The notes beneath the pieces were generated by a model that saw only the letters and a program-made list of their open reading frames with translations, was not told where the DNA came from and ran no database searches. DNA of 64,000 nt from an uncultured Myxococcales bacterium (GTDB lineage Bacteria > Myxococcota_A > Polyangia > Polyangiales > Polyangiaceae): contig CALMUT010000085.1 in NCBI GenBank assembly GCA_937872925.1, positions 1 to 64,000 on the forward strand, read 5' to 3'. The translations under genes and the position numbers were made by a program. Positions 1 through 64,000 of the stretch are shown here, one piece after another (position 1 is the first letter of the stretch; each line of letters begins with the position of its first letter).

Positions 1-244
1 TCTGACGCCACCCGCGCGGTTCGACGTCACGCCACGCGCCGGTGCGGACGCCACGCGCCACGGCCGTACGGCCTCTGACGCCACCCGCGCGGTTCGACGT
101 CACGCCACGCGCCGGTGCGAACGCCACGTGCCGCGGCCGTACGGCGTCTGACGCCACCCGCGCGGTTCGACGTCACGCCACGCGCCGGTGCGGACGCCAC
201 GCGCCACGGCCGTACGGCCTCTGACGCCACCCGCGCGGTTCGAC
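1..244. repeat. 73-bp tandem repeat array (3 full copies plus a partial one)
   Basis: Copies begin at 1, 74, 147 and 220, exactly 73 bp apart, and each begins TCTGACGCCACCCGCGCGG. Full copies differ at only a few positions; the last stops after about 25 bp. Each unit contains smaller echoes of GACGCCACGCGCC. The period is not a multiple of three, so no reading frame is kept through the array and coding is unlikely. The array runs off the left edge of the window, so its full copy number is unknown. It lies just upstream of a DUF559 gene remnant. Confidence 0.9.
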
Positions 245-330
245 CCCCGGGTCCCGCGCACGCACCACCGCACATCGTGGGAGGCCGATGACGGACAGGG
301 CCGGCAATCCAACCAAAGACATCTCCAAGT

Positions 331-397
331 GGCGCTTGTCATGACGGACATCGAGGCGACCGTGCGGCGCGTGCGGGAGGCGCTGGCTCTCCGCTGA
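331..397 (+). pseudogene. C-terminal remnant of a DUF559 endonuclease-like gene
   Basis: Bases 331-384 match 2666-2719, the end of the DUF559 gene below, with only a few mismatches. The shared peptide reads ALVMTDIEA-VRRVREAL and then stops at 397. No upstream DUF559 core (the IADF and VEVDGG motifs) is present, because the 73-bp repeats lie there instead. This is a broken second copy, probably left by recombination or repeat expansion. Any protein read from here would be a short non-functional tail. Confidence 0.75.
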
Positions 398-487
398 CGA
401 GCAACGCAGCGCGACGAATCTTCTCCCACGCCTGCTCGCACCAGACGTCATGGCCGATCCCTGAGTCGAGTGGTATGCGTCTCGAAC

Positions 488-1120
488 ATGCAACCCGTTT
501 CGCTCGCGCGCAAATTGATTTTGCTTTGTGCAGCGCTGCTCTCGGGCTGCGCCAGTGATGATGGAAGCGCGGACGAGCCGAAGGATGCGGGAAGCGAAAC
601 CGCGGCCGAGTGCCCGACGGTGCCGGCAGCGTGCGTGGCGGAGTTCTGTTCGCTCCGCTCGTGCGGCGCCGATTCCGTCTACGACGAGCACGGCTGTACC
701 AGGAAGGCCTGCGCCCGGCAGTCCGACTGCGCCCCGACTGAGAAGTGTCGCCCCAGAACCTTCAACTCGGTCAACTGCGTCCAGCAGCAAGACAAGTCAT
801 GCGAGTGTGTCTTCGGCCTTTCCATCAACACCCAGTCCCTCTGCCTGCCAGCGGATACCATCGCCCCCTGCGCGGAGTGCGACGGCGCTGCCCTGAACTG
901 CTCCAAACCAGGGGTGCCCGAAGCTGCTGCGTTTGCCCTCAGCAACGTGACGGCAACTTCGTGCGGAGGCAGGCGGGACTTCGGTCCCGAGAACCTCACA
1001 CTGCGTTGCGATACCAAAGAGCTTTGCATCGAAACGGACTGCGAAAAGTACACCTTCGACGGCAACACCCTATCCACCGCTTCTGGCCTGAAGTGCACGG
1101 TCGCTAGGGCACCGCCTTGA
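488..1120 (+). CDS. Cysteine-rich lipoprotein, function unknown
   Basis: About 210 residues. The ATG at 488 is preferred over one six codons upstream because it directly precedes a lipoprotein signal peptide: a basic start, a hydrophobic run, then the lipobox LLSGC near residue 21. The mature part opens with an acidic Asp/Glu/Ser linker and then carries many cysteines spread over about 180 residues, suggesting disulfides in the periplasm or on the cell surface. No catalytic motif was recognised. It stands alone on this strand between the repeat-rich left edge and a gene on the opposite strand. The style is typical of myxobacterial secreted Cys-rich lipoproteins. Confidence 0.8.
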   Translation: MQPVSLARKLILLCAALLSGCASDDGSADEPKDAGSETAAECPTVPAACVAEFCSLRSCGADSVYDEHGCTRKACARQSDCAPTEKCRPRTFNSVNCVQQQDKSCECVFGLSINTQSLCLPADTIAPCAECDGAALNCSKPGVPEAAAFALSNVTATSCGGRRDFGPENLTLRCDTKELCIETDCEKYTFDGNTLSTASGLKCTVARAPP

Positions 1121-1293
1121 TGACAGGGTGAATGCGCGGACACTGAACCGACAAGTTGCGCAACGGATCGCGAACTCGGTCCCCACCCTACTGCCAGTAC
1201 TCTTCGATCAGTACGCCCGACACCCCGTTCTCCGAAACGGTTGTCCCGAGCTTCAGCGCACGTGTTCCCTACCCCGAGCGCGCGCGACGACTC

Positions 1294-1650
1294 TCACCGC
1301 GCCCGCGACAGCGCCGTCAGCATCGCATACAGCGCATTGCCATGCTCGAGCACTCGCGCCAAGGCTTCCCGCGATCCCGCGCCGGACTCCACCGCGATTT
1401 CCACCGCGCAGATGGCTTCGATGGTTTCACCCCGCGCGATGCCGAACACGCGAGCCTTGTCCGCGCCAGACACGCGCCCCGCGGCTTCAGCAATGTTGCG
1501 ACAAGCACTCTTCGCCGCGCGCAAAGCCTGATCCCGCGAATCCCGATCCGTAATCCGCGCGTCCCGCGCCGCGCGGAGCAACTCCAGCGCGACTCCATAA
1601 GCCTTCAGCCGATGATGCGGAAGCAGAGAAGTTGATGTGGATGCAGTCAT
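1294..1650 (-). CDS. Four-helix bundle protein (S23/TIGR02436 family)
   Basis: A 118-residue protein starting at the ATG at 1650. It has the features of the S23/'four helix bundle' family: an N-terminal LKAYGVALELL helix, a conserved SACRNIAEAAGR segment, and two further amphipathic helices ending LYAMLTALSRAR. Relatives occur as free-standing bacterial genes, inside 23S rRNA intervening sequences, and as the Avd partner of diversity-generating retroelements. No reverse transcriptase or template repeat is nearby, so a DGR role is not supported here. The ribosome binding site AAGGAGGT is perfect but lies inside an inverted repeat (see next entry). Confidence 0.8.
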   Translation of the reverse strand: MTASTSTSLLPHHRLKAYGVALELLRAARDARITDRDSRDQALRAAKSACRNIAEAAGRVSGADKARVFGIARGETIEAICAVEIAVESGAGSREALARVLEHGNALYAMLTALSRAR

Positions 1651-1661
1651 AGTCGTTTCGA

Positions 1662-1687
1662 GACCTCCTTCACCCCAGAAGGAGGTC
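1662..1687 (-). promoter_or_regulatory. Hairpin that can sequester the ribosome binding site of the four-helix bundle gene
   Basis: The plus strand reads GACCTCCTT, eight bases CACCCCAG, then AAGGAGGTC: a perfect 9-bp inverted repeat. In the minus-strand transcript the 3' arm is the AAGGAGGT Shine-Dalgarno sequence, 12 nt before the ATG at 1650, and the 5' arm is an anti-Shine-Dalgarno sequence. The folded RNA would hide the ribosome binding site. Whether this is regulated is inference. Confidence 0.6.
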
Positions 1688-1839
1688 GAGAACTTCGACG
1701 GAACGCGCGGCGGCTCTTCAAACGCCCGCCAGTGCATGCATCCCCCAGTGACAGCGCCAGCTGGCACGGGGATGCAGCTCAACGTCCACGATGACTCCAA
1801 GATCCGCCACATCCCCCGTTCCCTTCTCCCCAAACGTTT

Positions 1840-1905
1840 ACGTGCACGTAGACGTAGACGTGCACGTAAACCTAGACGTGCACGTAAACTCAGACGTGCA
1901 CGCAC
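1840..1905. repeat. 18-bp tandem repeat centred on the palindrome ACGTGCACGT
   Basis: ACGTGCAC occurs at 1840, 1858, 1876 and 1894, exactly 18 bp apart. Unit: ACGTGCACGTAAACCTAG with minor changes. Each unit carries a 10-bp palindrome. The array fills the gap between the four-helix bundle gene and the truncated metallophosphoesterase copy. Confidence 0.85.
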
Positions 1906-1914
1906 ACTCCAGCC

Positions 1915-2107
1915 CTACTCCGTCAGCGCGTGCCCACTCGGCGTCGTCACCAGCGCGCCGTTCCACCATTCGAAGTCGCGTCCCATTGGATCTCCCGACG
2001 GGAAGAACACCAAGTAGCTCATGGCGTCGAACGCTAGGAAGCTGGGGCGGCCGCCGATGCCGTGGCCGATTTGATGCAAGGTGCGCCAGGTACCGGTGTT
2101 GAAGTAG
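1915..2107 (-). pseudogene. Truncated duplicate of the metallophosphoesterase 3' end
   Basis: This segment is nearly identical to 3744-3937, the 3' end of the intact metallophosphoesterase at 3744-4976. It encodes the same last 64 or so residues (from YFNTGTWRTLHQIGHG to GHALTE and the stop). Upstream of about 2107 similarity ends abruptly and none of the metal-binding motifs is present, so the copy cannot be an active enzyme. It marks a segmental duplication; the two copies bracket the DUF559 gene and a lipoprotein gene. Confidence 0.85.
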
Positions 2108-2291
2108 GGCTGCCCCCCCTCGCCGCGGCAGCGCTCGCACTGACGGAACAACGACATCGCGTGCACAGGCTTGGCGCCGCCGCGTCGGTCCCCACCCTTA
2201 CCTGTGCTCGCGCAGGCGGCGACCGGGGCAGCACTCCGTAACTTCGCCGAAACGCACAGCCGCCTGCGCTGCGCGCAGGTGGGCGGGACGG

Positions 2292-2723
2292 GTGCGTCAT
2301 TGTCGCGGAGATGATTTCGGATCGCGTTCGCGGGATACGTTTGTCAAAGAGTTGCCTCCAGCGGTTTCGGTTCCGCCCGTCATCGCGGCGTCCTGCGACG
2401 TCGCTGCTCGTGAACGAGCCGTGGATTCCTCAAGTGCGCTGCCATGCACCCAGCCGAAGTTGTGGTCTCGCCTGAAGAGCAGCCAGCTCGGCGTTGGCTT
2501 CCGACGGGAGTTTGTCGTCGGTCGATTCATCGCGGACTTCGCCGCGCCGTCGCGCCGGTTGATCGTGGAAGTTGACGGTGGCTACCACGCCCGCGTTGCC
2601 GCGCGGGATGCGCGGCGGGACCGCGCGCTAGCTCGCGCCGGGTGGCGCGTCCTCAGGCTGGATGCGGCGCTTGTCATGACGGACATCGAGGCGGCCGTGC
2701 AGCGCGTGCGGGAGGCGCTATGA
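2292..2723 (+). CDS. DUF559 (Vsr-like) endonuclease-domain protein
   Basis: 143 residues; the annotated start is a GTG. The recognisable domain starts near residue 54 with PKLWSRLKSSQLG and continues through the PD-(D/E)XK-like core: FRREFVVGRFIADF (Asp82) and LIVEVDGGYHA (Glu93, Asp95), then the RDARRDRALARAGWRVLRL segment typical of DUF559. The first 50 residues are low in conservation and the true start may be further in. Family members resemble very-short-patch-repair nucleases, but no activity is established for most. The 3' end is repeated as a remnant at 331-397. It sits between the two copies of the duplicated metallophosphoesterase end. Confidence 0.75.
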   Translation: MRHCRGDDFGSRSRDTFVKELPPAVSVPPVIAASCDVAARERAVDSSSALPCTQPKLWSRLKSSQLGVGFRREFVVGRFIADFAAPSRRLIVEVDGGYHARVAARDARRDRALARAGWRVLRLDAALVMTDIEAAVQRVREAL

Positions 2724-2798
2724 TCCGGCTATCGTGGGGACTCAAGAAGCTCGTCGTTTTAGAACAGCCACACCGGTACGACTCTCTTGTCACGCCTG

Positions 2799-3638
2799 AT
2801 GAAGCGGATTGCCGGCGGATGGTTCGCTATCGTGGTTTCGCTCGCGGCGGTCTCTGGCTGCAAGTGCGGCTCGTCGTCCACCAGAGACGCACCCGCAGCG
2901 CTCGCAAGCGCGACCACCGGCGAGGCGCTGCCCGATGCAGTGATCGAGATCGGAAGCGGGGAAGTGACGTTCAACGGCAAGGTCGTCGGTACTTCGGAAG
3001 TCGTGGAAGGTCAGAATCTCGCGATGCCGTTGCAGGGTCTCGCTGGTGTTCTCTCCGAGGCGGCGCAGGGCAAGGGCGAACATCTGGCCTGCATGCTCAC
3101 GGTGGAGGCCGGCACCGCCCAGTTGTTTACCTCGCTCGTGATAGACACGATCGCGGGTTCGCCTTTCGGCGGTGATCTGTATCTAGACACGACCCGAGGC
3201 GTCGTCCGCCTCGTCCAAGGTCTGGTGCGAGGGAGAGCGCTCGTGGCGGAGCTGGAAGGCGAGCGCCAGGTACGCCTATACTGGCAGAACCCGGGCTGGG
3301 TGCAGGAGCAGGACATCGAGTTCGTGGACGTGGCGCGTGACGTCGAGTTCGAAACCGCGAACTTGGAGATGCGCGGTCTCGATCAGAAGATCCGGGAGCT
3401 CTGGAAGAAGCAAGCGGGGGGTGCGAATTATGTTCTCATTCGACCCCATGGCAAGATGAGCTTCGTTCCCTTCGCTGCTGCGATCCGCTCTGCAGATCGC
3501 GCTCGACGCGAAATCGCCAAGGGCAAAGTAGCGTTCGAAATCGGCACGGCGCCATGGCGAAGCATCGGTGCCGAAGATGCCCTGCATTTCCACTCGCCAC
3601 CAAAGCCCGTGCCGGAAGCCGAACCGGCGAGAGAATAA
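2799..3638 (+). CDS. Lipoprotein, function unknown
   Basis: About 279 residues. The ATG at 2799 gives a clean lipoprotein signal peptide (MKRIAGGWFAIVV, lipobox AVSGC); an in-frame TTG four codons upstream is less likely. After a short Ser/Ala linker comes a segment (VIEIGSGEVTFNGKVVG) that faintly recalls ExbD-type periplasmic domains, and near the end a beta-rich YVLIRPHGKMSFVPF stretch. The similarity is too weak to name a family. No partner gene is obvious: it lies between the DUF559 gene and the oppositely oriented metallophosphoesterase. Confidence 0.7.
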   Translation: MKRIAGGWFAIVVSLAAVSGCKCGSSSTRDAPAALASATTGEALPDAVIEIGSGEVTFNGKVVGTSEVVEGQNLAMPLQGLAGVLSEAAQGKGEHLACMLTVEAGTAQLFTSLVIDTIAGSPFGGDLYLDTTRGVVRLVQGLVRGRALVAELEGERQVRLYWQNPGWVQEQDIEFVDVARDVEFETANLEMRGLDQKIRELWKKQAGGANYVLIRPHGKMSFVPFAAAIRSADRARREIAKGKVAFEIGTAPWRSIGAEDALHFHSPPKPVPEAEPARE

Positions 3639-3743
3639 GCGCGGCCGCCAATGGTTTGGGCGTCGGCTGGCGGCTGAGAATGCTGGGCACGTCGATGCCA
3701 CGGACGGATCTGCGCACCCGCAGCCCGCCCCACCCCCACGCCC

Positions 3744-4976
3744 CTACTCCGTCAGCGCGTGCCCACTCGGCGTCGTCACCAGCGCGCCGTTCCACCATTC
3801 GAAGTCGCGGCCCATTGGATCCCCCGAGGGGAAGAACACCAAGTAGCTCATCGCATCGAAGGCGAGGAAGCTGGGGCGGCCGCCGATGCCGTGGCCAATT
3901 TGATGCAAAGTGCGCCAGGTACCGGTGTTGAAGTAGACGGCGGGTTTTCCGTCCAGATTGCCCAAGGGCAGCATGGAGGCGAAGTGGGAGTGGCCGTTGA
4001 CGACGTAGCGGAGCTTTCCGCCGCGCTGTTCGAGCTGTTCGATGGCGCGGGTGGCCATGCGGCCGTCGAAGCTGTGTTGGAAGAGTTTGTACAGCTTGGT
4101 CAGGCGGTGATCGTGGGTGTGGGCCATGAGCTTGCCAGTAGACAGCTCGAGAAGCAGCTTGAGCTTCTTGCCAGTGTCCAACCCAAGGAACTTGTGCTGC
4201 TGGCGCATCCAGTGGCGTACGAAGTCGTTGTCGAGGAAGTCGCTGACCAAGTCCTGCCAGACCTTGCCGATGGGGCGCAGCAGCTCGCGCTGGCGGATGC
4301 CTATCTCCCGCACCCAGGCGGGCACAGCGTAGATAGGGCGTACGTCGTCGATGTCTTCGAGGGCCACTTCGCGCCGCCCGATCAGAGCTTGCACGTCGCG
4401 GGGAAAACGCACGATCAATTCCGAAGCCAGTGCGTCGCCGACGGTGCCAGCGCCGTCTACGCTGTCGTTGATGGGGTCGCCCAGGTGCCCGTGGTAAGCC
4501 AGCACGCCGTGCTCCTCGAATACGAGCTCCGTGGGGAACTCCACGTCTTCGTCGCGGCCCGTCATTGCTTTCCAAATGGCGCGTCGGGCCTTGGGTGCGA
4601 TAGAAAGCAGACGGTCGTGATTGCCCAGGGCATAGTAGATCTCGAGCTCGCCGCCCTGCACTTTGGAGCGGATGGCGTCGAAGAACGGGCGTTCGCGCTC
4701 CAAGATGGCGTCGGTGATGCGGTCGATGACCTCGACGCCGTCGCCCGGCAGCTCATGGTAGGGGCGATGCACCGTGCTGAGCCAAGTAGGCGAACGCACG
4801 AGATCGAAAAGATCCCCCACGAAGGCCAGCTTGGCCGGGCGCGTGCCCCGGGCAGCTTGGATGCGCACCCAAAAGCGTTGGAACGCGTCCAGCTTCGAGA
4901 CGGAAGATCCATGCAGCGCGTCCGTGAGATGGATATCACTCACGAAGATCAACATCGGCCGGTCGTTCCCCATCAC
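3744..4976 (-). CDS. Calcineurin-like metallophosphoesterase
   Basis: 410 residues with the full set of metallophosphoesterase motifs in order: SDIHL near residue 13, VGDLFDL near 54, LGNHDRL near 118, an AYHGHLGD segment, and NGHSHFA near 330. These provide the two-metal site for phosphoester hydrolysis. There is no signal peptide, so it is probably cytoplasmic. The substrate cannot be read from sequence. It is divergent from prmA, with starts about 80 bp apart. The last ~195 bp are duplicated at 1915-2107. Confidence 0.85.
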   Translation of the reverse strand: MMGNDRPMLIFVSDIHLTDALHGSSVSKLDAFQRFWVRIQAARGTRPAKLAFVGDLFDLVRSPTWLSTVHRPYHELPGDGVEVIDRITDAILERERPFFDAIRSKVQGGELEIYYALGNHDRLLSIAPKARRAIWKAMTGRDEDVEFPTELVFEEHGVLAYHGHLGDPINDSVDGAGTVGDALASELIVRFPRDVQALIGRREVALEDIDDVRPIYAVPAWVREIGIRQRELLRPIGKVWQDLVSDFLDNDFVRHWMRQQHKFLGLDTGKKLKLLLELSTGKLMAHTHDHRLTKLYKLFQHSFDGRMATRAIEQLEQRGGKLRYVVNGHSHFASMLPLGNLDGKPAVYFNTGTWRTLHQIGHGIGGRPSFLAFDAMSYLVFFPSGDPMGRDFEWWNGALVTTPSGHALTE

Positions 4977-5055
4977 CGGCAGTGTGGCACGAGTTGGTGG
5001 TGGGCGTCATGACTGCGTGTACTCCGCACTCCGAGCAGTTTCGACGGAGCGTGTC

Positions 5056-5898
5056 GTGACGGCGTCTGCGGCGTGGCGCGTGCGGGTCTTGGCGGAAGCG
5101 GCCCATGCAGAGGCATTGGCCGACTCCCTATTCGACGTCGGCGCGACGGGCGTCGACATGACGCCCCAGGGCGACGCCGTCGAAGTCACGCTGTATGCCG
5201 AAAAGAAGCGCGATGCGCTGCGCTTCCAACGCGAGATCCGGCAACATGCACCAGCATTGAGCGTCGAGCTGACGCGGATCTCGAAGGACGAGTGGCTCGC
5301 CCCCTGGCGAGAGTCCCTGGGCGCCGAACGCTTGTCGCCGAGGTTCTGCGTGCAGCCCGTCTGGCACGCGGTGGAGCCCGAAGCTGGCGTGCGCGCGATC
5401 CGGGTGGAGCCGGACCTGGTGTTCGGCGTGGGCGGTCACCCGTCGACGCGACTGGCCGCGGCGGCGGTAGAAGCGTGGTGCAAGCGCTACCCGGGGCGCA
5501 GCGTGCTCGATGTGGGCACAGGCACCGGGGTGCTCGCGATCATCGCGGCACATTGCGGCGCGCGCCGCGTGCTGGGCATCGACGTGGACCGTCGCGCGGT
5601 GCGCGCTGCCCGCAAACACGCGAAGCTCAACGACGCTGCGGGACGCGCGCGCTTTTCGGATCGCGGGTTGGAGGCGTTACACGAGCGGTATGATCTGGTG
5701 GTAGCAAACATAGAAGGCCACATCTTGCTGGCATTGGCGTCGGATTTGGCGCGGGTCACGGCGCACACGTTGGTGCTCACGGGACTGCTGCTCGAGCAGG
5801 TGGAGGACCTGGACAATGCGCTGGCGCCCCACGGTCTGCGCATTGTGGAGCGAGAAAGCGAAGAGGATTGGGCGCGTCTGACGCTAGAGCGAACGTGA
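5056..5898 (+). CDS. prmA: Ribosomal protein L11 methyltransferase
   Basis: About 280 residues from the GTG at 5056, which has a GGAG eight bases upstream; an earlier GTG at 5016 is possible. PrmA uses S-adenosylmethionine to methylate ribosomal protein L11. The N-terminal domain binds substrate, followed by the DEWLAPWRE linker, FGVGGHPSTRLA, the SAM motif DVGTGTGVLAI, the acidic GIDVD loop, and VVANIEGHIL at the position of the usual NI-x-x-x-x catalytic loop. Length and order fit the family. It is transcribed alone, divergent from the metallophosphoesterase. Confidence 0.85.
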   Translation: MTASAAWRVRVLAEAAHAEALADSLFDVGATGVDMTPQGDAVEVTLYAEKKRDALRFQREIRQHAPALSVELTRISKDEWLAPWRESLGAERLSPRFCVQPVWHAVEPEAGVRAIRVEPDLVFGVGGHPSTRLAAAAVEAWCKRYPGRSVLDVGTGTGVLAIIAAHCGARRVLGIDVDRRAVRAARKHAKLNDAAGRARFSDRGLEALHERYDLVVANIEGHILLALASDLARVTAHTLVLTGLLLEQVEDLDNALAPHGLRIVERESEEDWARLTLERT

Positions 5899-5938
5899 CG
5901 ACTGCGCTTCCGCGAGCGCGCGCTTGGGCAGGCGTTTG

Positions 5939-6550
5939 CTACGGCAGCACTTGCACGCTGCAGTCGGTGACCTTCACCCCCGCGCCGCCTTCTATCGCGT
6001 CCGCGTAGAACGCGATGGACGCTGGTCCGGCGGCGCAGTTCGTCACCTGGAAGTGCCAGTTACAGGGCGGCGGCCCCGCCACCAGGCAATCGCCTGTGTT
6101 CTTGGTGAACTGAACCTTGGCAGCTCCCGACTTGCACGCGACATCGAGGCGAACGTCCTCGTGCAAAATGACGTCGCTGTAAGTGACCTCGAAACCTCCC
6201 GCCGTAGGAGGATCGGGAAGCAACGTGAATCCCTTGCCCTTGCAGTTGGAGCCCACGCTGCCACCGCTGCCGGAGCTCCCGGCCTGACCGCCGTCGCCGC
6301 CCGCGCCACCACTGCCCGCCGCGCCGCCACTGCCCGCGGCTCCGGCACCGCCGCTTCCACCGCCGCCAGCGGAGCCCCCGGTGTTGCCCCCGGCGCCGCC
6401 GCTGGCACCACCCGTGCCCGCACTGGCATCCGAGCCGCCCATCCCACCGCTGCCGCCGCCCTGGATTGAGCTCTTGGAAGAGCACGCCCCCGTGCCCAAG
6501 CCGAAAAACACCACGAGAAGCGAGGTGAGCGACATGAGCGAAGCGCGCAT
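5939..6550 (-). CDS. Lipoprotein with Gly/Ser/Ala-rich linker (paralogue 1)
   Basis: 203 residues: signal peptide with lipobox near residue 23 (GTGAC), then about 75 residues of Gly/Ser/Ala repeats forming a flexible stalk, then a compact C-terminal domain with four to six cysteines. The C-terminal domain shares the pattern FEVTYSD, H-x-D-x-RLDV-x-C, C-x-W-x-F-x-VT-x-C, GPA-x-IxFY-x-D with the next gene upstream. This points to a tandem gene duplication of a small surface-displayed, disulfide-bonded beta domain. Function unknown. Confidence 0.8.
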   Translation of the reverse strand: MRASLMSLTSLLVVFFGLGTGACSSKSSIQGGGSGGMGGSDASAGTGGASGGAGGNTGGSAGGGGSGGAGAAGSGGAAGSGGAGGDGGQAGSSGSGGSVGSNCKGKGFTLLPDPPTAGGFEVTYSDVILHEDVRLDVACKSGAAKVQFTKNTGDCLVAGPPPCNWHFQVTNCAAGPASIAFYADAIEGGAGVKVTDCSVQVLP

Positions 6551-6661
6551 CCTGCTCGTATCTTTGCACAGGCCGCTGGATTGTCACCCATCTGCCCGGC
6601 TTTGGACCGAACCACGCCGGACGCGACCCTGAGGCCTGCCGATGCGCGCGCGTTGGTCTGG

Positions 6662-7228
6662 CTACTTCAGCGCTACGTTGCAGCTCGCGACTAACGTTCC
6701 TGGCCCACCTTTGGAGTCTTTGTAGAAGCCGATGGTGGCAGGGCCGGGCGTGCAACCAGTCACGCTGAAGACCCACTCGCAGTTCGCGGGACACCCGGCG
6801 CTCTTCAGCGAGACGCTCGCGGTTCCGTTGCATTGCACGTCGAGGCGAATGTCCACATGGCCGACGGAGTCCGAGTAGGTCACCTCGAAGGCCGACGCTT
6901 TGGGTGGGTCCTGGTCGAAGGTGAACACGTTGCACACCGGGCCTGCGTCGAATCCAGCATCCCCGCTGCCGCCGCTGCCCGCGCCACCGGAGCTGCCCCC
7001 GCTGCCGCTGACACCGCCGCTACCGCTGTTGCCCGCGCTGCCGCTCACCCCGCCGCTACCACTGCTGCCCGCGCTGCCGCCCGTGGCCCCAGTGCCGCCC
7101 GCGCCCGCGCTGGCGTCGCTGCCGGCATCCGTGGAGCTCGGGCGCCGCGCCGTGCTGTCCGACGAGCACGCCGATGACGAAACCGCCGCTACAACAAGAG
7201 CCAAAGCCGAAAGTGTGCTGATCTTCAT
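6662..7228 (-). CDS. Lipoprotein with Gly/Ser-rich linker (paralogue 2)
   Basis: 188 residues from the ATG that starts MKISTLSALALV. Lipobox SSSAC near residue 21, an acidic/Ser patch, about 55 residues of GSGG-type repeats, then the same cysteine-containing domain as the preceding entry (FEVTYSD, DIRLDVQC, CEWVFSVTGC, GPATIGFYKD). It lies 111 bp upstream of its paralogue on the same strand and the two may be co-transcribed. The conserved domain with a divergent linker suggests duplication followed by drift. No function can be assigned. Confidence 0.8.
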   Translation of the reverse strand: MKISTLSALALVVAAVSSSACSSDSTARRPSSTDAGSDASAGAGGTGATGGSAGSSGSGGVSGSAGNSGSGGVSGSGGSSGGAGSGGSGDAGFDAGPVCNVFTFDQDPPKASAFEVTYSDSVGHVDIRLDVQCNGTASVSLKSAGCPANCEWVFSVTGCTPGPATIGFYKDSKGGPGTLVASCNVALK

Positions 7229-7543
7229 GTCGCTGTCGTTCCCGCGCAGAACAAAAACGCGCTGTGTCCCTTTTCGCACGCCGCTCGCACTTCGTCTCAG
7301 GCAGTCTACGGCACCAGCGGGCTCAGGACGAGGCGACCACTCGAGCAGATGTAAGACCTCGAGAGCGCGGTGGTCTCCCCGCGGCCTACGCTGGCGTCGG
7401 GACGCGAAATAGTGAAGTCGATTGGACACGCCTTGCGCTGCAACCATTGGAAATAGCTACGTTTTCCCAAAGAGATTCAGGCGGCATCGGTATGGACGGA
7501 ACTGCCCTTTCGGGCTAGGAAGGGCGACGCCGAAATCCGCAGC
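7229..7543. other. Divergent intergenic region, 315 bp
   Basis: This separates the minus-strand lipoprotein pair from the plus-strand glycosyltransferase and must hold both promoters. I see no convincing consensus promoter, inverted repeat, RNA gene or small gene in it. Confidence 0.5.
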
Positions 7544-10500
7544 ATGAGCGAAGCCGTCGACAGCAAAACATCGATCGAAGCTGACGCCGACAGTCCGGAT
7601 GCGGGCGGCGCGGACAGCACCCGAGAAGATGCCTCCGAAACCACTGCAGCGCCGAGTGACGCCGCGGACGGCGCAAGCGTGGGCGTGGAGAGCACGGGCG
7701 CGCAAACCGGTTCAGAGGGCGCGCCGATTTCGACTGAGCAGGACGAACCCAAGGCAGCGGCGATCGCCGCAACCGGAACGTCTGAGCCGGACAGGACGCC
7801 CCGCGCCGCACAGCTGATCCGAGGCGGTCTGATCGCGTTGGTCGGCGCGGCGTTGCCGTTCCTGTGCATGACGGCGGATCGGCAGTTCACCTTTAGCGTG
7901 CCGGTCGGGGTCTTCGGTTTGGCGATCGCCGCAATCGGCATCTTCGACTTGCTGGGAACCTTTGGCGACGCTGAGGTCACCGAAAAGGCCGACATGCGGG
8001 CCCTGACCTCGCGTCTGCTCGAGGCGTTTGCCGCGGGCTCGGGCCTGTTTCTCAGTTTGCGTCTAGCCGTCGCGGGCAGTCTGCCCTACCCGCGGCTCAC
8101 CGCCGGCGTGCTCATTACCGCGGCGTTTTTATGGCTCGTCATCGGCGTTTACCGTATCGGCGAGGCCATCGGTGCGTACCGTACGGATGAAAACGGTTCC
8201 GCGCGGCCGCTGTTGGAGCGTCACGGATTCTGGCTGATCTTGTTCACGACGCTGCTCTACTTGCCGATGTTGGGCAGCTACTCCCTGAGCGATCCTTGGG
8301 AAACACACTACGGCGAGGTCGCCCGGGAGATGCTGTCCCGAGACGACTGGATCAGCCTGTGGTGGGCCCAGGACGGTTGGTTCTGGTCCAAGCCGATCTT
8401 GGACTTTTGGATCCAAGGCGTTTCGTTTTCGGCGCTCGGCGTTGGCTTTCGGCCGGACCAGATGCTGGCGGGAGCTGCCCACGGACGCTTCCCGCAGCCC
8501 GAGTGGGCCGCGCGCTTGCCCGTCTTCCTATTGACCCTCGCGGGCGGGTACTTCTTGTACAAGGGCGCTGCGAAGGCCTGGGGCCGGCGCGCGGGTCTTA
8601 TCGGTGGCCTGGTGCTGGCCACGATGCCGTACTGGTTCTTGATCGGGCATCAGACCATGACGGACATGCCCTACGTGGCGCCGCTCACGGCAGCTATGGG
8701 CCTGTTCTTGTACGGTGTGTTCACAGATCCAAGCGAACAGGTCGGCGTGTACGAGCTGCGTTTGGGCAAGCGTGTGCTGCGCGTTTCAGTGTTCCACTTG
8801 TTGTTCTTCGTGGTCATCCTCGCGGCATTGCCCCAAGTGCTGTACCTGGCTTCGCGCAACTTGACGTTGCAGCTCGACGCGAGCCCCCATGGCTTTCGTC
8901 CGCATCTCGATCAGTTCTTTAGTGGCTCTGGCGGTGGCAATTGTGGGCTGCCGGGCAACGATGACTGCCGCAAAGTGTTGCCGGTCAATCGCGACTTCCA
9001 GCCCTGGCACGGCGCGCTTCTATGGGGCGCTTTGGGCGGCATGCTGCTGTGGATCAATCGCAAAGAGCGCAGCCGCAAACACCTGGCCTACATCGCTGCA
9101 TGGTTCTTCGTAGCGCTCTCCGCCATGGGCAAAGGCGCGCCGGGGCTGGTGCTGCCCATCGCTATCGTGGGCGCGTACATCGGCGCCACACGCAAATGGC
9201 GCGAGCTGACCCGAAGCCAGGCGCTCAGCCTGCTCCTGCTCGTGGCAGTGGTGACATTGCCTTGGTACGTGCAGATGTACATGCGCCATGGCCAGCCCTT
9301 CACGGATCGGCTGCTCTTTCACGATATGTACAAACGCGCCTTTGTGCATGTGCATGATACCAACGTCGGCGATGACGTCAGCTTCCGCTTCTATGTGTGG
9401 CAGCTGGGCTATGGTCTGTTCCCTTGGACGGGTCTGTCGGTAGCTGGGCTCTTGTGGTGGGCGCGGCGCAAGAACGACGGCACGGACCCACGCGGGGATG
9501 CCGGTACGTTCATGCTGCTGTGGTTCGTGATGGCATTTTCGATGTTCACCATCACGCTGACCAAGTTCCACCACTACATCTTCCCGGTCGTGCCGCCGAC
9601 AGCCGTCTTGGTGGGCGTCGTGGTCGACCATCTGCTGGACAGAAACGTCTTGCCGCAGCGGCGCTACCAGGCGCCGTACTTCATCGCATTGACTCTTGGC
9701 ACGGTGTTCCTGGTGTACGGCGTTTCGCGCCTGCTGCCAGGCAGCGTCCTCGGCACGCTCGTGAACGGCGAGCCTGCAGCGCCGGTGCGTTGGGTCGGCT
9801 ATCTCTCCATCGCCATCGGCGTGCTGCTCGGTGCCGTAGGCGCCGTTGGCTTCGGTCGGCCACGTCCGCCCGAGAGCATCGAGCCCGTCGAGCCCAGCAA
9901 GCGTTTCGACGCCAGCATGCTGGGGGTGATCGGCCTGGCTTCCGCGTGCGTGGTGTTCCTGGCAGGGCGGGACATGTTCCACACGCAGCAGGGCGACATC
10001 GAAGGGCAGACGCGCTTGATGCATCTGTTCACTTACAACTACCGGCGCCCTTGGCCGGCCGAAGCCGTGCACTTCGAGGCAATGCTGGCGGCGTTCACCT
10101 TCGCAGCCGTGTTGTTCTCGGTGCTGATCGCGTGGCGCAGGTTTCGTACTCACGCAGCGGCGCTGCTTGTCATTACCGCCGGACTGTGGGCGGCCTGGGG
10201 CATCAACGTCTACTTGGTGAAGTGCGCGCCCCATTGGGGGCAGCGCGAAACGATCCTGGCCTATTACAAAGATCGCCCGGGGCCAGAGGCGCCGCTGGTC
10301 GCCTATCAGATGAATTGGAAGGGCGAGAACTTCTACATGGGCAACCGAGTGCCAGCGTTCGTTTCGAGCGGACAGAAGTTCAAAGATTGGCTCGAAGCCG
10401 AGAAGAAGAAGGGCGTGACCACGATGTACTTCACGACCGAACACGGTCGGAAGGGCTCGCTGCAGAGTGAGCTGGGGAACCCAAAGGACTTCGAGGTTCT

Positions 10501-10552
10501 GACCGGGCCAGAGCTGAACAACAAGTTCATGCTGGCACGCGCGCGCTTCTGA
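7544..10552 (+). CDS. GT39/ArnT-like membrane glycosyltransferase
   Basis: 1002 residues. The first ~85 are acidic and Ser/Ala/Glu-rich, with no membrane segment. Two N-terminal membrane helices follow, then the GT-C core: the first periplasmic loop has the SDPWETHYGEVAREML signature, whose Asp and Glu are the expected catalytic residues, then WWAQDGWFWSKPILDFW and roughly ten or more further helices with FTITLTKFHHYIFP. The family transfers sugars from polyprenyl-phosphate donors to lipid A, proteins or other envelope acceptors. It is longer than typical ArnT (~550) because of the acidic head and extra loops. The next gene begins two bases after its stop, suggesting translational coupling. 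Confidence 0.85.
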   Translation: MSEAVDSKTSIEADADSPDAGGADSTREDASETTAAPSDAADGASVGVESTGAQTGSEGAPISTEQDEPKAAAIAATGTSEPDRTPRAAQLIRGGLIALVGAALPFLCMTADRQFTFSVPVGVFGLAIAAIGIFDLLGTFGDAEVTEKADMRALTSRLLEAFAAGSGLFLSLRLAVAGSLPYPRLTAGVLITAAFLWLVIGVYRIGEAIGAYRTDENGSARPLLERHGFWLILFTTLLYLPMLGSYSLSDPWETHYGEVAREMLSRDDWISLWWAQDGWFWSKPILDFWIQGVSFSALGVGFRPDQMLAGAAHGRFPQPEWAARLPVFLLTLAGGYFLYKGAAKAWGRRAGLIGGLVLATMPYWFLIGHQTMTDMPYVAPLTAAMGLFLYGVFTDPSEQVGVYELRLGKRVLRVSVFHLLFFVVILAALPQVLYLASRNLTLQLDASPHGFRPHLDQFFSGSGGGNCGLPGNDDCRKVLPVNRDFQPWHGALLWGALGGMLLWINRKERSRKHLAYIAAWFFVALSAMGKGAPGLVLPIAIVGAYIGATRKWRELTRSQALSLLLLVAVVTLPWYVQMYMRHGQPFTDRLLFHDMYKRAFVHVHDTNVGDDVSFRFYVWQLGYGLFPWTGLSVAGLLWWARRKNDGTDPRGDAGTFMLLWFVMAFSMFTITLTKFHHYIFPVVPPTAVLVGVVVDHLLDRNVLPQRRYQAPYFIALTLGTVFLVYGVSRLLPGSVLGTLVNGEPAAPVRWVGYLSIAIGVLLGAVGAVGFGRPRPPESIEPVEPSKRFDASMLGVIGLASACVVFLAGRDMFHTQQGDIEGQTRLMHLFTYNYRRPWPAEAVHFEAMLAAFTFAAVLFSVLIAWRRFRTHAAALLVITAGLWAAWGINVYLVKCAPHWGQRETILAYYKDRPGPEAPLVAYQMNWKGENFYMGNRVPAFVSSGQKFKDWLEAEKKKGVTTMYFTTEHGRKGSLQSELGNPKDFEVLTGPELNNKFMLARARF

Positions 10553-10554
10553 CC

Positions 10555-11310
10555 ATGGCGGGGCGCACCTTTGCCATCGGCGACATCCATGGAGAGATGG
10601 ACCACCTGCTGACGGTGATGTCTCGCCTGCCCCGCCTCGACATTGAAGACACGCTGGTCTTCCTTGGTGACTATATCGACCGCGGCCCGAGTTCGAAGCA
10701 GGTCGTAGATTATCTGCGCCGCCTTCCGCGAATGGTGCGCGCCAAGGTCGTCACCCTGCGGGGCAACCACGAAGACGCTTGGCTGCACGTGCGCAAGGAT
10801 CCGTGGCCAGACTTCCTGCGACCGCCCGCGCATGGCTGTTTGGCGGCATATCGCTCGTTCGTGGGTAAGCCGCACCCGGAACAAGGGGAAATGGCCAGCG
10901 CCGACGAACAGGAAGAGTTCGAGAGCGGAAAGTTCTTTCCGGCCGATATCGTGGACTGGATGAACGCACTGCCCTACTGGTACGAGGACGACCACGCCTT
11001 GTACGTGCACGCCGGCCTGCCGAAGCTTCCCGGCGGTGGCTTTGCTCACCCGAGTCAGTTGCCGCACCCACCCACGGCAGTGCTGTGGCTGCGCGATGAC
11101 GACTTCTTTCGCAACTATCGCGGCAAACGCGTCGTATTCGGGCACACCCGCACCGAGTATCTGCCCGAAGAGCTTTCAGGCTACACCCCCGAGGACCCAA
11201 AAGACCTTTGGTCTTACGAGAACGTGCTGGGCATCGACACCGGCTGCGGCAATGGTGGCTTCTTGACCGCCGTGGAGCTGCCTGAGCTGCTGGTATACGA
11301 GTCGCGATAG
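10555..11310 (+). CDS. PPP-family serine/threonine phosphatase-like metallophosphoesterase
   Basis: 251 residues. Motifs in order: AIGDIHGEMD at residue ~7, LGDYIDRGPSSKQVV near 40, LRGNHEDAW near 67, YVHAGLP near 150 and VFGHTRTEY near 190. This is the bacterial PPP phosphatase (PrpA/ApaH-like) layout with two-metal ligands intact, so an active protein or nucleotide phosphatase is expected in the cytoplasm. Its start lies two bases after the glycosyltransferase stop, so the pair forms an operon. It converges on the sigma-54 activator downstream. Confidence 0.85.
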   Translation: MAGRTFAIGDIHGEMDHLLTVMSRLPRLDIEDTLVFLGDYIDRGPSSKQVVDYLRRLPRMVRAKVVTLRGNHEDAWLHVRKDPWPDFLRPPAHGCLAAYRSFVGKPHPEQGEMASADEQEEFESGKFFPADIVDWMNALPYWYEDDHALYVHAGLPKLPGGGFAHPSQLPHPPTAVLWLRDDDFFRNYRGKRVVFGHTRTEYLPEELSGYTPEDPKDLWSYENVLGIDTGCGNGGFLTAVELPELLVYESR

Positions 11311-11326
11311 CGACGTGCTGAGAGCG

Positions 11327-12787
11327 CTACTTCTTTTTCAGCACGCGCCCAATGGTGTTGCGGCCGATGCCGAGGCGCCGCGCGGCTTCCGTCTTGTTCC
11401 CGTCGCAGACCTGGACCGCACGCTCGACGATGTGGCGACTCGCAACGTCGAAGGGCGTGCCGTCAGGAATGAACACGCCGTCAACGTTTGCAGCACCGTG
11501 CACACGGCGCGAAGACGCTGGCAAGAGCTCGTCCGCGATGATGCCATCCGGTGACAGGACCACGGCGCTCTCCACCCAGTGCTCTAGCTCGCGTACGTTT
11601 CCGGGCCAGCTGTGATTGCGCAGCTTTGAAAGCGCGGCGGCCGCCAAGACCGGCATGGGGCGTCCGTAACGCTCGGAGTACCGTTCGGCGAAATGCCGCG
11701 CCAGGATCTCGATCTCGTCGCTTCCGCGTTCGCGCAGGGGTGGCACTTCAATCTCGACGACGCGCACGCGGTAGTACAGGTCCTCGCGGAACGCGCCCTC
11801 TTTGACCAGCTGTTTCAGGTTGCGGTGCGTGGCACACAAGATGCGCACGTCGGAGCTCAACGTCTCGCGACCGCCGACGCGCTCGAAGGCACGCTCTTGG
11901 AGAAAGCGCAGCAGCTTTCCTTGCATTTCCGCCGGCAGCTCGCCCATCTCGTCCAGAAAGAGTGTGCCGCCTTCCGCCATCTCCACTTTGCCGCGGACCC
12001 GGCGATCGGCACCGGTAAATGCGCCGCGCTCGTGACCGAAGAGTTCGCTCTCGACCAGCTCTCGGGGCAGCGTGGTGCAGTCGACCACCACGAACGGACC
12101 CGCCTGACGTTCTGAGTTCACGTGGATAGCACGCGCCAAGAGGCCCTTGCCGGTACCCGTCTCGCCGCTGAGCAGCACCGTCGCGTCGGTTTGCGCGGAC
12201 AGGAAGATCCGCTCGTATACCTTCTTCATCGCGGGGCTGCGCCCGACGATGCGGTTGAAGGGGCCACGCAAGGTGACACCCGGCTCCGACGCGACCTCCG
12301 CGCGCAGGGTTGTCATGCCAATGGCACGTCCCAGTTGTCCGGCTAGGGCGCTCAGAAAGCGCTCGTCCTCGGTATCGAAAGGACCGCTGGTCTTGTTGAG
12401 CAGCTGCACCACACCACGCACGGGTTCGCGCTCGTTCTCTCGGATCGGAACCACAAGCATCGAGCGCGTGGTGTAGCCCGTGGCTTTGTCTGCGCTGGGG
12501 TCGAAGCGGTCGTCGCTAGCTGCGTCATCGACGCGCACGGCTTGACCCGTGCGCGCGACGTATCCCGCCATGCCCCGGCTCAACGGCTGCCGCAGTTCCT
12601 GAAGCTCTGGCAGCACTGCGACGCGCGTGACCAACTCGCCGCCGTCTGCGTCGATCAGCCAAATGCTCGCGCGGTCTGCGCCTAGCGCTTCGGCCATGCG
12701 TTCACAGGCGGACGCCAAAAGCGCGTCCAAGTCCACCTCGCGCGCGAGCAGCGACGAAAGATCTACGAGCAGCGACAGTCGAGACAT
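11327..12787 (-). CDS. Sigma-54-dependent activator with GAF sensor domain
   Basis: 486 residues from the ATG at 12787. Domain order: GAF sensor (about 15-165), AAA+ sigma-54 interaction domain (about 183-410) with Walker A GETGTGKG, the GAFTGA loop that contacts sigma-54, Walker [12 protein letters not shown] and the R-finger region, then a Fis-type helix-turn-helix at the C-terminus (NKTEAARRLGIGRNTIGRVL). There is no receiver domain, so activation probably comes from a ligand or another protein through GAF. It starts two bases after the metallo-beta-lactamase-fold gene stops and is probably co-transcribed with it. Confidence 0.9.
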   Translation of the reverse strand: MSRLSLLVDLSSLLAREVDLDALLASACERMAEALGADRASIWLIDADGGELVTRVAVLPELQELRQPLSRGMAGYVARTGQAVRVDDAASDDRFDPSADKATGYTTRSMLVVPIRENEREPVRGVVQLLNKTSGPFDTEDERFLSALAGQLGRAIGMTTLRAEVASEPGVTLRGPFNRIVGRSPAMKKVYERIFLSAQTDATVLLSGETGTGKGLLARAIHVNSERQAGPFVVVDCTTLPRELVESELFGHERGAFTGADRRVRGKVEMAEGGTLFLDEMGELPAEMQGKLLRFLQERAFERVGGRETLSSDVRILCATHRNLKQLVKEGAFREDLYYRVRVVEIEVPPLRERGSDEIEILARHFAERYSERYGRPMPVLAAAALSKLRNHSWPGNVRELEHWVESAVVLSPDGIIADELLPASSRRVHGAANVDGVFIPDGTPFDVASRHIVERAVQVCDGNKTEAARRLGIGRNTIGRVLKKK

Positions 12788-12789
12788 GG

Positions 12790-13782
12790 TCAGAGGCGAC
12801 TGCGCAAGCGTAGTGCATTTTGGGACTCGGCTGTCTGCGCGCTGCGGCGGTTGGTGGTCGAAACGCGCCGGATCGCCCGGCCTGCGGCCACAGGCCGCCG
12901 CCGCGGGGCGCGGGCCCCCGGGTTTCCGCCCCCGGGGCGGGCCCCCGCCGCGAAGGGGAGCACGATCTCCACCCCCTCTTCCGCGGGGGGGGACCCGCAA
13001 AAGTGTCCCGGTGCCCGCCGCTCTAGGTCGAAGACTTCCTCGTCCGTGCGCTTCGGATCGTGGTGGAAGAGCATGTACTTACCCACACCGGCGCGATTCG
13101 CCAACGCAGCGCCGGCCTCGAAGGTGGAGTGACCCCAACCGACCTTCGACGGACCGCAGAGCCCGCAATACTCCGCGGGCGTGTACTGGGAGTCGTAGAT
13201 GAGCACGTCTGCGCCCGCTGCTAGCTTGCACAGCGTGGGGTCCACGCAGGAGTAGTGCTCTGTGTCAGTCGCGTAGACGACACTGTGGCCAGCGTAGTCG
13301 ATGCGATACGCCATGCTGCCCCCCGGGTGGTTGAGCTTGGCGGCGGTGACTTTGCACGCTCCCACCTCGAAAGATTCCCCGGGGTGCACGTCGCGGGTGA
13401 CGAGGCGTGACGGCACCTGATCCAGACGTACTGGAAACACGGGGCTCTGCATCTGGTGCTCCAGCACTTCGTGCATCGAACAGCGTTCGGCGGCGGGGCC
13501 GATGACGTCAAGCTCCGTATTCGGCAAGTAGATGGGCACGAAGAAGGGCAGCCCCTGGATGTGATCCCAGTGATGGTGACTGAGCAACAGAGTGGCTTTG
13601 ACGTCGCCTTCACTGAGCAGCTGATCGCCCAGCGCCCGCAAGCCCGTACCGGCATCCAGGATGATGCGCTCCGCGCCGCAGCGGATCTCGACGCAGCTGG
13701 TATTGCCGCCAACCTGCGCTGTGGCCGCCCCTGGTGCTGCGATGCTGCCGCGGACGCCCCAAAACCGAATGCTCATGTTCAT
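12790..13782 (-). CDS. Metallo-beta-lactamase-fold hydrolase
   Basis: 330 residues from the ATG at 13782, which has AAGGAGG about 10 nt upstream. MBL features: WGVRGSI at the start, GGNTSC, DAGTGLRALG, the metal motif SHHHWDHIQG (HxHxDH form), NHPGGSMAYRID, YATDTEHY, and LFHHDPKRTDEE near the end. Homologous proteins usually stop soon after a VEI-type strand; here about 55 extra Arg/Pro/Gly-rich residues follow EIVLPFA, encoded by a stretch of C/G runs (12890-13010). That tail may come from a frameshift or read-through. Likely first gene of a two-gene operon with the GAF sigma-54 activator; substrate unknown. Confidence 0.8.
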   Translation of the reverse strand: MNMSIRFWGVRGSIAAPGAATAQVGGNTSCVEIRCGAERIILDAGTGLRALGDQLLSEGDVKATLLLSHHHWDHIQGLPFFVPIYLPNTELDVIGPAAERCSMHEVLEHQMQSPVFPVRLDQVPSRLVTRDVHPGESFEVGACKVTAAKLNHPGGSMAYRIDYAGHSVVYATDTEHYSCVDPTLCKLAAGADVLIYDSQYTPAEYCGLCGPSKVGWGHSTFEAGAALANRAGVGKYMLFHHDPKRTDEEVFDLERRAPGHFCGSPPAEEGVEIVLPFAAGARPGGGNPGARAPRRRPVAAGRAIRRVSTTNRRSAQTAESQNALRLRSRL

Positions 13783-13816
13783 GCTCTCTCTGCCTCCTTG
13801 TTCGGAGACAGACATT

Positions 13817-13831
13817 GCGAACGGCGTGCCG
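13817..13831 (-). promoter_or_regulatory. Candidate sigma-54 promoter for the MBL-fold gene
   Basis: On the minus strand the site reads CGGCACGCCGTTCGC, with GG and GC separated by the required 10 bases. It differs from TGGCACGNNNNTTGC at two positions. It lies 35 bp before the ATG at 13782, leaving room for a short leader holding the AAGGAGG ribosome binding site. Neighbouring sigma-54 activators make it plausible, but chance matches are common in GC-rich DNA. Confidence 0.4.
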
Positions 13832-13885
13832 GCGAATTGCCTAGAAGTTCTCGCAGAGTATGGGCCTTGCGCGGGCTTTTCCGCG

Positions 13886-13925
13886 CCAACTTGGTGCGGC
13901 CAGCTGGCGCGCCGCACCAAGTTGG
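13886..13925. repeat. Perfect 15-bp inverted repeat between two sigma-54-linked genes
   Basis: CCAACTTGGTGCGGC, a 10-base spacer CAGCTGGCGC, then GCCGCACCAAGTTGG. It lies about 55 bp upstream of the candidate sigma-54 promoter of the MBL-fold gene, where an upstream activator site would be expected. It could equally act as a transcript-end hairpin for the activator gene at 14200-15525, though no T-run follows. The rest of the 417-bp gap (13783-14199) holds short GGC-rich repeats near 14110-14180 and no gene I can support. Confidence 0.75.
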
Positions 13926-14199
13926 GGCGAGCCCGGTCAACGGCACACTTTCGGCTGACGTCACGGCGACTTGGCGCGGAAACGCGAGCCCTGACGCACA
14001 ACTCCGACTACGAGCCGCACGGTGTCGGGGTGTTGTTGCGCCAAAATTACTTAGTATACAAACCGAATTTCCGCGCGCCCTACCCCCCGCGCCGTCGATC
14101 GGTTTGTCCCGCGGCCAGCGGTGGCGGCCAGCGGCGCGGCCAGCGCTGACAGCCGCGGCGGCGGTCAGCGGTGGCGGCAACCGGCGGAGTCTCAGCCTG

Positions 14200-15525
14200 T
14201 CAGCGACCCTCGCCCAAACCGTGTTTGCGCATGAGCTTCTGCATCATCTGACGTGAGACTTCGGCCAGCGCCGCCGCGCGGGTCACGTTGCCTTCCGAAC
14301 GCGCCAGCACTTGGTCCAGATAGGCCCGCTCGAAGTCGTCACCCGCTTGCCGACGCGCCAGGCGGAGCGACATCACGCTGTCGCCGTCTACCCAAGTCGG
14401 GCTTGCGCTGTTTGCATCCGTCACCACACCGGTCGTGAGCGGTCGCGTCGGCGTGATGGTCAAGCGTTGCACGGCGTTGCGTAACTCGCGCACGTTTCCA
14501 GGCCAGCGATGGGCACGGAACATCTCCCACACATCCGGCGGAACATCAGAGAGCTGCTTCGGTGGGCGTTCCTGCGCCAAAAAGTGCTCCACGAGCTGCT
14601 CTAGGTCCTCCATGCGGTCGCGCAGGGCAGGCACCAGCACGTGGCCCTGCGCCAGGCGGAAGTACAGGTCTTGGCGGAACGCACCCTTCTGCACCTCCGT
14701 GCGCAGGTTGCGGTTGGTCGCTGCAATGATGCGCACATCGACGGCAATCGTATTGCGACCACCAACCCGGCGGATTTCGCGCTTCTCCAGCACGCGCAAT
14801 AGCTTCGGCTGCAGTTCCAGCGGCAGCTCGCCAATCTCGTCCAGAAATAGGGTGCCGCCGTTGGCCTGCTCGAAGAGGCCAATGTGCGTACCTTGTGCGC
14901 CAGTAAACGCGCCGCGCTCGTGACCAAAGAGTTCGCTTTCGATCACCGTAGCGGCGACCGCGCCGCAGTCGAACACCACGAAGGGTTCCCCACTGCGGGG
15001 CGAATCCGAATGCACGGCTTCCGCAACGAGGTCTTTGCCCGTCCCCGTCTCTCCCTCGATCAGCAACGTGACGTCAGTAGCGGCGATGCGGTCGAGATCA
15101 CCAAACAGTTCACGCATCCGGGGTGCCTTGCCCAGCACATCCCCGTAGCGGTCGAGGGCGACCTGAATGCGCCCGACCGTTTCTTCCAGCCAGTTGACGG
15201 CCAGCCAGGTTTCGCCCAGAGCCACTTGGAAGTCCCCGGACACAAACGCGTCGCGAATGCGCAGCCCACCCAGCATGATGCCGTTGGTCGATGCGACGTC
15301 GCGCACACGCATGCCCAAAGGCGTCGGCTCCAGTTCTGCGTGGCGCCGGCTGACTGTGTCATCCGTCAGAACGATTTCGTTGTCGGGAGCCGTACCCACT
15401 CGAATGGGCAAGCCCGCGCTCTCGTGACTGATTCCCACATTCGGACCGCGCGTCACGCTCACCCGCGTCTTGGCATAGCGCACCACCGTGGGTACGGGAC
15501 GCGCACGAGTCGGCCCATCGCTCAT
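14200..15525 (-). CDS. Sigma-54-dependent activator with FHA domain
   Basis: 441 residues. The N-terminal FHA domain (about 25-110; [33 protein letters not shown]) would bind phosphothreonine, placing this regulator downstream of Ser/Thr protein kinases, a common myxobacterial arrangement. AAA+ domain about 130-365: [25 protein letters not shown] and the [12 protein letters not shown] segment. A Fis-type helix-turn-helix ends the protein ([20 protein letters not shown]). No receiver domain. It sits upstream of the MBL-fold gene on the same strand, separated by 417 bp with its own regulatory signals. Confidence 0.9.
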
Positions 15526-15549
15526 GTCGAACTTTTATCACACCGCCGG

Positions 15550-16848
15550 CTAGACGCGGCGTCGCCGCAACGCGGCCAGTCCGGCCACGCCGAATAGCCA
15601 AAGCACGCCGGACCCGCCGCTCTGGGGTCCCGCGGCGAAGATCGCGCAGCTTCCCGAATCGCCGCTGCGCAGACGCCCTTCCTGGGAACCGCCCGCGCCA
15701 CTGCCGCCCGCCCCCGCGACGGGCACGATGGGTCCGCCCCCCGCGGCACCGCCGCCGCCGGGCACGTCGCAGGCGTCGCCAACGCCGTTTTGGTCCCAGT
15801 CGAGCTGTTCGGGATCGTACACGTCGGGGCACACGTCCACGTCGTCGTCAACACCGTCACCGTCGGAGTCGGATTCGCACGCGTCTCCCACGCCGTTCTT
15901 GTTGGCGTCGGCCTGGTCGGCGTTCTTCAGCTTGGCGCAGTTGTCGACGGCGTCGTCAACGCCGTCTCCGTCGTCATCGGCGTCGCAGGCGTCGCCAGCG
16001 CCGTCTCCGTCGGTGTCCAGTTGTCCGGTATTCTTGTCATTGGGACAGTTGTCTTGGGTGTTGGCGACACCATCGCCGTCGGTGTCCGCATCGCCGCAGA
16101 CCGGATCTTTCGCAAAGCCGTCCGCGGGCGACTTCTTCAAACGCTCTTCAGTCTGTGGACCATAGTCGCCGTCTTCCCCGATCTTGTCGCCGGGATTGTT
16201 CAAGTTCCAGAGCTTCTGGAATGCCAAGACATCCTTGCCCTTCAGGTTCTTGATGCCGGATCCGGCGTAGTCGAAGTGCACGGCGTCCGCGCTCCCGAAC
16301 CACTTGAAGCCCTGCGCGGTCAGCGGCGTTTTCCAGGTCGAGTACTGACTGGTGTCGATAGCCAGACCGGATTCGTGGTTCGAGTTGCCCGGGTACGCCG
16401 CGAGCCCGATGCCGCAGCTCTTGATCTGCCCCCAGCGATAGAGCAGATACTGCTGCGCGACGGTGCGGAACATGGAGTTGACCGTCATGCTCTTGCTCGG
16501 GTTCGCGTCGAGGGCTTTGACCAGCGCGTCTCGCGCCGCCGTCTGCATGAAGGGAAATGCCGCGGCGCCGAAGCTGATGTTCGGGCGATTCGGAACCTGC
16601 GCCATGGCGCCTGCGATGTCGCAGTTCATCTGCGCCACGATTTGCTCGGACAGCCCCTTGACGCTGGTGGTCGAGCAACTGCTCTGGGATGCCTGGTACA
16701 CGGTGGATCCCAAGGGCAGCACCACAGTGGCCACGCCCTCTGGCTCCGGAGCGTCCACCTCTTGGCCGCTGTCGGCCTCCAGGGTGCACGCGCCCATGAC
16801 CAGGGGCAGACACACCGACACCAACACAACTCGCAACCGCTGAGACAC
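15550..16848 (-). CDS. LAS/VanY-type peptidase with Ca-binding TSP3 stalk and MYXO-CTERM tail
   Basis: About 432 residues; a GTG at 16848 follows AAGGAG, and a TTG one codon earlier is the alternative. Lipoprotein signal (LPLVMGAC), then a peptidase domain with the metal-binding S-x-H-x-x-G-x-A-x-D signature (SNHESGLAID) and a second motif HFDY, as in D-Ala-D-Ala carboxypeptidases of the LAS superfamily. A short peptidoglycan-binding-like segment (FQKLWNLNNPG, DGDYGPQT) follows, then four to five Asp-rich thrombospondin type 3 repeats (DTDGDGV) and a Gly-rich linker. The end has the invariant-like Cys, a hydrophobic helix and RRRR. It lies 15 bp downstream of the SpoIID-type gene: one operon. 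Confidence 0.85.
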   Translation of the reverse strand: MSQRLRVVLVSVCLPLVMGACTLEADSGQEVDAPEPEGVATVVLPLGSTVYQASQSSCSTTSVKGLSEQIVAQMNCDIAGAMAQVPNRPNISFGAAAFPFMQTAARDALVKALDANPSKSMTVNSMFRTVAQQYLLYRWGQIKSCGIGLAAYPGNSNHESGLAIDTSQYSTWKTPLTAQGFKWFGSADAVHFDYAGSGIKNLKGKDVLAFQKLWNLNNPGDKIGEDGDYGPQTEERLKKSPADGFAKDPVCGDADTDGDGVANTQDNCPNDKNTGQLDTDGDGAGDACDADDDGDGVDDAVDNCAKLKNADQADANKNGVGDACESDSDGDGVDDDVDVCPDVYDPEQLDWDQNGVGDACDVPGGGGAAGGGPIVPVAGAGGSGAGGSQEGRLRSGDSGSCAIFAAGPQSGGSGVLWLFGVAGLAALRRRRV

Positions 16849-16863
16849 CAACGCTCGCTCCTT

Positions 16864-18333
16864 TCAGGGTTGCTTGGCCTGCGCAGGGCGGCGCCTGCGC
16901 GTCAGGCCGCCCAGCGCCAGCAGCACGAGCAGCGCGCCTGAGCCGAACTGCCCGCCGGCGCCCAGCTGACAACCACCTTCGGACCCAGAACTCTGAAGAC
17001 TTGTCTTCTGCTTACCACCGCCGGAACCAGACGTACCACCGGCTCCCCCACTGCCCACAAGCCCTTCGCAGGCATCGCCGACGCCGTCGTCGTTTGAGTC
17101 CGCTTGGTCTGTGTTGGACACGGTCGGACAGTTGTCATCCACATCCAAAATGCCGTCCGCGTCGTCGTCGTCGTCGCAGGCGTCGCCCATGCCGTCTTGG
17201 TCCGTATCCAGCTGCCCCGGGTCGGCCACGCCGGGACAGACGTCGACGTCATCAGGGAAGCCGTCACCGTCGGCGTCCCCTTCACAGGCGTCGCCAACAC
17301 CGTCTTTGTCGGAGTCGGCTTGATCTGCATTGGAGACTTTGGTGCAGTTATCTGTGCCGTCGTCGACGCCGTCGTCGTCGTCGTCGTCGTCGCAAGCGTC
17401 GCCTTTGCCGTCACTGTCCGTGTCGAGCTGCCCCGCGTTCTTGTCGAGGGGGCAGTTGTCGCTCGTGTCTTCCACACCGTCGCCGTCGTCGTCGCTGTCG
17501 CAGGCGTCGCCCTTGCCGTCGCTGTCCGTGTCCTTCTGATTCGCGTTTTTCACCGAAACGCAGTTGTCCGAGGCGTCCACCACACCGTCTCCGTCTTGGT
17601 CAGCGGGAGGGTTGACGCAAGCGCCCGTGGCGGTCAGCAGCTTGATGTCCGCGCCGTAGTAGAACTGCAGGATCTTCTTGTAGTCGTAGCCCTTGGTATT
17701 CTCGAGACAGCGTGCGCCCCACTGCGCCATGCAGCCGCGGTTTTGGCCGAACACGGCTTGGCCCGGCGGGATGTAGCCCAGGGTCGTCATCTTCACGGCG
17801 CCACCGGTCTTGCCCTCGTTGTAGGTGACGTACTTCTCCGTCGATCCGGAGCTGCCCTTGCAGGTGCTGGTGCTGACGGTCGAATCCCCGGCGACGTAAA
17901 AGCCGTAGGTCAAGTATCCGGTGTGGGAAAGGTAGATCCCCGCAGTGTCCTTGACGGCTTGATACGCCTTTGCCGACGGCGTGGCGCCGCAGCCATACAC
18001 CTGGCAACCCTGGCTGTCGCAGATGCTGCCCTTCGTCGCCATGTTGTAGTAGGCGACGGATCGCGCAGCGACGGCCTGTGCCTTGAGGGCCTCGAGGTTC
18101 GCGCCGCCGTTTTCACAGGTGATGACATGGGGGAGATAATCATCCTCCATGCTCTTTGTGCCCTTGCCCTCGACGAGCACGTTGCAATACGCCTTTGCCA
18201 GCGGCGCAGAGACGGCTTCGTAGAGCTCGCCGACAGACTCACCCGCATCCGGATCCCCAGGGCCGCAGCCAGCTACGGCGCTCAACAGCGCGCCGAATAG
18301 ACCGAAGAGTACAGAGGCTCGAAGTGCGCGCAT
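16864..18333 (-). CDS. SpoIID/LytB-domain protein with TSP3 repeats and MYXO-CTERM tail
   Basis: About 489 residues from the ATG at 18333. Signal peptide with lipobox SAVAGC, then a SpoIID-like domain (about 40-250) with [20 protein letters not shown], where the Glu aligns with the proposed catalytic Glu of SpoIID lytic transglycosylases, and the [22 protein letters not shown] segment. Seven or so thrombospondin type 3 Ca-binding repeats follow (about 265-440). A Gly/Ser linker, Cys, hydrophobic helix and RRRR end complete a MYXO-CTERM sorting tail. With the adjacent LAS peptidase it forms a pair of wall-active enzymes with the same display architecture. Confidence 0.85.
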
Positions 18334-18575
18334 TGAGGGTCCCAGTGTAGCTTGAAGGAATGCCGATGGGCTTCTCCGGGCAATGACGCGTGGCGCCACG
18401 GCGGAGCGTTAGCGTCAGCAGAGCAATCCTGAGTCCATGCCCCTTCCCCACAGGGAAACGCTGGAATCCTGGGGACTTCCAGGCTCAGACGCCGGGTGGA
18501 ATACCGGCGATGCAACCGCGCACTGCCAACCACCGGTTGGCACCGCCGTCGCGTCAGAAAGCGCTTGCGCGCGCC

Positions 18576-20087
18576 CTAAGCGCGATAATGCGCCTCTAGA
18601 GCATCGAGCAGCCCGGCCACGGTGTACACGCTGGCAGTGACAGTCGGTTCGATGCCGCGCGCGCGGGCGGCGTCGGTTGTGATGGGGCCGATGCTCGCCA
18701 CGGCGACGTTCGCCAGTACTTCTTTTGCGTTCTCACCCAATAGCTCGCAGGTCGATGCCACGGTGGAGCCGGACGTAAACAAGATCACGTCGCTATTCGT
18801 CCGTAGCTGCTGGGCGAGCGCCTCGCCGCGGCTTGCATCGACGGGACGCGTTTCGTACGCAGGCACCACATCGACCTCGAACCCTGCAGCACGCAGCATC
18901 TCCGGCATGGTCTCGCGAGCAGACAGGGCCCGGGGCACGAGCACACGTCCGCGGCCCGTTTCGGCGAGCAGCGCCTGCGCCAAGCTCTCGCCCACGAACT
19001 CCTTTGCGATCACGTCTGAGCGAATGCCGTAGCGCGCTGCAGCCTCCGCGGTCTTGGGTCCGATCACGCCCACCCGGGCCGTGCCGAGGGCGCGCGCGTC
19101 CTTGTTGGCTTTCTCGAGCGCCGCAAAGAAACGGTCCACGCCGTTGGCGCTCGTGAACACCACCCACGCGTAGTCGCTCAATCTGTCAACCGACGCCGCG
19201 AGGGGTGCGGGGTCCGGTGGATCGCAAATCTCGATGACCGGAAAGAGTACCGCGGCGGCGCCCCGGGCCCGGATCGCATCCGCGGTGGCCCGCGCTTGGT
19301 GCGGGGCGCGAGGCACCACGATCTGCTTGCCAAACAGCGGCCGATTGTCAAACCAGCGTAGCTTCTCTCGGAGCCTCACGATCTCTCCGACCACGATAAT
19401 GGCAGGATTGGCTAGGCCCTGTTGTTGCGCGCGCTCAGCTATATCGGCCAGGGTGCCGACTGCCACTTGTTGTGCCGGACGCGCGCCCCACTGAATCACA
19501 GCGGCGGGTGTGGTTGCTGCACGCCCGCCCTCGATGATGGCTTGGGTGATGTCGCTGATACGTCGCATGCCCATCAGCACGCAGATGGTGTCCGTGGCAG
19601 TCGCTAGCTTCTTCCAAGCGGCTGGCGACCATTCCTTTCCCGCTTTGTCGCTGCCCGTAATGAACGTCGTGCTCGAAGACAGTTCGCGATGCGTCAGCGA
19701 CATGCCAGCGTAGGTCGTGGCACCCACTGGCGAGGGGATCCCCGGGACGACCTCGAAGGGAACACCGGCGTCCGCGAGTGCTTCTGCTTCTTCGGACCCC
19801 CGCGCGAACAAGAACGGGTCGCCACCTTTCAAGCGCACGACTCGCTTGCCGCCGCGCGCCAGTTCGATCAACTGCTCGGTGATCGACTCTTGGCTGGGGC
19901 TCTCGACGTTGTAACGCTTGCCCACGTCTCGGGTCTCCGCCTGCGGGCATTCGTCCAAAAGCGACGGGTGCGCCAGCGCGTCGTACAACACGACTTCGGC
20001 GTCTCGCAGTGCCTCCAAACCGCGCACGGTGATCAACCCCGGATCCCCGGGCCCTGCGCCAACTAACCAGACCTTGCCTGCGTGCAT
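18576..20087 (-). CDS. cobA-hemD: Uroporphyrinogen-III C-methyltransferase / uroporphyrinogen-III synthase fusion
   Basis: 503 residues with two complete enzymes. Residues 1-245 are the SAM-dependent uroporphyrinogen-III methyltransferase: VWLVGAGPGDPGLITVRG, VVLYDAL, VRLKGGDPFLFARGSEE, VVPGIPSPVGATTYAG and VLMGMRRI. Residues 255-503 are uroporphyrinogen-III synthase: VVPRAPHQA, VVFTSANGVDRFF, FVGESLAQALL, RGRVLVPRA, VDVVPAYETR and VILFTSGSTV. Together they convert hydroxymethylbilane to uroporphyrinogen III and then to precorrin-2 for sirohaem or cobalamin. Such fusions are known in several phyla. No other tetrapyrrole gene is in the window. The intergenic region on its 3' side (18334-18575) shows no clear element. 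Confidence 0.9.
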   Translation of the reverse strand: MHAGKVWLVGAGPGDPGLITVRGLEALRDAEVVLYDALAHPSLLDECPQAETRDVGKRYNVESPSQESITEQLIELARGGKRVVRLKGGDPFLFARGSEEAEALADAGVPFEVVPGIPSPVGATTYAGMSLTHRELSSSTTFITGSDKAGKEWSPAAWKKLATATDTICVLMGMRRISDITQAIIEGGRAATTPAAVIQWGARPAQQVAVGTLADIAERAQQQGLANPAIIVVGEIVRLREKLRWFDNRPLFGKQIVVPRAPHQARATADAIRARGAAAVLFPVIEICDPPDPAPLAASVDRLSDYAWVVFTSANGVDRFFAALEKANKDARALGTARVGVIGPKTAEAAARYGIRSDVIAKEFVGESLAQALLAETGRGRVLVPRALSARETMPEMLRAAGFEVDVVPAYETRPVDASRGEALAQQLRTNSDVILFTSGSTVASTCELLGENAKEVLANVAVASIGPITTDAARARGIEPTVTASVYTVAGLLDALEAHYRA

Positions 20088-20278
20088 CTGCGTTGGCCCG
20101 AGCCTAGCGCAGGCGGACGCACGCCGAAGCGCCCGGAAACGGGGTTTCGCGACCGGCGCAGCAGATTGGACGGCCGTTCAGTGGTGGACGCGACGGCGCC
20201 CAAGTATCTGTAATCAAAAGAGATCCATGGAAATCAGCCGGGCTTCTCTTGACTTCGCGTGGCGGATAGGCCACATCC

Positions 20279-20307
20279 GCCCACCTTGTGAGCGCCTGTA
20301 GGTGGGC
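20279..20307 (+). promoter_or_regulatory. Leader hairpin upstream of the GYF-GAF gene
   Basis: GCCCACCT and AGGTGGGC form a perfect 8-bp stem with a 13-nt loop, about 30 bp before the ATG at 20338. There is no long T-run, so it is not an obvious terminator. It may be a leader structure or an operator. Confidence 0.35.
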
Positions 20308-20337
20308 CTTTGGGCGCTCCAGTTGAGGAGAGCGGCG

Positions 20338-21171
20338 ATGCACGCGGCTATGGACAGTGGGAACTTGCCCGTCGTGGGCGAAGATCAGTGGTTCTTGACC
20401 AACGGCGTAGAAGCCGTCGGCCCGGTGACCTTCGAGTTGATGCAGCGCGGGCTGCACGCAGGGCGCATTCCGGTCGATTCCTTCGTGCGCCACGGCAGCT
20501 GGAAAGTCTGGCGCAAACTACAGGACATCGAAGGGCTGACCCAAGAACAGCGCGAAGCGCAAATCGCGGAGCTCGCAGAGGTCTCTGCAGGCGCCGAGGC
20601 GCGCGCAAGTGATCCCAAGAACGAAGCGCCTCCGCCTCCCCCGGCAGAAGAGCTCGAAGCGCCAGCCAATGACTCCACGCCTCCGTCGTTGAAGCCGCCA
20701 GCCATCGACCCCGAATCAGTCTTCGCCACCGCCGAAGACCTGGAGCAGGCCTTTCTCCTGGCCTTGTCCACCTCCGTCACCGCAGCCAATGCGCATTTGG
20801 GATTGATCCACGTGGTGCGCCACGATCTGAAGACGACAGCGTGCTCCTTCGCGCAAGGACACGGCGCCGAGTCCTTATTGGGCGAGCGCATGGCGGAAAA
20901 CGATCCAGCGCTGCTAGCAGCGCAAGCCGGGCACACGATCGTGGGCGAAATGCGCCTCGGTGAAGCAGGCAAGCATATCGCCGGGCGCGTCGCACGTGCC
21001 CTGCCGGGCCCACGTGGCGTCGCCATGGTGCCCATTCGCATGGACAGCGCGCTGGTCGGCATGATCGAACTCGGTCGCACTACGCGACCATTCCGCGCGC
21101 GGGAGATCGCGCCCGTCGAGACCGTCGCCGAAGCACTGGTGACGCGGATCTCCGCCGCCGCTTGGCTCTGA
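20338..21171 (+). CDS. GYF-domain / GAF-domain protein
   Basis: About 277 residues from the ATG at 20338, preceded by GAGGAG about 8 nt upstream. Residues ~15-65 form a GYF_2-type domain (QWFLTNGVEAVGPVTFELM, ending SWKVWRKLQDI), usually a protein-protein interaction module. A charged Glu/Ala/Pro-rich linker follows (to ~125). The rest resembles a GAF-type sensor domain (about 135-275; ANAHLGLIHVV, ALVGMIELGR, FRAREIAPVETVAEALV). It has no output domain, so it probably acts by binding a partner. No operon partner is obvious. Confidence 0.7.
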   Translation: MHAAMDSGNLPVVGEDQWFLTNGVEAVGPVTFELMQRGLHAGRIPVDSFVRHGSWKVWRKLQDIEGLTQEQREAQIAELAEVSAGAEARASDPKNEAPPPPPAEELEAPANDSTPPSLKPPAIDPESVFATAEDLEQAFLLALSTSVTAANAHLGLIHVVRHDLKTTACSFAQGHGAESLLGERMAENDPALLAAQAGHTIVGEMRLGEAGKHIAGRVARALPGPRGVAMVPIRMDSALVGMIELGRTTRPFRAREIAPVETVAEALVTRISAAAWL

Positions 21172-21206
21172 GATCGCGGCCCCGGGCGCGTGGTAGAGTC
21201 CGCCCC

Positions 21207-21629
21207 ATGCTCCGAGCTGCTGCCGTCGTGGGTTTCGCGAGTGTCCTAGGCTTGCTGAGCACTGCCTGCGCCCAGGACTGCGAAACGACGAACTCCGACA
21301 GCGTCACCTATGCGGGCGGCAACGTCGATGCGAGCGGCACCGTATACGAAACCGGCGCGTGGGACGAACCGTGGCTGCACTTTCCCCCGGGGCGGCGTTT
21401 TTCCCTCGAGCATGGCCTGGGACGAAAGCCCTACGTGATCAATACCTACCTTTCCTTCTCCGAAGATCCGCTATCGACGAAGAACAACGCTTCCGAAAGC
21501 GCCGGCAACCAGGCGGTGATCGAGGCTGTTACCGACATGGCCGTTCAGGTGCGGAACGACAGCTGCGCGGACTTCTACCTGCGGGTCACCGCAGCGACGA
21601 CCTCGAGCGCAGACGCAGGCGCGGACTGA
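21207..21629 (+). CDS. Small lipoprotein, function unknown
   Basis: 140 residues from the ATG at 21207. Lipobox near residue 18 (LLSTAC), then a single domain of about 110 residues predicted beta-rich (TVYETGAWDEPWLHFPPG, YVINTYLSFSED) with one Cys near the end (NDSCADFYLRV). No known family was recognised. It starts 35 bp after the GYF-GAF gene and may share its transcript. Confidence 0.7.
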   Translation: MLRAAAVVGFASVLGLLSTACAQDCETTNSDSVTYAGGNVDASGTVYETGAWDEPWLHFPPGRRFSLEHGLGRKPYVINTYLSFSEDPLSTKNNASESAGNQAVIEAVTDMAVQVRNDSCADFYLRVTAATTSSADAGAD

Positions 21630-21757
21630 GCCACTCCGTGGTTCGCGCCGCAGCGCCAACCGGCGCTCGGCTGCAGCAAGCTGCGAGACCTGCTCTCGGG
21701 GTTTACACGACGACGCAGCTTCGCTAAGAGCCTGCTTCCAATTCAGGAGAACGATTC

Positions 21758-22291
21758 ATGCGCGCAATCCAACTCAGCATCGCCTTTGTGTCGACCCTCG
21801 CTCTGGCAGCCGCCTGTGGCGGCGGACAGCCCGAGCCCATCGCCCCCGAGCCCCCGCCGGAGCCCGCGCCCACCGCGGACATGGCGCCAGAGCCCGCGCC
21901 GGAGCCAGAGCCCGAACCGGAGCCAGAGCCGGCCAAGCCGACTTGGGCGACGATGACCCACGAGCAAAAGGTGGAGCACATGAAGACGGTGGTCATGCCC
22001 AAGATGACCGCGGTGTTCCAAGAGTTCGACGCCAAGAAGTACAAGGAGTTCGGCTGCCCCACGTGCCACGGTCCAGGTGCCAAAGAAGGCAAGTTCGACA
22101 TGCCAAACAAGAAGCTGCCGAAGCTCAACTCCAAGGACAACTTCGCCAAGCACATGAAGAAGCACAAGAAGGTCACGGAGTTCATGATGCAGAAGGTCGT
22201 GTCCGAGATGGCCGGCACCCTGGAGATGGAGCCCTACAACCCAGAGACCCAGAAGGGTTTCGGTTGCGGCGGTTGCCACGAGATGGAGTAG
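21758..22291 (+). CDS. Lipoprotein with two haem-binding CxxCH motifs
   Basis: 177 residues with a CAGGAG ribosome binding site upstream. Lipobox LAAAC at residue ~20, then a Pro/Glu-rich rigid linker (PEPAPEPEPEPEPEP) to about residue 65. The C-terminal domain contains CPTCH near residue 100 and CGGCH only a few residues from the stop, both covalent haem c attachment motifs, plus several Met residues (MPNKKLPKL, MEPYN) that could be axial ligands. It is probably a membrane-anchored periplasmic dihaem electron carrier. A terminator follows directly. Confidence 0.75.
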   Translation: MRAIQLSIAFVSTLALAAACGGGQPEPIAPEPPPEPAPTADMAPEPAPEPEPEPEPEPAKPTWATMTHEQKVEHMKTVVMPKMTAVFQEFDAKKYKEFGCPTCHGPGAKEGKFDMPNKKLPKLNSKDNFAKHMKKHKKVTEFMMQKVVSEMAGTLEMEPYNPETQKGFGCGGCHEME

Positions 22292-22331
22292 CCCCGGATC
22301 AGGCAGTTCCACCTGCCACGCAGAAGCAGCG

Positions 22332-22370
22332 AAAGCCGCGATCCTCTCTTTGGTTTTGGGTCGCGGCTTT
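22332..22370. terminator. Rho-independent terminator, likely bidirectional
   Basis: AAAGCCGCGA and TCGCGGCTTT form a perfect 10-bp stem with a 19-nt loop, followed by TT. A-rich and T-rich flanks let it work for both the haem lipoprotein (plus) and the converging lipoprotein gene (minus). Confidence 0.8.
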
Positions 22371-22388
22371 TTCGCGTCTGCGTGTTCA

Positions 22389-22925
22389 CTAATCCCGCGG
22401 TGTGTCGATCGGTTCGGCCGCTTGGTCCCGGGGAAACTCAGCCTCTAGATATGCGCGCGCGCCGCAGTAGTCGCGACAGCCCGCACTGGTGATGCGGATC
22501 GTATTTGGGTCGAGGGACAATTCGATAGAGCAGTCTTCCTCGGCGGCGTGCCACTTATCCCGACCGCTCGGGCTGAGCCGGCCCTCCCAATTGCAGACAT
22601 GGTAGTTCGTCTGCACGAGCTCGATCTTGATCTGTAACCCATCGACTTCCTGGCGGATGGTCAGCGTATCGTTGACCTCCTCTGTGCACCACTCTGGCTC
22701 GTCACACACATAGGTGACTTCATGGGGCCAACGGTACACGCCATCCAGAGCACGCTCGCGTCGCAGGTTCGCGCCAGAGTCCGCGGGCGCGTCTTCGCCA
22801 GGTGCCGACTGCACCTGGACGACTGGATTCGATGCGGCCGGCGGCGGCGACGCGGAGCAGGCCACCAACAAGAACAGCGGCGCAGCACGCCAGCGAGTGA
22901 CTTCAACTTTGACGAGCGTGGACAC
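22389..22925 (-). CDS. Lipoprotein, function unknown
   Basis: 178 residues with a GTG start. Signal peptide ending in the lipobox LLVAC near residue 23, a Pro/Ala linker, then a domain with six to eight cysteines (YVCDEPEWC, HVCNWEGRL, EDCSIEL, AGCRDYCGARAYL). The W-x-Y-x-H spacing and beta pattern suggest a small ligand-binding or structural domain on the periplasmic side, but no family could be named. It converges on the haem lipoprotein across the shared terminator. Confidence 0.7.
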   Translation of the reverse strand: MSTLVKVEVTRWRAAPLFLLVACSASPPPAASNPVVQVQSAPGEDAPADSGANLRRERALDGVYRWPHEVTYVCDEPEWCTEEVNDTLTIRQEVDGLQIKIELVQTNYHVCNWEGRLSPSGRDKWHAAEEDCSIELSLDPNTIRITSAGCRDYCGARAYLEAEFPRDQAAEPIDTPRD

Positions 22926-23068
22926 GGGTCCGGCTCATTATGACACGGCGCCCCTCCGGGTTCGTCTTGCAGGCCGAACTTGAGGACAAGGGCACGGCCG
23001 TGCTGGCGAGTGAAGAGGCGGCGCCCTTCGCCGACGTCCAGGTGGGCGGGAACTGAACCGAGTTCTTC

Positions 23069-23389
23069 TCAGAACAGCGCCAAGCCAACACCGTAGCTGA
23101 GCGAATTTGCCAGCGCCGACGCGAGTAGCGCACGCCCAACATCGCGTTCGCGGCTGACCAAGAAGTAGACCAACGCCTCGACCAGCGCAGCACCCGCTTC
23201 CCCGATCAGCAGGTAGCTTTGGTAAGAACCTGCCCAGCGGAAGAGCAGCGTATTCATGGCCAGATTGGTCGCGCCGGTCGTGAGGGCGCAGGTCAGCGCC
23301 ATGCGGCGCCGCTCGCCGGGGTAGCACAGGGCCACCACCGGCGCCTCGACGACGACCGTGATCGCCAGAGCGATCAGGACAGGGTTCAC
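23069..23389 (-). CDS. Small integral membrane protein
   Basis: 106 residues with three or four predicted transmembrane segments (LIALAITVVVEAPVVALC, MALTCALTTGATNLAMNTLL, AALVEALVYFLV, ALLASALANSLSYGVGLALF). Its start overlaps the stop of the upstream MYXO-CTERM gene by four bases (ATGA), so the two are translationally coupled. No family recognised. Glu residues inside or near helices 1 and 3 could be functional. A role tied to the upstream surface protein is inference. Confidence 0.7.
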   Translation of the reverse strand: MNPVLIALAITVVVEAPVVALCYPGERRRMALTCALTTGATNLAMNTLLFRWAGSYQSYLLIGEAGAALVEALVYFLVSRERDVGRALLASALANSLSYGVGLALF

Positions 23390-24072
23390 GCTCGCCGACG
23401 GCGACGACGCGCGGTCAACAGGAGTCCGAGAGCGGCCAGCATCGCGTTGAACCCCAATACGACCTTGCTCGTTGCAGTCATGGGACGCACGGCGCAGCCG
23501 CCATCGTCGCCTGAAGGACTCGAACTCGAACCGGCGCTACCGCTCGCGGCGCCATTGCCCGCTGAGCCCGCTGAGCCCGCGACCCCGACACTGCCTCCGG
23601 ATCCCGTGGCGCCGCTGCCGCCAATGTAGTCACAGATGCTCTGAGTATCCGTCCACGGCACCGTTCCGGAAAACGGCGTCGTGCCCGGATTGCCCGAAGA
23701 CAGCGTGCAGCCCGACGGTGGGTCGTCTGCAATCGTCACCTTGTCGTAGAAGTCCGTGCCGCAGCAACTGCTGCAGCACTCGTAGGGCGTTGCGAATCCG
23801 TATTTGTGCTCGCCCTTCGGCACGCACTCATCCACGTAGCAGTCGCCCTTGCAGTTTTCCGCCAGCTGGACGGCGTCGCCACCCGTCGTTTCCCGCAGCA
23901 TCCCGCCGGAGTCGGGGCAACCCCGGCCGTCGAAGTTCTGGGGGCACACAGTCACCGTGTTGCCTTCAGCTTTCACGCTGTAGCCAGTGGGCATGGCGCA
24001 GTTGGCTTGTGCGGCTTGCGTCAACGCAAGCGTGGTCAAGGCGATGGGTATTCCAAGAGCAAAGTATTTCAT
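23386..24072 (-). CDS. Secreted Cys-rich protein with MYXO-CTERM-like tail
   Basis: 228 residues from the ATG at 24072. Sec signal peptide (LGIPIALTTLALTQAAQA), then a Cys-rich domain with about 14 cysteines, including CKGDCYVDEC and CCSSCCGTDF, presumably disulfide-bonded. A Gly/Ser/Ala linker follows, then the MYXO-CTERM pattern: GGCAVRP, a hydrophobic helix, and a run of six Arg at the end. Exported and probably processed to the surface. Coupled to the small membrane protein downstream by an ATGA overlap. Function unknown. Confidence 0.75.
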   Translation of the reverse strand: MKYFALGIPIALTTLALTQAAQANCAMPTGYSVKAEGNTVTVCPQNFDGRGCPDSGGMLRETTGGDAVQLAENCKGDCYVDECVPKGEHKYGFATPYECCSSCCGTDFYDKVTIADDPPSGCTLSSGNPGTTPFSGTVPWTDTQSICDYIGGSGATGSGGSVGVAGSAGSAGNGAASGSAGSSSSPSGDDGGCAVRPMTATSKVVLGFNAMLAALGLLLTARRRRRRA

Positions 24073-24207
24073 GGCTGGGTGTCTCCTGCGTTGCTCAGAT
24101 AAGCAATCCTGGTGCCACGGGCTGCGGCACAGTTTGGCACGCTTCGAACCCCAAACGCACGTCACCCTTGGGCCGGCACCCGTAGGGGCACTCCGGAAAC
24201 CTCGACG

Positions 24208-26061
24208 CTAGCTGCCGGGCGCGGTGGGCGGCGTTGTCTGCCGGGCAAACTGCAGCTCGTGCAGCTTGGCGTACAACCCCCGCTGCTCGATCAGCTCTTC
24301 GTGAGTGCCTTGCTCGGCGATGCGCCCCTTGTGGAAGACGACAATGCGGTCCGCGCGGCGGATCGTGCTCAAGCGGTGCGCAATCAAGATCGCTGTACGG
24401 CCGCGCCAGAGTTCTTCGAGAGCGGTCTGGAGCTTGGCTTCCGTGTCACTGTCGATACTGGCCGTGGCCTCGTCCAAGATCAGGACCGGAGCGTCCCGAT
24501 ACAGCGCTCGCGCGAAGGCGATCAACTGGCGTTCCCCTGCCGAAAAGTTCTCTCCCCGCTCCTCGACTTGGGTGTCGAGGCCACCGGGGCGTTTTAGGAA
24601 CAAGTCGAGTGCTCCGATGCGTGCGAGTGCTTCTTGCACGCGTTCAGCGTTGGGCGTCTCGCCCGCTGCGATGTTCTCCGCCACGGTGCCGGGGAACAGA
24701 AATACGTCTTGGGGCACGACTGCAAAGCGCCGGCGCAGCTCCCTGCGGGACAAGCCGCACACGTCTTTGCCTTCGACGCGTACGGTTCCCTTTTGCGCGT
24801 TGTACAGTCGCAATAGTAGCGCCGTTACCGTAGTCTTGCCCGCTCCGGTGGGCCCAACCAACGCGATCTTCTCGCCGGGCTTGGCTTGCAGCGACACGTC
24901 CGATAGCACCGGCACGCCAGGCTTGTACTCGAAGCTTACCCGGTCGAATTCGAGCGCGAGAGCCGCATCGCCGTCCGACGGCGTGTCGATTCGAGGCGCA
25001 TCGACTTCGTCGCTGGGTGTATCCAGCAAACCGAAGACGCGCTCGGCGCCGGCCATGGCGCTCTGCAGAAGCGTGTAGCGCTGGGCCAACGCACTGATGG
25101 GTTCGAAGAACTGCACCAGGTAGGCGTTGAAGGCCACGATAGTGCCGAAGGTCACGGGGTGATAGCCCAGATAGACGATGATGCTCGCGAGGCAGACCGC
25201 AGCGATCATCTCGATTGCGGCGTCTTGCATGGACTCGAACTTGATCGAAGATAGATTCGCGTCGCGATAAGCTCGGTTGATGCCGTCGAACTCTCGCGCA
25301 GCCGCGGCTTCGCGTCGGTAGGCCTGCACCACACTCATGCCCGAGACTTGCTCGTTCATGGTCGCGTTCATGCGCGCCGTTTTGGCGCGGATTTCCCGAA
25401 ATGCCGTGCGCATGCGTTTGCGCAGCAACACAACCAAGATCGCCACCGGCGGCGTTGCGGCAAACGCCACCAAGGCGAGCTTGGCATCTAGCACCAACAT
25501 CAGCACCACGATGCCGACTAGGCGAATCAAATCTCCAAAGGCGTTCAACGCACCGGATGCAAACAGCTCCTGGATCGCGTCCACATCGTTGGTGACGCGG
25601 GTCACAAGACGCCCGACGGGTTGGTGGTCGAAAAACCCGAGACGCAACCGATGCAAGAACTGAAAGACATGGCGGCGCAGATCGGCCATGGCGCGGGCGC
25701 CAGCGACCTGAAGCGCGTAGATCTGCACGTAGACCAGAACCTGCTCCACGAGCACGATGCCGAGCAAGATCAGACCGCCGCGCATGAGCACGTCCGCATC
25801 GCCGCGCAGCACGCCTTGGTCGATGGCATGCAGCATGACCAACGGCCGAATCATGGATCCGACGGCCGTGACGACGATCGACGCGACCGCAAGCCAGAGC
25901 GCCAGCCGGTGCGGGCGCACGAAGGGCCACAATCGCGCGATTAGTCGCGAATCGTAGGCCTTGCCCAACTTGCCTTCTTCGTGAAAGCGGCGCAGCACTG
26001 CTTCAGTGCGCGTCTCGCCCTGCTCGCCGGAGCGCTCGGAAGAAGTCGCCATCTTGCTCAT
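24208..26061 (-). CDS. ABC exporter half-transporter, catalytically complete partner (MdlB-like)
   Basis: 617 residues: a six-helix membrane domain (about 45-330), then an ATPase domain with Walker A GPTGAGKTT, Q-loop, signature FSAGERQ, Walker B VLILDEATASID with the catalytic Glu, and the H-loop AHRLST. Its start overlaps the stop of the upstream half-transporter by four bases (ATGA), so the two form a heterodimeric exporter. The substrate (lipid, peptide or drug) cannot be told from sequence. Confidence 0.9.
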   Translation of the reverse strand: MSKMATSSERSGEQGETRTEAVLRRFHEEGKLGKAYDSRLIARLWPFVRPHRLALWLAVASIVVTAVGSMIRPLVMLHAIDQGVLRGDADVLMRGGLILLGIVLVEQVLVYVQIYALQVAGARAMADLRRHVFQFLHRLRLGFFDHQPVGRLVTRVTNDVDAIQELFASGALNAFGDLIRLVGIVVLMLVLDAKLALVAFAATPPVAILVVLLRKRMRTAFREIRAKTARMNATMNEQVSGMSVVQAYRREAAAAREFDGINRAYRDANLSSIKFESMQDAAIEMIAAVCLASIIVYLGYHPVTFGTIVAFNAYLVQFFEPISALAQRYTLLQSAMAGAERVFGLLDTPSDEVDAPRIDTPSDGDAALALEFDRVSFEYKPGVPVLSDVSLQAKPGEKIALVGPTGAGKTTVTALLLRLYNAQKGTVRVEGKDVCGLSRRELRRRFAVVPQDVFLFPGTVAENIAAGETPNAERVQEALARIGALDLFLKRPGGLDTQVEERGENFSAGERQLIAFARALYRDAPVLILDEATASIDSDTEAKLQTALEELWRGRTAILIAHRLSTIRRADRIVVFHKGRIAEQGTHEELIEQRGLYAKLHELQFARQTTPPTAPGS

Positions 26062-27869
26062 GCGCTCTGGGCGATCTCGTTCAAGTCGCGCTCGCCGAGC
26101 TTGGCCAACTCTTGCTCGATGCGCTGCTCTTCGGCGAAGACGGCGTAAATGCCGCCTTTTGCGATCAATTCGTCGTGGCTGCCCTGCTCGACGACGCGCC
26201 CTTCGTCGAGCACCAGCACGCGGTCGCAGCGTGCTGCAGCTGCGACCCGATGCGTGATCAAGATCACACCGCGCTGGGCACGCTGGCGATCGATGGCATC
26301 GAGGATGGCCCGCTCCGTGCGCGCATCGACAGCGCTCAAAGGATCGTCCAGAACCATGATCTTCGGCTGCGCCACGAAGGCGCGGGCAAGCGCCGTGCGC
26401 TGTTTCTGCCCTCCAGAAAGTTGGACGCCGCGCTCCCCGACGATCGTGTCGAAGCGGTCGGGCAGTGCCATCACTTCGTCCAGCACATGCGCCTCCCGAG
26501 CGGCCTCGCGGATCGTCTTCAGACTCGGCTCAGAGTCCGGCTCGTCGAGTACGTAGCCGATGTTTCTGCCGATCGTCGTCGAGAACAAGAACGCCGTTTG
26601 CTGGGCGTAGCCGACGGCGCTGCGCACGGTTTCGAGGGGCAGGTCGCAGATGTCTTCGCCGTCCAGGAACACCGCACCAGCGGGCGTCGGCATCAAGCGC
26701 GGCAGCAGCACGGCCAGGGTCGACTTGCCGGACCCCGTGCGCCCCACGATGGCCAATGACCCGCCGGCGGGCACCTCGAAGCTGACGTCATCGAGCACTT
26801 TTTGGTCACCGTGGGCGAAGGATAGCCCACGCACCTCAAGAGCGCCTCGGCCGACTACAGTCGACGACTTGGGGCCATCGACGATATCCGGCTCGGCCTG
26901 GTAAATCTCCTCGAGGCGCGCATAGGACGCCCGCCCACGCTGGACCAAGCCCACCAAGAATCCGAGGGCGATCAAGGGCCAAGTCAGGCGAGCCAACGCG
27001 CGATAGAACGCCAAGAAGCCGCCGGCGCTCAGCTCGTCGTGCAGCATCAGGTGCCCGCCGTACCAGAACACGATCAGGATCCCGACGGACACGATGGCCT
27101 GCATGATCGGCCCCATGGATCCCCGCAGGCGCGCCAACGCCAGGCTCTTGTCCAGATACAGCTGATTCGTCTTTTCGAAACGCTCGAGTTCCGCGTCTTC
27201 TAGCGCGAAAGAGCGCACTACGCGCACGCCGGCGATGCTGGACTGCACGCTTTCACTCATCTTGCCGATGGCGTCCTGGTTGTCGCGGGTGCGCGTGTAG
27301 ATCAAGCGCGAGAAGCGCTGGGTGACCAACATCAGCACCGGAAGCATGCTCAACGACGCCAGGGTCAGCTTCCAGCTGATGCTCAGCGTGACCGACAGCG
27401 CACTGATGAGGGCAAAGAGCGTATTGATGACGTTCAACACGCCAAATCCCAAAAGCAAACGTACCTGGGCGAGGTCGTTGGTGACGCGGCTCATGATCTC
27501 GCCGGAACTCATGCGTCGGTAGAAGGATGGACCGAGCTTGTGCAGGCGGTAAAGTAAGGCGCGACGCAGCTCGTATTCGGCGATCCGCCCGCCATTGAAC
27601 AGCGCGACCCGCGACATGACGCGCACACCGAAGGCGCCCAGCGCCACCAGCACGAGATAGCCGCCGATGCGCGTGGCCTCAGCGTACCGCTCCGCCATGG
27701 CGTCGTTGATGGCCGTCATCAGTCGTGTGTCGAACCAGTACTGGGCGTACTGGTATGCCGCGAGCAGCAGCAAGCCGACGCCATAGCGCGGAGCCTGGCG
27801 CAAGAACTGCGCCGTCAGAGTGACCGGGATGGTCTCTGCGGGTGGGGACGCGCCGTGGGAAGAAGCCAT
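26058..27869 (-). CDS. ABC exporter half-transporter with degenerate Walker B (MdlA-like)
   Basis: 603 residues from the ATG at 27869. Six-helix membrane domain, then an ATPase domain with Walker A GRTGSGKST, a standard signature QLSGGQKQR and Walker B MVLDDPLSAVD, where Asp replaces the catalytic Glu. One degenerate and one consensus site is the usual state of heterodimeric exporters such as MdlAB, BmrCD and TmrAB. First gene of the two-gene operon; divergent from the hybrid kinase operon at 28061. Confidence 0.9.
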   Translation of the reverse strand: MASSHGASPPAETIPVTLTAQFLRQAPRYGVGLLLLAAYQYAQYWFDTRLMTAINDAMAERYAEATRIGGYLVLVALGAFGVRVMSRVALFNGGRIAEYELRRALLYRLHKLGPSFYRRMSSGEIMSRVTNDLAQVRLLLGFGVLNVINTLFALISALSVTLSISWKLTLASLSMLPVLMLVTQRFSRLIYTRTRDNQDAIGKMSESVQSSIAGVRVVRSFALEDAELERFEKTNQLYLDKSLALARLRGSMGPIMQAIVSVGILIVFWYGGHLMLHDELSAGGFLAFYRALARLTWPLIALGFLVGLVQRGRASYARLEEIYQAEPDIVDGPKSSTVVGRGALEVRGLSFAHGDQKVLDDVSFEVPAGGSLAIVGRTGSGKSTLAVLLPRLMPTPAGAVFLDGEDICDLPLETVRSAVGYAQQTAFLFSTTIGRNIGYVLDEPDSEPSLKTIREAAREAHVLDEVMALPDRFDTIVGERGVQLSGGQKQRTALARAFVAQPKIMVLDDPLSAVDARTERAILDAIDRQRAQRGVILITHRVAAAARCDRVLVLDEGRVVEQGSHDELIAKGGIYAVFAEEQRIEQELAKLGERDLNEIAQSA

Positions 27870-28060
27870 GATCGGGAGCCGGGCCCGGAGCATCCGAGCA
27901 CAGGCTTCGATAGTCCCCGCGGCGAAAAGTCGCCAGGGCAAGCCAGCCGGCGCCGGTCGTTGTCGGGAAAATCCCAGCAAAAGGCGCTGCTTTTGTCGTT
28001 GGAGGGGGATTTCGTGGTGCCGGGAGAGTCCAGAAGCGGCGCGTCGAGCCGTTCACGAAG

Positions 28061-30073
<2,013 letters not shown>

Positions 30074-30075
30074 CG

Positions 30076-31875
30076 ATGAGTGTTCGTGCGAAGCTGTTTG
30101 GCTTGGTGGCGTTCGTCGCGCTGGTGCCGATTGCTGCCTTCGCTTGGACTGCTCTGTCGACCCACCAGGCCGCATACGATCAAGCGCTCTTCGAACTGCA
30201 GCAGCAACAAGCGGAGCAGGCCAAGGGCCGCACGGCAGGCTACCTGAGCGGGCTGCAGCAGACCCTTGAGCGATTGGCGCGGCACACCGTCAAATGGGGC
30301 GACCTGGACGGGGAGGAACGTAACGGCGCGCTGTGGCTGCTCTACCAGCAAGCGCCCGAGATAGCTGTGGTGAGCCTGCTAGACGCCGAGGGCAAGCGCA
30401 TCGGCGAAAGTGTGTTCCACACGCAAGCACCAGCCGCCGAAGGGCACGCCCTGGCGGATCGCCTAGTGGTGCAAGAACACGAGAAACGCGCCCGCGTGCA
30501 TCGCAGCGTACGCGGCTGGGGCGCTCCGTTTCTGGTCACAGGCCAGACCTATTTGCCCATCACATTCCCGGTAGCCGGCGCGAACGGCGCCGCGTGGACT
30601 GCAACGTTGACCCTCTCGACGCGAGAGCTATGCGCGCTCAACTCCGGCGCGCGGGGAACGCAGACGCACATCGTCGACGGATCGGGCCGCGCGTTGTGTG
30701 ACGGCTTGAAGGCGACCGGCTACCCGGCGCCCGAGCGCCCGCTAATGGCACATGTAGACGGGCAGCCCGTCGTGCGCGCTGGCGCAAAGCTGAAAGGCAA
30801 CTGGGGAGTCATCGTGGAACAGCCGGCATCGGCCTTGCTCGAACCCAGGCGGCGCATGTTGGGTCAGACCGCTCTGTGGCTCGTCCTAAGTGCCTGCGGC
30901 GCGGTCTTCGGCGGCATCTATCTAGCTCGGGCAATCAGTGGCCCCGTCGACACTCTGGTGCACGCAGCAACGGAAATCGGACGCGGCAACTACACGCATC
31001 GAGTTCTGATACCGGAGCGGGACGAGTACGGGCGCCTGGCGTCCGCGCTCAATGAAATGGGCGCCGAGATTGCTCTACGCGACGACAAGATCCGGGGATT
31101 CAACGCCAAGTTGCAGCGCGGCATCAGTGAGAAGGCGGAGGAGCTGCAGACCGCTCATGGCCGCCTTTTGCAAACTCAAAAGCTCGCTGCCACTGCCACT
31201 CTCGGCCTGGGGGTGGCCCAAGAGGTCAACAACCCGCTCACTAGCGTGCTCGGAATCGTGCAGCTGCTGCGGCAGCGAGTCGCGGGCGATCCGGCGCGTT
31301 CACGGGAACACGAGCTACTCTCAAGCGCGGAAAATGAAGCTAAGCGCATCCGCGACATTGTGAAGCGGCTTCTGGGCATGTCGCAACGCGAAGACGCTGC
31401 GCATTTCAAGCGCTTGCCGGTGGCGTCCCTGGTGTCAGCGACGCTGTCACTGGTAGAACGCGACGCCGAGCGAGGTCGCGTGCATTTGGACCAAGCCGTG
31501 GGTGCAAACACCCAGATTTCGGGGAACTTCTCCCGATTGCAGCAAGCGCTTCTGGAAGTGGTCGACAACGCCATCTTTCACTGCGCCGCCGGTGGCAAGG
31601 TACGCCTAGTGGCCGTCAAACGCGGCGGCGACGTCGTTCTGAGCGTATGGGACAACGGCGCGGGGATGAGCGCCGAGGTCGCAGCCAGCGCGCGAGAGCC
31701 GTTCTTCACTACTCGCACCGGAACGGATGCCAAGGGACTCGGACTCGCCATCGCGCATCGAATCGTCGAAGATCACGGCGGCCGTCTAGAGATCGAAAGC
31801 GAGCCCGGCAAAGGCACGACAGTGAGTCTGGTCTTCCCGTCTGCGGCAGGACGGGACGGAGGCGAAAGTGCCTAA
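30076..31875 (+). CDS. Membrane sensor kinase with Gln in place of the H-box histidine
   Basis: 599 residues. Helix 1 (about 8-28), an extracytoplasmic Cache-like sensor region (about 35-265), helix 2 (about 270-292), HAMP (about 295-350; NYTHRVLIPERDEYGRLA), a HisKA-like helical pair and HATPase (about 480-595). The H-box reads GVAQEVNNPLTSVLG: Gln382 (codon CAA, 31219-31221) stands where GVAHE-x-NNPL kinases have the phospho-accepting His. The ATP-binding side looks intact (VVDNAIFHC, DNGAGM, GLGLAI). It may be a pseudokinase that regulates the hybrid kinase encoded just upstream. The FecR gene overlaps its last eight bases. Confidence 0.85.
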   Translation: MSVRAKLFGLVAFVALVPIAAFAWTALSTHQAAYDQALFELQQQQAEQAKGRTAGYLSGLQQTLERLARHTVKWGDLDGEERNGALWLLYQQAPEIAVVSLLDAEGKRIGESVFHTQAPAAEGHALADRLVVQEHEKRARVHRSVRGWGAPFLVTGQTYLPITFPVAGANGAAWTATLTLSTRELCALNSGARGTQTHIVDGSGRALCDGLKATGYPAPERPLMAHVDGQPVVRAGAKLKGNWGVIVEQPASALLEPRRRMLGQTALWLVLSACGAVFGGIYLARAISGPVDTLVHAATEIGRGNYTHRVLIPERDEYGRLASALNEMGAEIALRDDKIRGFNAKLQRGISEKAEELQTAHGRLLQTQKLAATATLGLGVAQEVNNPLTSVLGIVQLLRQRVAGDPARSREHELLSSAENEAKRIRDIVKRLLGMSQREDAAHFKRLPVASLVSATLSLVERDAERGRVHLDQAVGANTQISGNFSRLQQALLEVVDNAIFHCAAGGKVRLVAVKRGGDVVLSVWDNGAGMSAEVAASAREPFFTTRTGTDAKGLGLAIAHRIVEDHGGRLEIESEPGKGTTVSLVFPSAAGRDGGESA

Positions 31876-32785
31876 GCGCGCCGTCGTGGTCGGCGCACTG
31901 CTGCTCGCGCTGCTGCTCGTCGCCGTGCTCGTGCAGCGCACGGCCCTCGTTGCGCCAGCGGCTCCGAGACTGCAGAGTGAAAGCGCCGCGCCGGCGCCAC
32001 CCGCCGCCACCGCCGACCAACCGCCCTCCGCCGACGTGCAGGAGGTCCACGGCCTAGTGGAAGTGCAGCAGCCGGGGGGCGGGTGGCGAGCGCTGCACGC
32101 TGGGGAGCAGCTGAACGTCGACGACGTGATCCGTACGGCCGGGGGCGCACACGCCAGCTTGCGGTTGGGGAAGAATGTGCGCGTAGACGTCGCCGAAGCG
32201 ACGACCCTGTCCATCGAGCAGGTCTCCGCGACGCTGTCCAAAGTATCCCTCGATGACGGACGAGTTGTCTCCAAGGTCGAAGGCGACGGCGACTTCCGCT
32301 TTCGGGTGGAAATACGCAACAGCAACGCGATCGCCGAAACGGCGTTCGGTGAGTTCGGTGTTTTGCAGCGAGGTTCCTCCGCTGCAGCCGTCGCCGCCGA
32401 GAGTGGCGACGTAGAGCTGCGCGGCAAGCATGGGAAAGTGCGGATCGGCGCTGGTGAGATGTCGCAAGTGTCTGCAACCACCGCACCTAGCGCGCCAAGC
32501 AGGATCCCAAGCTCGCTGTATCTGAAGTTTGCCCCAACTCCGCAAGTGAGTCGGAAGAAGAGCGTCGCGCTCGAGGGAACGACGCTGCCCGGTGCGTCCG
32601 TGACAATCGCGGGCAAGCGCACCGCTGCAGACGGGACGGGGAAGTTCCGACAGCAAGTCGCGCTGAAACAAGGCGAGAACGAGATTTTGGTCGTCGTCGA
32701 AGACCCCCTGGGCCGCACGACTAGCGCAACCCCAAAGATCACGGTGCGTAGCGGACCCAAAGTTCAAGGAGAGGTGCAGTGGTGA
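31868..32785 (+). CDS. FecR-domain membrane-anchored protein
   Basis: 305 residues with a GTG start inside the end of the preceding kinase gene. One N-terminal membrane helix (VVVGALLLALLLVAVLV) with no cleavage site, then a Pro/Ala-rich linker and a FecR-like domain (about 55-205): VHGLVEVQQPGG, LNVDDVIRTAGGAHASLRLG, FGEFGVLQRG. The C-terminal ~90 residues look Ig-like/bacterial 'big' domain (VALEGTTLPGASVTIAGKR). FecR domains usually relay envelope signals. Here no ECF sigma factor is adjacent; instead the neighbours are sensor kinases, an unusual pairing. The next gene overlaps by seven bases. Confidence 0.8.
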   Translation: MPKRAVVVGALLLALLLVAVLVQRTALVAPAAPRLQSESAAPAPPAATADQPPSADVQEVHGLVEVQQPGGGWRALHAGEQLNVDDVIRTAGGAHASLRLGKNVRVDVAEATTLSIEQVSATLSKVSLDDGRVVSKVEGDGDFRFRVEIRNSNAIAETAFGEFGVLQRGSSAAAVAAESGDVELRGKHGKVRIGAGEMSQVSATTAPSAPSRIPSSLYLKFAPTPQVSRKKSVALEGTTLPGASVTIAGKRTAADGTGKFRQQVALKQGENEILVVVEDPLGRTTSATPKITVRSGPKVQGEVQW

Positions 32786-34941
32786 TTCATCGGCCATTTG
32801 TCGCGCTCGTTGCGAGCGTCGCCATCGTGCTGTGGGCGCAGAGGTCAGCGGCAGAAACTCTCAGTCTATCGGGCCCGAAGAACGCAATCGGAGACGGCAA
32901 GACTCCCCTTGCGCTGCGCATCGTCGCCCCCGCGGGCACGACAGCCGCCCAACTGGACATCACGACCAGCGCCGGGCAGGAGGGCCCCATCGAAGAGCAA
33001 GGGGACGGACAGTTCTCACTACCGATCGTCCCGCCGCGCGTCGCGGCGCAAACGGATCTGGTCGTTTCCGTGGGAAAACGCGGCGCCGCCGCTGCGCGGC
33101 ACGTCGTACGGCTGCGAGCCTCCACCTTCACCCCCGGAGAGACTCAAGGCACGGGCACGCTCGACTTGCGTGTTCCCCAGCGCATGCTGCTCGGTAGCGC
33201 CGTTGCCGCGCGCATCAGCGCCAGGCATTCGAGCCGCGAAGTGTCGTTCTACGTCAGCGCCGGCAGCGTGGGGGACGTCCGAGCCGATGCGAGCGGCCGT
33301 GTCAGCGCCAGCTATTCACCGCCGGCGGATCGCTTTCCGCAACGCGTCGTCGTTGCGGCAGTGACCAAGGAGCGAGATCTGATCGACTACGCAACCATCG
33401 ACCTTCTTGCTTCTCCGGACATCAAGGTCAAGAGCGTCCCCGACGCACTGGTTCGCGTGAAACTGGGCAGCGAGACCTTCGGTCCCTTTCGCACCGACCG
33501 CGCCGGGCACGCCGTGGTGACGGTGGAAGCTCCGCCAGGGGCCAAGAGTGCCATGGTCGTCGCGCGGGATAGCTCTGGATTCGAGCGCTCGCACTGGCTG
33601 GCACTCGACCCGCCGGCGCTGAACGAGACGCTTTTGATATGTCCGGACGGCTCCGAGCGGGCCGTGCTGATCAGCAAGGCCCCCGCAAGATCGAACGACG
33701 GGCGGTCTTCGGTCGGACAGTTGAGCGCGCCAACCGCTCTGGCGCCAGGCGTCTGGGTGCGCGACGTCAGCTACACCAAGGACGTGCGCGCTGGAACGCA
33801 GGGCTTCCTCGAGTGGGACGGCAAGCGCTGCGACTACCAAGTGCCCGGCGAAGCGCCAACGCAAATGACACTCACCCTCAGCGCGAAAGAGCATGTCGTG
33901 ACGGCCGCGCACTCCGTCGTCGTGCGCGTGGCGCTCAAGTATCGGGGCGACCGCGCCGCACGCCGGGTTGCGCTTCGCTTCAAGCCGAGTGTCGGCCGCG
34001 TCACCAACGTCAAACACGAGAGCAATCAAAGCGTCACGGCTCGCTGGCACATTCCGGGCAACCTGCAGGGTGCACGCATGGCTTCACTGAAGGCCTTCGT
34101 GCAGGGGCAGTCAGCCCTGCAGCATCACACGGATCTCGCCCTGCGGACGGGTCCGGTCACGCGGCTGGTGGTCGACCAGGACGATGTGAAGAAGTCCGGG
34201 GTGGAGCGTTCCTACTCGCTCCGTGTCGAAGCTCTCGACGCCTTCGGCAACCGCGTCGAGGGCGCCAAACTCGTTGGTAGCGGTGCTGGTTCCCTGTCTG
34301 CTTTCCAGCAGTCCGGAGATGGCTACCGTGCCACCTACACCCTGCCGGCGGGAACTACGACGGACGTCCTGCGCTTGACTGAGACGGACAGCGGCGCAAG
34401 CACGAGCGTGGCGCTACAGTCTGACGCCGCAGCGGCGAACCGGTCCTGGCGAGCGCTCGTCAGCGCTGGCTACGTCACCAACTTTGGCAAGGTACACGCG
34501 CCAGCGGTCTTTGCAGCGGGCGGCGTTCGTCCTGGGTGGGTGGACGGCAGGCTGCTGCTCGGGCTAGGGGGCGGGTTCTATCGCAGCGAGTCGGCTGAGC
34601 TAGACGCGGGCAGCTTCGAAGAAGTGCAGGTCACCGCACAAGCCGCGCCGATCCTGGCACGTGCCACGGTCGAGTTGAGCCGCGGGGCGATCATTCCGGA
34701 GGTTGGCGCGGAGGGCGGCGTCATCGTTTCGCAAACCGAGGTTCGATCAAGCAGTACTGGCAGAAGTAGCGCGGGGAGTGTCGTGCCCGCCATCGGTGCG
34801 GTCGCTGGTGTGGCCACCCGGCTACCCGCTGGCCAAGTTGGACTCTTGGTGCGCTACACCTACGCGCGCGTCGACGAGAGCGCAGTAAACGGCAACCTGG
34901 GCGGGCTGGGAGCGATGGTATCGTATGCACTCGACTTGTAG
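32779..34941 (+). CDS. Large Ig-like repeat protein with C-terminal outer-membrane barrel
   Basis: 720 residues from a GTG that overlaps the FecR gene. Cleavable signal peptide (VALVASVAIVLWAQRSAA), then beta-rich, Ig/invasin-like repeats over about residues 25-555, including a PEGA/SpaA-like segment and VTRLVVDQDD..VEALDAFGNRVEGA, a classic Big_1-type signature. The last ~160 residues (SWRALVSAGYVTNFGKV to LGAMVSYALDL) alternate small and aromatic residues and end in a hydrophobic strand, as in outer-membrane barrels. It may anchor a surface structure monitored by the FecR and kinase proteins. That link is inference from the operon. Confidence 0.75.
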   Translation: MVIHRPFVALVASVAIVLWAQRSAAETLSLSGPKNAIGDGKTPLALRIVAPAGTTAAQLDITTSAGQEGPIEEQGDGQFSLPIVPPRVAAQTDLVVSVGKRGAAAARHVVRLRASTFTPGETQGTGTLDLRVPQRMLLGSAVAARISARHSSREVSFYVSAGSVGDVRADASGRVSASYSPPADRFPQRVVVAAVTKERDLIDYATIDLLASPDIKVKSVPDALVRVKLGSETFGPFRTDRAGHAVVTVEAPPGAKSAMVVARDSSGFERSHWLALDPPALNETLLICPDGSERAVLISKAPARSNDGRSSVGQLSAPTALAPGVWVRDVSYTKDVRAGTQGFLEWDGKRCDYQVPGEAPTQMTLTLSAKEHVVTAAHSVVVRVALKYRGDRAARRVALRFKPSVGRVTNVKHESNQSVTARWHIPGNLQGARMASLKAFVQGQSALQHHTDLALRTGPVTRLVVDQDDVKKSGVERSYSLRVEALDAFGNRVEGAKLVGSGAGSLSAFQQSGDGYRATYTLPAGTTTDVLRLTETDSGASTSVALQSDAAAANRSWRALVSAGYVTNFGKVHAPAVFAAGGVRPGWVDGRLLLGLGGGFYRSESAELDAGSFEEVQVTAQAAPILARATVELSRGAIIPEVGAEGGVIVSQTEVRSSSTGRSSAGSVVPAIGAVAGVATRLPAGQVGLLVRYTYARVDESAVNGNLGGLGAMVSYALDL

Positions 34942-36160
34942 TACCAAGCTGCGGCTCTGCACCGTGTTTGCGTTGATCGTGGCCAGTTGCGGTTCCGAAA
35001 CGGATGGCGACATCCGCATCATTCGCGTCGAACCAGCGGACGTTTCCGCGCACACCGTCACGCCCGCTGTGGTTGTCGGGAGAGGGTTCTTCAATAGCGC
35101 CAGCGCTTCCCTTGGCTCTGAAGAGTCCCGCGTCGCACGCCGCTGGCAAGTGCAGATCGGCGTGCCTGATGGCATCCTGGTCGCGGCAGAGCGACGCGAC
35201 TCGGAACACTTGAGCATGAAGGTGCCAGCAGGCTTGGCACTGGGAGCCCACGACGTCGTCGTCACTTCGCCGGGCGGGGAAACGCGCACCCTGCCAGACG
35301 GCCTCACGGTGTACGACAGCGTTACGCTGACCGACGCGGGCAACGACGCCAATGATGCCAGCACGGACGCGGGTGGCGCCGGCGGCAGCACGGGCGACGC
35401 GGCGGGCGCAACCGGTGGCGTAGATGCTGGCGGCTCCAGCGGTGTTGATGCCGGCGGCTCGGGCGGCTCGGGCGGCTCTAGCGGCGTTGGCGCCGGCGGC
35501 ACAGGCAGTGGCGGCTCCGGCGGCTCCGGCGGAGGGAGTACGGCGCCGTTCTGCGAGGCGACGAATCAAGACCTGGTTGCCTGCTTGCGTTTCGACTCGG
35601 CAGCGCAAATCGGCAAGGACGATTCACAGTACGGAAACCACGCCACCGCGAACGGCGTGAGCGTGGCGGGCGGTCACAGCGGAAACGCGGCGCGCTTCAG
35701 CACGACGAGCAAGATGATCATCCCCGAGAGTCCCAGCCTCGACGTCTCGCAACTCAGTATCGAGCTTTGGCTGCGCCTGGACTCGCTGCCTGGTGGCGCG
35801 CGCGCCGGTTTGGTGGACAACCACAGCCAATACGGCTTCTTCGTCAACAAGAACGGCACGCTTTGGTGCGGCGCCGCCCTCGGCATCGCGCAGACAAGCC
35901 TCAAGCTCGGCGTCGGCGTCTGGAACCATCTCGCGTGCGTCGCCGGAGGAAACAACGTGAGGATCTACGTCAACGGCGTGGAGCGAGCGAGCGCCCTGAA
36001 GTTGGGCAACATTGCCAAATCCGGCAGCACCGGGACTTCGATTGGCTCCGACAATCCGGGTGGTGACCACCTGCAAGGTCGGATCGACGACCTGCGCATC
36101 TGGCGCGTTGCCCGCACGCAAACCCAAGTCTGTCAGGCCGCCGGCACTTGCCTGCCCTAG
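34925..36160 (+). CDS. Lipoprotein with IPT/TIG-like domain and LamG domain
   Basis: 411 residues; the ATG at 34925 overlaps the barrel gene by 17 bases. Lipobox near residue 22 (LIVASC), then an IPT/TIG-like segment (about 30-135; IIRVEPADVSAHTVTPAVVVGRG, SPGGETRTLPDGLTVYD). A long Gly/Ser/Ala/Asp linker (about 140-215) leads to a LamG/concanavalin-like domain (about 220-405; LVACLRFD, SIELWLRLDSLPG, GVWNHLACV, IYVNGVERASAL, GRIDDLRIWRVARTQ). LamG domains bind glycans or proteins. Last gene of the five-gene operon; it converges on a minus-strand lipoprotein. Confidence 0.8.
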   Translation: MHSTCSTKLRLCTVFALIVASCGSETDGDIRIIRVEPADVSAHTVTPAVVVGRGFFNSASASLGSEESRVARRWQVQIGVPDGILVAAERRDSEHLSMKVPAGLALGAHDVVVTSPGGETRTLPDGLTVYDSVTLTDAGNDANDASTDAGGAGGSTGDAAGATGGVDAGGSSGVDAGGSGGSGGSSGVGAGGTGSGGSGGSGGGSTAPFCEATNQDLVACLRFDSAAQIGKDDSQYGNHATANGVSVAGGHSGNAARFSTTSKMIIPESPSLDVSQLSIELWLRLDSLPGGARAGLVDNHSQYGFFVNKNGTLWCGAALGIAQTSLKLGVGVWNHLACVAGGNNVRIYVNGVERASALKLGNIAKSGSTGTSIGSDNPGGDHLQGRIDDLRIWRVARTQTQVCQAAGTCLP

Positions 36161-36219
36161 CGCCGCGGGCGGCGCGTCGTCCGTCGGCGCGCCGGGTTCC
36201 CGTGCACCGATGGGGCTGG

Positions 36220-36660
36220 TTAGGCGCACTGCATGCTGCAGAACCGATCTTGCAAAGAACAACCCGGTTCTGGTTGGTCCGCGCAGTACGCAGGCGGTGG
36301 CGTGCACGGATCGGCTTCGCAGCAATCGTTGCCGCTACATCCACCGAAACTACACCCGTCGTGGAAGCCCGACGGGCACGTGCCGCCCTCGGGCTTGTCG
36401 ATGCACTGCGGCGGCGCGCCGCCACAACAGGGCTGAATGCAGTACTGGGTCGCGCCGCAGGTTTCGCTGCCACAAGCGAAAGGTCCGTCGGCTGGCGGCG
36501 GCGCGTCCGGCGCGGCGTCGGACGAATTGCCGCCGGTGCCACCCCCCGTGCCGCCGCTTGCAGTGCCGCCAGTTCCGGAATCGGTCCCTCCGCTGCCCTC
36601 ACCGCTGCCGCTGCAGGCCAATAGGGAAAGCGCGCACGCCAAAGTGAGCCATCGGATCAT
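36220..36660 (-). CDS. Cys-rich lipoprotein with Gly/Thr-rich linker
   Basis: 146 residues from the ATG at 36660. Lipobox LSLLAC near residue 16, then a GGTGGTGG-type linker to about residue 50. The C-terminal ~90 residues hold about 16 cysteines in closely spaced groups (CGSETCGATQYC, PCCGG, CSFGGCSGNDCCEADPC, CSLQDRFCSMQC), presumably a small disulfide-knotted domain. No family recognised. The gene lies downstream of the DCC-family gene on the same strand. Confidence 0.75.
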   Translation of the reverse strand: MIRWLTLACALSLLACSGSGEGSGGTDSGTGGTASGGTGGGTGGNSSDAAPDAPPPADGPFACGSETCGATQYCIQPCCGGAPPQCIDKPEGGTCPSGFHDGCSFGGCSGNDCCEADPCTPPPAYCADQPEPGCSLQDRFCSMQCA

Positions 36661-36766
36661 GCTGCGCTTGCCGAGCAATCTCCGTACCAGCTTTCTTGGC
36701 GCAGCTTGTGCCACGCGTACGGAGGCAGCACCCGACGATTTACGCGCAGGCACCAGAACTCGGGTT

Positions 36767-37180
36767 TCACGCCGCGCCGACGCCGCTGCGCGCGTCCTTG
36801 CGAGGAGGGATGTGGCACGCTTCCGTGCAACGGCCAGTCCACTTCAGTCGGTTCGCTGCGAACTTGTCGTAGCCCCAGTCCAATGCGCTGCGAACCCCCG
36901 GCAGCCGCGTCAGCGAAACCACCGGCCCGAACCCGACCGCTGCATAGAGCCGCCGGAAGACTTCGACGCCGCTGACCCAAGTGCCGTCGGGCAGTCGCCC
37001 CTGAATGCGCTGCATCAACGCCTCGTAGCTGGTGCCCAGCGTGCCCGCATCGAACTCGGGATCCGCGATGTTCGTGAATCGCACGCGCTGCTTGCGATCT
37101 AGTTTCATTAGCATGCGGATTTCCCGCATGCAGAGCGGACAGTCGCCGTCGTAGAACACCTCGAATTGTCGTTCGCTCAT
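36767..37180 (-). CDS. DCC-family thiol-disulfide oxidoreductase-like protein (DUF393)
   Basis: 137 residues with the family's defining start: [18 protein letters not shown], the DxxCPLC motif that gives the DCC family its name and resembles a thioredoxin CxxC site. The middle has [10 protein letters not shown] and the conserved [12 protein letters not shown] segment. Length is normal. Members are predicted cytoplasmic redox proteins, but activity is rarely shown. The Arg/Gly-rich C-terminal ~20 residues may not be native. Confidence 0.85.
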
Positions 37181-37297
37181 TTCACCTTTCCGATTCCACG
37201 TCTGACGTTACTCATGCGACGGCCTCGGCCTCGTGCTAGATTGTCTAGGACACCACCTGAACATCGCAACCCACTTTCTTCATCGAGCGACAGGTTC

Positions 37298-37783
37298 ATG
37301 AACCACCCTGCTCACTGCATCCTCGCGCTTGGCGTCGTGCTCAGCATCGGCTGCTCGAGTTCCCAAGAAGCGCCGTCAGAACCCACCTTAAGCTGCGACG
37401 ACGCCGAGCCCGCGCCGAGCACCGTGCCCACGTTTCAACTGGGAAAGCCCGGCGGCAATGCGTGGGTGCCGCTGAACTCCGGGGACTCGCTGCCGGTGGT
37501 TAGCGGTGGCCAAGGCGGCAGGCACATCGACACGAGCGTACGCTTTTTCTACGCCACGGAGGAGCGCGTGCGCATCTTCGCTCGGGTGACGGATCCGACG
37601 AGCGACTTGATTGGCGAGAGTGCGGAGACGTTCCGCACCTGTGCGGGCAAGTGGACCGAAAAGCGCGACTTTCGCATCTTCATGTATCAAACCGAAGCAA
37701 ACGCCCGCATCATCGTCAACGCGAACCTGCCCGCTGGCGCCGAGCCCACCCTCGCGCTGGACGGCATGAGCCTCACGCAGTGA
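37298..37783 (+). CDS. Lipoprotein, function unknown
   Basis: 161 residues from the ATG at 37298. Lipobox near residue 19 (LSIGC), a Ser/Pro linker with one Cys pair partner (LSCDD), then a domain with beta-rich stretches (TSVRFFYATEERVRIFARVTD, KRDFRIFMYQTEANARIIVN). One further Cys (ETFRTCAG) could pair with the N-terminal Cys. No family recognised. It stands alone between two minus-strand genes. Confidence 0.65.
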   Translation: MNHPAHCILALGVVLSIGCSSSQEAPSEPTLSCDDAEPAPSTVPTFQLGKPGGNAWVPLNSGDSLPVVSGGQGGRHIDTSVRFFYATEERVRIFARVTDPTSDLIGESAETFRTCAGKWTEKRDFRIFMYQTEANARIIVNANLPAGAEPTLALDGMSLTQ

Positions 37784-37823
37784 CGCGCGCGTCGCGCTCG
37801 TCCCAGCTGCAGCCGCTCCCGAC

Positions 37824-38597
37824 CTAGCGTGCTCGGGGAAAGCGTCGACCCAAGAGCAGACTCCGCCGTCGCGCGGCATCGCGGGCTTCGCTTTCGTCTT
37901 TTTCGTCCAACTCGGTTTCCAGCAGTGTGATCTTCTGCCAGATCTTCTGGGAGAGCGCCGTCGTCAGATTCTCGACCTCGTCCACAGCATTGAGCACCAC
38001 CGGATCCGTGTAGCCCTGCACGGTAAGTGCGCCGACCTTGCTGACCAACGCCAGAAGCTCCGTGCAGTAGTTCAAATAGCGCATCAATTCGAAGTCCGTC
38101 ATGGTGCGCTTGGGCGAGGAAGGGGTCGACGGTCCCCGCGCGGTCAGCTCGGAAGGGTCCTTCGTCAACTGGTGCATATCCACGATGTGCGCCAAGGCGC
38201 GCAGCTGGTGCACGAGCGCGAGCGCGACTTTGCGCTTGAGGCGGCTCTCGAGGGTGACCAAGAATGCGACGCCCGTGCCCAAGAAGAACAGACTGCCGAG
38301 CAACGCTTCCAGCGTTTGCACGAGCTCCGTGATAGCGCGGATCTGGTAGTTCAGGCGCGCTTCGGGCGCCATCAATGCAAGCACCAACACGCCCCCGCAC
38401 AGCAGCAAGCCCACGCCAACACGCAGCGGAAGGTTGGGCTCCCGCAGGGTGGCGGTGCGGCGGATGGTCACACTCGCGATGCCCAGCAACTCCTTCGCGA
38501 CGCCGGCCAAGCTCGCTTTCGGGAAGCGCTCCTGGATGCGAAGCTCGAGCTGTTCGATGGTCAGCACGATCTTGTTTTCGTCGAGCTTCTCGTACAC
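37824..38597 (-). CDS. Membrane protein with two central helices, function unknown
   Basis: 257 residues. An N-terminal ~60-residue soluble part (VLTIEQLELRIQERFPKASL), then two membrane helices close together (VGVGLLLCGGVLVLALMA and LLGSLFFLGTGVAFLVTL), then a helical, charged C-terminal half of about 130 residues predicted coiled (LTTALSQKIWQKITLLETELDEKDESE). The plan, two helices in a hairpin with a long cytoplasmic coil, is seen in several scaffold or sensor-like proteins, but I could not name a family. Divergent from the MopE-like gene with about 100 bp between starts. Confidence 0.7.
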   Translation of the reverse strand: MYEKLDENKIVLTIEQLELRIQERFPKASLAGVAKELLGIASVTIRRTATLREPNLPLRVGVGLLLCGGVLVLALMAPEARLNYQIRAITELVQTLEALLGSLFFLGTGVAFLVTLESRLKRKVALALVHQLRALAHIVDMHQLTKDPSELTARGPSTPSSPKRTMTDFELMRYLNYCTELLALVSKVGALTVQGYTDPVVLNAVDEVENLTTALSQKIWQKITLLETELDEKDESEARDAARRRSLLLGRRFPRAR

Positions 38598-38695
38598 CGG
38601 ACCGCCTCGACCATTTCGTAGGCGGGCACCCTTTGGAATACAAGCGCCGAAGCACAGTTGGAAATTGCGCGATCTGGTGCAACACTAGGGGTTGG

Positions 38696-39823
38696 ATGGT
38701 GCGACGCCGACAGGCATTGGTCTTGCTAGGCCCGGCGATGCTGCTGGCATGCGCCGGGCAGTCCGAAGAAGGCGTTATGCCGCAAGGGAGCAAAGACGCC
38801 GGACCGGATTCACCCACGGTCATTTCCGATTCGGGGGTCTTCCCTTCGACGGATGGTGGTCCGTGCAAACAAGGCGCCGTTGGCGCGTGTTACTCAGGCT
38901 TGCCTTCGCACCAAAACGTCGGCGAGTGCAAAGACGGCACCACGACCTGCGAGGGCGGCAAGTGGGGCCCCTGCGTCGGCGATACCCTGCCGGGCGTCGA
39001 GGTCTGCAACGAAAAGGACGACGACTGCGACGGGATCACCGACGAGACCTGCGCCTGCGTGGATGGCAAGTCGCGTCCCTGCTACTCCGGGCCCGCGGGC
39101 ACCGAAGGCAATGGGCCCTGCGCGGGCGGAACCCAGAACTGTACCGGCGGCAGCTGGGAGACGCTGTGCATTGGAGAAGTCACTCCCGGCTCCGAAAGCT
39201 GCAACGGCATCGATGACGACTGCGACGGCACCAAGGACGACGGAAACCCCGGCGGCGGCGCCAAGTGCAGCACGGGCCAGCCCGGAGTGTGCAGCGCGGG
39301 CAGCATGACTTGCACTTCTGGCAAGCTCTCTTGCGAGCCGCTCACGCCAGCGTCTGGCGAGAAATGCAACCTGCTCGACGACGACTGCGACGACAGTTGC
39401 GACGAAGGTGCGGGCTGTCGGGTCGGCGTGCACCGATCCTGGAGTGGCAGCGTTGGCGCGCACCTCTATACGACCAATCTGGGCGAGGCCCAGTCCGGGG
39501 GCTACACCCTCGAGTTCCAGAACTTCTACTACCTGTACAGCGCGAGCCAGCCGGGCATGGCGAAGTTCTACCGCTGCATCAAAACCAACGGTAAACCGTT
39601 CTACACTACGTCGAGCGCCTGCGAGGGGGGCGGAACCAACCACAGCACCCTGGGCTACATCGGCAGCGCATCAACGGGTTGTGACTCGACGCCGCTGTAT
39701 CGCCTCTACGCCAGCAGCAGCGGAAACCACTTCTACACGCCCTCGACCAGTGAACGGGACTACGCGGTCACCATTGGCTACAAATACGAATCCATCGCCG
39801 GCTACGTGTGGAAGCAGCCCTGA
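38696..39823 (+). CDS. MopE-like metal-binding-motif lipoprotein with DUF5648-type domain
   Basis: 375 residues from the ATG at 38696. Signal peptide with lipobox MLLAC, an acidic linker, then three repeats of the 'putative metal-binding' motif first noted in MopE-like proteins (CNEKDDDCDGITDE, CNGIDDDCDGTKDD, CNLLDDDCDDSCDE), separated by Cys-rich spacers (about 60-245). Residues ~250-375 match the DUF5648 type, with HxYT-like repeats (GAHLYTTN, KPFYTTSSACEGG, GNHFYTPSTSERD). A secreted, Cys-rich, possibly calcium-binding surface protein. Monocistronic. Confidence 0.8.
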   Translation: MVRRRQALVLLGPAMLLACAGQSEEGVMPQGSKDAGPDSPTVISDSGVFPSTDGGPCKQGAVGACYSGLPSHQNVGECKDGTTTCEGGKWGPCVGDTLPGVEVCNEKDDDCDGITDETCACVDGKSRPCYSGPAGTEGNGPCAGGTQNCTGGSWETLCIGEVTPGSESCNGIDDDCDGTKDDGNPGGGAKCSTGQPGVCSAGSMTCTSGKLSCEPLTPASGEKCNLLDDDCDDSCDEGAGCRVGVHRSWSGSVGAHLYTTNLGEAQSGGYTLEFQNFYYLYSASQPGMAKFYRCIKTNGKPFYTTSSACEGGGTNHSTLGYIGSASTGCDSTPLYRLYASSSGNHFYTPSTSERDYAVTIGYKYESIAGYVWKQP

Positions 39824-40004
39824 GCGCAGGCCTCCAAGATCCCGCGAGATTCCCCCGCGGCTTGCCTTTGCTCCGCAGCGCGTGAAAAGGTGATGGCTCG
39901 TTGCGACATTGCCGCGGGCTCCGGCCTGCACCCGTCGCCTCGAGCCCACAGTGCAGCGCCTCGAGTGCCGGGCGTATCTAAGGATATTGCGCCGGCACGC
40001 TTCT

Positions 40005-40033
40005 CGCAAAACGCAAAACGCGAAACGCAAAAG
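40005..40033 (+). repeat. Short degenerate CGCAAAA repeat
   Basis: Four imperfect copies of CGCAAAA/CGAAACG lie about 32 bp before the ATG at 40065, in the leader region of the 60-residue gene. The repeat is A-rich in an otherwise GC-rich region, so it may be part of the promoter or untranslated leader. Confidence 0.5.
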
Positions 40034-40064
40034 AGGCTCGCACACCTACTGAGGAGAGAAGAAC

Positions 40065-40247
40065 ATGGAAGAGATGATTGAGGGACTCATTGCAAAAACC
40101 GGTATCAGCAAGGAGCAGGCGGAGAAGGTCGTCGCATTCTTGAAGGAGAACGCCACCAAAGTTCCGGGTTGGCTCGGCAGCACGGATGTGGGCCAGAGCA
40201 TCAAGGACAAGCTGCCCGGCGGCTTGGGCGGCATGCTCGGCGGCTGA
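40065..40247 (+). CDS. Conserved small protein, 60 residues
   Basis: 60 residues with a strong GAGGAGAGAAG ribosome binding site. Helical and charged at the start (IEGLIAKTGISKEQAEKVVAFLKENATKV), then SIKDKLPGGLGGMLGG at the end. The helical first half resembles DUF2267/DUF2780-type small proteins with a GISKEQAEKVV helix, but the assignment is weak. No signal peptide. It has its own leader and a terminator after it, so it is a well-isolated small gene rather than a chance reading frame. Confidence 0.75.
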   Translation: MEEMIEGLIAKTGISKEQAEKVVAFLKENATKVPGWLGSTDVGQSIKDKLPGGLGGMLGG

Positions 40248-40269
40248 GAGCCGAGTCCGATCACTCTAG

Positions 40270-40300
40270 GGCACCTGCGCGCCACCGAGCGCCGGGTGCC
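40270..40300. terminator. Rho-independent terminator between converging genes
   Basis: GGCACC and GGTGCC form a 6-bp GC-rich stem with a 19-nt loop, followed by TTTGCTTTGT on the plus strand. It ends the small gene and faces the beta-barrel gene from the other side. Confidence 0.65.
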
Positions 40301-40318
40301 TTTGCTTTGTCTGTGGCG

Positions 40319-40939
40319 TTAGAAGCGAACACCGATCAGCAAATCCGCCGTGGGGTACGCGCCCGCGAAGTCTTGGTCTTCGCTTGCGGCGCTCAGATTC
40401 GCTGCATGGGATTGCACGCCCAAGCCAGCTCGCAAGTTGACGGCGCTGCCAAGGGCAAAGGCGTAGCCCAACGTCGCGCGCACGCCCCATGCGATGCCTT
40501 CTGGGGTCTCTCCGCTGTCGAGCTCCGCTTGTGCGTGATCCAATCGGAAGCTCGACGAAAAATAAGGACCGTGGGGCGCCGGCTCCGCCAAGAACACGAA
40601 CGCGCGCACCTCCCCGCCGAAGCCGAAGACGTGATCGCTTACGTACCAAGGTCGGTAGTAGTGCGCACTCAGGTTGAGGGCGACTTTCTCTCCCAAGATA
40701 CGCTCGTAGCCAAGGCCGATCACCCCAAGGCCCAAGTCGGCGTAGATGCCGTTTTGCGCAGCGGAGTCGGAGGTCGCCGATTCATCGGCAGCGGTCGCCG
40801 ATTCATCGGCAGCGGCGCGCTCCGGGTATGCGATCAGCACAGCAGCGAGCAACACCGCCGACGTCGTTTGAAGAGTGCCAGAGCGTGCAAGGCCCGCGGC
40901 GAAGGCGCGCCCGCAACCAGAGCTTTCAATGCTGTGCAT
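40319..40939 (-). CDS. Outer-membrane beta-barrel protein
   Basis: 206 residues. An N-terminal export signal (TLQTTSAVLLAAVLIAYPERAAA), then an Ala/Asp/Glu/Ser segment with two exact 21-bp repeats (40773-40793 and 40794-40814, seven codons each). About eight amphipathic strands follow (YADLGLGVIGLGYERIL, VALNLSAHYYRPWY, YFSSSFRLDHAQAEL, GVRATLGYAFALG, VNLRAGLGVQ), ending LLIGVRF with a C-terminal Phe, as outer-membrane barrels do. It starts only 29 bp after hypE on the same strand, so it may be read from the hydrogenase operon, though no functional link is evident. Confidence 0.8.
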   Translation of the reverse strand: MHSIESSGCGRAFAAGLARSGTLQTTSAVLLAAVLIAYPERAAADESATAADESATSDSAAQNGIYADLGLGVIGLGYERILGEKVALNLSAHYYRPWYVSDHVFGFGGEVRAFVFLAEPAPHGPYFSSSFRLDHAQAELDSGETPEGIAWGVRATLGYAFALGSAVNLRAGLGVQSHAANLSAASEDQDFAGAYPTADLLIGVRF

Positions 40940-40968
40940 TGCTGACCACTACCACGACTCTCGATACT

Positions 40969-42024
40969 TCAGCAGATCCGCGGCAGTTGCTCGCCGTTGA
41001 GCATATCCAGGATCCGCGTCGTGCTGAGGGCGGAGCGGAGCGTCACGCGCCCATGCCCGGACTTGCCGACCAGTCCCAGCAGTGCGGCGTCGGCGCCGGC
41101 AGGATCGCGTCGTAGGATCGCAAGGGCGCGGTCCGCTTGATCTGCGGGCACGAAGGCGACGAAGCGTCCCTCGTTGGCGACGTAGAGGGGGTCGAGCCCG
41201 AAAATCTCACATGCTGCAGCCACGTCGGCGCGCACGGGGACCGCACACTCTTCAATCTGTATGTCGCAGTGTGCGGCCTGAGCGATCTCAACCAGAGCAC
41301 TGACCACGCCACCGCGGGTGCAGTCGCGCAAGCAGTGCACGTCAATTCCGTCTTCGAGCATGCCAAGCACCATGCCAGCGAGAGGCGCGCAGTCACTTTC
41401 GATTTCGCTCTCGAAGGCAAGCCCTTCACGCACTGCCATGATCGCCATGCCGTGGCGCCCAATGTCGCCACTGAGCAGTACGGCGTCGCCAGGGCGCACG
41501 CTGGACGGCAGGATGGACCTCTCGTGTTCAATGCTACCGACGCCGGTCGTGTTGATGAAAATCTGATCACCCTTGCCGCGATCAACCACCTTGGTGTCCC
41601 CGGTCACGATCTGCACGCCGGCGCGAGCAGCCGCTGTGCGTATCGACTCCACGACGCGTTCCAAGGTTGCGATCGGCGTTCCCTCTTCGAGTACCAGACC
41701 GACGCTCAAGTAGCGGGGCCGCGCGCCGCACATGGCAACGTCGTTCGCCGTGCCATACACGGCCAGCTTGCCGATATCGCCCCCCGGAAAGAACATGGGA
41801 CGGACCACATAGGAATCCGTAGACATGGCAATGCGCGCGGTGCCCAAGTCGAGAACAGCACCGTCGTGGCGGGCGGCCAGATGCGGGTTGTCAAAAGCGG
41901 GCACGATTAGGCGTTCCAGCAGGCGGTTCATCGCGCGACCGCCGCCACCGTGCGCGAGACCAATACGCTCTTGGTCGTCGATGGGAACCGGGCACTTGAG
42001 ATTGAAGTCGTCACTGCTGGTCAC
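40969..42024 (-). CDS. hypE: Hydrogenase maturation protein HypE (carbamoyl dehydratase)
   Basis: 351 residues. HypE accepts the carbamoyl group from HypF on its C-terminal cysteine and dehydrates it with ATP to a thiocyanate, which supplies the CN ligands of the Ni-Fe site. Visible features: N-terminal [36 protein letters not shown]-like segment, [22 protein letters not shown] and the essential C-terminal PRIC. It overlaps hypD by four bases (ATGA). Last hyp gene of the operon. Confidence 0.95.
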
Positions 42025-43124
42025 GGCGTTGCCTCACTCTGGTGGCGCTTGTATTGGTAGTAGGCGGCGCAGGCCCCTTCGGTGGACACCATGGTTGCAC
42101 CCAAGGGCGTTTCGGGTGTGCACCGCCCGCCAAAGGCGGGGCATTGGGTCGGCTTCTTCACGCCCTGCAGCACAAGCCCGCTGAGACAGTCCGCGCACTC
42201 TTCAGCTCGGATTTCTCCAACGTCGAAGCGCTGCTCGGCATCGAAAGACGCAAAAGACGGAGCAACGCGATAGCCGCTGTTCGGGATGATGCCGATACCG
42301 CGCCAGGCGCGATCGGTGACCTCAAAGACCTGCTCGATCAAGGCGCGCCCTTCAAGAGATCCCTCGCGACGCACGACGCGACTGTATTGGTTTTCCACCG
42401 CATGGCGCCCCTGCTCCAGTTGCTGCACGCAGAGCGAGATCCCCTGCAGTATGTCGACAGGCTCGAAACCCGTTACGACGATGGGCGTGCGGAAGCGCCG
42501 ACACAAATCAAAGTACTCTTCGTAACCCATCACCGTGCACACGTGTCCGGCCGCAAGAAAACCCTGAACGCGGTTCTCCTTCGACGAGAGAATCGCCTCG
42601 ATGGCTGGCGGTACCCGCACGTGGGATACCAACAGAGAGAAGTTCTTCAATCCCGCACGCTGCGCCTGCACCACGGCCAGGGCGTTGGCTGGAGCGGTGG
42701 TCTCGAAGCCCACGGCAAAGAACACAACCTGCCGCTCCGGGTTTTCCAGAGCCACTTTTAAAGCGTCCAGGGGGGAGTACAAAATGCGCACATCACCGCC
42801 TCGTGCTTTGACGGAGAAGAGGTCGGCGTGGCTCCCGGGCACCCGCAACATGTCGCCGAATGAGCAGAAGATCACGTCTGGGCGCGCGGCGATGGCCAGG
42901 GCCTTGTCGATCAATTCCAGGGGCGTCACGCACACTGGGCAACCCGGGCCGTGCACGAGCTCGACCGTCCGCGGCAAGAGCTCGTCGAGTCCAAAGCGCA
43001 CGATGGAATGCGTCTGCCCGCCGCACACCTCCATGATCGTCCAGGGCCGCGTAGCCATGCCTGCGATCCCCGCCGCGATCTTGCGTACGCGATCCGGATC
43101 CCGATACTCGTCCACGTACTTCAC
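42021..43124 (-). CDS. hypD: Hydrogenase maturation protein HypD
   Basis: 367 residues. HypD carries a [4Fe-4S] cluster and, with HypC, is the scaffold on which Fe(CN)2CO is built. Conserved motifs: [11 protein letters not shown] near residue 33, [11 protein letters not shown] near 69, GFETTAP near 149, and the C-terminal cysteine set [22 protein letters not shown], which holds the cluster. Length is normal. Overlaps hypC and hypE by four bases on each side. Confidence 0.95.
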
Positions 43125-43375
43125 TCGGCCTCCTTGGCCGCGGCCGTCAACTCGCCGATGTACGCCAGATCATCGAGTTGGCGCTGGGCCTCGGCTTCAT
43201 CGAGCTTCGAGAGGGCCAAGCCCACGTGCACGAGCACCCAATCACCCGCTTGCGCTTCGGGCACGCAAGCCAGGCTGATCTCTTTGACGATGCCAGAAAA
43301 GCTCACGCGCCCGCTGCGCAGGATCGGGTCATCGCCCTTCACTTCCAGGATCTGTCCAGGCACACCCAGGCACAT
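43121..43375 (-). CDS. hypC: Hydrogenase maturation chaperone HypC
   Basis: 84 residues, starting [17 protein letters not shown]. The N-terminal Cys2 is the essential residue that binds the Fe(CN)2CO unit and the large-subunit precursor. The central [12 protein letters not shown] and [19 protein letters not shown] segments are typical. It overlaps hypD by four bases and starts three bases after hypF. Confidence 0.95.
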
Positions 43376-43378
43376 GAA

Positions 43379-45694
43379 TCAGTCTTCAACTTTCTGGCCG
43401 CGCATGGCGGCCGCGAGCTGGCCCAATGCAATTCCACCGTCGTTGGGCGGAATGCGATGATGCGTCAGCACCGAAAAGCCGGCACCGCGTAGAAGTGCTG
43501 CGCTGCGCTCCAGCAGGCGCCGGTTTTGGAAGCACCCGCCGCTGAGCGCGACTTGCGAAAGGCCCGCTGCATAGGCAGCATCCACGATGGCGCGACTGAC
43601 AGCCTCGTGAAACAGCGCGGCGAGCTCGGCTCGGTTGCGACCAGAGGCCTGCTCCGCGAGCAAATGCCGCAGCAGCGCCCGGGGGTCCAGTTCCCAGGTT
43701 CCGTCGTCGGCGAAGGCGCCGTCGATGGGAACTTCGGACCCGACCGCGACGCGCGCGGCTAGGTGTTCGAGCCGCATCGCGGCCTGGCCTTCGAAGCTTG
43801 CGTGTGTGCACAGGCCCAGGAGCGCGGACACACCATCAAACAGCCGACCCATGCTTGAGGTGAGCGGGGTATGGACTCGGCGCGCCAACGCCGCCTCGAA
43901 TAGCCGCGCCTGAGCCGGGGGCAGAGGGTTGAGTTCGCGCCACAGGCGCTGCTCGCGGGCCAAGTCTCCGAAAAGCTCATACAAAAGGCTCAGCCCCGTA
44001 CGCCACGGCTCCCGCACGGCGGCGTCGCCGCCTGGCAAGGGAAAAGAACGTAGGTGTCCGAAGCGTTGGAACCCACCGGGGTTGACCGCGTCATCGATGC
44101 GCAAAAACTCTCCACCCCAGATCGTTCCGTCGCTGCCCAGGCCCGTCCCGTCAAAAGCGACGCCCAGAAGTGGCCCCTCCACGCCGTTGTCCAACATGCA
44201 GGCACGCACGTGGGCATGATGGTGCTGCACGTGACGGTGTGACAGTCCGCTGCGCTCTGCGTGTCGAGTCGACGCGTAGTCGGGATGCGCGTCGCTGACC
44301 ACGCGCTTGGGTGTGGTGGCGTAGAGCCGTGGCAGGTCCTGCGTGGCGCGCTCGAACGACACCAATGCGCCCTCGGTTTCCAAATCGCCGACGTGCTGAC
44401 TCACTAGCGCCATGCTGCCCACGCTCACCGCGACTGTATTCTTGAGCTGTGCGCCCACCGCCAGCCAGTCCCCAGCGCAGTCATTCGGCAGCGCAAAGGG
44501 CATGGGCGCATAGCCACGCGCGCGACGCAGCATCAGTACGCCCTCGCTGGTGACGCGGGCGATGGAGTCGTCGAGAGGGCGCGTGATGGGACGGTCATGC
44601 ATCAGAAACACATCTGCAATGGACCCCAAACGCTGCAGTGCCTCGCCCTCGTCGATGCAAATCGGTTCGTCGCTGAGGTTGCCGCTCGTCGCTACGACAG
44701 AAGCCCCCACGGCCTGCAGCAACAGGTGGTGCAGTGGAGTGGTCGGCAACATGTAACCCAAAGAGCGAGAATCCGGCGCGACGTTGTCAGCAACCCGACG
44801 CAGGCTCCCCCGTTCGAGCAGTACGATGGGTGCCTGGGGGCTGCTCAAGAGTTCCGCTTCCGCTCGGGAGACTTTACAGTCGCGGCGGATGGTCCATAGG
44901 TCCGGCGCCATCAACGCAAAGGGCTTTTCTTCGCGCAACTTGCGTCGCCGCAAACGCTGCACGGCATCCGCATCCGAAGCGAGCGCCATCAGGTGGAATC
45001 CGCCCAGGCCCTTGACCGCAACGATGGCGCCTTGGGTGATGGCGCGAGCCGTCTGCAGCAATGCGGCGTCGCCCTGGGCGACTTCTGTCCCAGCGTGGTC
45101 CCAAAGCGCCAGCTGCGGGCCGCATGCCGGGCAAGCGTTCGGCTGGGCGTGGAAGCGACGGTCGCGAGGGTCTTCGTATTCGCGCAGGCACTCCGTGCAC
45201 ATCGTAAAGCCGCGCATGGTGGTGTGCGGCCGGTCGTAGGGCAGCGTCTCGAGAATGCTGAAACGCGGACCACAATAGGTGCAGTTCGTGAACGGATAGC
45301 GATAGCGACGGTTGTCCGGCGAGCGCGTGTCGTGCAGGCACGCATCGCACGTTGCCAGGTCCGGAAGCACGAGAACGGTACGCTCGCCGCTTTGCTCGCT
45401 TTCGCTGATCGCAAAGCCGGTGAGGCCCGTTGGCTCCAGCCAGTGTCGTTCAACGCTCTGGATCACGGCGATGCTCGGCCGCTCCGCTTCCAGGCGCCGT
45501 GCAAAACTCTCCAGGGCGTCTGGGTCACCTTCTACTTCCGCGACTACTCCGCGGGGCCCGTTCTGCACCCACCCGGACAGACCCATCTCGTCCGCCAAAC
45601 GAAAGACGAACGGGCGAAAACCGACGCCTTGCACTGCCCCTTGCACGCGCAGATGCAAGCGTCGTAGACGCGTATCGGGTCCAGCGAGAGTCAC
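43379..45694 (-). CDS. hypF: Carbamoyltransferase HypF
   Basis: 771 residues with a GTG start. HypF makes carbamoyl-AMP from carbamoyl phosphate and passes the carbamoyl group to HypE. Domains in order: acylphosphatase (about 10-100; VQGAVQGVGFRPFV), two zinc-finger-like CxxC pairs (about 115-190; CDACLHDT, NCTYCGPRFS, MCTECLREYED, ACPACGP), YrdC-like (about 205-390), and a Kae1-like domain to the end (HHHAHVRACM, VALSGGCFQNRRLL). All are present and full length. Lies between hypB and hypC. Confidence 0.95.
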   Translation of the reverse strand: MTLAGPDTRLRRLHLRVQGAVQGVGFRPFVFRLADEMGLSGWVQNGPRGVVAEVEGDPDALESFARRLEAERPSIAVIQSVERHWLEPTGLTGFAISESEQSGERTVLVLPDLATCDACLHDTRSPDNRRYRYPFTNCTYCGPRFSILETLPYDRPHTTMRGFTMCTECLREYEDPRDRRFHAQPNACPACGPQLALWDHAGTEVAQGDAALLQTARAITQGAIVAVKGLGGFHLMALASDADAVQRLRRRKLREEKPFALMAPDLWTIRRDCKVSRAEAELLSSPQAPIVLLERGSLRRVADNVAPDSRSLGYMLPTTPLHHLLLQAVGASVVATSGNLSDEPICIDEGEALQRLGSIADVFLMHDRPITRPLDDSIARVTSEGVLMLRRARGYAPMPFALPNDCAGDWLAVGAQLKNTVAVSVGSMALVSQHVGDLETEGALVSFERATQDLPRLYATTPKRVVSDAHPDYASTRHAERSGLSHRHVQHHHAHVRACMLDNGVEGPLLGVAFDGTGLGSDGTIWGGEFLRIDDAVNPGGFQRFGHLRSFPLPGGDAAVREPWRTGLSLLYELFGDLAREQRLWRELNPLPPAQARLFEAALARRVHTPLTSSMGRLFDGVSALLGLCTHASFEGQAAMRLEHLAARVAVGSEVPIDGAFADDGTWELDPRALLRHLLAEQASGRNRAELAALFHEAVSRAIVDAAYAAGLSQVALSGGCFQNRRLLERSAALLRGAGFSVLTHHRIPPNDGGIALGQLAAAMRGQKVED

Positions 45695-45698
45695 TTTT

Positions 45699-46424
45699 TC
45701 ATCCCGGGTTTGCTCCCTGAAGGTCCGCGGCCGCGACGCTCTTTGGACGCTGGCGTGTCAGTTCCGAGAGCCATGCTTCCAGTCCCTCACCGCTTCGCGA
45801 AGACAGCGGAAGGAGACGCGGCCGCGGCATCACCTTCGCCAAAGCTTCCGAGATCCCGAGCACCGACACCTCGGGCAGCACGGGCAATAGGTCCGTCTTG
45901 GTCAGCACCACCAAATCCGCTCGGCGAAACATCACTGGGTACTTCAGAGGTTTGTCGTCGCCCTCGGTGACCGAAAGCGCCACCACGTTCAGATGCTGGC
46001 CCAGATCATAGATGGCGGGGCACACCAGATTGCCGACGTTCTCGATGAAGAAGAAGTCGACGTCTTTCATCGGCAGGTCATGCAGTGCGTTGTGGATCAT
46101 GCGCGCGTCTAGGTGGCATGCGGATCCGGTCGTTATCGTCCCAGAGGGAATGCCCGCAGCGCGGAGCCGTGTCGCGTCGTTGTCTGTTGCCAGGTCTCCG
46201 CTCACGGCGGCGAGTTGGTAGCGGTCGCCAAACGCCCGCGCCGTGGCCTCGAGCAACGCAGTCTTTCCGGAGCCCGGGGAACCCATCAAGTTGATGGCGA
46301 ACACCCCGGAGCGGTCGAAGTGCTCGCGATTGTGCAGAGCCCGGTGGTCGTTGTCCGCCAGAATGCGATCGTGAACCTCGACCGGTACGAGTTCGGTGTC
46401 TCCGCAGCCGCAAGTATCACACAT
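45699..46424 (-). CDS. hypB: Hydrogenase nickel-incorporation GTPase HypB
   Basis: 241 residues, beginning MCDTCGCGDTELV, a Cys-rich high-affinity metal site. The GTPase domain has MGSPGSGKTALLEAT (P-loop), VSGDLATDNDATRL, the switch Cys/His pair GSACHLDARMIH that binds nickel or zinc, FIENVGNLVCP and LTKTDLL. There is no His-rich stretch, so it is a nickel-insertion rather than a nickel-storage type. Its start overlaps the hypA stop by eight bases. Confidence 0.95.
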   Translation of the reverse strand: MCDTCGCGDTELVPVEVHDRILADNDHRALHNREHFDRSGVFAINLMGSPGSGKTALLEATARAFGDRYQLAAVSGDLATDNDATRLRAAGIPSGTITTGSACHLDARMIHNALHDLPMKDVDFFFIENVGNLVCPAIYDLGQHLNVVALSVTEGDDKPLKYPVMFRRADLVVLTKTDLLPVLPEVSVLGISEALAKVMPRPRLLPLSSRSGEGLEAWLSELTRQRPKSVAAADLQGANPG

Positions 46425-46764
46425 GACTGACCTCCATTTCGATACGCTCCAATAGAATTTCGTCCCCGGACATCAGGCGCGCGGGCGTCGAGCAGTCCGG
46501 GCAGCACAGCGGCGCGTCGTCCGCGATGCCGCGGGCGCAGCTGGGGCACTGCCAACGGGCAGACACGTGGTTCACCGACAACTCCGCCTTCTCGCAGATG
46601 GTGTGCTCGCGAAAGGTCTCGTAGGCAGTCACGAGTAGCTCGGGATCGACCCCCGCCAGTTCGCCAATGCTGACCCAGACGCGGCTCACGGACGAGGCAC
46701 CACGCTCCGCGGCCTCGGCGCGTACGCGCTCGATCAGCGCCCCGACGATGGAGTACTCGTGCAT
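46417..46764 (-). CDS. hypA: Hydrogenase nickel-incorporation protein HypA
   Basis: 115 residues from the ATG at 46764, starting MHEYSIVGALIERV; the MHE triad binds nickel. The zinc site is the two CxxC pairs in WQCPSCARG and LCCPDCST. HypA hands nickel with HypB to the large-subunit precursor. It starts four bases after the protease gene and overlaps hypB. Confidence 0.95.
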   Translation of the reverse strand: MHEYSIVGALIERVRAEAAERGASSVSRVWVSIGELAGVDPELLVTAYETFREHTICEKAELSVNHVSARWQCPSCARGIADDAPLCCPDCSTPARLMSGDEILLERIEMEVSHV

Positions 46765-46768
46765 CACA

Positions 46769-47353
46769 TCACCGTCCACCCAGGGCGCCAACCAGACGGG
46801 CGACGCGCGGCGCGCTGCTTTGGTCAGGCCGCGTATGCGCGTGTTCGCCCCTGGGTTCGAAAGGGTGGCCAAGCGCCGCCGCCTCCTCGACCACCCGCTT
46901 TACGAGCACCGGGATGGCTCGCAGGACTTCGGGGCTGAGACCAAGCCCAAGCTCGGTGTTTTCAGGCACGACTCCGATCAGGCGGATCTCTGGGGGCAAG
47001 TGCCCCCGCAGCAGCGCTCCGGTGAGTAGGTCTGCAACGCCAATTTGATGAGGGGACAAGCGCTTCATGGACGCATTAGCCACGGCGTCTCCACGGATCG
47101 AAAGGACGGTGCCCACTGGCTCGGACGCGGCCAGTGCATCCACCAAGATGACACGCTCGGCGTTTTCAAGGTGCGGCAAGAGCGATAGCCCGAGCGTGCC
47201 GCCATCGAGCAGCAGTACACCTTCCGGCGCAACGAAGTCGCGTTCCAACTGTTCAACGGCGACGACGCCGGCGCCGTCGTCCCCGCATAGCAAGTTGCCC
47301 AGGCCGAGTATCAAGAGAGCGCATCTGGCGTCACTCACGTCCACCCACCTCAT
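46769..47353 (-). CDS. hyaD: Hydrogenase maturation protease (HyaD/HoxM type)
   Basis: 194 residues. It cleaves the C-terminal peptide from the large subunit after nickel insertion. Visible: LGLGNLLCGDDGAGV (first metal-sensing acidic residue), LLDGGTLGLSLLPHL (second) and a His in the SPHQIGVADLL helix (third ligand). The last ~30 residues (EPRGEHAHTRPDQSS...) are Arg/His-rich and look like a non-conserved tail that reaches almost to hypA. It overlaps the cytochrome b gene by 23 bases. Confidence 0.9.
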   Translation of the reverse strand: MRWVDVSDARCALLILGLGNLLCGDDGAGVVAVEQLERDFVAPEGVLLLDGGTLGLSLLPHLENAERVILVDALAASEPVGTVLSIRGDAVANASMKRLSPHQIGVADLLTGALLRGHLPPEIRLIGVVPENTELGLGLSPEVLRAIPVLVKRVVEEAAALGHPFEPRGEHAHTRPDQSSAPRVARLVGALGGR

Positions 47354-48098
47354 CGTAGCGGCGTTGGGCCGCTCGCTCCTGTTCGGCTTCGTGCTTCAGC
47401 AGCCATTTGTTACCGGAGAAGATCGAGTCGATCACGCCATTCTTCTCCGTCACGGCCATCAAGATGGCGCTGTATAGGTGGTGGACGAAAAAGCCGATCA
47501 GCAGCCACATGACGACGTGATGAATGAAGCGCGCCATTTGCGCGCCTCCGAAAACCGCTAGCAAGAACGAGAAGTGCGCAAAAGGAGAGTCTACGTGGGC
47601 GCTGGCTGCGTACAGCCCGAGCCCAGTGGCGATCATGGTCAGGTACAGACCGAACACGGCCACGTAGGACGCGCCCGCCACCGGATTGTGCCCCACGACA
47701 GCGGGGGGCCGCGGGCGCAAGAACGTATAGAATAGAACCGTGCCAATGAATTGCTTGCGACGCACTCGGGTAACGGGCACGAAGTTCCACCAGCGCGCGT
47801 GGCGCGGCCCCGTGAACATCCAAACGATGCGCGCCAAGACCGACAGCGAAAACACGATCGCGCCGTAGTTGTGGATCGTGCGGATGGTGCCCATCACGAA
47901 GTGCTCCCCGGCGGGCCCGGAAACGATGAGATACGGGCGCCCAAGGTAGATGCCAGTGATCGACAGCAGCAGCAACGAGAGCGCGATGAACCAGTGCGTC
48001 GCACGCACGACGACATCCCACACGTAAACCTGTTCACGAGGCTCAACGACTGGGTCGGTCGCCAGCTGCGGCGCGGTGCTGGGATCGGCGGTGGTCAT
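47331..48098 (-). CDS. hyaC: Ni/Fe-hydrogenase b-type cytochrome subunit
   Basis: 255 residues with four membrane helices and the expected haem-ligand histidines: VRATHWFIALSLL in helix 1, TIRTIHNYGAIVF in helix 2, and FIHHVVMWLLIGFFVHHLY in helix 4. This subunit anchors HyaAB to the inner membrane and passes electrons from H2 to the quinone pool. It overlaps hyaB by four bases and the protease gene by 23. Confidence 0.9.
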   Translation of the reverse strand: MTTADPSTAPQLATDPVVEPREQVYVWDVVVRATHWFIALSLLLLSITGIYLGRPYLIVSGPAGEHFVMGTIRTIHNYGAIVFSLSVLARIVWMFTGPRHARWWNFVPVTRVRRKQFIGTVLFYTFLRPRPPAVVGHNPVAGASYVAVFGLYLTMIATGLGLYAASAHVDSPFAHFSFLLAVFGGAQMARFIHHVVMWLLIGFFVHHLYSAILMAVTEKNGVIDSIFSGNKWLLKHEAEQERAAQRRYDEVGGRE

Positions 48099-49801
48099 TG
48101 CACCCTCACCTTGACCACTTCACCACCTTGCGCATCGACCACGTGCACCGCGCACGCCATGCACGGGTCGAAGGAGTGCACGGTGCGAAGGATTTCCAGC
48201 GGCTTTTCCGGATCCGCCACCGGCGTGCCGACCAGCGCCGCTTCGTAAGGTCCCGGCGCGCTCTTGGCATCTCGCGGCCCTGCGTTCCACGTGCTCGGGA
48301 CAACGCATTGGTAGTTCGCGATGGCACCATCCACGATGTGCACCCAGTGCCCAAGTGCTCCCCGGGGCGCCTCGTGGAAGCCGGCACCCATGCTGTCTTT
48401 GGGCCAGCTCGCGGGCTCCCACTTGGAGTTGTCGTGGGTGCGCACGTCACCGCGCGCCATGTTCTCGGCGAGGGCATCCACCCAAGTGCTCATGTGCTCC
48501 GCCAGCAGCTGGGTTTCGATGGCGCGTGCCGCGATACGACCCAAGGTAGAGAACAAGGCTTCGGGTCCCACACCCAGATGCTTCAACACCACGCCGACCA
48601 ACTCCCGCGCGCGTCCGTGTCCGCGACCGTAGGCCACCAACATGCGGGCGAGCGGGCCCACTTCCATGGGCTGATCGTCGTAGCGCGGCGACTTCAGCCA
48701 GCTGTACTTCGCCGCGGTATCCAGGTGTTCGTAGGGCGGCTTGGGCCCCGTGTACTTGGGGTTGGTTTCCCCCGCAGAGGGGTGCAGGGACTTTGCGTCG
48801 CCGCCGCCGTATTCGTACCAAGAATGCGTGACGTATTCGCTGACCTTGGCCGCGTCGAAGTTCTCGATCTTGCTCAGGTTCTTGTTTCGAATCACGCCGG
48901 ACGGAAAGTAGAGCTTGGGTCGGTCTGAATCGTCTTCGGGGTACTCCCCGTAAACCAGGTAGTTGCCGACGCCTGCGCCGTGCCCCGCCCACTCCTTGTA
49001 GAAGCCTGCCACGGCCAGAACGTCCGGGATGTAGACCTGCTTCACGAAGGTGAGCGCCTTGGCGATCGATGTCTGCAGTTGGGCGATGGTGCCGGCGTTC
49101 AGCGACGCCTGCTGATCCGGATCCACCGGCGTCGCCATGCCGCCGACCAAGAAGCTCTGAAGGTGTGGGTTCTTGCCGCCAAGCGTGGCGTGCAGTCGAA
49201 TGAACTCGCGCTGAAAGTCGAGCGCTTCTAGGTAGTGCGCGACAGCCATCAGGTTGGCCTCGGGCGGGAGCTTGTACGCTTCGTGCCCCCAATACGCGTT
49301 CGCGAAGGGGCCGAGCTGGCCGCGGTCGACGAAGGTCTTCAGGCGGGCGTGCACACCGACAAAGTACTTGGTGCTGGACAGCGGCCAGTCGGAGATGGAC
49401 TGCGCAAGCTCGGAGGTCTTCGCCGGATCCGCGGAAAGTGCGGAGACGATGTCCACCCAATCCAAGGCATGCAGATGATAGAAGTGGACCACATGATCCT
49501 GGACCATCTGAGTGGCCATGATCAGGTTTCGCAGCAATCGCGCATTGGGGGGTGGTTTGGCGCCAATGGCGTTTTCCACCGCGCGGATGGACGCGATGGC
49601 ATGCACCGTCGTGCACACCCCGCAGATCCGTTGCGTAAACGCCCAGGCGTCGCGTGGGTCACGACCCCGCAGGATCAACTCGACGCCTCGGAACATCGTG
49701 GACGACGACCACGCTTCTTTAACCTGGCCCTCGTCGACCTCTGCCTCGATGCGCAGATGTCCTTCGATACGGGTGACCGGGTCCACTACGATGCGTGTCA
49801 C
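48095..49801 (-). CDS. hyaB: [NiFe] hydrogenase large subunit
   Basis: 568 residues. Contains both nickel-binding signatures: L1 FTQRICGVCTTVHAIAS near residue 60 and L2 SFDPCMACAVH near the end. The 15 residues after the final His (VVDAQGGEVVKVRVQ) are the peptide that HyaD would remove. The four cysteines of the Ni-Fe site are all present, so a catalytically normal site is expected. Sequence style fits group 1 membrane-bound uptake hydrogenases. It overlaps hyaA by four bases and hyaC by four. Confidence 0.95.
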   Translation of the reverse strand: MTRIVVDPVTRIEGHLRIEAEVDEGQVKEAWSSSTMFRGVELILRGRDPRDAWAFTQRICGVCTTVHAIASIRAVENAIGAKPPPNARLLRNLIMATQMVQDHVVHFYHLHALDWVDIVSALSADPAKTSELAQSISDWPLSSTKYFVGVHARLKTFVDRGQLGPFANAYWGHEAYKLPPEANLMAVAHYLEALDFQREFIRLHATLGGKNPHLQSFLVGGMATPVDPDQQASLNAGTIAQLQTSIAKALTFVKQVYIPDVLAVAGFYKEWAGHGAGVGNYLVYGEYPEDDSDRPKLYFPSGVIRNKNLSKIENFDAAKVSEYVTHSWYEYGGGDAKSLHPSAGETNPKYTGPKPPYEHLDTAAKYSWLKSPRYDDQPMEVGPLARMLVAYGRGHGRARELVGVVLKHLGVGPEALFSTLGRIAARAIETQLLAEHMSTWVDALAENMARGDVRTHDNSKWEPASWPKDSMGAGFHEAPRGALGHWVHIVDGAIANYQCVVPSTWNAGPRDAKSAPGPYEAALVGTPVADPEKPLEILRTVHSFDPCMACAVHVVDAQGGEVVKVRVQ

Positions 49802-51045
49802 TTGTCACCTCCTGAGTCGGGTACTGGCGTTGAACGCGGCGCTTCCGGCAAGTCACTGGTGGCGTCGTCGTCCCGGGCGCGGCTGTCTGTTTCCTTCGTA
49901 TCGGCTGAAGCGGCGGCAGACTGCTTCTCCGCTTTGGCCGGCGCCCGAGGCTTCGCTGCCGCCCGCGCAGCGCGCCGTTCCCGCGCCAGACGGGTGGCGC
50001 TGATGACGCCATGCGCGCCAAAGGTGGTCGCCACGGCAGCCGTCGCCAGGAGCCCGATGTCGTCGACGCGATCGCCTACGCCGAAGCCGGGGATCCCGGG
50101 CAGGTGCGTGTAAAACGGCGTCATGCGATCCCAGAAAGCCGGTTCGGCGCAGCCAATACAGGGATGGCCACACCCGATGGGCCAGTTGGTGGCTTCGTTC
50201 CAGCGCACCACCGGGCAGTTCTGATACGTGACGGGGCCTTTGCAGCCCATCTTGTACAAGCAGTAGCCAACGCGATGCGCTTCGTCGCCCCATTGCTCGA
50301 CGTACTGACCTGCGTCGAAGTGCGCTCGTCGCTCGCAGTTGTCGTGGATGCTCTTGCCGTAGGCAAAGAGCGGCCGACGCAGTCCGTCGACGGGTGGCCA
50401 ACGCTTGAACGCCAGGTAGTAGACCAACAGCGCCGTCAGGTTCTCGACGTTGGCAGGACACGCGGACAGGTTGATCAGATTCTTGGCTTTGGGAACTGCT
50501 TCCGAGACGCCGAGGGCGCCCGTGGGGTTCGGGGCAGCGGCGGGCAAGCCGCCAAAGGCGGCGCAGGTGCCAATCGCGACCGTCGCTGCTGCGTTCTCAC
50601 AGACTTCCCGGGCGATCTGCAGAGCGGACCGGCCACCGATGGTGCAATAGATGCCGCCGTCCTTGGCCGGGATCGAGCCCTCGACGACGGCGATGTATTG
50701 GCCCTTCTTCTCCTTGATGGTGGACGCGAGCGCCGCTTCGGCTTGGTGCCCGGCCGCCGCCATGATCGTCTCGTGATAGTCGACGCTGATCGTGTCCAAG
50801 ATCACTTCCGCGACCGTGGGCCGACTTGCGCGCAAGAACGACTCGCTGTTGCCGGCGCAGTCTTGGAACTCCAGCCACACCAGCGACGGCTTCAGTGTCT
50901 TTTCGACCGCGGCCGCCATTTCCTGCGCTGCGGCAGAAGGCAAGGCGAAGTAGGTGGCGACCGTGGCGCAGAAGCCGACGAAGTCGCGCCGGGACAGCCC
51001 CCTCTCGAGGAGCGCCTCGTTGAGCCAATCGGTGCGTTTTGTCAT
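49798..51045 (-). CDS. hyaA: [NiFe] hydrogenase small subunit with altered proximal-cluster ligand
   Basis: 415 residues from the ATG at 51045; a GTG seven codons upstream (51066) is the alternative. Tat signal (LSRRDFVGF), then the Fe-S region. The proximal-cluster motif, normally ECTGCTES, reads QDCAGNSES: the second Cys is Asn (codon 50848-50850). The other proximal ligands are present (IGTCAAFGG, LSACPANVE). Distal (IHDNC, GYCLYKMGC) and medial (YQNC, GHPCIGC) ligands are intact. After the C-terminal membrane helix (IGLLATAAVATTFGAHGV) comes a ~65-residue Ala/Lys/Asp-rich tail, unusual for the family. First gene of the hya-hyp operon. Confidence 0.95.
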   Translation of the reverse strand: MTKRTDWLNEALLERGLSRRDFVGFCATVATYFALPSAAAQEMAAAVEKTLKPSLVWLEFQDCAGNSESFLRASRPTVAEVILDTISVDYHETIMAAAGHQAEAALASTIKEKKGQYIAVVEGSIPAKDGGIYCTIGGRSALQIAREVCENAAATVAIGTCAAFGGLPAAAPNPTGALGVSEAVPKAKNLINLSACPANVENLTALLVYYLAFKRWPPVDGLRRPLFAYGKSIHDNCERRAHFDAGQYVEQWGDEAHRVGYCLYKMGCKGPVTYQNCPVVRWNEATNWPIGCGHPCIGCAEPAFWDRMTPFYTHLPGIPGFGVGDRVDDIGLLATAAVATTFGAHGVISATRLARERRAARAAAKPRAPAKAEKQSAAASADTKETDSRARDDDATSDLPEAPRSTPVPDSGGDK

Positions 51046-51073
51046 TGACGACCCCGTTTCGGTCACTTTTCGT

Positions 51074-51088
51074 GCATCGGGCGTGCCG
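51074..51088 (-). promoter_or_regulatory. Candidate sigma-54 promoter of the hydrogenase operon
   Basis: The minus strand reads CGGCACGCCCGATGC, with GG and GC 10 bases apart, two mismatches from TGGCACGNNNNTTGC. It lies about 30 bp before the ATG at 51045. If used, transcription would start near 51062, which would rule out the upstream GTG and favour the ATG start of hyaA. Sigma-54 control of uptake hydrogenases is known in other bacteria. Confidence 0.35.
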
Positions 51089-51234
51089 ACGTCGAAAGTC
51101 TTCGGGATCCCCCCGGGATCTCACGGACAAAGGCTTGCCCAGGGTAGGTTTACGCATCGCGCAAAGCGCAAGGCTTGCCGGCGGGCAACCGTGCGACGCG
51201 ACGGCTGCGCGAAGGCCCGGAGTGGTCAAAAGGA

Positions 51235-51849
51235 CTAGTCGCGGCGCAGCCGCATGCGTGCGGCTTCTTCGTGTTCCTGCTCAGCCAGCTGTTCGTCGAT
51301 GTGATCGATGGTCGCGGACAGCTCTGGCAGCACGACGTTTTCCAGGGCACGCGCGCGCCGCTCCGTGCGCCGATACTCCTGTAGCAATCGCTCCAGATTC
51401 CCGCTTGCCAAAGCGAGAGTGAGCTCGGTGCGCAGCAAGCGCTCGAAAGCGTCCGCCGCGCCGCGAGACTCGGGCGAAGGATTGCAGGCGATCGCAGTCG
51501 GTGCGCTTACGTCCAACTCACCCTCCGCGCGCTGGAGGCAAACACCCAGAAAGCTGTCTTGGTGGTATCGCATCGCAGCCAGAGACGCACTCCGGGGCGG
51601 CAGCGCAGCTAGCTCGCGGGTGCCATGCCGGGCCACCGCGTGCGCCAATGCGTGGCGCGCGGCAGAATGCGCCGCCTGATACGCCCTGCGCGCATCAGCG
51701 TAGCGCTGCAGCCAACGCAGCATTTCCCCGGCCAGCAGCATGCGCTTTTGGTCCAAGAAGGTATGCCCTTCCTGAGTGAAGCGGCGCTCGTCCTGAAGTT
51801 CGAGCAGGACGGAGCGGGTCGCCACGGCGTCTGCACGCAGTTGGGCCAT
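51235..51849 (-). CDS. atpD: V/A-type ATPase subunit D
   Basis: 204 residues; the central rotor stalk, a long helical hairpin. The N-terminal helix (LLELQDERRFTQEGHTFLDQKRMLLAGEMLRWL) and C-terminal helix (LLQEYRRTERRARALENVVLPELSATIDHIDEQLAEQEHEE) are the conserved coiled-coil pair, with the family's RTERRARALENVVLP signature. Length is typical. Starts one base after atpB stops; last gene of the ATPase operon. Confidence 0.9.
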   Translation of the reverse strand: MAQLRADAVATRSVLLELQDERRFTQEGHTFLDQKRMLLAGEMLRWLQRYADARRAYQAAHSAARHALAHAVARHGTRELAALPPRSASLAAMRYHQDSFLGVCLQRAEGELDVSAPTAIACNPSPESRGAADAFERLLRTELTLALASGNLERLLQEYRRTERRARALENVVLPELSATIDHIDEQLAEQEHEEAARMRLRRD

Positions 51850-51850
51850 C

Positions 51851-53254
51851 TCAGCTTACCGCGCCCTCGGTCAGAGCCACGTCCGGGACGTGCTTTTCCA
51901 GCTGTGCCCGGCTCAGGCGTCGCAGCTCGCGCCGCGGCAACGTGCGCAGCAAGTCCCAGCCCATGCGGAGGCTCTCTTCCAGACTGCGTGGACCGTCTTG
52001 ATGCAGGAGTTTGCGCTCGAACGCGTCACCGAACTCCAAATAGACTCGGTCGGACGCCGGCAGGCCCTCGGTACCCACGACACTCGCGAGCGTTCGCACC
52101 TCGTTAGCGCGCGCGTAGGATGCATACAGCTGCTGCGCCAACCCGGGGTGGTCCGGATGCGTCTTGCCTTGACCGATCCCGTCTTTCATCAGTCGCGACA
52201 GACTGGGCAGCACACGCACTGGTGGATAGGTTTCTTGCCGATCCAAGTTCTTGTCGAGCACGATCTGCCCTTCGGTGATGTACCCAGTCAGGTCAGCGAT
52301 GGGATGACTGATGTCCGACGCGGGCATCGTCAGAGCGACCAACTGCGTCAGGCTTCCTGGCAGGCCTTCCACGACTCCAGCGCGTTCGTAAAGGATTGCG
52401 AGATCGGAGTACATGTATCCGGGGTAGCCCTTGCGACTCGGGATCTCTCCATGGCTGGCCGAAACTTCTCGCAAAGCCTCGCAGTAATTCGTCATGTCGG
52501 TCATCAAGACCAACACATGGCGGCCTTCTTCGAATGCCAGGTACTCTGCAGCCGTCAGGGCGAAGCGTGGCGTTAGCAGGCGCTGAGTGCTCGACTCGCT
52601 CGCCAGGTTGAGGAACAACGCGGTATGTTCCGCGGCGCCGCTCACCTGCATCGCGCGTCGGAACGCTTCCGCGGTATCGAAGGAGACTCCGATCCCGACG
52701 AACACCAGTGCGAAGTCCCCTTCGGCGTCGCCCAACAGGCGCGCGCGTTGGGCGATTTCAGTCATCATGCGATCGTGGGGTAAACCGGCCGCCGAGAAAA
52801 TGGGTAGCTTCTGACCGCGCACCAAGCTGTTCAGCAAGTCGATGCAGGTGAACCCCGTCTCGATAAACTCGAAGGGTTTGATGCGGCGAGCCGGGTTGAT
52901 GGGCAACCCTTCGATGCGAAAGGATCGCTCGACTACGACCGGCGGCCCGGCGTCGATGGGCTGCCCTACTCCGTTGAAGACACGCCCCAAGAGCCCCGGT
53001 CCGACGCCAAAGTGCAGGGAGCTGCCGTGTAGGCGTACTCGGGTCTCCGGCAGACTCAGGCCCGTCGTCGACTCCAGCACTTCGATCACCATGACATCAT
53101 CGTCCAGTGTGGCCACTCGACCTAGACGGCTACGTCCGTCACTTCCAAACACCTCCACGGACTCGTTGAGTCCCACCGCTACGTTCCGCTTCAGAAACAG
53201 CAGCGGCCCCTCGATGCGGGTGGCAGCTCCGCTGACGGAAACCTCAGCTCGCAC
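51851..53254 (-). CDS. atpB: V/A-type ATPase subunit B
   Basis: 467 residues from the GTG at 53254, which lies inside the end of atpA. The non-catalytic nucleotide-binding partner of subunit A. Typical segments: RIEGPLLFLKRNVAVG near the start, GRVFNGVGQPID, FIETGFTCIDLLNSLVRGQKLPIFS (no full P-loop, as expected for B), VFVGIGVSFDTAEAF, MTDMTNYCEALREVS, and LTMPASDISHPIADLTGYITEGQIVLD. Full length, no frameshift. Confidence 0.95.
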   Translation of the reverse strand: MRAEVSVSGAATRIEGPLLFLKRNVAVGLNESVEVFGSDGRSRLGRVATLDDDVMVIEVLESTTGLSLPETRVRLHGSSLHFGVGPGLLGRVFNGVGQPIDAGPPVVVERSFRIEGLPINPARRIKPFEFIETGFTCIDLLNSLVRGQKLPIFSAAGLPHDRMMTEIAQRARLLGDAEGDFALVFVGIGVSFDTAEAFRRAMQVSGAAEHTALFLNLASESSTQRLLTPRFALTAAEYLAFEEGRHVLVLMTDMTNYCEALREVSASHGEIPSRKGYPGYMYSDLAILYERAGVVEGLPGSLTQLVALTMPASDISHPIADLTGYITEGQIVLDKNLDRQETYPPVRVLPSLSRLMKDGIGQGKTHPDHPGLAQQLYASYARANEVRTLASVVGTEGLPASDRVYLEFGDAFERKLLHQDGPRSLEESLRMGWDLLRTLPRRELRRLSRAQLEKHVPDVALTEGAVS

Positions 53255-54992
53255 GTGCCACCTCGTTTCCCAGCCGGGCAAACGCTTCGTCCAATTCACG
53301 CCCCAGCGCCTCCAAGCCGTCGAGGTCCTCACCGAGCTCTTCACTCATGCGCTGGAGCTTCGCCAGCACTTCCAGCTCCGCCACGGCGGAAAGCGCCACG
53401 CCAGCGTCCAAAGCCTCCGCCGCCAGTTCACTGAATCGCACGATGAGCCGCAGCATCACCGCTTGGCGCTTGGGACTGCAATGCGCGTCAACTGGAGAGA
53501 GTGCCGACTGGCGTAGGAATCCGTCGTTGATCAGATCGGCAGCCAACAGCACGAGTTGTTGGCGTTCTGGCAGTGCGTCTTTGCCGATGATCCGTGCCAT
53601 GCGCACGAGCCGCGCCTGCTCCTCTAGAAGTGCAAGCAGTCGTCTGCGGTCCTCGGTCCAACGCCCACTGCCCTCCGCCTCCCACCAGTCGCGAAGCGAC
53701 CCAACGTCTTCGGAGTAGGAGGCCAAAGGATGGATCGCGGGATACATGCGCGCGTGGGCCCGTTCCGGGTCGAGGCTCCACATGCACCGCACGTAGCGCT
53801 CGGTGTGCTTGGTGACGGGTTCGGAGAAGTCTCCACCGGGTGGACTGACTGCACCGATGAGCGTCAGAGAACCTTCCAGTCCGTCGAGGGTTTCGACGCG
53901 GCCGGCACGCTCATAAAACTCCGCCAGGCGGCTGCTCAAGTACGCTGGGTAGCCGCCTTCCGCAGGCAGCTCTCCAAGGCGGCCGGAGATCTCCCGCAAG
54001 GCTTCTGCCCAACGACTGGTCGAGTCGGCCATCAACGCAACGTGCAGGCCTTGATCACGGAAGTACTCCGCGACCGTCACTCCAGTATTGATGCTGGCCT
54101 CGCGCGCCGCCACGGGCATATTGGATGTGTTGGCGATGATCACCGTACGCTCGAGCAAGCGCCGACCTGTCCGAGGGTCATCGAGCTCCGGCAGTTCCTG
54201 CAGGACTTCGGCCATCTCGTTGCCGCGCTCGCCGCAGCCCACATACACGACCACGTCGGCGTTGCACCATTTCGCCAGCGTTTGCTGCAACACGGTCTTG
54301 CCGGTGCCGAAGCCCCCGGGCAGTGCTGCACGCCCGCCGCGCGCAACCGGAAACAGGGTGTCCAGAATGCGTTGGCCGGTCAAAAGCGGTCTGTCCGGCG
54401 GGAGTCTGCGTCGCACCGGGCGCGGCATGCGCACCGGCCAGCGCTGCGTCAGTCCAACCTCGTGCTGCACGCCGTCCCGCGTCTCGATGCGACACAGCAC
54501 GCTGCCTGCATCCGCCTCGCCCGCGACGCGCATTTCGCGGACGGTTCCGGATACCCCGGGCGGCAGCAGCACACTTTGTTCGCGCGCTCCAGCCCGGCGA
54601 ACGCTTCCGAGACGTGCGCCACCTACCAAGCTGTCCGACACGCTGGAAAGCGGCGTGAACGAAACCTGAAGGTCGATGGCGGTCCGCATGCCGGGTTGCA
54701 CGCGCGCCTGCGTCGTGACCAACGGGCGCAGCAGCCCATCGAAGATCCGACCCAACAAATGCGGCCCAAGAGTTGCCGACAGCGGCGCTCCCGTGCCCTC
54801 CACACTGGCGCCCGGCCGCAGCCCTGTGGTGTCCTCATACACCTGCACCACGATATGGTCCTGATGGATCTGAATGACTTCGCCCAGCAACTTGCGGTCG
54901 CCAACCAGCACGGCTTCGTAGACCTGAAACGGATCGACCGTCCGCCCGCGTAGCACCGGCCCGCTGATCCACTGCAACACGGCGCGATTCAC
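53244..54992 (-). CDS. atpA: V/A-type ATPase catalytic subunit A
   Basis: 582 residues from the GTG at 54992. ATP hydrolysis/synthesis site: P-loop GGFGTGKTVLQQ, catalytic Glu in VGCGERGNEM, ADSTSRWAEALREIS and SPPGGDFSEPVT. The N-terminal barrel (WISGPVLRG) and the A-specific insertion domain are present, with the MRVAGEADAGSV region. Full length for the V/A type, and about 80 residues longer than F-type beta. The GTG overlaps atpE's stop by four bases. Confidence 0.95.
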   Translation of the reverse strand: MNRAVLQWISGPVLRGRTVDPFQVYEAVLVGDRKLLGEVIQIHQDHIVVQVYEDTTGLRPGASVEGTGAPLSATLGPHLLGRIFDGLLRPLVTTQARVQPGMRTAIDLQVSFTPLSSVSDSLVGGARLGSVRRAGAREQSVLLPPGVSGTVREMRVAGEADAGSVLCRIETRDGVQHEVGLTQRWPVRMPRPVRRRLPPDRPLLTGQRILDTLFPVARGGRAALPGGFGTGKTVLQQTLAKWCNADVVVYVGCGERGNEMAEVLQELPELDDPRTGRRLLERTVIIANTSNMPVAAREASINTGVTVAEYFRDQGLHVALMADSTSRWAEALREISGRLGELPAEGGYPAYLSSRLAEFYERAGRVETLDGLEGSLTLIGAVSPPGGDFSEPVTKHTERYVRCMWSLDPERAHARMYPAIHPLASYSEDVGSLRDWWEAEGSGRWTEDRRRLLALLEEQARLVRMARIIGKDALPERQQLVLLAADLINDGFLRQSALSPVDAHCSPKRQAVMLRLIVRFSELAAEALDAGVALSAVAELEVLAKLQRMSEELGEDLDGLEALGRELDEAFARLGNEVARAS

Positions 54993-55630
54993 GGCGCGAC
55001 TCCTCCGGCGCCTGCGCGCCGCCGTAGCTCGAGCAACAACCGACCCTGAACGGACGTCTTCATCGCAAGCAAACCCGTCACGCTGCCGTCGACTAACGCG
55101 CCGCTGGCGGAAACCCGCAGCCCGGCGACCAGGGCCTCGCTGCAGACCAGCCGCGGCGGCGCACCGCTCGCTCGCGCAGTTTCGGCGGCGATCTCTTTCA
55201 GCTCTTCGGGCCCCAGCTGTGGATGTTCTACCAGCCATTGGCCCTTGGGAAGCACCCTGGCCGCATCTTCGATCAAGCGACGGACCCACTGCTTGCGCTG
55301 CTCGGGGCTCTCCCAGCGCCGCGCAAGCTCGCTTGCAATCGATTCCCATGCTCTCGAGAGCAACGTGCGCGCAATCTCATGGGAAGTGGCTCGCTCCTCC
55401 GCCGCGAGCTCCGCTCGGACGTGGTGGACACGCTGCTGCATGGAAGCGCGTGCCTCAGCGGCAGCCCGAGCGACGTGGACCCTTGCCTCACGGCGCGCTG
55501 CCTTTCTCAGCTCCGCCGCGCTCCGTTGCGCATCGCTGTGCAATTGTGCGCAGCGCACCTGGCAGTCGCGCTCCACGAGGTCGAGGAAGCGCGGCACGGA
55601 ATCTCGGTCGCCGTCCGCACGCCCACTCAT
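54989..55630 (-). CDS. atpE: V/A-type ATPase subunit E (peripheral stalk)
   Basis: 213 residues. Long N-terminal helix rich in Ala/Arg/Glu (RCAQLHSDAQRSAAELRKAA, ARASMQQRVHHVRAELAAEE), which pairs with the G-type subunit, then a globular C-terminal domain (VEHPQLGPEELKEIA, GLRVSASGALVDGSVTGLL). This matches the E subunit layout of the peripheral stalk. Overlaps atpF by four bases and atpA by four. Confidence 0.85.
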   Translation of the reverse strand: MSGRADGDRDSVPRFLDLVERDCQVRCAQLHSDAQRSAAELRKAARREARVHVARAAAEARASMQQRVHHVRAELAAEERATSHEIARTLLSRAWESIASELARRWESPEQRKQWVRRLIEDAARVLPKGQWLVEHPQLGPEELKEIAAETARASGAPPRLVCSEALVAGLRVSASGALVDGSVTGLLAMKTSVQGRLLLELRRRAGAGGVAP

Positions 55631-55929
55631 GACACCATGCCCAACTGCCGCTGGACGGCGGCGCCCAGATCCGGAGCCGCGGCCTCTGAAGCCATCGAGT
55701 CGACGACCAAGACACTGCAGTTCAGCGTACGCTGCGTCTGTGCTTGCGCGCCCCGCGGCAGGTGCTTCGCGAGCTCAGCAGTGATCAGCACCAGCCGGGA
55801 CTCCCGGCAAGCTTCTTGAAACACCGCCGGCAGTTGCGCCAGAGAGGGAGACAGCACGCGAGCGCCGGCCAAACGATAGCCACTGCCCGTCAAAGCGTCA
55901 CCGATGAAGATGGGAGGTTCTTGGGTCAT
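55627..55929 (-). CDS. atpF: V/A-type ATPase subunit F
   Basis: 100 residues from the ATG at 55929. The F subunit sits on the rotor. Typical features: IFIGDALTGSGYRLAG near the start, LVLITAELAKHLP in the middle, and a C-terminal amphipathic helix. The length is right for the family (~100). Overlaps atpE and atpK by four bases each. Confidence 0.85.
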   Translation of the reverse strand: MTQEPPIFIGDALTGSGYRLAGARVLSPSLAQLPAVFQEACRESRLVLITAELAKHLPRGAQAQTQRTLNCSVLVVDSMASEAAAPDLGAAVQRQLGMVS

Positions 55930-56273
55930 CCGAGCTTGTTGAGGATCAGAATCGAAACGATCAAGCCATAGATGGCGATGCCCTCGGCCAGACCCACCAG
56001 CACCAACACGCGCCCGAAGAGCTCGGGCTTTTCCGCGAGGGCGCCGACGCTTGCGCTTCCGACGCGCGCAACCGCCAGCGCCGCGGCCACCGATGAAATG
56101 CTCGTGGCCGCCGCGGCCGCGACGTAGCCCCAGCGCAACACAGAGGGGTCGTTGACGAGGGTGGCGGGTGCTGCGTCCGCGGCCAGGGCCGGCGTTCCCC
56201 ATAGGAGCACGGTGCAGACAATGCTCAGTACGGAAACGACGGCGAGCCAGAACCAAGCAGAAGAACGCATCAT
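55926..56273 (-). CDS. atpK: V/A-type ATPase proteolipid subunit K (single hairpin)
   Basis: 115 residues. An N-terminal hydrophobic signal-like helix, then one helical hairpin: GYVAAAAATSISSVAAALAV, a loop with GALAEKPELFG, and LVLVGLAEGIAIYGLIVSIL carrying the ion-binding Glu. One hairpin per subunit (c-type, ~8 kDa core) differs from the two-hairpin ~16 kDa K subunits of enterococcal and eukaryotic V-ATPases. No clear Gln/Thr sodium-site signature in the first helix, so H+ use is more likely but not proven. Between atpI and atpF. Confidence 0.85.
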   Translation of the reverse strand: MMRSSAWFWLAVVSVLSIVCTVLLWGTPALAADAAPATLVNDPSVLRWGYVAAAAATSISSVAAALAVARVGSASVGALAEKPELFGRVLVLVGLAEGIAIYGLIVSILILNKLG

Positions 56274-56278
56274 TTTCG

Positions 56279-58123
56279 CTACTCCTTGCCCCCGGGGGCG
56301 GGGGCCGGTGGTGTCAGTGCCGGTGGTGTTAGGGGTTGGAAGGCACGCCCTTCCCCACGCAAGAACCGTGCGAAGAACTCGAAGAGCACGAGGCGGGTCG
56401 TCTGAATCGAGACCACCAAGCCTTCCAGCGCGACGGTAAAGGCATTGCCGACCACCAGCACGAGCGTTGCGGCAAGGGCTCCGCCCGCGGCATGGGACAG
56501 TCCCTCGATAGCGGAGCACAAACCTGCGTGCGCCAACGCGAAGGCACCGACCCGCGCGAAGGACACCGTGTTTACGAGCAGCTGGAGCACCCGCTCGATC
56601 AGATGCCCGGCTGCTGCAGCAGCGCTCTTCAAGCGGTGCTTTGGTGCGGCGACCCCGCTGCCAACCAGATGCCAGGCGACGCCGAAAATTGCTACGAATC
56701 CGGCGCGCCCATCCACCGCCATGCCCACCACGCCCAGGTAAATCACGAGGACCGCCGCGTCGACGCTCAGCCAGCGAGACAGCCCGCCCCGCCAGCGCGC
56801 TTCGAAGGCGCTGAGCAGCAGACCCACGAGCAAGATCGCCGAGCCGCCCACGACCGAAACGGCCAGAAGTGGAAGCGGCGCGGAAAGCGGGTGCACCCAG
56901 AGCGGCGCGATCACCCTTTCAGAGGCAAACACGCTGCCAAACAGCACCCCAAACACGATGGCCATCGCACCGCCGGAAATCAAAAGGGCCGTTGCGGGAA
57001 AGCGCTTGCGCAGTATCAGGCCGAGCAATACCAGCACGGCGCCCTGACCCACGTCGCCGAACATGAAACCGAATAGCAGCGGTGCCAACACCGCGAGCAC
57101 GGGGCTGGGATCCGGTTCATAGCGCGCTGGAGTGCCAAGCAATCCTGGAAAAGTCTCGAAGGGTTTGACCCACTTCGGGTTGTTCAAGACCACGGGCGGC
57201 TCCCTACTGGGCCCGGGCGAAGGAAAGTCCAGGATCGTGGGAACGCCCACGGCGTCGAGCGCCGCGTCGAGCAGCGCGCCACTCTGATCTTTGGTCCAGC
57301 CGGTGATCACTGCGAAGTGCCGCGTATGAGGCAGCGCCGGTACGCTGTCAGCGAACCAGCGCAGCCGCCGCAAGTCACACAGCGCAGCTGCAAGTTCGTG
57401 GCGCACGTGGCTCGCATGCAATGCTGCCCAAACGCCTTCGAGCAATCCCTCGATGGCCGTCAGACGTTCCTTCAGTGCTTGCCGCGCGCCACGCGGCGGC
57501 ACCCAGTCAGGGATGGCCACCCTGCGTGCCTTGGCTGACGCAAGTACCTGCTCGACGTCTGCCGCATCACTGCGTTTGCCAACTACGACGAAGAAAGCGT
57601 GTTCTTCCCCCACCCAGCGTCGCACCAACGGCCGGGCCGGCAGCGCGGCATCCATCGCGGCCGTCCGCGACATGACGAACAGATGCGCGCTCAGGGTCGG
57701 CCCCGCATCACGCAGTTGTGCGAGGTCCAAGTCCTCCGCACCCGGCACGTCGCACAGCTCGGCGAGGAGTTCGAGTTCCGCACGTTCCTGCTCTAGCTGC
57801 TGCAACGCTTCTATTTGCGGTGCAGCGTCGGCGCTCCAGGCCGCGACGCTTGCCAACGCGCGTTTCGCCACCGCGGCTGGAGCTGCAGGCGGCCCGCTCG
57901 ACGGCACTTCCTGTTCGGGCCAGTACGGATGAAAGCGCCGCGCAAGCTGCTCGTACTCGCGCAGCGCCTCCTGGACGTCGCTACCCCGTGCATAGGCCCC
58001 GAGTTCGGTCTCCGCTTCGATCTGCACCATACCCGTGCGCGCAAGCGCTTCCGTAACTCGACTCACGTCGTTGCGATCCGTGAGCACTTGAAACCAACGC
58101 GCGGGGACTGGTCTCAGACCCAT
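56279..58123 (-). CDS. atpI: V/A-type ATPase subunit I (a)
   Basis: 614 residues: N-terminal ~300 residues cytoplasmic (peripheral-stalk binding), then seven to eight membrane helices. The stator half-channel shows VLAPLLFGFMFGDVGQGAVL, the Arg-bearing helix VNTVSFARVGAFALAHAGL and the final EGLVVSIQTTRLVLFEFFARFL. These conserved Arg and Glu positions form the ion path against subunit K. Overlaps the C gene (stop/start) by 10 bases and ends five bases before atpK. Confidence 0.9.
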   Translation of the reverse strand: MGLRPVPARWFQVLTDRNDVSRVTEALARTGMVQIEAETELGAYARGSDVQEALREYEQLARRFHPYWPEQEVPSSGPPAAPAAVAKRALASVAAWSADAAPQIEALQQLEQERAELELLAELCDVPGAEDLDLAQLRDAGPTLSAHLFVMSRTAAMDAALPARPLVRRWVGEEHAFFVVVGKRSDAADVEQVLASAKARRVAIPDWVPPRGARQALKERLTAIEGLLEGVWAALHASHVRHELAAALCDLRRLRWFADSVPALPHTRHFAVITGWTKDQSGALLDAALDAVGVPTILDFPSPGPSREPPVVLNNPKWVKPFETFPGLLGTPARYEPDPSPVLAVLAPLLFGFMFGDVGQGAVLVLLGLILRKRFPATALLISGGAMAIVFGVLFGSVFASERVIAPLWVHPLSAPLPLLAVSVVGGSAILLVGLLLSAFEARWRGGLSRWLSVDAAVLVIYLGVVGMAVDGRAGFVAIFGVAWHLVGSGVAAPKHRLKSAAAAAGHLIERVLQLLVNTVSFARVGAFALAHAGLCSAIEGLSHAAGGALAATLVLVVGNAFTVALEGLVVSIQTTRLVLFEFFARFLRGEGRAFQPLTPPALTPPAPAPGGKE

Positions 58124-58737
58124 GCGACCTCGCTTTGCACGTCAGCGAATAGCAGCCGCCGCAGGAGCGCACCGCGCAGCCGCTCCAAGTCGAAAAACGC
58201 CAGCGCCAAGTAGCAGAAAGCCGCCACCGGCTGCTCGGCCTGCGCACGAAAGCGACGCGCGGTGTCACGTTCGAGAGCAGCGCGCAGCCGCCAGCCATCT
58301 TCGCTCGGCGGCGCGGCCGCCATGCGCAGCCGGTGCCGCAATATTTCCTCGATGAAAGCGTCGACTTCCGCGCGTTCGCGGGCTCGCATCGACGGCAAAA
58401 CGGCCCGCAATTCCTCCAGGGCGCCAAGGCGAAACTCCGCTGGCTCCGTCCAGCGCGCAAGCAGCTCGAATACCGGAGTCCACACGGCGGGATACCAAGT
58501 GGCAACTTCCAAAACGTGGACCGCGAACGCGCGACGCAACGCGGAGTCGACGGCGTCCGCGTCGGAGTCGCCATGAATGGCCGACAACCATGGGCGCAGT
58601 TCGCTGGCGCGCGCCGCCTCAAGGAAGTGCGCCCAAGAGCCACTGGCGTGAAGCCGCCGCCAAGTGCGTTCCTGCGGCCGCGCGCCCAGGCGCGCCTGGA
58701 CGCGTGTCTGGCCATAGGCAAAGTCTACGCGGCTCAC
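58114..58737 (-). CDS. atpC: V/A-type ATPase subunit C-like (short)
   Basis: 207 residues from a GTG that overlaps the G gene by four bases. It has the helical, charged pattern of subunit C/AC39 (VDFAYGQTRVQARLG at the start, SWAHFLEAA, WLSAIH, AFCYLALAFFDLERLRGALL at the end) and its position between G and I fits. It is about two thirds the length of usual C subunits (~320-340), so one of the family's repeated domains may be missing. C joins the rotor to the membrane ring. Assignment rests partly on operon position. Confidence 0.6.
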   Translation of the reverse strand: MSRVDFAYGQTRVQARLGARPQERTWRRLHASGSWAHFLEAARASELRPWLSAIHGDSDADAVDSALRRAFAVHVLEVATWYPAVWTPVFELLARWTEPAEFRLGALEELRAVLPSMRARERAEVDAFIEEILRHRLRMAAAPPSEDGWRLRAALERDTARRFRAQAEQPVAAFCYLALAFFDLERLRGALLRRLLFADVQSEVAWV

Positions 58738-59102
58738 GTGCCCTCCTGCGTGTCGGCGTTGCCCAGCAGCCAATCCACGACGTCACCGACCGCCGCACCG
58801 AGTAGTGCTTCGTCGGCGAGACTGCGCTGCGAGGCACGCTGCCGATCCGCGAACTCTTCCCGAAGCACGGCAATCTGTTCTTCCGCGAGCGAAAGGCCGC
58901 GCTCGTGAACGCGACGGGCGCGCGCATCCGCCCGCTTCGCGATCCGCCGCGCGTCCGCACGCGCGGCGGCGACGACGCCCTCGGCCATCCGGGACGCTTC
59001 GGCCACTTGCTGCTCCGCGTCGCGTTCGGCTTCGAGTACCGCGTCAATGCTGGGGCTCCCCCCCGGCTGGGCCATGATCCCCACGGATGCAGCAACCTCC
59101 AT
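58734..59102 (-). CDS. V/A-type ATPase G/H-type peripheral-stalk subunit
   Basis: Up to 122 residues; the ATG at 59075 (nine codons in) or the GTG at 59084, which follows a GGAGG, may be the true start. One long Ala/Arg/Glu helix (VLEAERDAEQQVAEASRMAE, ARADARRIAKRADARARRV), typical of the coiled-coil G/H subunit that pairs with E. First gene of the operon. The C-terminal end overlaps the GTG of the C gene. Confidence 0.75.
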   Translation of the reverse strand: MEVAASVGIMAQPGGSPSIDAVLEAERDAEQQVAEASRMAEGVVAAARADARRIAKRADARARRVHERGLSLAEEQIAVLREEFADRQRASQRSLADEALLGAAVGDVVDWLLGNADTQEGT

Positions 59103-59535
59103 GCCACCATTGCCGCACCGTTCTCCCTATGAATCCGCGTAACTGCTGCGCGCCACCCATCGCCGTCGGCAACAATTGCGACAGGCGCGTGGGTCCTTTG
59201 CACGCCGGGACGGTCCCCCTCGCCTAGCCTCCTGGGTGCTTTCGGTGCGCCGTGGCGGCGAGCACCCTCGGCGCGTTGCTGCCCAGTGGGGCGTGACAGG
59301 CCCCGCGCTGAAGGGCGAAACTCATCGCTTTCGCCGCCGCGAAGGGAAACCTCGCCAAATGCCTTTACGTCTCCAGGTGAGTCGCCCACAATTCGCCAGA
59401 TCGTGAAAGCGAAGCCACTGCACAGAGAATGAACCCCTGAGCGGATCCGGCGGCGCCGGGTCACGACATCTGCGGTGATCTTCCGATAGGCGCGTTCGCT
59501 GAAGGCGGCCGGGAAGAAGGCCGAATGGAGCGAAC
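59103..59535. other. Divergent intergenic region, 433 bp
   Basis: It lies between the ATPase operon (minus) and the acyl-CoA-dehydrogenase-like gene (plus). It must hold both promoters. No terminator, RNA gene, repeat array or credible small gene is seen; GGAG lies just before the ATG at 59536. Confidence 0.5.
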
Positions 59536-60660
59536 ATGTCGAAGCAATACCTTGAGCTAGTTAAAGAGCTCACCCAAAATGTAGTCCGTGAACACGCGGT
59601 CGCCGTGGACAAGACCGGCGAATTCCCCAAAGCATCTATAGACGCCTTTCTAGCATCGCCACTGGCAGGCTTGCTCAACGGCACGGCAGTCGGCGGCATG
59701 GGTCTCGGCCTGCGACAGGCGACGAAGGTGGTGGAGCAGATCGCTCAATACTGCGGCTCGACAGCGATGATCGTGACGATGCACTACGCAGGCGCCACGG
59801 TGATCGAAAAACTCGGTACAGAGAACGCACGCAGAGACATCGCCACCGGCAAGCATCTGAGCACGCTGGCCTTCTCAGAGCGCGGCTCGCGCAGCCATTT
59901 CTGGGTGTCCAATTGCACGGCGGAGAAACACCCCAAGGGCATCAAGCTCAACGGCGAAAAAGGCTGGGTCACCTCCTCGGGTCACGCAACGGCATTTGTG
60001 TGGTCGAGCAAACCCGTCGATGGCGACGAACTCTCCACCCTGTGGTTGGTGCCGCGAGAGAGCGCCGGCCTGCTCCCCTCCACAGAAGCGTTCGATGGCA
60101 TCGGCCTGCGCGGCAACGATTCGCGTCCTGTCACGGCCAAGGACGTGATCATTCCCGATGACAACCGGCTCGGCGAGCATGGCGACGGCTTCAAGATCAT
60201 GCTCGAGGTGGTGTTGCCCAGCTTCAATGCGCTGATCGCATCGGTAGCGGTGGGCATCATGGAAGCGGCAACCACAGCCACGGCGGCCCACGCTGCCGGA
60301 ACCAAGCTGGAGCACCTGAGCTCACCGCTCTGCGAGCTGCCGACCATACGTGCCTACATCGCCCGCATGCGCTGCAAAACCGACATGGCTCGCGCGCTGC
60401 TCCTGGACACGGTCAGCGCGCTGGAGGTTGGACGTGAAGACGCTGTACTGCGCGTGCTGCAAAGCAAGGCCGTGTGTGGAGAAGCCGCAACCGAAGTCAC
60501 CGATCTGGCCATGCGCGTTTGCGGCGGCGCTGCGTTCCGCAAGGACGTCGGCGTCGATCGGCATTTCCGGGACGCGCGCGCGGGCACGGTCATGGCGCCG
60601 ACAACGGATCAGCTCTACGACTTCATCGGCAAGGCCGCTTGCGGCATGGACGTATTCTAA
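59536..60660 (+). CDS. Acyl-CoA-dehydrogenase-fold flavoprotein lacking the catalytic Glu
   Basis: 374 residues with the three-part ACAD fold: an N-terminal helical domain, a middle beta domain (LSTLAFSERGS, GEKGWVTSSGHA, LRGNDSRPV) and a C-terminal helical domain. The end reads FRDARAGTVMAPTTD: aligned on RDA(K/R), Ala stands where true dehydrogenases have the catalytic Glu of YEGT. This places it with the flavin-dependent monooxygenase-like (class D, DszC/HpaB-related) or other non-dehydrogenase branch. Its real substrate is unknown. First gene of a three-gene cluster; 17 bases separate it from the next. Confidence 0.8.
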   Translation: MSKQYLELVKELTQNVVREHAVAVDKTGEFPKASIDAFLASPLAGLLNGTAVGGMGLGLRQATKVVEQIAQYCGSTAMIVTMHYAGATVIEKLGTENARRDIATGKHLSTLAFSERGSRSHFWVSNCTAEKHPKGIKLNGEKGWVTSSGHATAFVWSSKPVDGDELSTLWLVPRESAGLLPSTEAFDGIGLRGNDSRPVTAKDVIIPDDNRLGEHGDGFKIMLEVVLPSFNALIASVAVGIMEAATTATAAHAAGTKLEHLSSPLCELPTIRAYIARMRCKTDMARALLLDTVSALEVGREDAVLRVLQSKAVCGEAATEVTDLAMRVCGGAAFRKDVGVDRHFRDARAGTVMAPTTDQLYDFIGKAACGMDVF

Positions 60661-60677
60661 TCGGAGGCGTGACCAGG

Positions 60678-61529
60678 ATGACCAGCAAGACACTGATCTT
60701 GGGCGCCGTCGCCTACGACCCGAAGGTCGTCACCATTTGGGACGGGTTCAAAGCGTACTTCGCGGAGCGTGGTCTCGACTTCGACTACGTGCTGTATTCC
60801 AACTACGAGCGCCAAGTGCGCGGGCACTTCGAAGCGCAGTACCAAGTGGCCTGGAACTCGCCACTGGCCTGGCTGCAGGCCGAGCGCGTGGCACGGGAGC
60901 GGGGCCGGGTGGCGCGCGCCGTCGCCATGCGCGACACCGACCAAGACCTGACCAGCGTCGTCATCGTCAAAACCGACGGAGGCATCAACGCCATCGAAGA
61001 CCTGAAGGGAAAGACCGTGGGCGTCGGCGCGGCAGATTCCCCGCAGGCCACGCTGATCCCACTGCTGCACTTGGCGGAGGCAGGGCTGGAACCCGGCCGC
61101 GACTTCGAAGTCAAGCGCTTCGACAAGCTGCTCGGCAAGCACGGCGATCACATTGGAGGCGAACGCGACGCGGCAAAGGCGCTGTTCGCCGGCGAAGTGG
61201 ATGCGTGCTGCATGATCGACGGCAATCACCTGCTTTTCACCCGGGAAGGCACGCTGCCGGCGAACGGCACCCGGGTGCTGGCGCAGACGGCGAAGTACGA
61301 TCACTGCAACTTCACGGTCCTGGACGACGCGCCGACGGATTTGATCGAGCAGTTCGTGACGCTGCTGCTGGCCATGTCCTACGACGACGCGGAGGTGCGA
61401 CCACTGCTCGACCTCGAAGGCCTCAAGCAGTGGAAGCCCGGTCGCGTCCTTGGCTACGCGTCTTTGGAGCGTGCGGTGGCGCGTTTCGACACGCTGGCGC
61501 CGTTCCTTGCGGAGCTGGGCATCCGCTAG
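60678..61529 (+). CDS. Substrate-binding-protein-fold protein without a signal peptide
   Basis: 283 residues from the ATG at 60678, with GGAGG upstream. It shows the periplasmic-binding-protein type II pattern of the phosphonate/sulfonate/nitrate class (LILGAVAYDPKVVTIWDGF, YVLYSNYERQVRGHFEAQ, LKGKTVGVGAADSPQAT, LFAGEVDACCMIDGNH). There is no signal peptide or lipobox, so the protein stays in the cytoplasm and cannot be a normal ABC binding protein; no permease or ATPase gene is near. Cytoplasmic proteins of this fold can be enzymes or ligand carriers (for example Thi5- or MqnA-like), but no specific motif links it to those. Lies between the ACAD-like and TusA-ferritin genes. Confidence 0.75.
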   Translation: MTSKTLILGAVAYDPKVVTIWDGFKAYFAERGLDFDYVLYSNYERQVRGHFEAQYQVAWNSPLAWLQAERVARERGRVARAVAMRDTDQDLTSVVIVKTDGGINAIEDLKGKTVGVGAADSPQATLIPLLHLAEAGLEPGRDFEVKRFDKLLGKHGDHIGGERDAAKALFAGEVDACCMIDGNHLLFTREGTLPANGTRVLAQTAKYDHCNFTVLDDAPTDLIEQFVTLLLAMSYDDAEVRPLLDLEGLKQWKPGRVLGYASLERAVARFDTLAPFLAELGIR

Positions 61530-61535
61530 CGGCTC

Positions 61536-62738
61536 ATGCTCAAGCTAGATCTGGACGATCTGAGCTTTGCCGAGGGAGGCCACGTGCTCTTGCGGCACGC
61601 GCTGCGTAGCGTCGATGTGGGACAGGTCGTGGCAGTACACGGCGCTGCTCCTGCCCTGTCTGTGCATGTCGCGGCGTGGTGCCGCGGCGAAGGGCACAGC
61701 CTGGTAACGGCCGACGGCGAGTCCGCAGCCGAAAAAGACGCCGTCGTGACGATACGACGTGGATCCGCGGAAAGCGCGCGCTGGAGTGACGCCGAACGCG
61801 CGGGCACCCCTTCCCTGGACGGGGTCGTCGAACGCCCCAAAGCGAGCTGGGGTCTCGCCGCGCGTGGCGCCAGCGTGGAACGTGGCGGCGCAGCGTTCGA
61901 CTTTCGCCTGAACGAAAAGCGCGTGCTGTGGGCCGACGATGCCGCGCGTCTGTACCAACAGGCTGTCGCCGCGCAATGGGATCCACAAAGCGCCATCGAC
62001 TGGAACGCGCCCTGCGACCTGCCCGCGGAAGTGGAAGACGCCGTGGTGCAGGTCATGACGTACCTGATCGAAAACGAAACTGCCGCGTTGCTGGTGCCGG
62101 CGCGGTTCCTTTCGCAGCTGCATCCGCACTTCCGCGAGGTCATGCAGCTGCTAGCGGTGCAAACCGCCGACGAAGCCCGGCACATCGAGGTCTTCACGCG
62201 ACGCGCGCTGCTCAAGCGTGACCTGCTCGGGCTCTCCACCGTCGGCGGGCAGGCGTCCCTGAAGACCTTGGTCGACGAGCCTGATTTTGCGCTGTCTTCC
62301 CTGTTACTGAGCGTGCTGGGCGAGGGCAGCTTCTTGAGTCTGCTCTGGTTCTTGAACACGCACGGGCCAGATCCGATCACGCGGCAGATCGCACAGTTGG
62401 CGGCCCAGGACGAAGCGCGCCACGTTGCATTCGGCATGGCGCACCTCGAGCACCAGCTCGCTGCAGACCCGTCGCTGCTAGAACGCATGCGCAGCGCGAT
62501 CCAACGCCGCCACGACGCGCTTTCGTCAACAGCTGGCCTCAACGATCTCGTCTATGACGCACTGATCGTGTTGGCGGCCGGCGCGTGGACTCCTGCCGCC
62601 ATTCGCACCGGCTTCCAGCGCGTTGCCGACTTAGTCCAAGACATGCATTCCGGGCGCACCCGCCGCTTGCTGCGCCTGGGGTTTTCGGACGCCGAGGCGG
62701 ACGAGCTGTCCGCGCTCCACACCAAGAACTTCATGTAG
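61536..62738 (+). CDS. TusA-like domain fused to diiron ferritin-like domain
   Basis: 400 residues starting six bases after the previous stop. Residues ~1-75 resemble the small TusA/SirA fold (LDLDDLSFAEGGHVLLRHALRSVDVGQVVAVHG), but the CPxP active-site motif is missing, so sulfur transfer by that Cys is not expected. After a ~60-residue linker comes a ferritin-like domain (about 135-390) with a full two-iron ligand set: Glu179/181, E213-x-x-H216 (DEARHIEVF), Glu263 and E293-x-x-H296 (DEARHVAFG). This resembles the R2/AurF-type oxygenase or oxidase family. With the flavoprotein upstream it suggests an O2-dependent oxidation pathway. Confidence 0.8.
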   Translation: MLKLDLDDLSFAEGGHVLLRHALRSVDVGQVVAVHGAAPALSVHVAAWCRGEGHSLVTADGESAAEKDAVVTIRRGSAESARWSDAERAGTPSLDGVVERPKASWGLAARGASVERGGAAFDFRLNEKRVLWADDAARLYQQAVAAQWDPQSAIDWNAPCDLPAEVEDAVVQVMTYLIENETAALLVPARFLSQLHPHFREVMQLLAVQTADEARHIEVFTRRALLKRDLLGLSTVGGQASLKTLVDEPDFALSSLLLSVLGEGSFLSLLWFLNTHGPDPITRQIAQLAAQDEARHVAFGMAHLEHQLAADPSLLERMRSAIQRRHDALSSTAGLNDLVYDALIVLAAGAWTPAAIRTGFQRVADLVQDMHSGRTRRLLRLGFSDAEADELSALHTKNFM

Positions 62739-63009
62739 GTAGCCGCGACTCGCTCTTCTCAACTAGAGGGCCGAGCCAACGCCACCGCGTCCGGACTCGA
62801 TCTAAGCGACCTCGGCGAGCGCCTCCTCTAACAGGGAAAGCACGCCCAGGTGCCGCGCACGCAGCCGATCGGCGGCGCATTCATTGCGGAGACGCGCCCC
62901 TTGCCGCCGGGACCGTTCTGTAAAAGGCTGCGCGCAGTTTTTCCAGCCGCCGCGACCAGGGCGGCCCGTAATCCGCCGCAACGCGGCCCAGACCCACGAG
63001 GAAGATGCG

Positions 63010-64000
<991 letters not shown>

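Follow-up and report, generated by a model that had tools for sequence, protein, structure and literature searches.

A three-gene set encoding a Glu-less ACAD-fold flavoprotein, a cytoplasmic binding-fold protein and a TusA-diiron fusion probably serves aerobic bacteria in obtaining or handling selenium

The window (the whole stretch of 64,000 nucleotides that was analysed) contains, at positions 59536-62738, three open reading frames of 374, 283 and 400 amino acids, all on the plus strand. They are separated by 17 bases (genes 1 and 2) and 6 bases (genes 2 and 3), and these coordinates confirm the original prediction of three adjacent same-strand genes with gaps of 6-17 bases. The genes and their features are as follows (evidence in brackets).

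59536..60660, plus strand: gene 1, ACAD-fold flavoprotein without the catalytic Glu, 374 amino acids (ORF, Pfam, NF049984 at 376 bits with a cut-off of 600, alignment of 97 homologues)
60595..60597, plus strand: codon of Ala354, the residue that occupies the site of the catalytic Glu in ACADs (alignments, 97 homologues)
60678..61529, plus strand: gene 2, cytoplasmic PhnD/PtxB-type binding-fold protein without signal peptide, 283 amino acids (Pfam, NCBIfam, Foldseek)
61536..62738, plus strand: gene 3, fusion of a TusA-like domain with a diiron domain of the AurF/R2/ADO type, 400 amino acids (Pfam, fold comparison)
61536..61805, plus strand: TusA-like N-terminal domain of gene 3, residues 1-90, without CPxP (Pfam, hhalign)
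61839..62735, plus strand: diiron domain of gene 3, residues 102-400 (alignment of 97 homologues, fold comparison)

The gene 1 protein matches the N, middle and C domains of the Pfam Acyl-CoA_dh families, all above the gathering score, and thus has the three-domain ACAD fold. Its Ala354 ('mAPT') stands in the alignment column of the short-chain ACAD catalytic Glu ('yEGT'), in line with the Ala predicted at this position, and among 97 homologues this column holds Ala in 80, Gly in 16, Val in one and Glu in none. The alternative position in helix G, which we take to be the catalytic one of the isovaleryl-CoA dehydrogenase type, is Phe230 in 96 of the 97 homologues. Although the fold is present, the catalytic Glu is absent at both positions, and a true acyl-CoA dehydrogenase, including one with a displaced Glu, was therefore rejected. 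The ACAD-fold monooxygenases SfnB and DszC lack the dehydrogenase Glu as well. Gene 1 resembles these enzymes of sulfur acquisition in this respect; however, its matches to their models (83 bits for SfnB, 43 bits for DszC) are far under the cut-offs (431 and 850, respectively), and the partner genes differ. No flavin reductase for gene 1 is encoded in the cluster, and no FMN reductase gene was found at the locus.

The gene 2 protein belongs to the Pfam Phosphonate-bd family (E = 2.8e-31). Its fold begins at residue 6, and there is no hydrophobic leader or signal peptide in this protein or in its aligned homologues; the predicted lack of a signal peptide thus holds, and a missed one was rejected. 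Transporter genes had been predicted to be missing as well. Indeed, none lies beside gene 2 in the window, but two relatives have an ABC transporter in the vicinity of the trio or of its selD. As the window protein has neither a leader nor ABC genes alongside, it was rejected as an ABC substrate-binding protein. Its best Foldseek matches are PtxB, PhnD, AioX and ArrX (E about 1e-21 to 1e-15, TM about 0.7), which bind phosphite, methylphosphonate, arsenite or arsenate. These oxyanion-binding proteins are periplasmic and share 14-21% identity with gene 2, whereas the motifs GKHGD, MRDxD and WNSPLA are marks of the cytoplasmic set. An arsenic link via the AioX-like fold was rejected, as no supporting gene family recurs at the locus. 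The fold is also homologous to that of the putative selenate ABC substrate-binding protein TIGR04553 (57.5 bits), although proteins of this family are exported and have ABC partners, in contrast to the cytoplasmic gene 2 protein with no adjacent ABC genes. Because the loops are so conserved, a PBP-fold enzyme similar to MqnA/MqnD or Thi5 was considered too; the protein has a weak Pfam NMT1 match, Thi5 appears at rank 50 in Foldseek, and this reading is not favoured.

Gene 3 encodes a fusion protein. The TusA family PF01206 matches 14 of 17 homologues at E <= 0.01 (best E 7.7e-7); the window protein scores 20.2 bits, under the gathering score of 28.6. The CPxP catalytic Cys is absent from the domain, and 37 of 97 homologues have Ala in place of its sole frequent Cys (C49), i.e., the domain fits the TusA profile and lacks the sulfurtransferase Cys, as predicted; it may act in docking. 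In the second domain, the candidate diiron ligands E179/E181, E213xxH216, E263 and E293xxH296 are conserved in nearly all of the 97 homologues, which supports the prediction of a complete site with two Glu and two ExxH, arranged in a four-helix bundle as in AurF/R2-like proteins. The VIA-align Z scores are 22.4 to VlmB (258 residues), 21.9 to ADO and 21.2 to R2lox. The diiron four-helix fold is thus shared with the AurF/VlmB N-oxygenases, R2lox and aldehyde-deformylating oxygenase; nevertheless, the identity to these proteins is 13-21%, the score for the AurF Pfam family (20.7 bits) is under its cut-off (29.6), and the TusA-like N-terminus and the invariant C-terminal tail LHTxNFM are features of gene 3.

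The original prediction regarded the trio as one functional unit and left its recurrence in other genomes to be checked. In a scan of 84,980 species, of which the best 80 loci were examined, 74 of these loci have the identical gene order, which supports a unit and rules against a chance neighbourhood. Where all three genes were called, they lie on one strand in 78 of the 80 loci; the gaps between them have medians of 11 and -4 bases. The carriers of the trio belong to eight or more bacterial groups and comprise Myxococcota, Planctomycetota, Acidobacteriota, Actinomycetota, Nitrosomonas, Variovorax, Peristeroidobacter, Eremiobacterota, Rokubacteria and Binatia. Clustering of all neighbour genes revealed no recurrent gene beyond the trio, and a larger conserved cluster was therefore rejected. 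Each of the mirror-tree correlations (0.65, 0.41 and 0.45) is higher than in any of the 999 permutations, the second and third by a narrow margin; they are consistent with co-inheritance of the trio, though not decisive.

The closest relative of the trio is the M. tuberculosis-type gene set Rv1679 (FadE16)-Rv1680-Rv1681 (MoeX) of unknown function (NF049984, NF049985 and NF049973, respectively), which has a homologous ACAD and binding protein in identical order. Gene 1 (376 bits, under the cut-off of 600 for NF049984) is a distant relative of the Rv1679/FadE16 family rather than a member by the curated cut-off, and gene 2 is likewise a relative, not a member, of the Rv1680 family (NF049985, 230 bits, under the cut-off of 400). 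The ACAD of this set lacks the Glu as well (RDARAG.VMAPT.D), and a TusA-like segment also stands at the start of its third gene (hhalign probability 83%, E 8.6e-6). However, where the trio has a diiron enzyme as its third protein, this set has a radical-SAM enzyme. Furthermore, the two radical-SAM genomes seen (G458 and G476) are without SelD, whereas trio genomes have it. In G373, the ACAD and the binding protein are present and SelD is absent. The ancestral chemistry thus need not involve selenium. The literature found on Rv1679, Rv1680 and Rv1681 consists of biomarker and annotation papers only.

A link to selenium, which is absent from the original prediction, emerges from gene neighbourhoods in several lineages. 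In Variovorax, the trio is located inside a selA-trio-selB operon, accompanied by FdhE and by a formate dehydrogenase that is split and of the Sec type; the same 28 kb contain selD, mnmH/selU and a TIGR04553 putative selenate transporter, whose substrate-binding protein (363 bits) is encoded beside selD. The trio adjoins selD and selA in Peristeroidobacter, and selD lies beside it in Eremiobacterota. In Labedaea, it is directly followed by a TIGR04553 substrate-binding protein (361 bits) with PhnC and PhnE. In G531, selD-selA-selB and a split formate dehydrogenase are found about 15 kb from the trio, and in G050 a LysR gene lies 67 bases upstream, with the selenium-metabolism LysR NF040786 as best match (237.6 bits, cut-off 250). 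Of roughly 130 loci, only about six show direct linkage to sel genes. Note that five LysR genes cluster among the neighbours; only that of L043 lies immediately before the trio and has a selenium-type score, the other four being further away, some beside peroxiredoxin genes. The known selenium accessory genes YedE, YedF, DUF3343 and LysR_Se (PMC5322559) were likewise found through their context and their co-occurrence with sel genes, and the passages on them do not name the three families of the trio. None of these four belongs to the trio, although a LysR near NF040786 precedes one.

The predicted use for sulfur, nitrogen or phosphonate compounds has to be weighed against these neighbourhoods. 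The trio could oxidise an ordinary S, N or P compound, with selenium genes nearby by accident; its families are similar to SfnB/DszC and PhnD, and the radical-SAM homologues occur in SelD-negative genomes next to a DoxX-like gene. However, nothing points directly to sulfur, nor to nitrogen or phosphonates, and genes for their metabolism do not recur at the locus, whereas the selA-trio-selB operon, the sel-type neighbourhoods elsewhere and the SelD statistics given below are hard to put down to accident. We consider this explanation distinctly improbable.

Indeed, SelD is encoded in 48 of the 49 Myxococcota genomes with the binding protein versus 196 of the 328 without it (Fisher p 2.8e-9; p 6e-5 by genus); beyond Myxococcota, 36 of 37 trio genomes encode it. 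For Mycobacteriales alone, the difference (7/7 vs. 97/143) is not significant (p 0.07). The trio thus tracks SelD beyond chance, with phylogeny and shared ancestry only partly controlled. SelA is present in 27 and SelU in 15 of the 37 trio genomes, SelU including seven of eight Nitrosomonadaceae without SelA; the window genome possesses SelA and a Sec-containing SelD. Since the trio accompanies either selenocysteine or selenouridine use, with SelA or SelU as partner alike, a role upstream of SelD is suggested.

The tight co-occurrence with SelD would, on the other hand, suit any SelD-dependent pathway. The trio could act downstream and build or mature a selenium small molecule or cofactor from selenophosphate, like SenA/SenB for selenoneine, and oxygenases are commonly used in small-molecule tailoring. 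Nevertheless, there is no convincing trio genome with orphan SelD: G566 and G580, in which neither SelA nor SelU is present, encode a SelD of the Sec type and hence imply that a SelA is missing, whereas G560, likewise without the two, is a MAG and perhaps incomplete. Moreover, the homologous radical-SAM trio and G373 occur without SelD, and neither a glycosyltransferase nor a sulfoxide synthase recurs in the cluster. A downstream role therefore seems rather unlikely to us. Selenide, like its methylated derivatives, is toxic and sensitive to O2, and the trio occurs in aerobic lineages with SelD, so that surplus selenide or methylselenol might be oxidised to a harmless form with the binding protein as buffer. 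However, such detoxification need not follow SelD, yet the binding protein is hardly ever found in SelD-negative genomes, and the locus has no recurrent exporter or metal-type repressor; we regard this explanation as quite unlikely.

The trio thus probably represents an undescribed route by which aerobic bacteria acquire or handle selenium. That it forms a self-contained, oxygen-using operon acting upstream of SelD, i.e., supplying selenium rather than using selenophosphate, has in our view about an even chance. In this scheme, the PtxB/AioX-like protein would bind a selenium compound in the cytoplasm (for instance selenite or an organoselenium acid, methylated or otherwise), and the SfnB/DszC-like flavoprotein and the TusA-diiron oxygenase, both acting on this one substrate, would oxidise and split it in an O2-dependent manner. 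The inorganic selenium freed from the organic or oxyanion form would then pass to SelD and further to selenocysteine or selenouridine.

According to a 2026 review (PMC13188914), a specific system for high-affinity transport of selenium has yet to be identified in prokaryotes. The literature searched contained no methaneseleninate monooxygenase or selenium-assimilation operon on point and, as predicted, no described system with this trio. The trio is a directly testable candidate for the supply of selenium to SelD in aerobic bacteria; its candidacy rests on its tracking of SelD under selenocysteine or selenouridine use and on its position between selA and selB in Variovorax. More tentatively, and at somewhat less than an even chance, it may represent the first dedicated aerobic selenium-acquisition pathway, in which a flavin oxygenase, a cytoplasmic selenium-binding protein and a TusA-diiron oxygenase free the selenium of organoselenium compounds for SelD in eight or more phyla, with a radical-SAM version in actinobacteria. 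The trio also places the M. tuberculosis-type gene set, itself uncharacterised, within a wider enzyme design: diiron and radical-SAM domains interchange behind one TusA-like domain.

Three genes on one strand, separated by gaps of 17 and 6 bases, make up the cluster (trio):

59536-60660, same strand as genes 2 and 3: gene 1 (374 aa), ACAD-fold protein with all three acyl-CoA dehydrogenase Pfam domains
60678-61529, same strand as genes 1 and 3: gene 2 (283 aa), binding-fold protein matching Phosphonate-bd (Pfam)
61536-62738, same strand as genes 1 and 2: gene 3 (400 aa), TusA-like/diiron protein matching AurF and TusA (Pfam, both weak)

A V/A-type ATPase-like operon (53244-59102, - strand) ends just upstream on the opposite strand, and a 3-hydroxyacyl-CoA dehydrogenase-like gene lies 3' of the trio (63011 onwards, + strand; both identified by reading of the genes). 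The latter does not recur in other trio loci, and no further gene family recurring beside the trio was found among the neighbours of these loci.

The nearest NCBIfam family of gene 1 is Rv1679/FadE16 (376 bits, cut-off 600). Aligned to short-chain ACADs of solved structure, it has Ala354 where these have the catalytic Glu, and this column contains Ala, Gly or Val but never Glu in 97 homologues, in agreement with the original prediction of a Glu-less protein. The glutamate has not been displaced to the helix-G position either (the site used by isovaleryl-CoA dehydrogenases), which is Phe in 96 of the 97. Gene 2 is closest to the Rv1680 SBP-like family (230 bits, cut-off 400), followed by TIGR04553, a putative selenate transporter substrate-binding protein (57.5 bits). 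It indeed lacks a signal peptide: in the model (mean pLDDT 97.2) the first strand of the fold starts at residue 6, with no leader before it. The motifs GAVAYD, MRDxD, DSPQA and GKHGD are invariant in the family, an unusually high conservation for a binding protein. The gene 3 model (mean pLDDT 94.8) resembles VlmB (Z 22.4 over 258 residues), aldehyde-deformylating oxygenase (Z 21.9) and R2lox (Z 21.2). The candidate metal ligands E179/E181, E213xxH216, E263 and E293xxH296, read from the sequence rather than from model coordinates, are nearly invariant in the homologues, and a C-terminal LHTxNFM tail is invariant. The TusA-like N-terminal domain is present in 14/17 homologues and the CPxP cysteine was not found in that of gene 3, so the proposed fusion of a CPxP-less TusA-like domain to a complete diiron site stands. 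The N-terminus also faintly matches (NCBIfam) that of the Rv1681 radical-SAM protein.

The three families recur together, as the original prediction had proposed to check. A scan of 84,980 species yielded 464 relatives of gene 2. Of the 80 best loci, 74 contain the complete trio, and its order is almost always conserved (gene prediction in related loci used a simple home-made caller, with a check by tblastn). Of the remaining six, three are cut off by a contig edge, gene 3 is missing at L118, and gene 1 at L132 and L154. Of 80 loci in which the whole trio was called, 78 have the genes on a shared strand (median gaps 11 and -4 bases); at L160 the order is gene 3, gene 1, gene 2, thus the cluster outlived a rearrangement. 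The trio occurs in Myxococcota, Planctomycetota, Acidobacteriota, Actinomycetota, Nitrosomonas, Variovorax, Peristeroidobacter, Eremiobacterota, Rokubacteria and Binatia. Within Myxococcota, 49 of 377 genomes encode a member of the gene 2 family (E < 1e-30), many of the compared genomes being incomplete; most loci examined there carry the whole trio, a few gene 2 alone, and two genomes (G011, G373) genes 1 and 2 only. Stand-alone gene 2 copies (L109-L112, L045-L048, L076-L078) belong to Myxococcota genomes with SelD in nearly all cases, and a metallophosphoesterase-like gene adjoins those at L109-L112. At L097 (4687-6647, - strand) the place of the diiron gene, directly after a gene 2 homologue, is taken by a short gene of the MetE-like methionine synthase family.

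The distribution of the trio follows that of selenophosphate synthetase (SelD, scored by TIGR00476). SelD is present in 244 of the 377 Myxococcota genomes: in 48/49 with the binding protein vs 196/328 without it (Fisher p 2.8e-9 by genome, 6e-5 by genus and 0.009 within the window's own family, shared ancestry not being fully removed). Among trio genomes from outside this phylum, SelD is present in 36 of 37 (probability ~3e-6 against a background of 65%, which is assumed rather than measured for these phyla), the sole exception being a Rokubacteria MAG of 3.4 Mb that has SelA; in Mycobacteriales it is 7/7, on a high background (p 0.07). SelA is present in 27 and selenouridine synthase in 15 of these 37 genomes, and of the eight Nitrosomonadaceae trio genomes without SelA seven have selenouridine synthase; the trio therefore tracks SelD rather than a single downstream use. 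The genome of the window encodes SelA, and its SelD (L218, contig C59) is probably itself a selenoprotein, since an in-frame TGA, in the motif GGG(TGA)ARK, occupies the site where the active-site Cys or Sec normally lies.

Selenium genes also lie near the trio at some loci, first spotted by eye and then confirmed with NCBIfam. In Variovorax boronicumulans (L190, L235, L236) formate dehydrogenase genes, fdhE, selA, the trio and selB follow one another on a single strand, and the same 28 kb also contains selD, mnmH and a TIGR04553 transporter; the formate dehydrogenase large subunit is spread over two frames, the pattern that an in-frame Sec codon would produce. The trio is adjoined by selD and selA in Peristeroidobacter soli (L182) and by selD in an Eremiobacterota genome (L163), and in Labedaea rhizosphaerae (L178) it is followed by the gene of a TIGR04553 family member (361 bits, cut-off 250) together with PhnC-/PhnE-type genes. 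In actinobacterium G531, selD, selA and selB are located ~15 kb away, along with a split formate dehydrogenase. A LysR gene 67 bases upstream of the trio in G050 (L043) best matches NF040786, the selenium-metabolism LysR family (237.6 bits, cut-off 250). Between selA and the trio of P. soli (L182:4292-4705), short stretches resembling N- and C-terminal pieces of SelB are perhaps a selB remnant.

As SelD is the common factor, selenium supply to SelD is the simplest reading. TusA carries sulfur and, in some bacteria, selenium. A putative oxygen-dependent route would combine a cytoplasmic oxyanion-type binding protein, a Glu-less ACAD-fold protein from a group that has flavin monooxygenases of sulfur compounds among its members, and a predicted diiron oxygenase joined to a TusA-related domain. 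The whole may correspond, for selenium, to the acquisition of sulfur from sulfonates or sulfones, which is our preferred picture; we infer its substrate and direction, methaneseleninate or a similar organoselenium acid being one possible substrate. Parts of the selenium literature name other genes: YedE, YedF, LysR_Se and DUF3343 (PMC5322559), YqeB/YqeC-type genes and an NADH oxidoreductase (PMC2432076), and, beside orphan SelD, isochorismatase-like, ABC ATPase and cysteine desulfurase-like genes (PMC5029168). According to the passages retrieved from a 2026 review, no high-affinity selenium transport system has been identified (PMC13188914). The retrieved passages of this literature, with most subscription titles outside their scope, contain no description of the trio.

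A homologous gene set, Rv1679-Rv1681, is already catalogued without an assigned function; the diiron form and its selenium link appear to be new. In two genomes of actinobacteria (G458, G476), the same ACAD and binding-protein genes stand before a gene whose product combines a similar N-terminal segment with a radical-SAM domain (NF049973, 507 bits, at L210); the gene that precedes this set is DoxX-like by reading, with no NCBIfam match:

L210:5112-8951, radical-SAM operon of Rv1678-Rv1681 type: DoxX-like, ACAD, binding protein, TusA-like/radical-SAM protein
L211:6697-10542, radical-SAM operon of Rv1678-Rv1681 type: the same four genes

In a profile comparison the diiron and radical-SAM N-termini match with 83% probability (E 8.6e-6, one side consisting of two sequences only), so the third component comes in diiron and radical-SAM forms. 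SelD is absent from both radical-SAM genomes. The occurrence of relatives in SelD-free genomes disfavours selenophosphate as a substrate, but also cautions that the ancestral chemistry may not be selenium-specific. Genome G404, which has a diiron trio elsewhere, also encodes a protein in which a metallophosphoesterase is joined to an Rv1681-like radical-SAM domain (L193:1354-3090, - strand; 269 bits), with a PhnD-type lipoprotein gene directly downstream (L193:418-1332, - strand).
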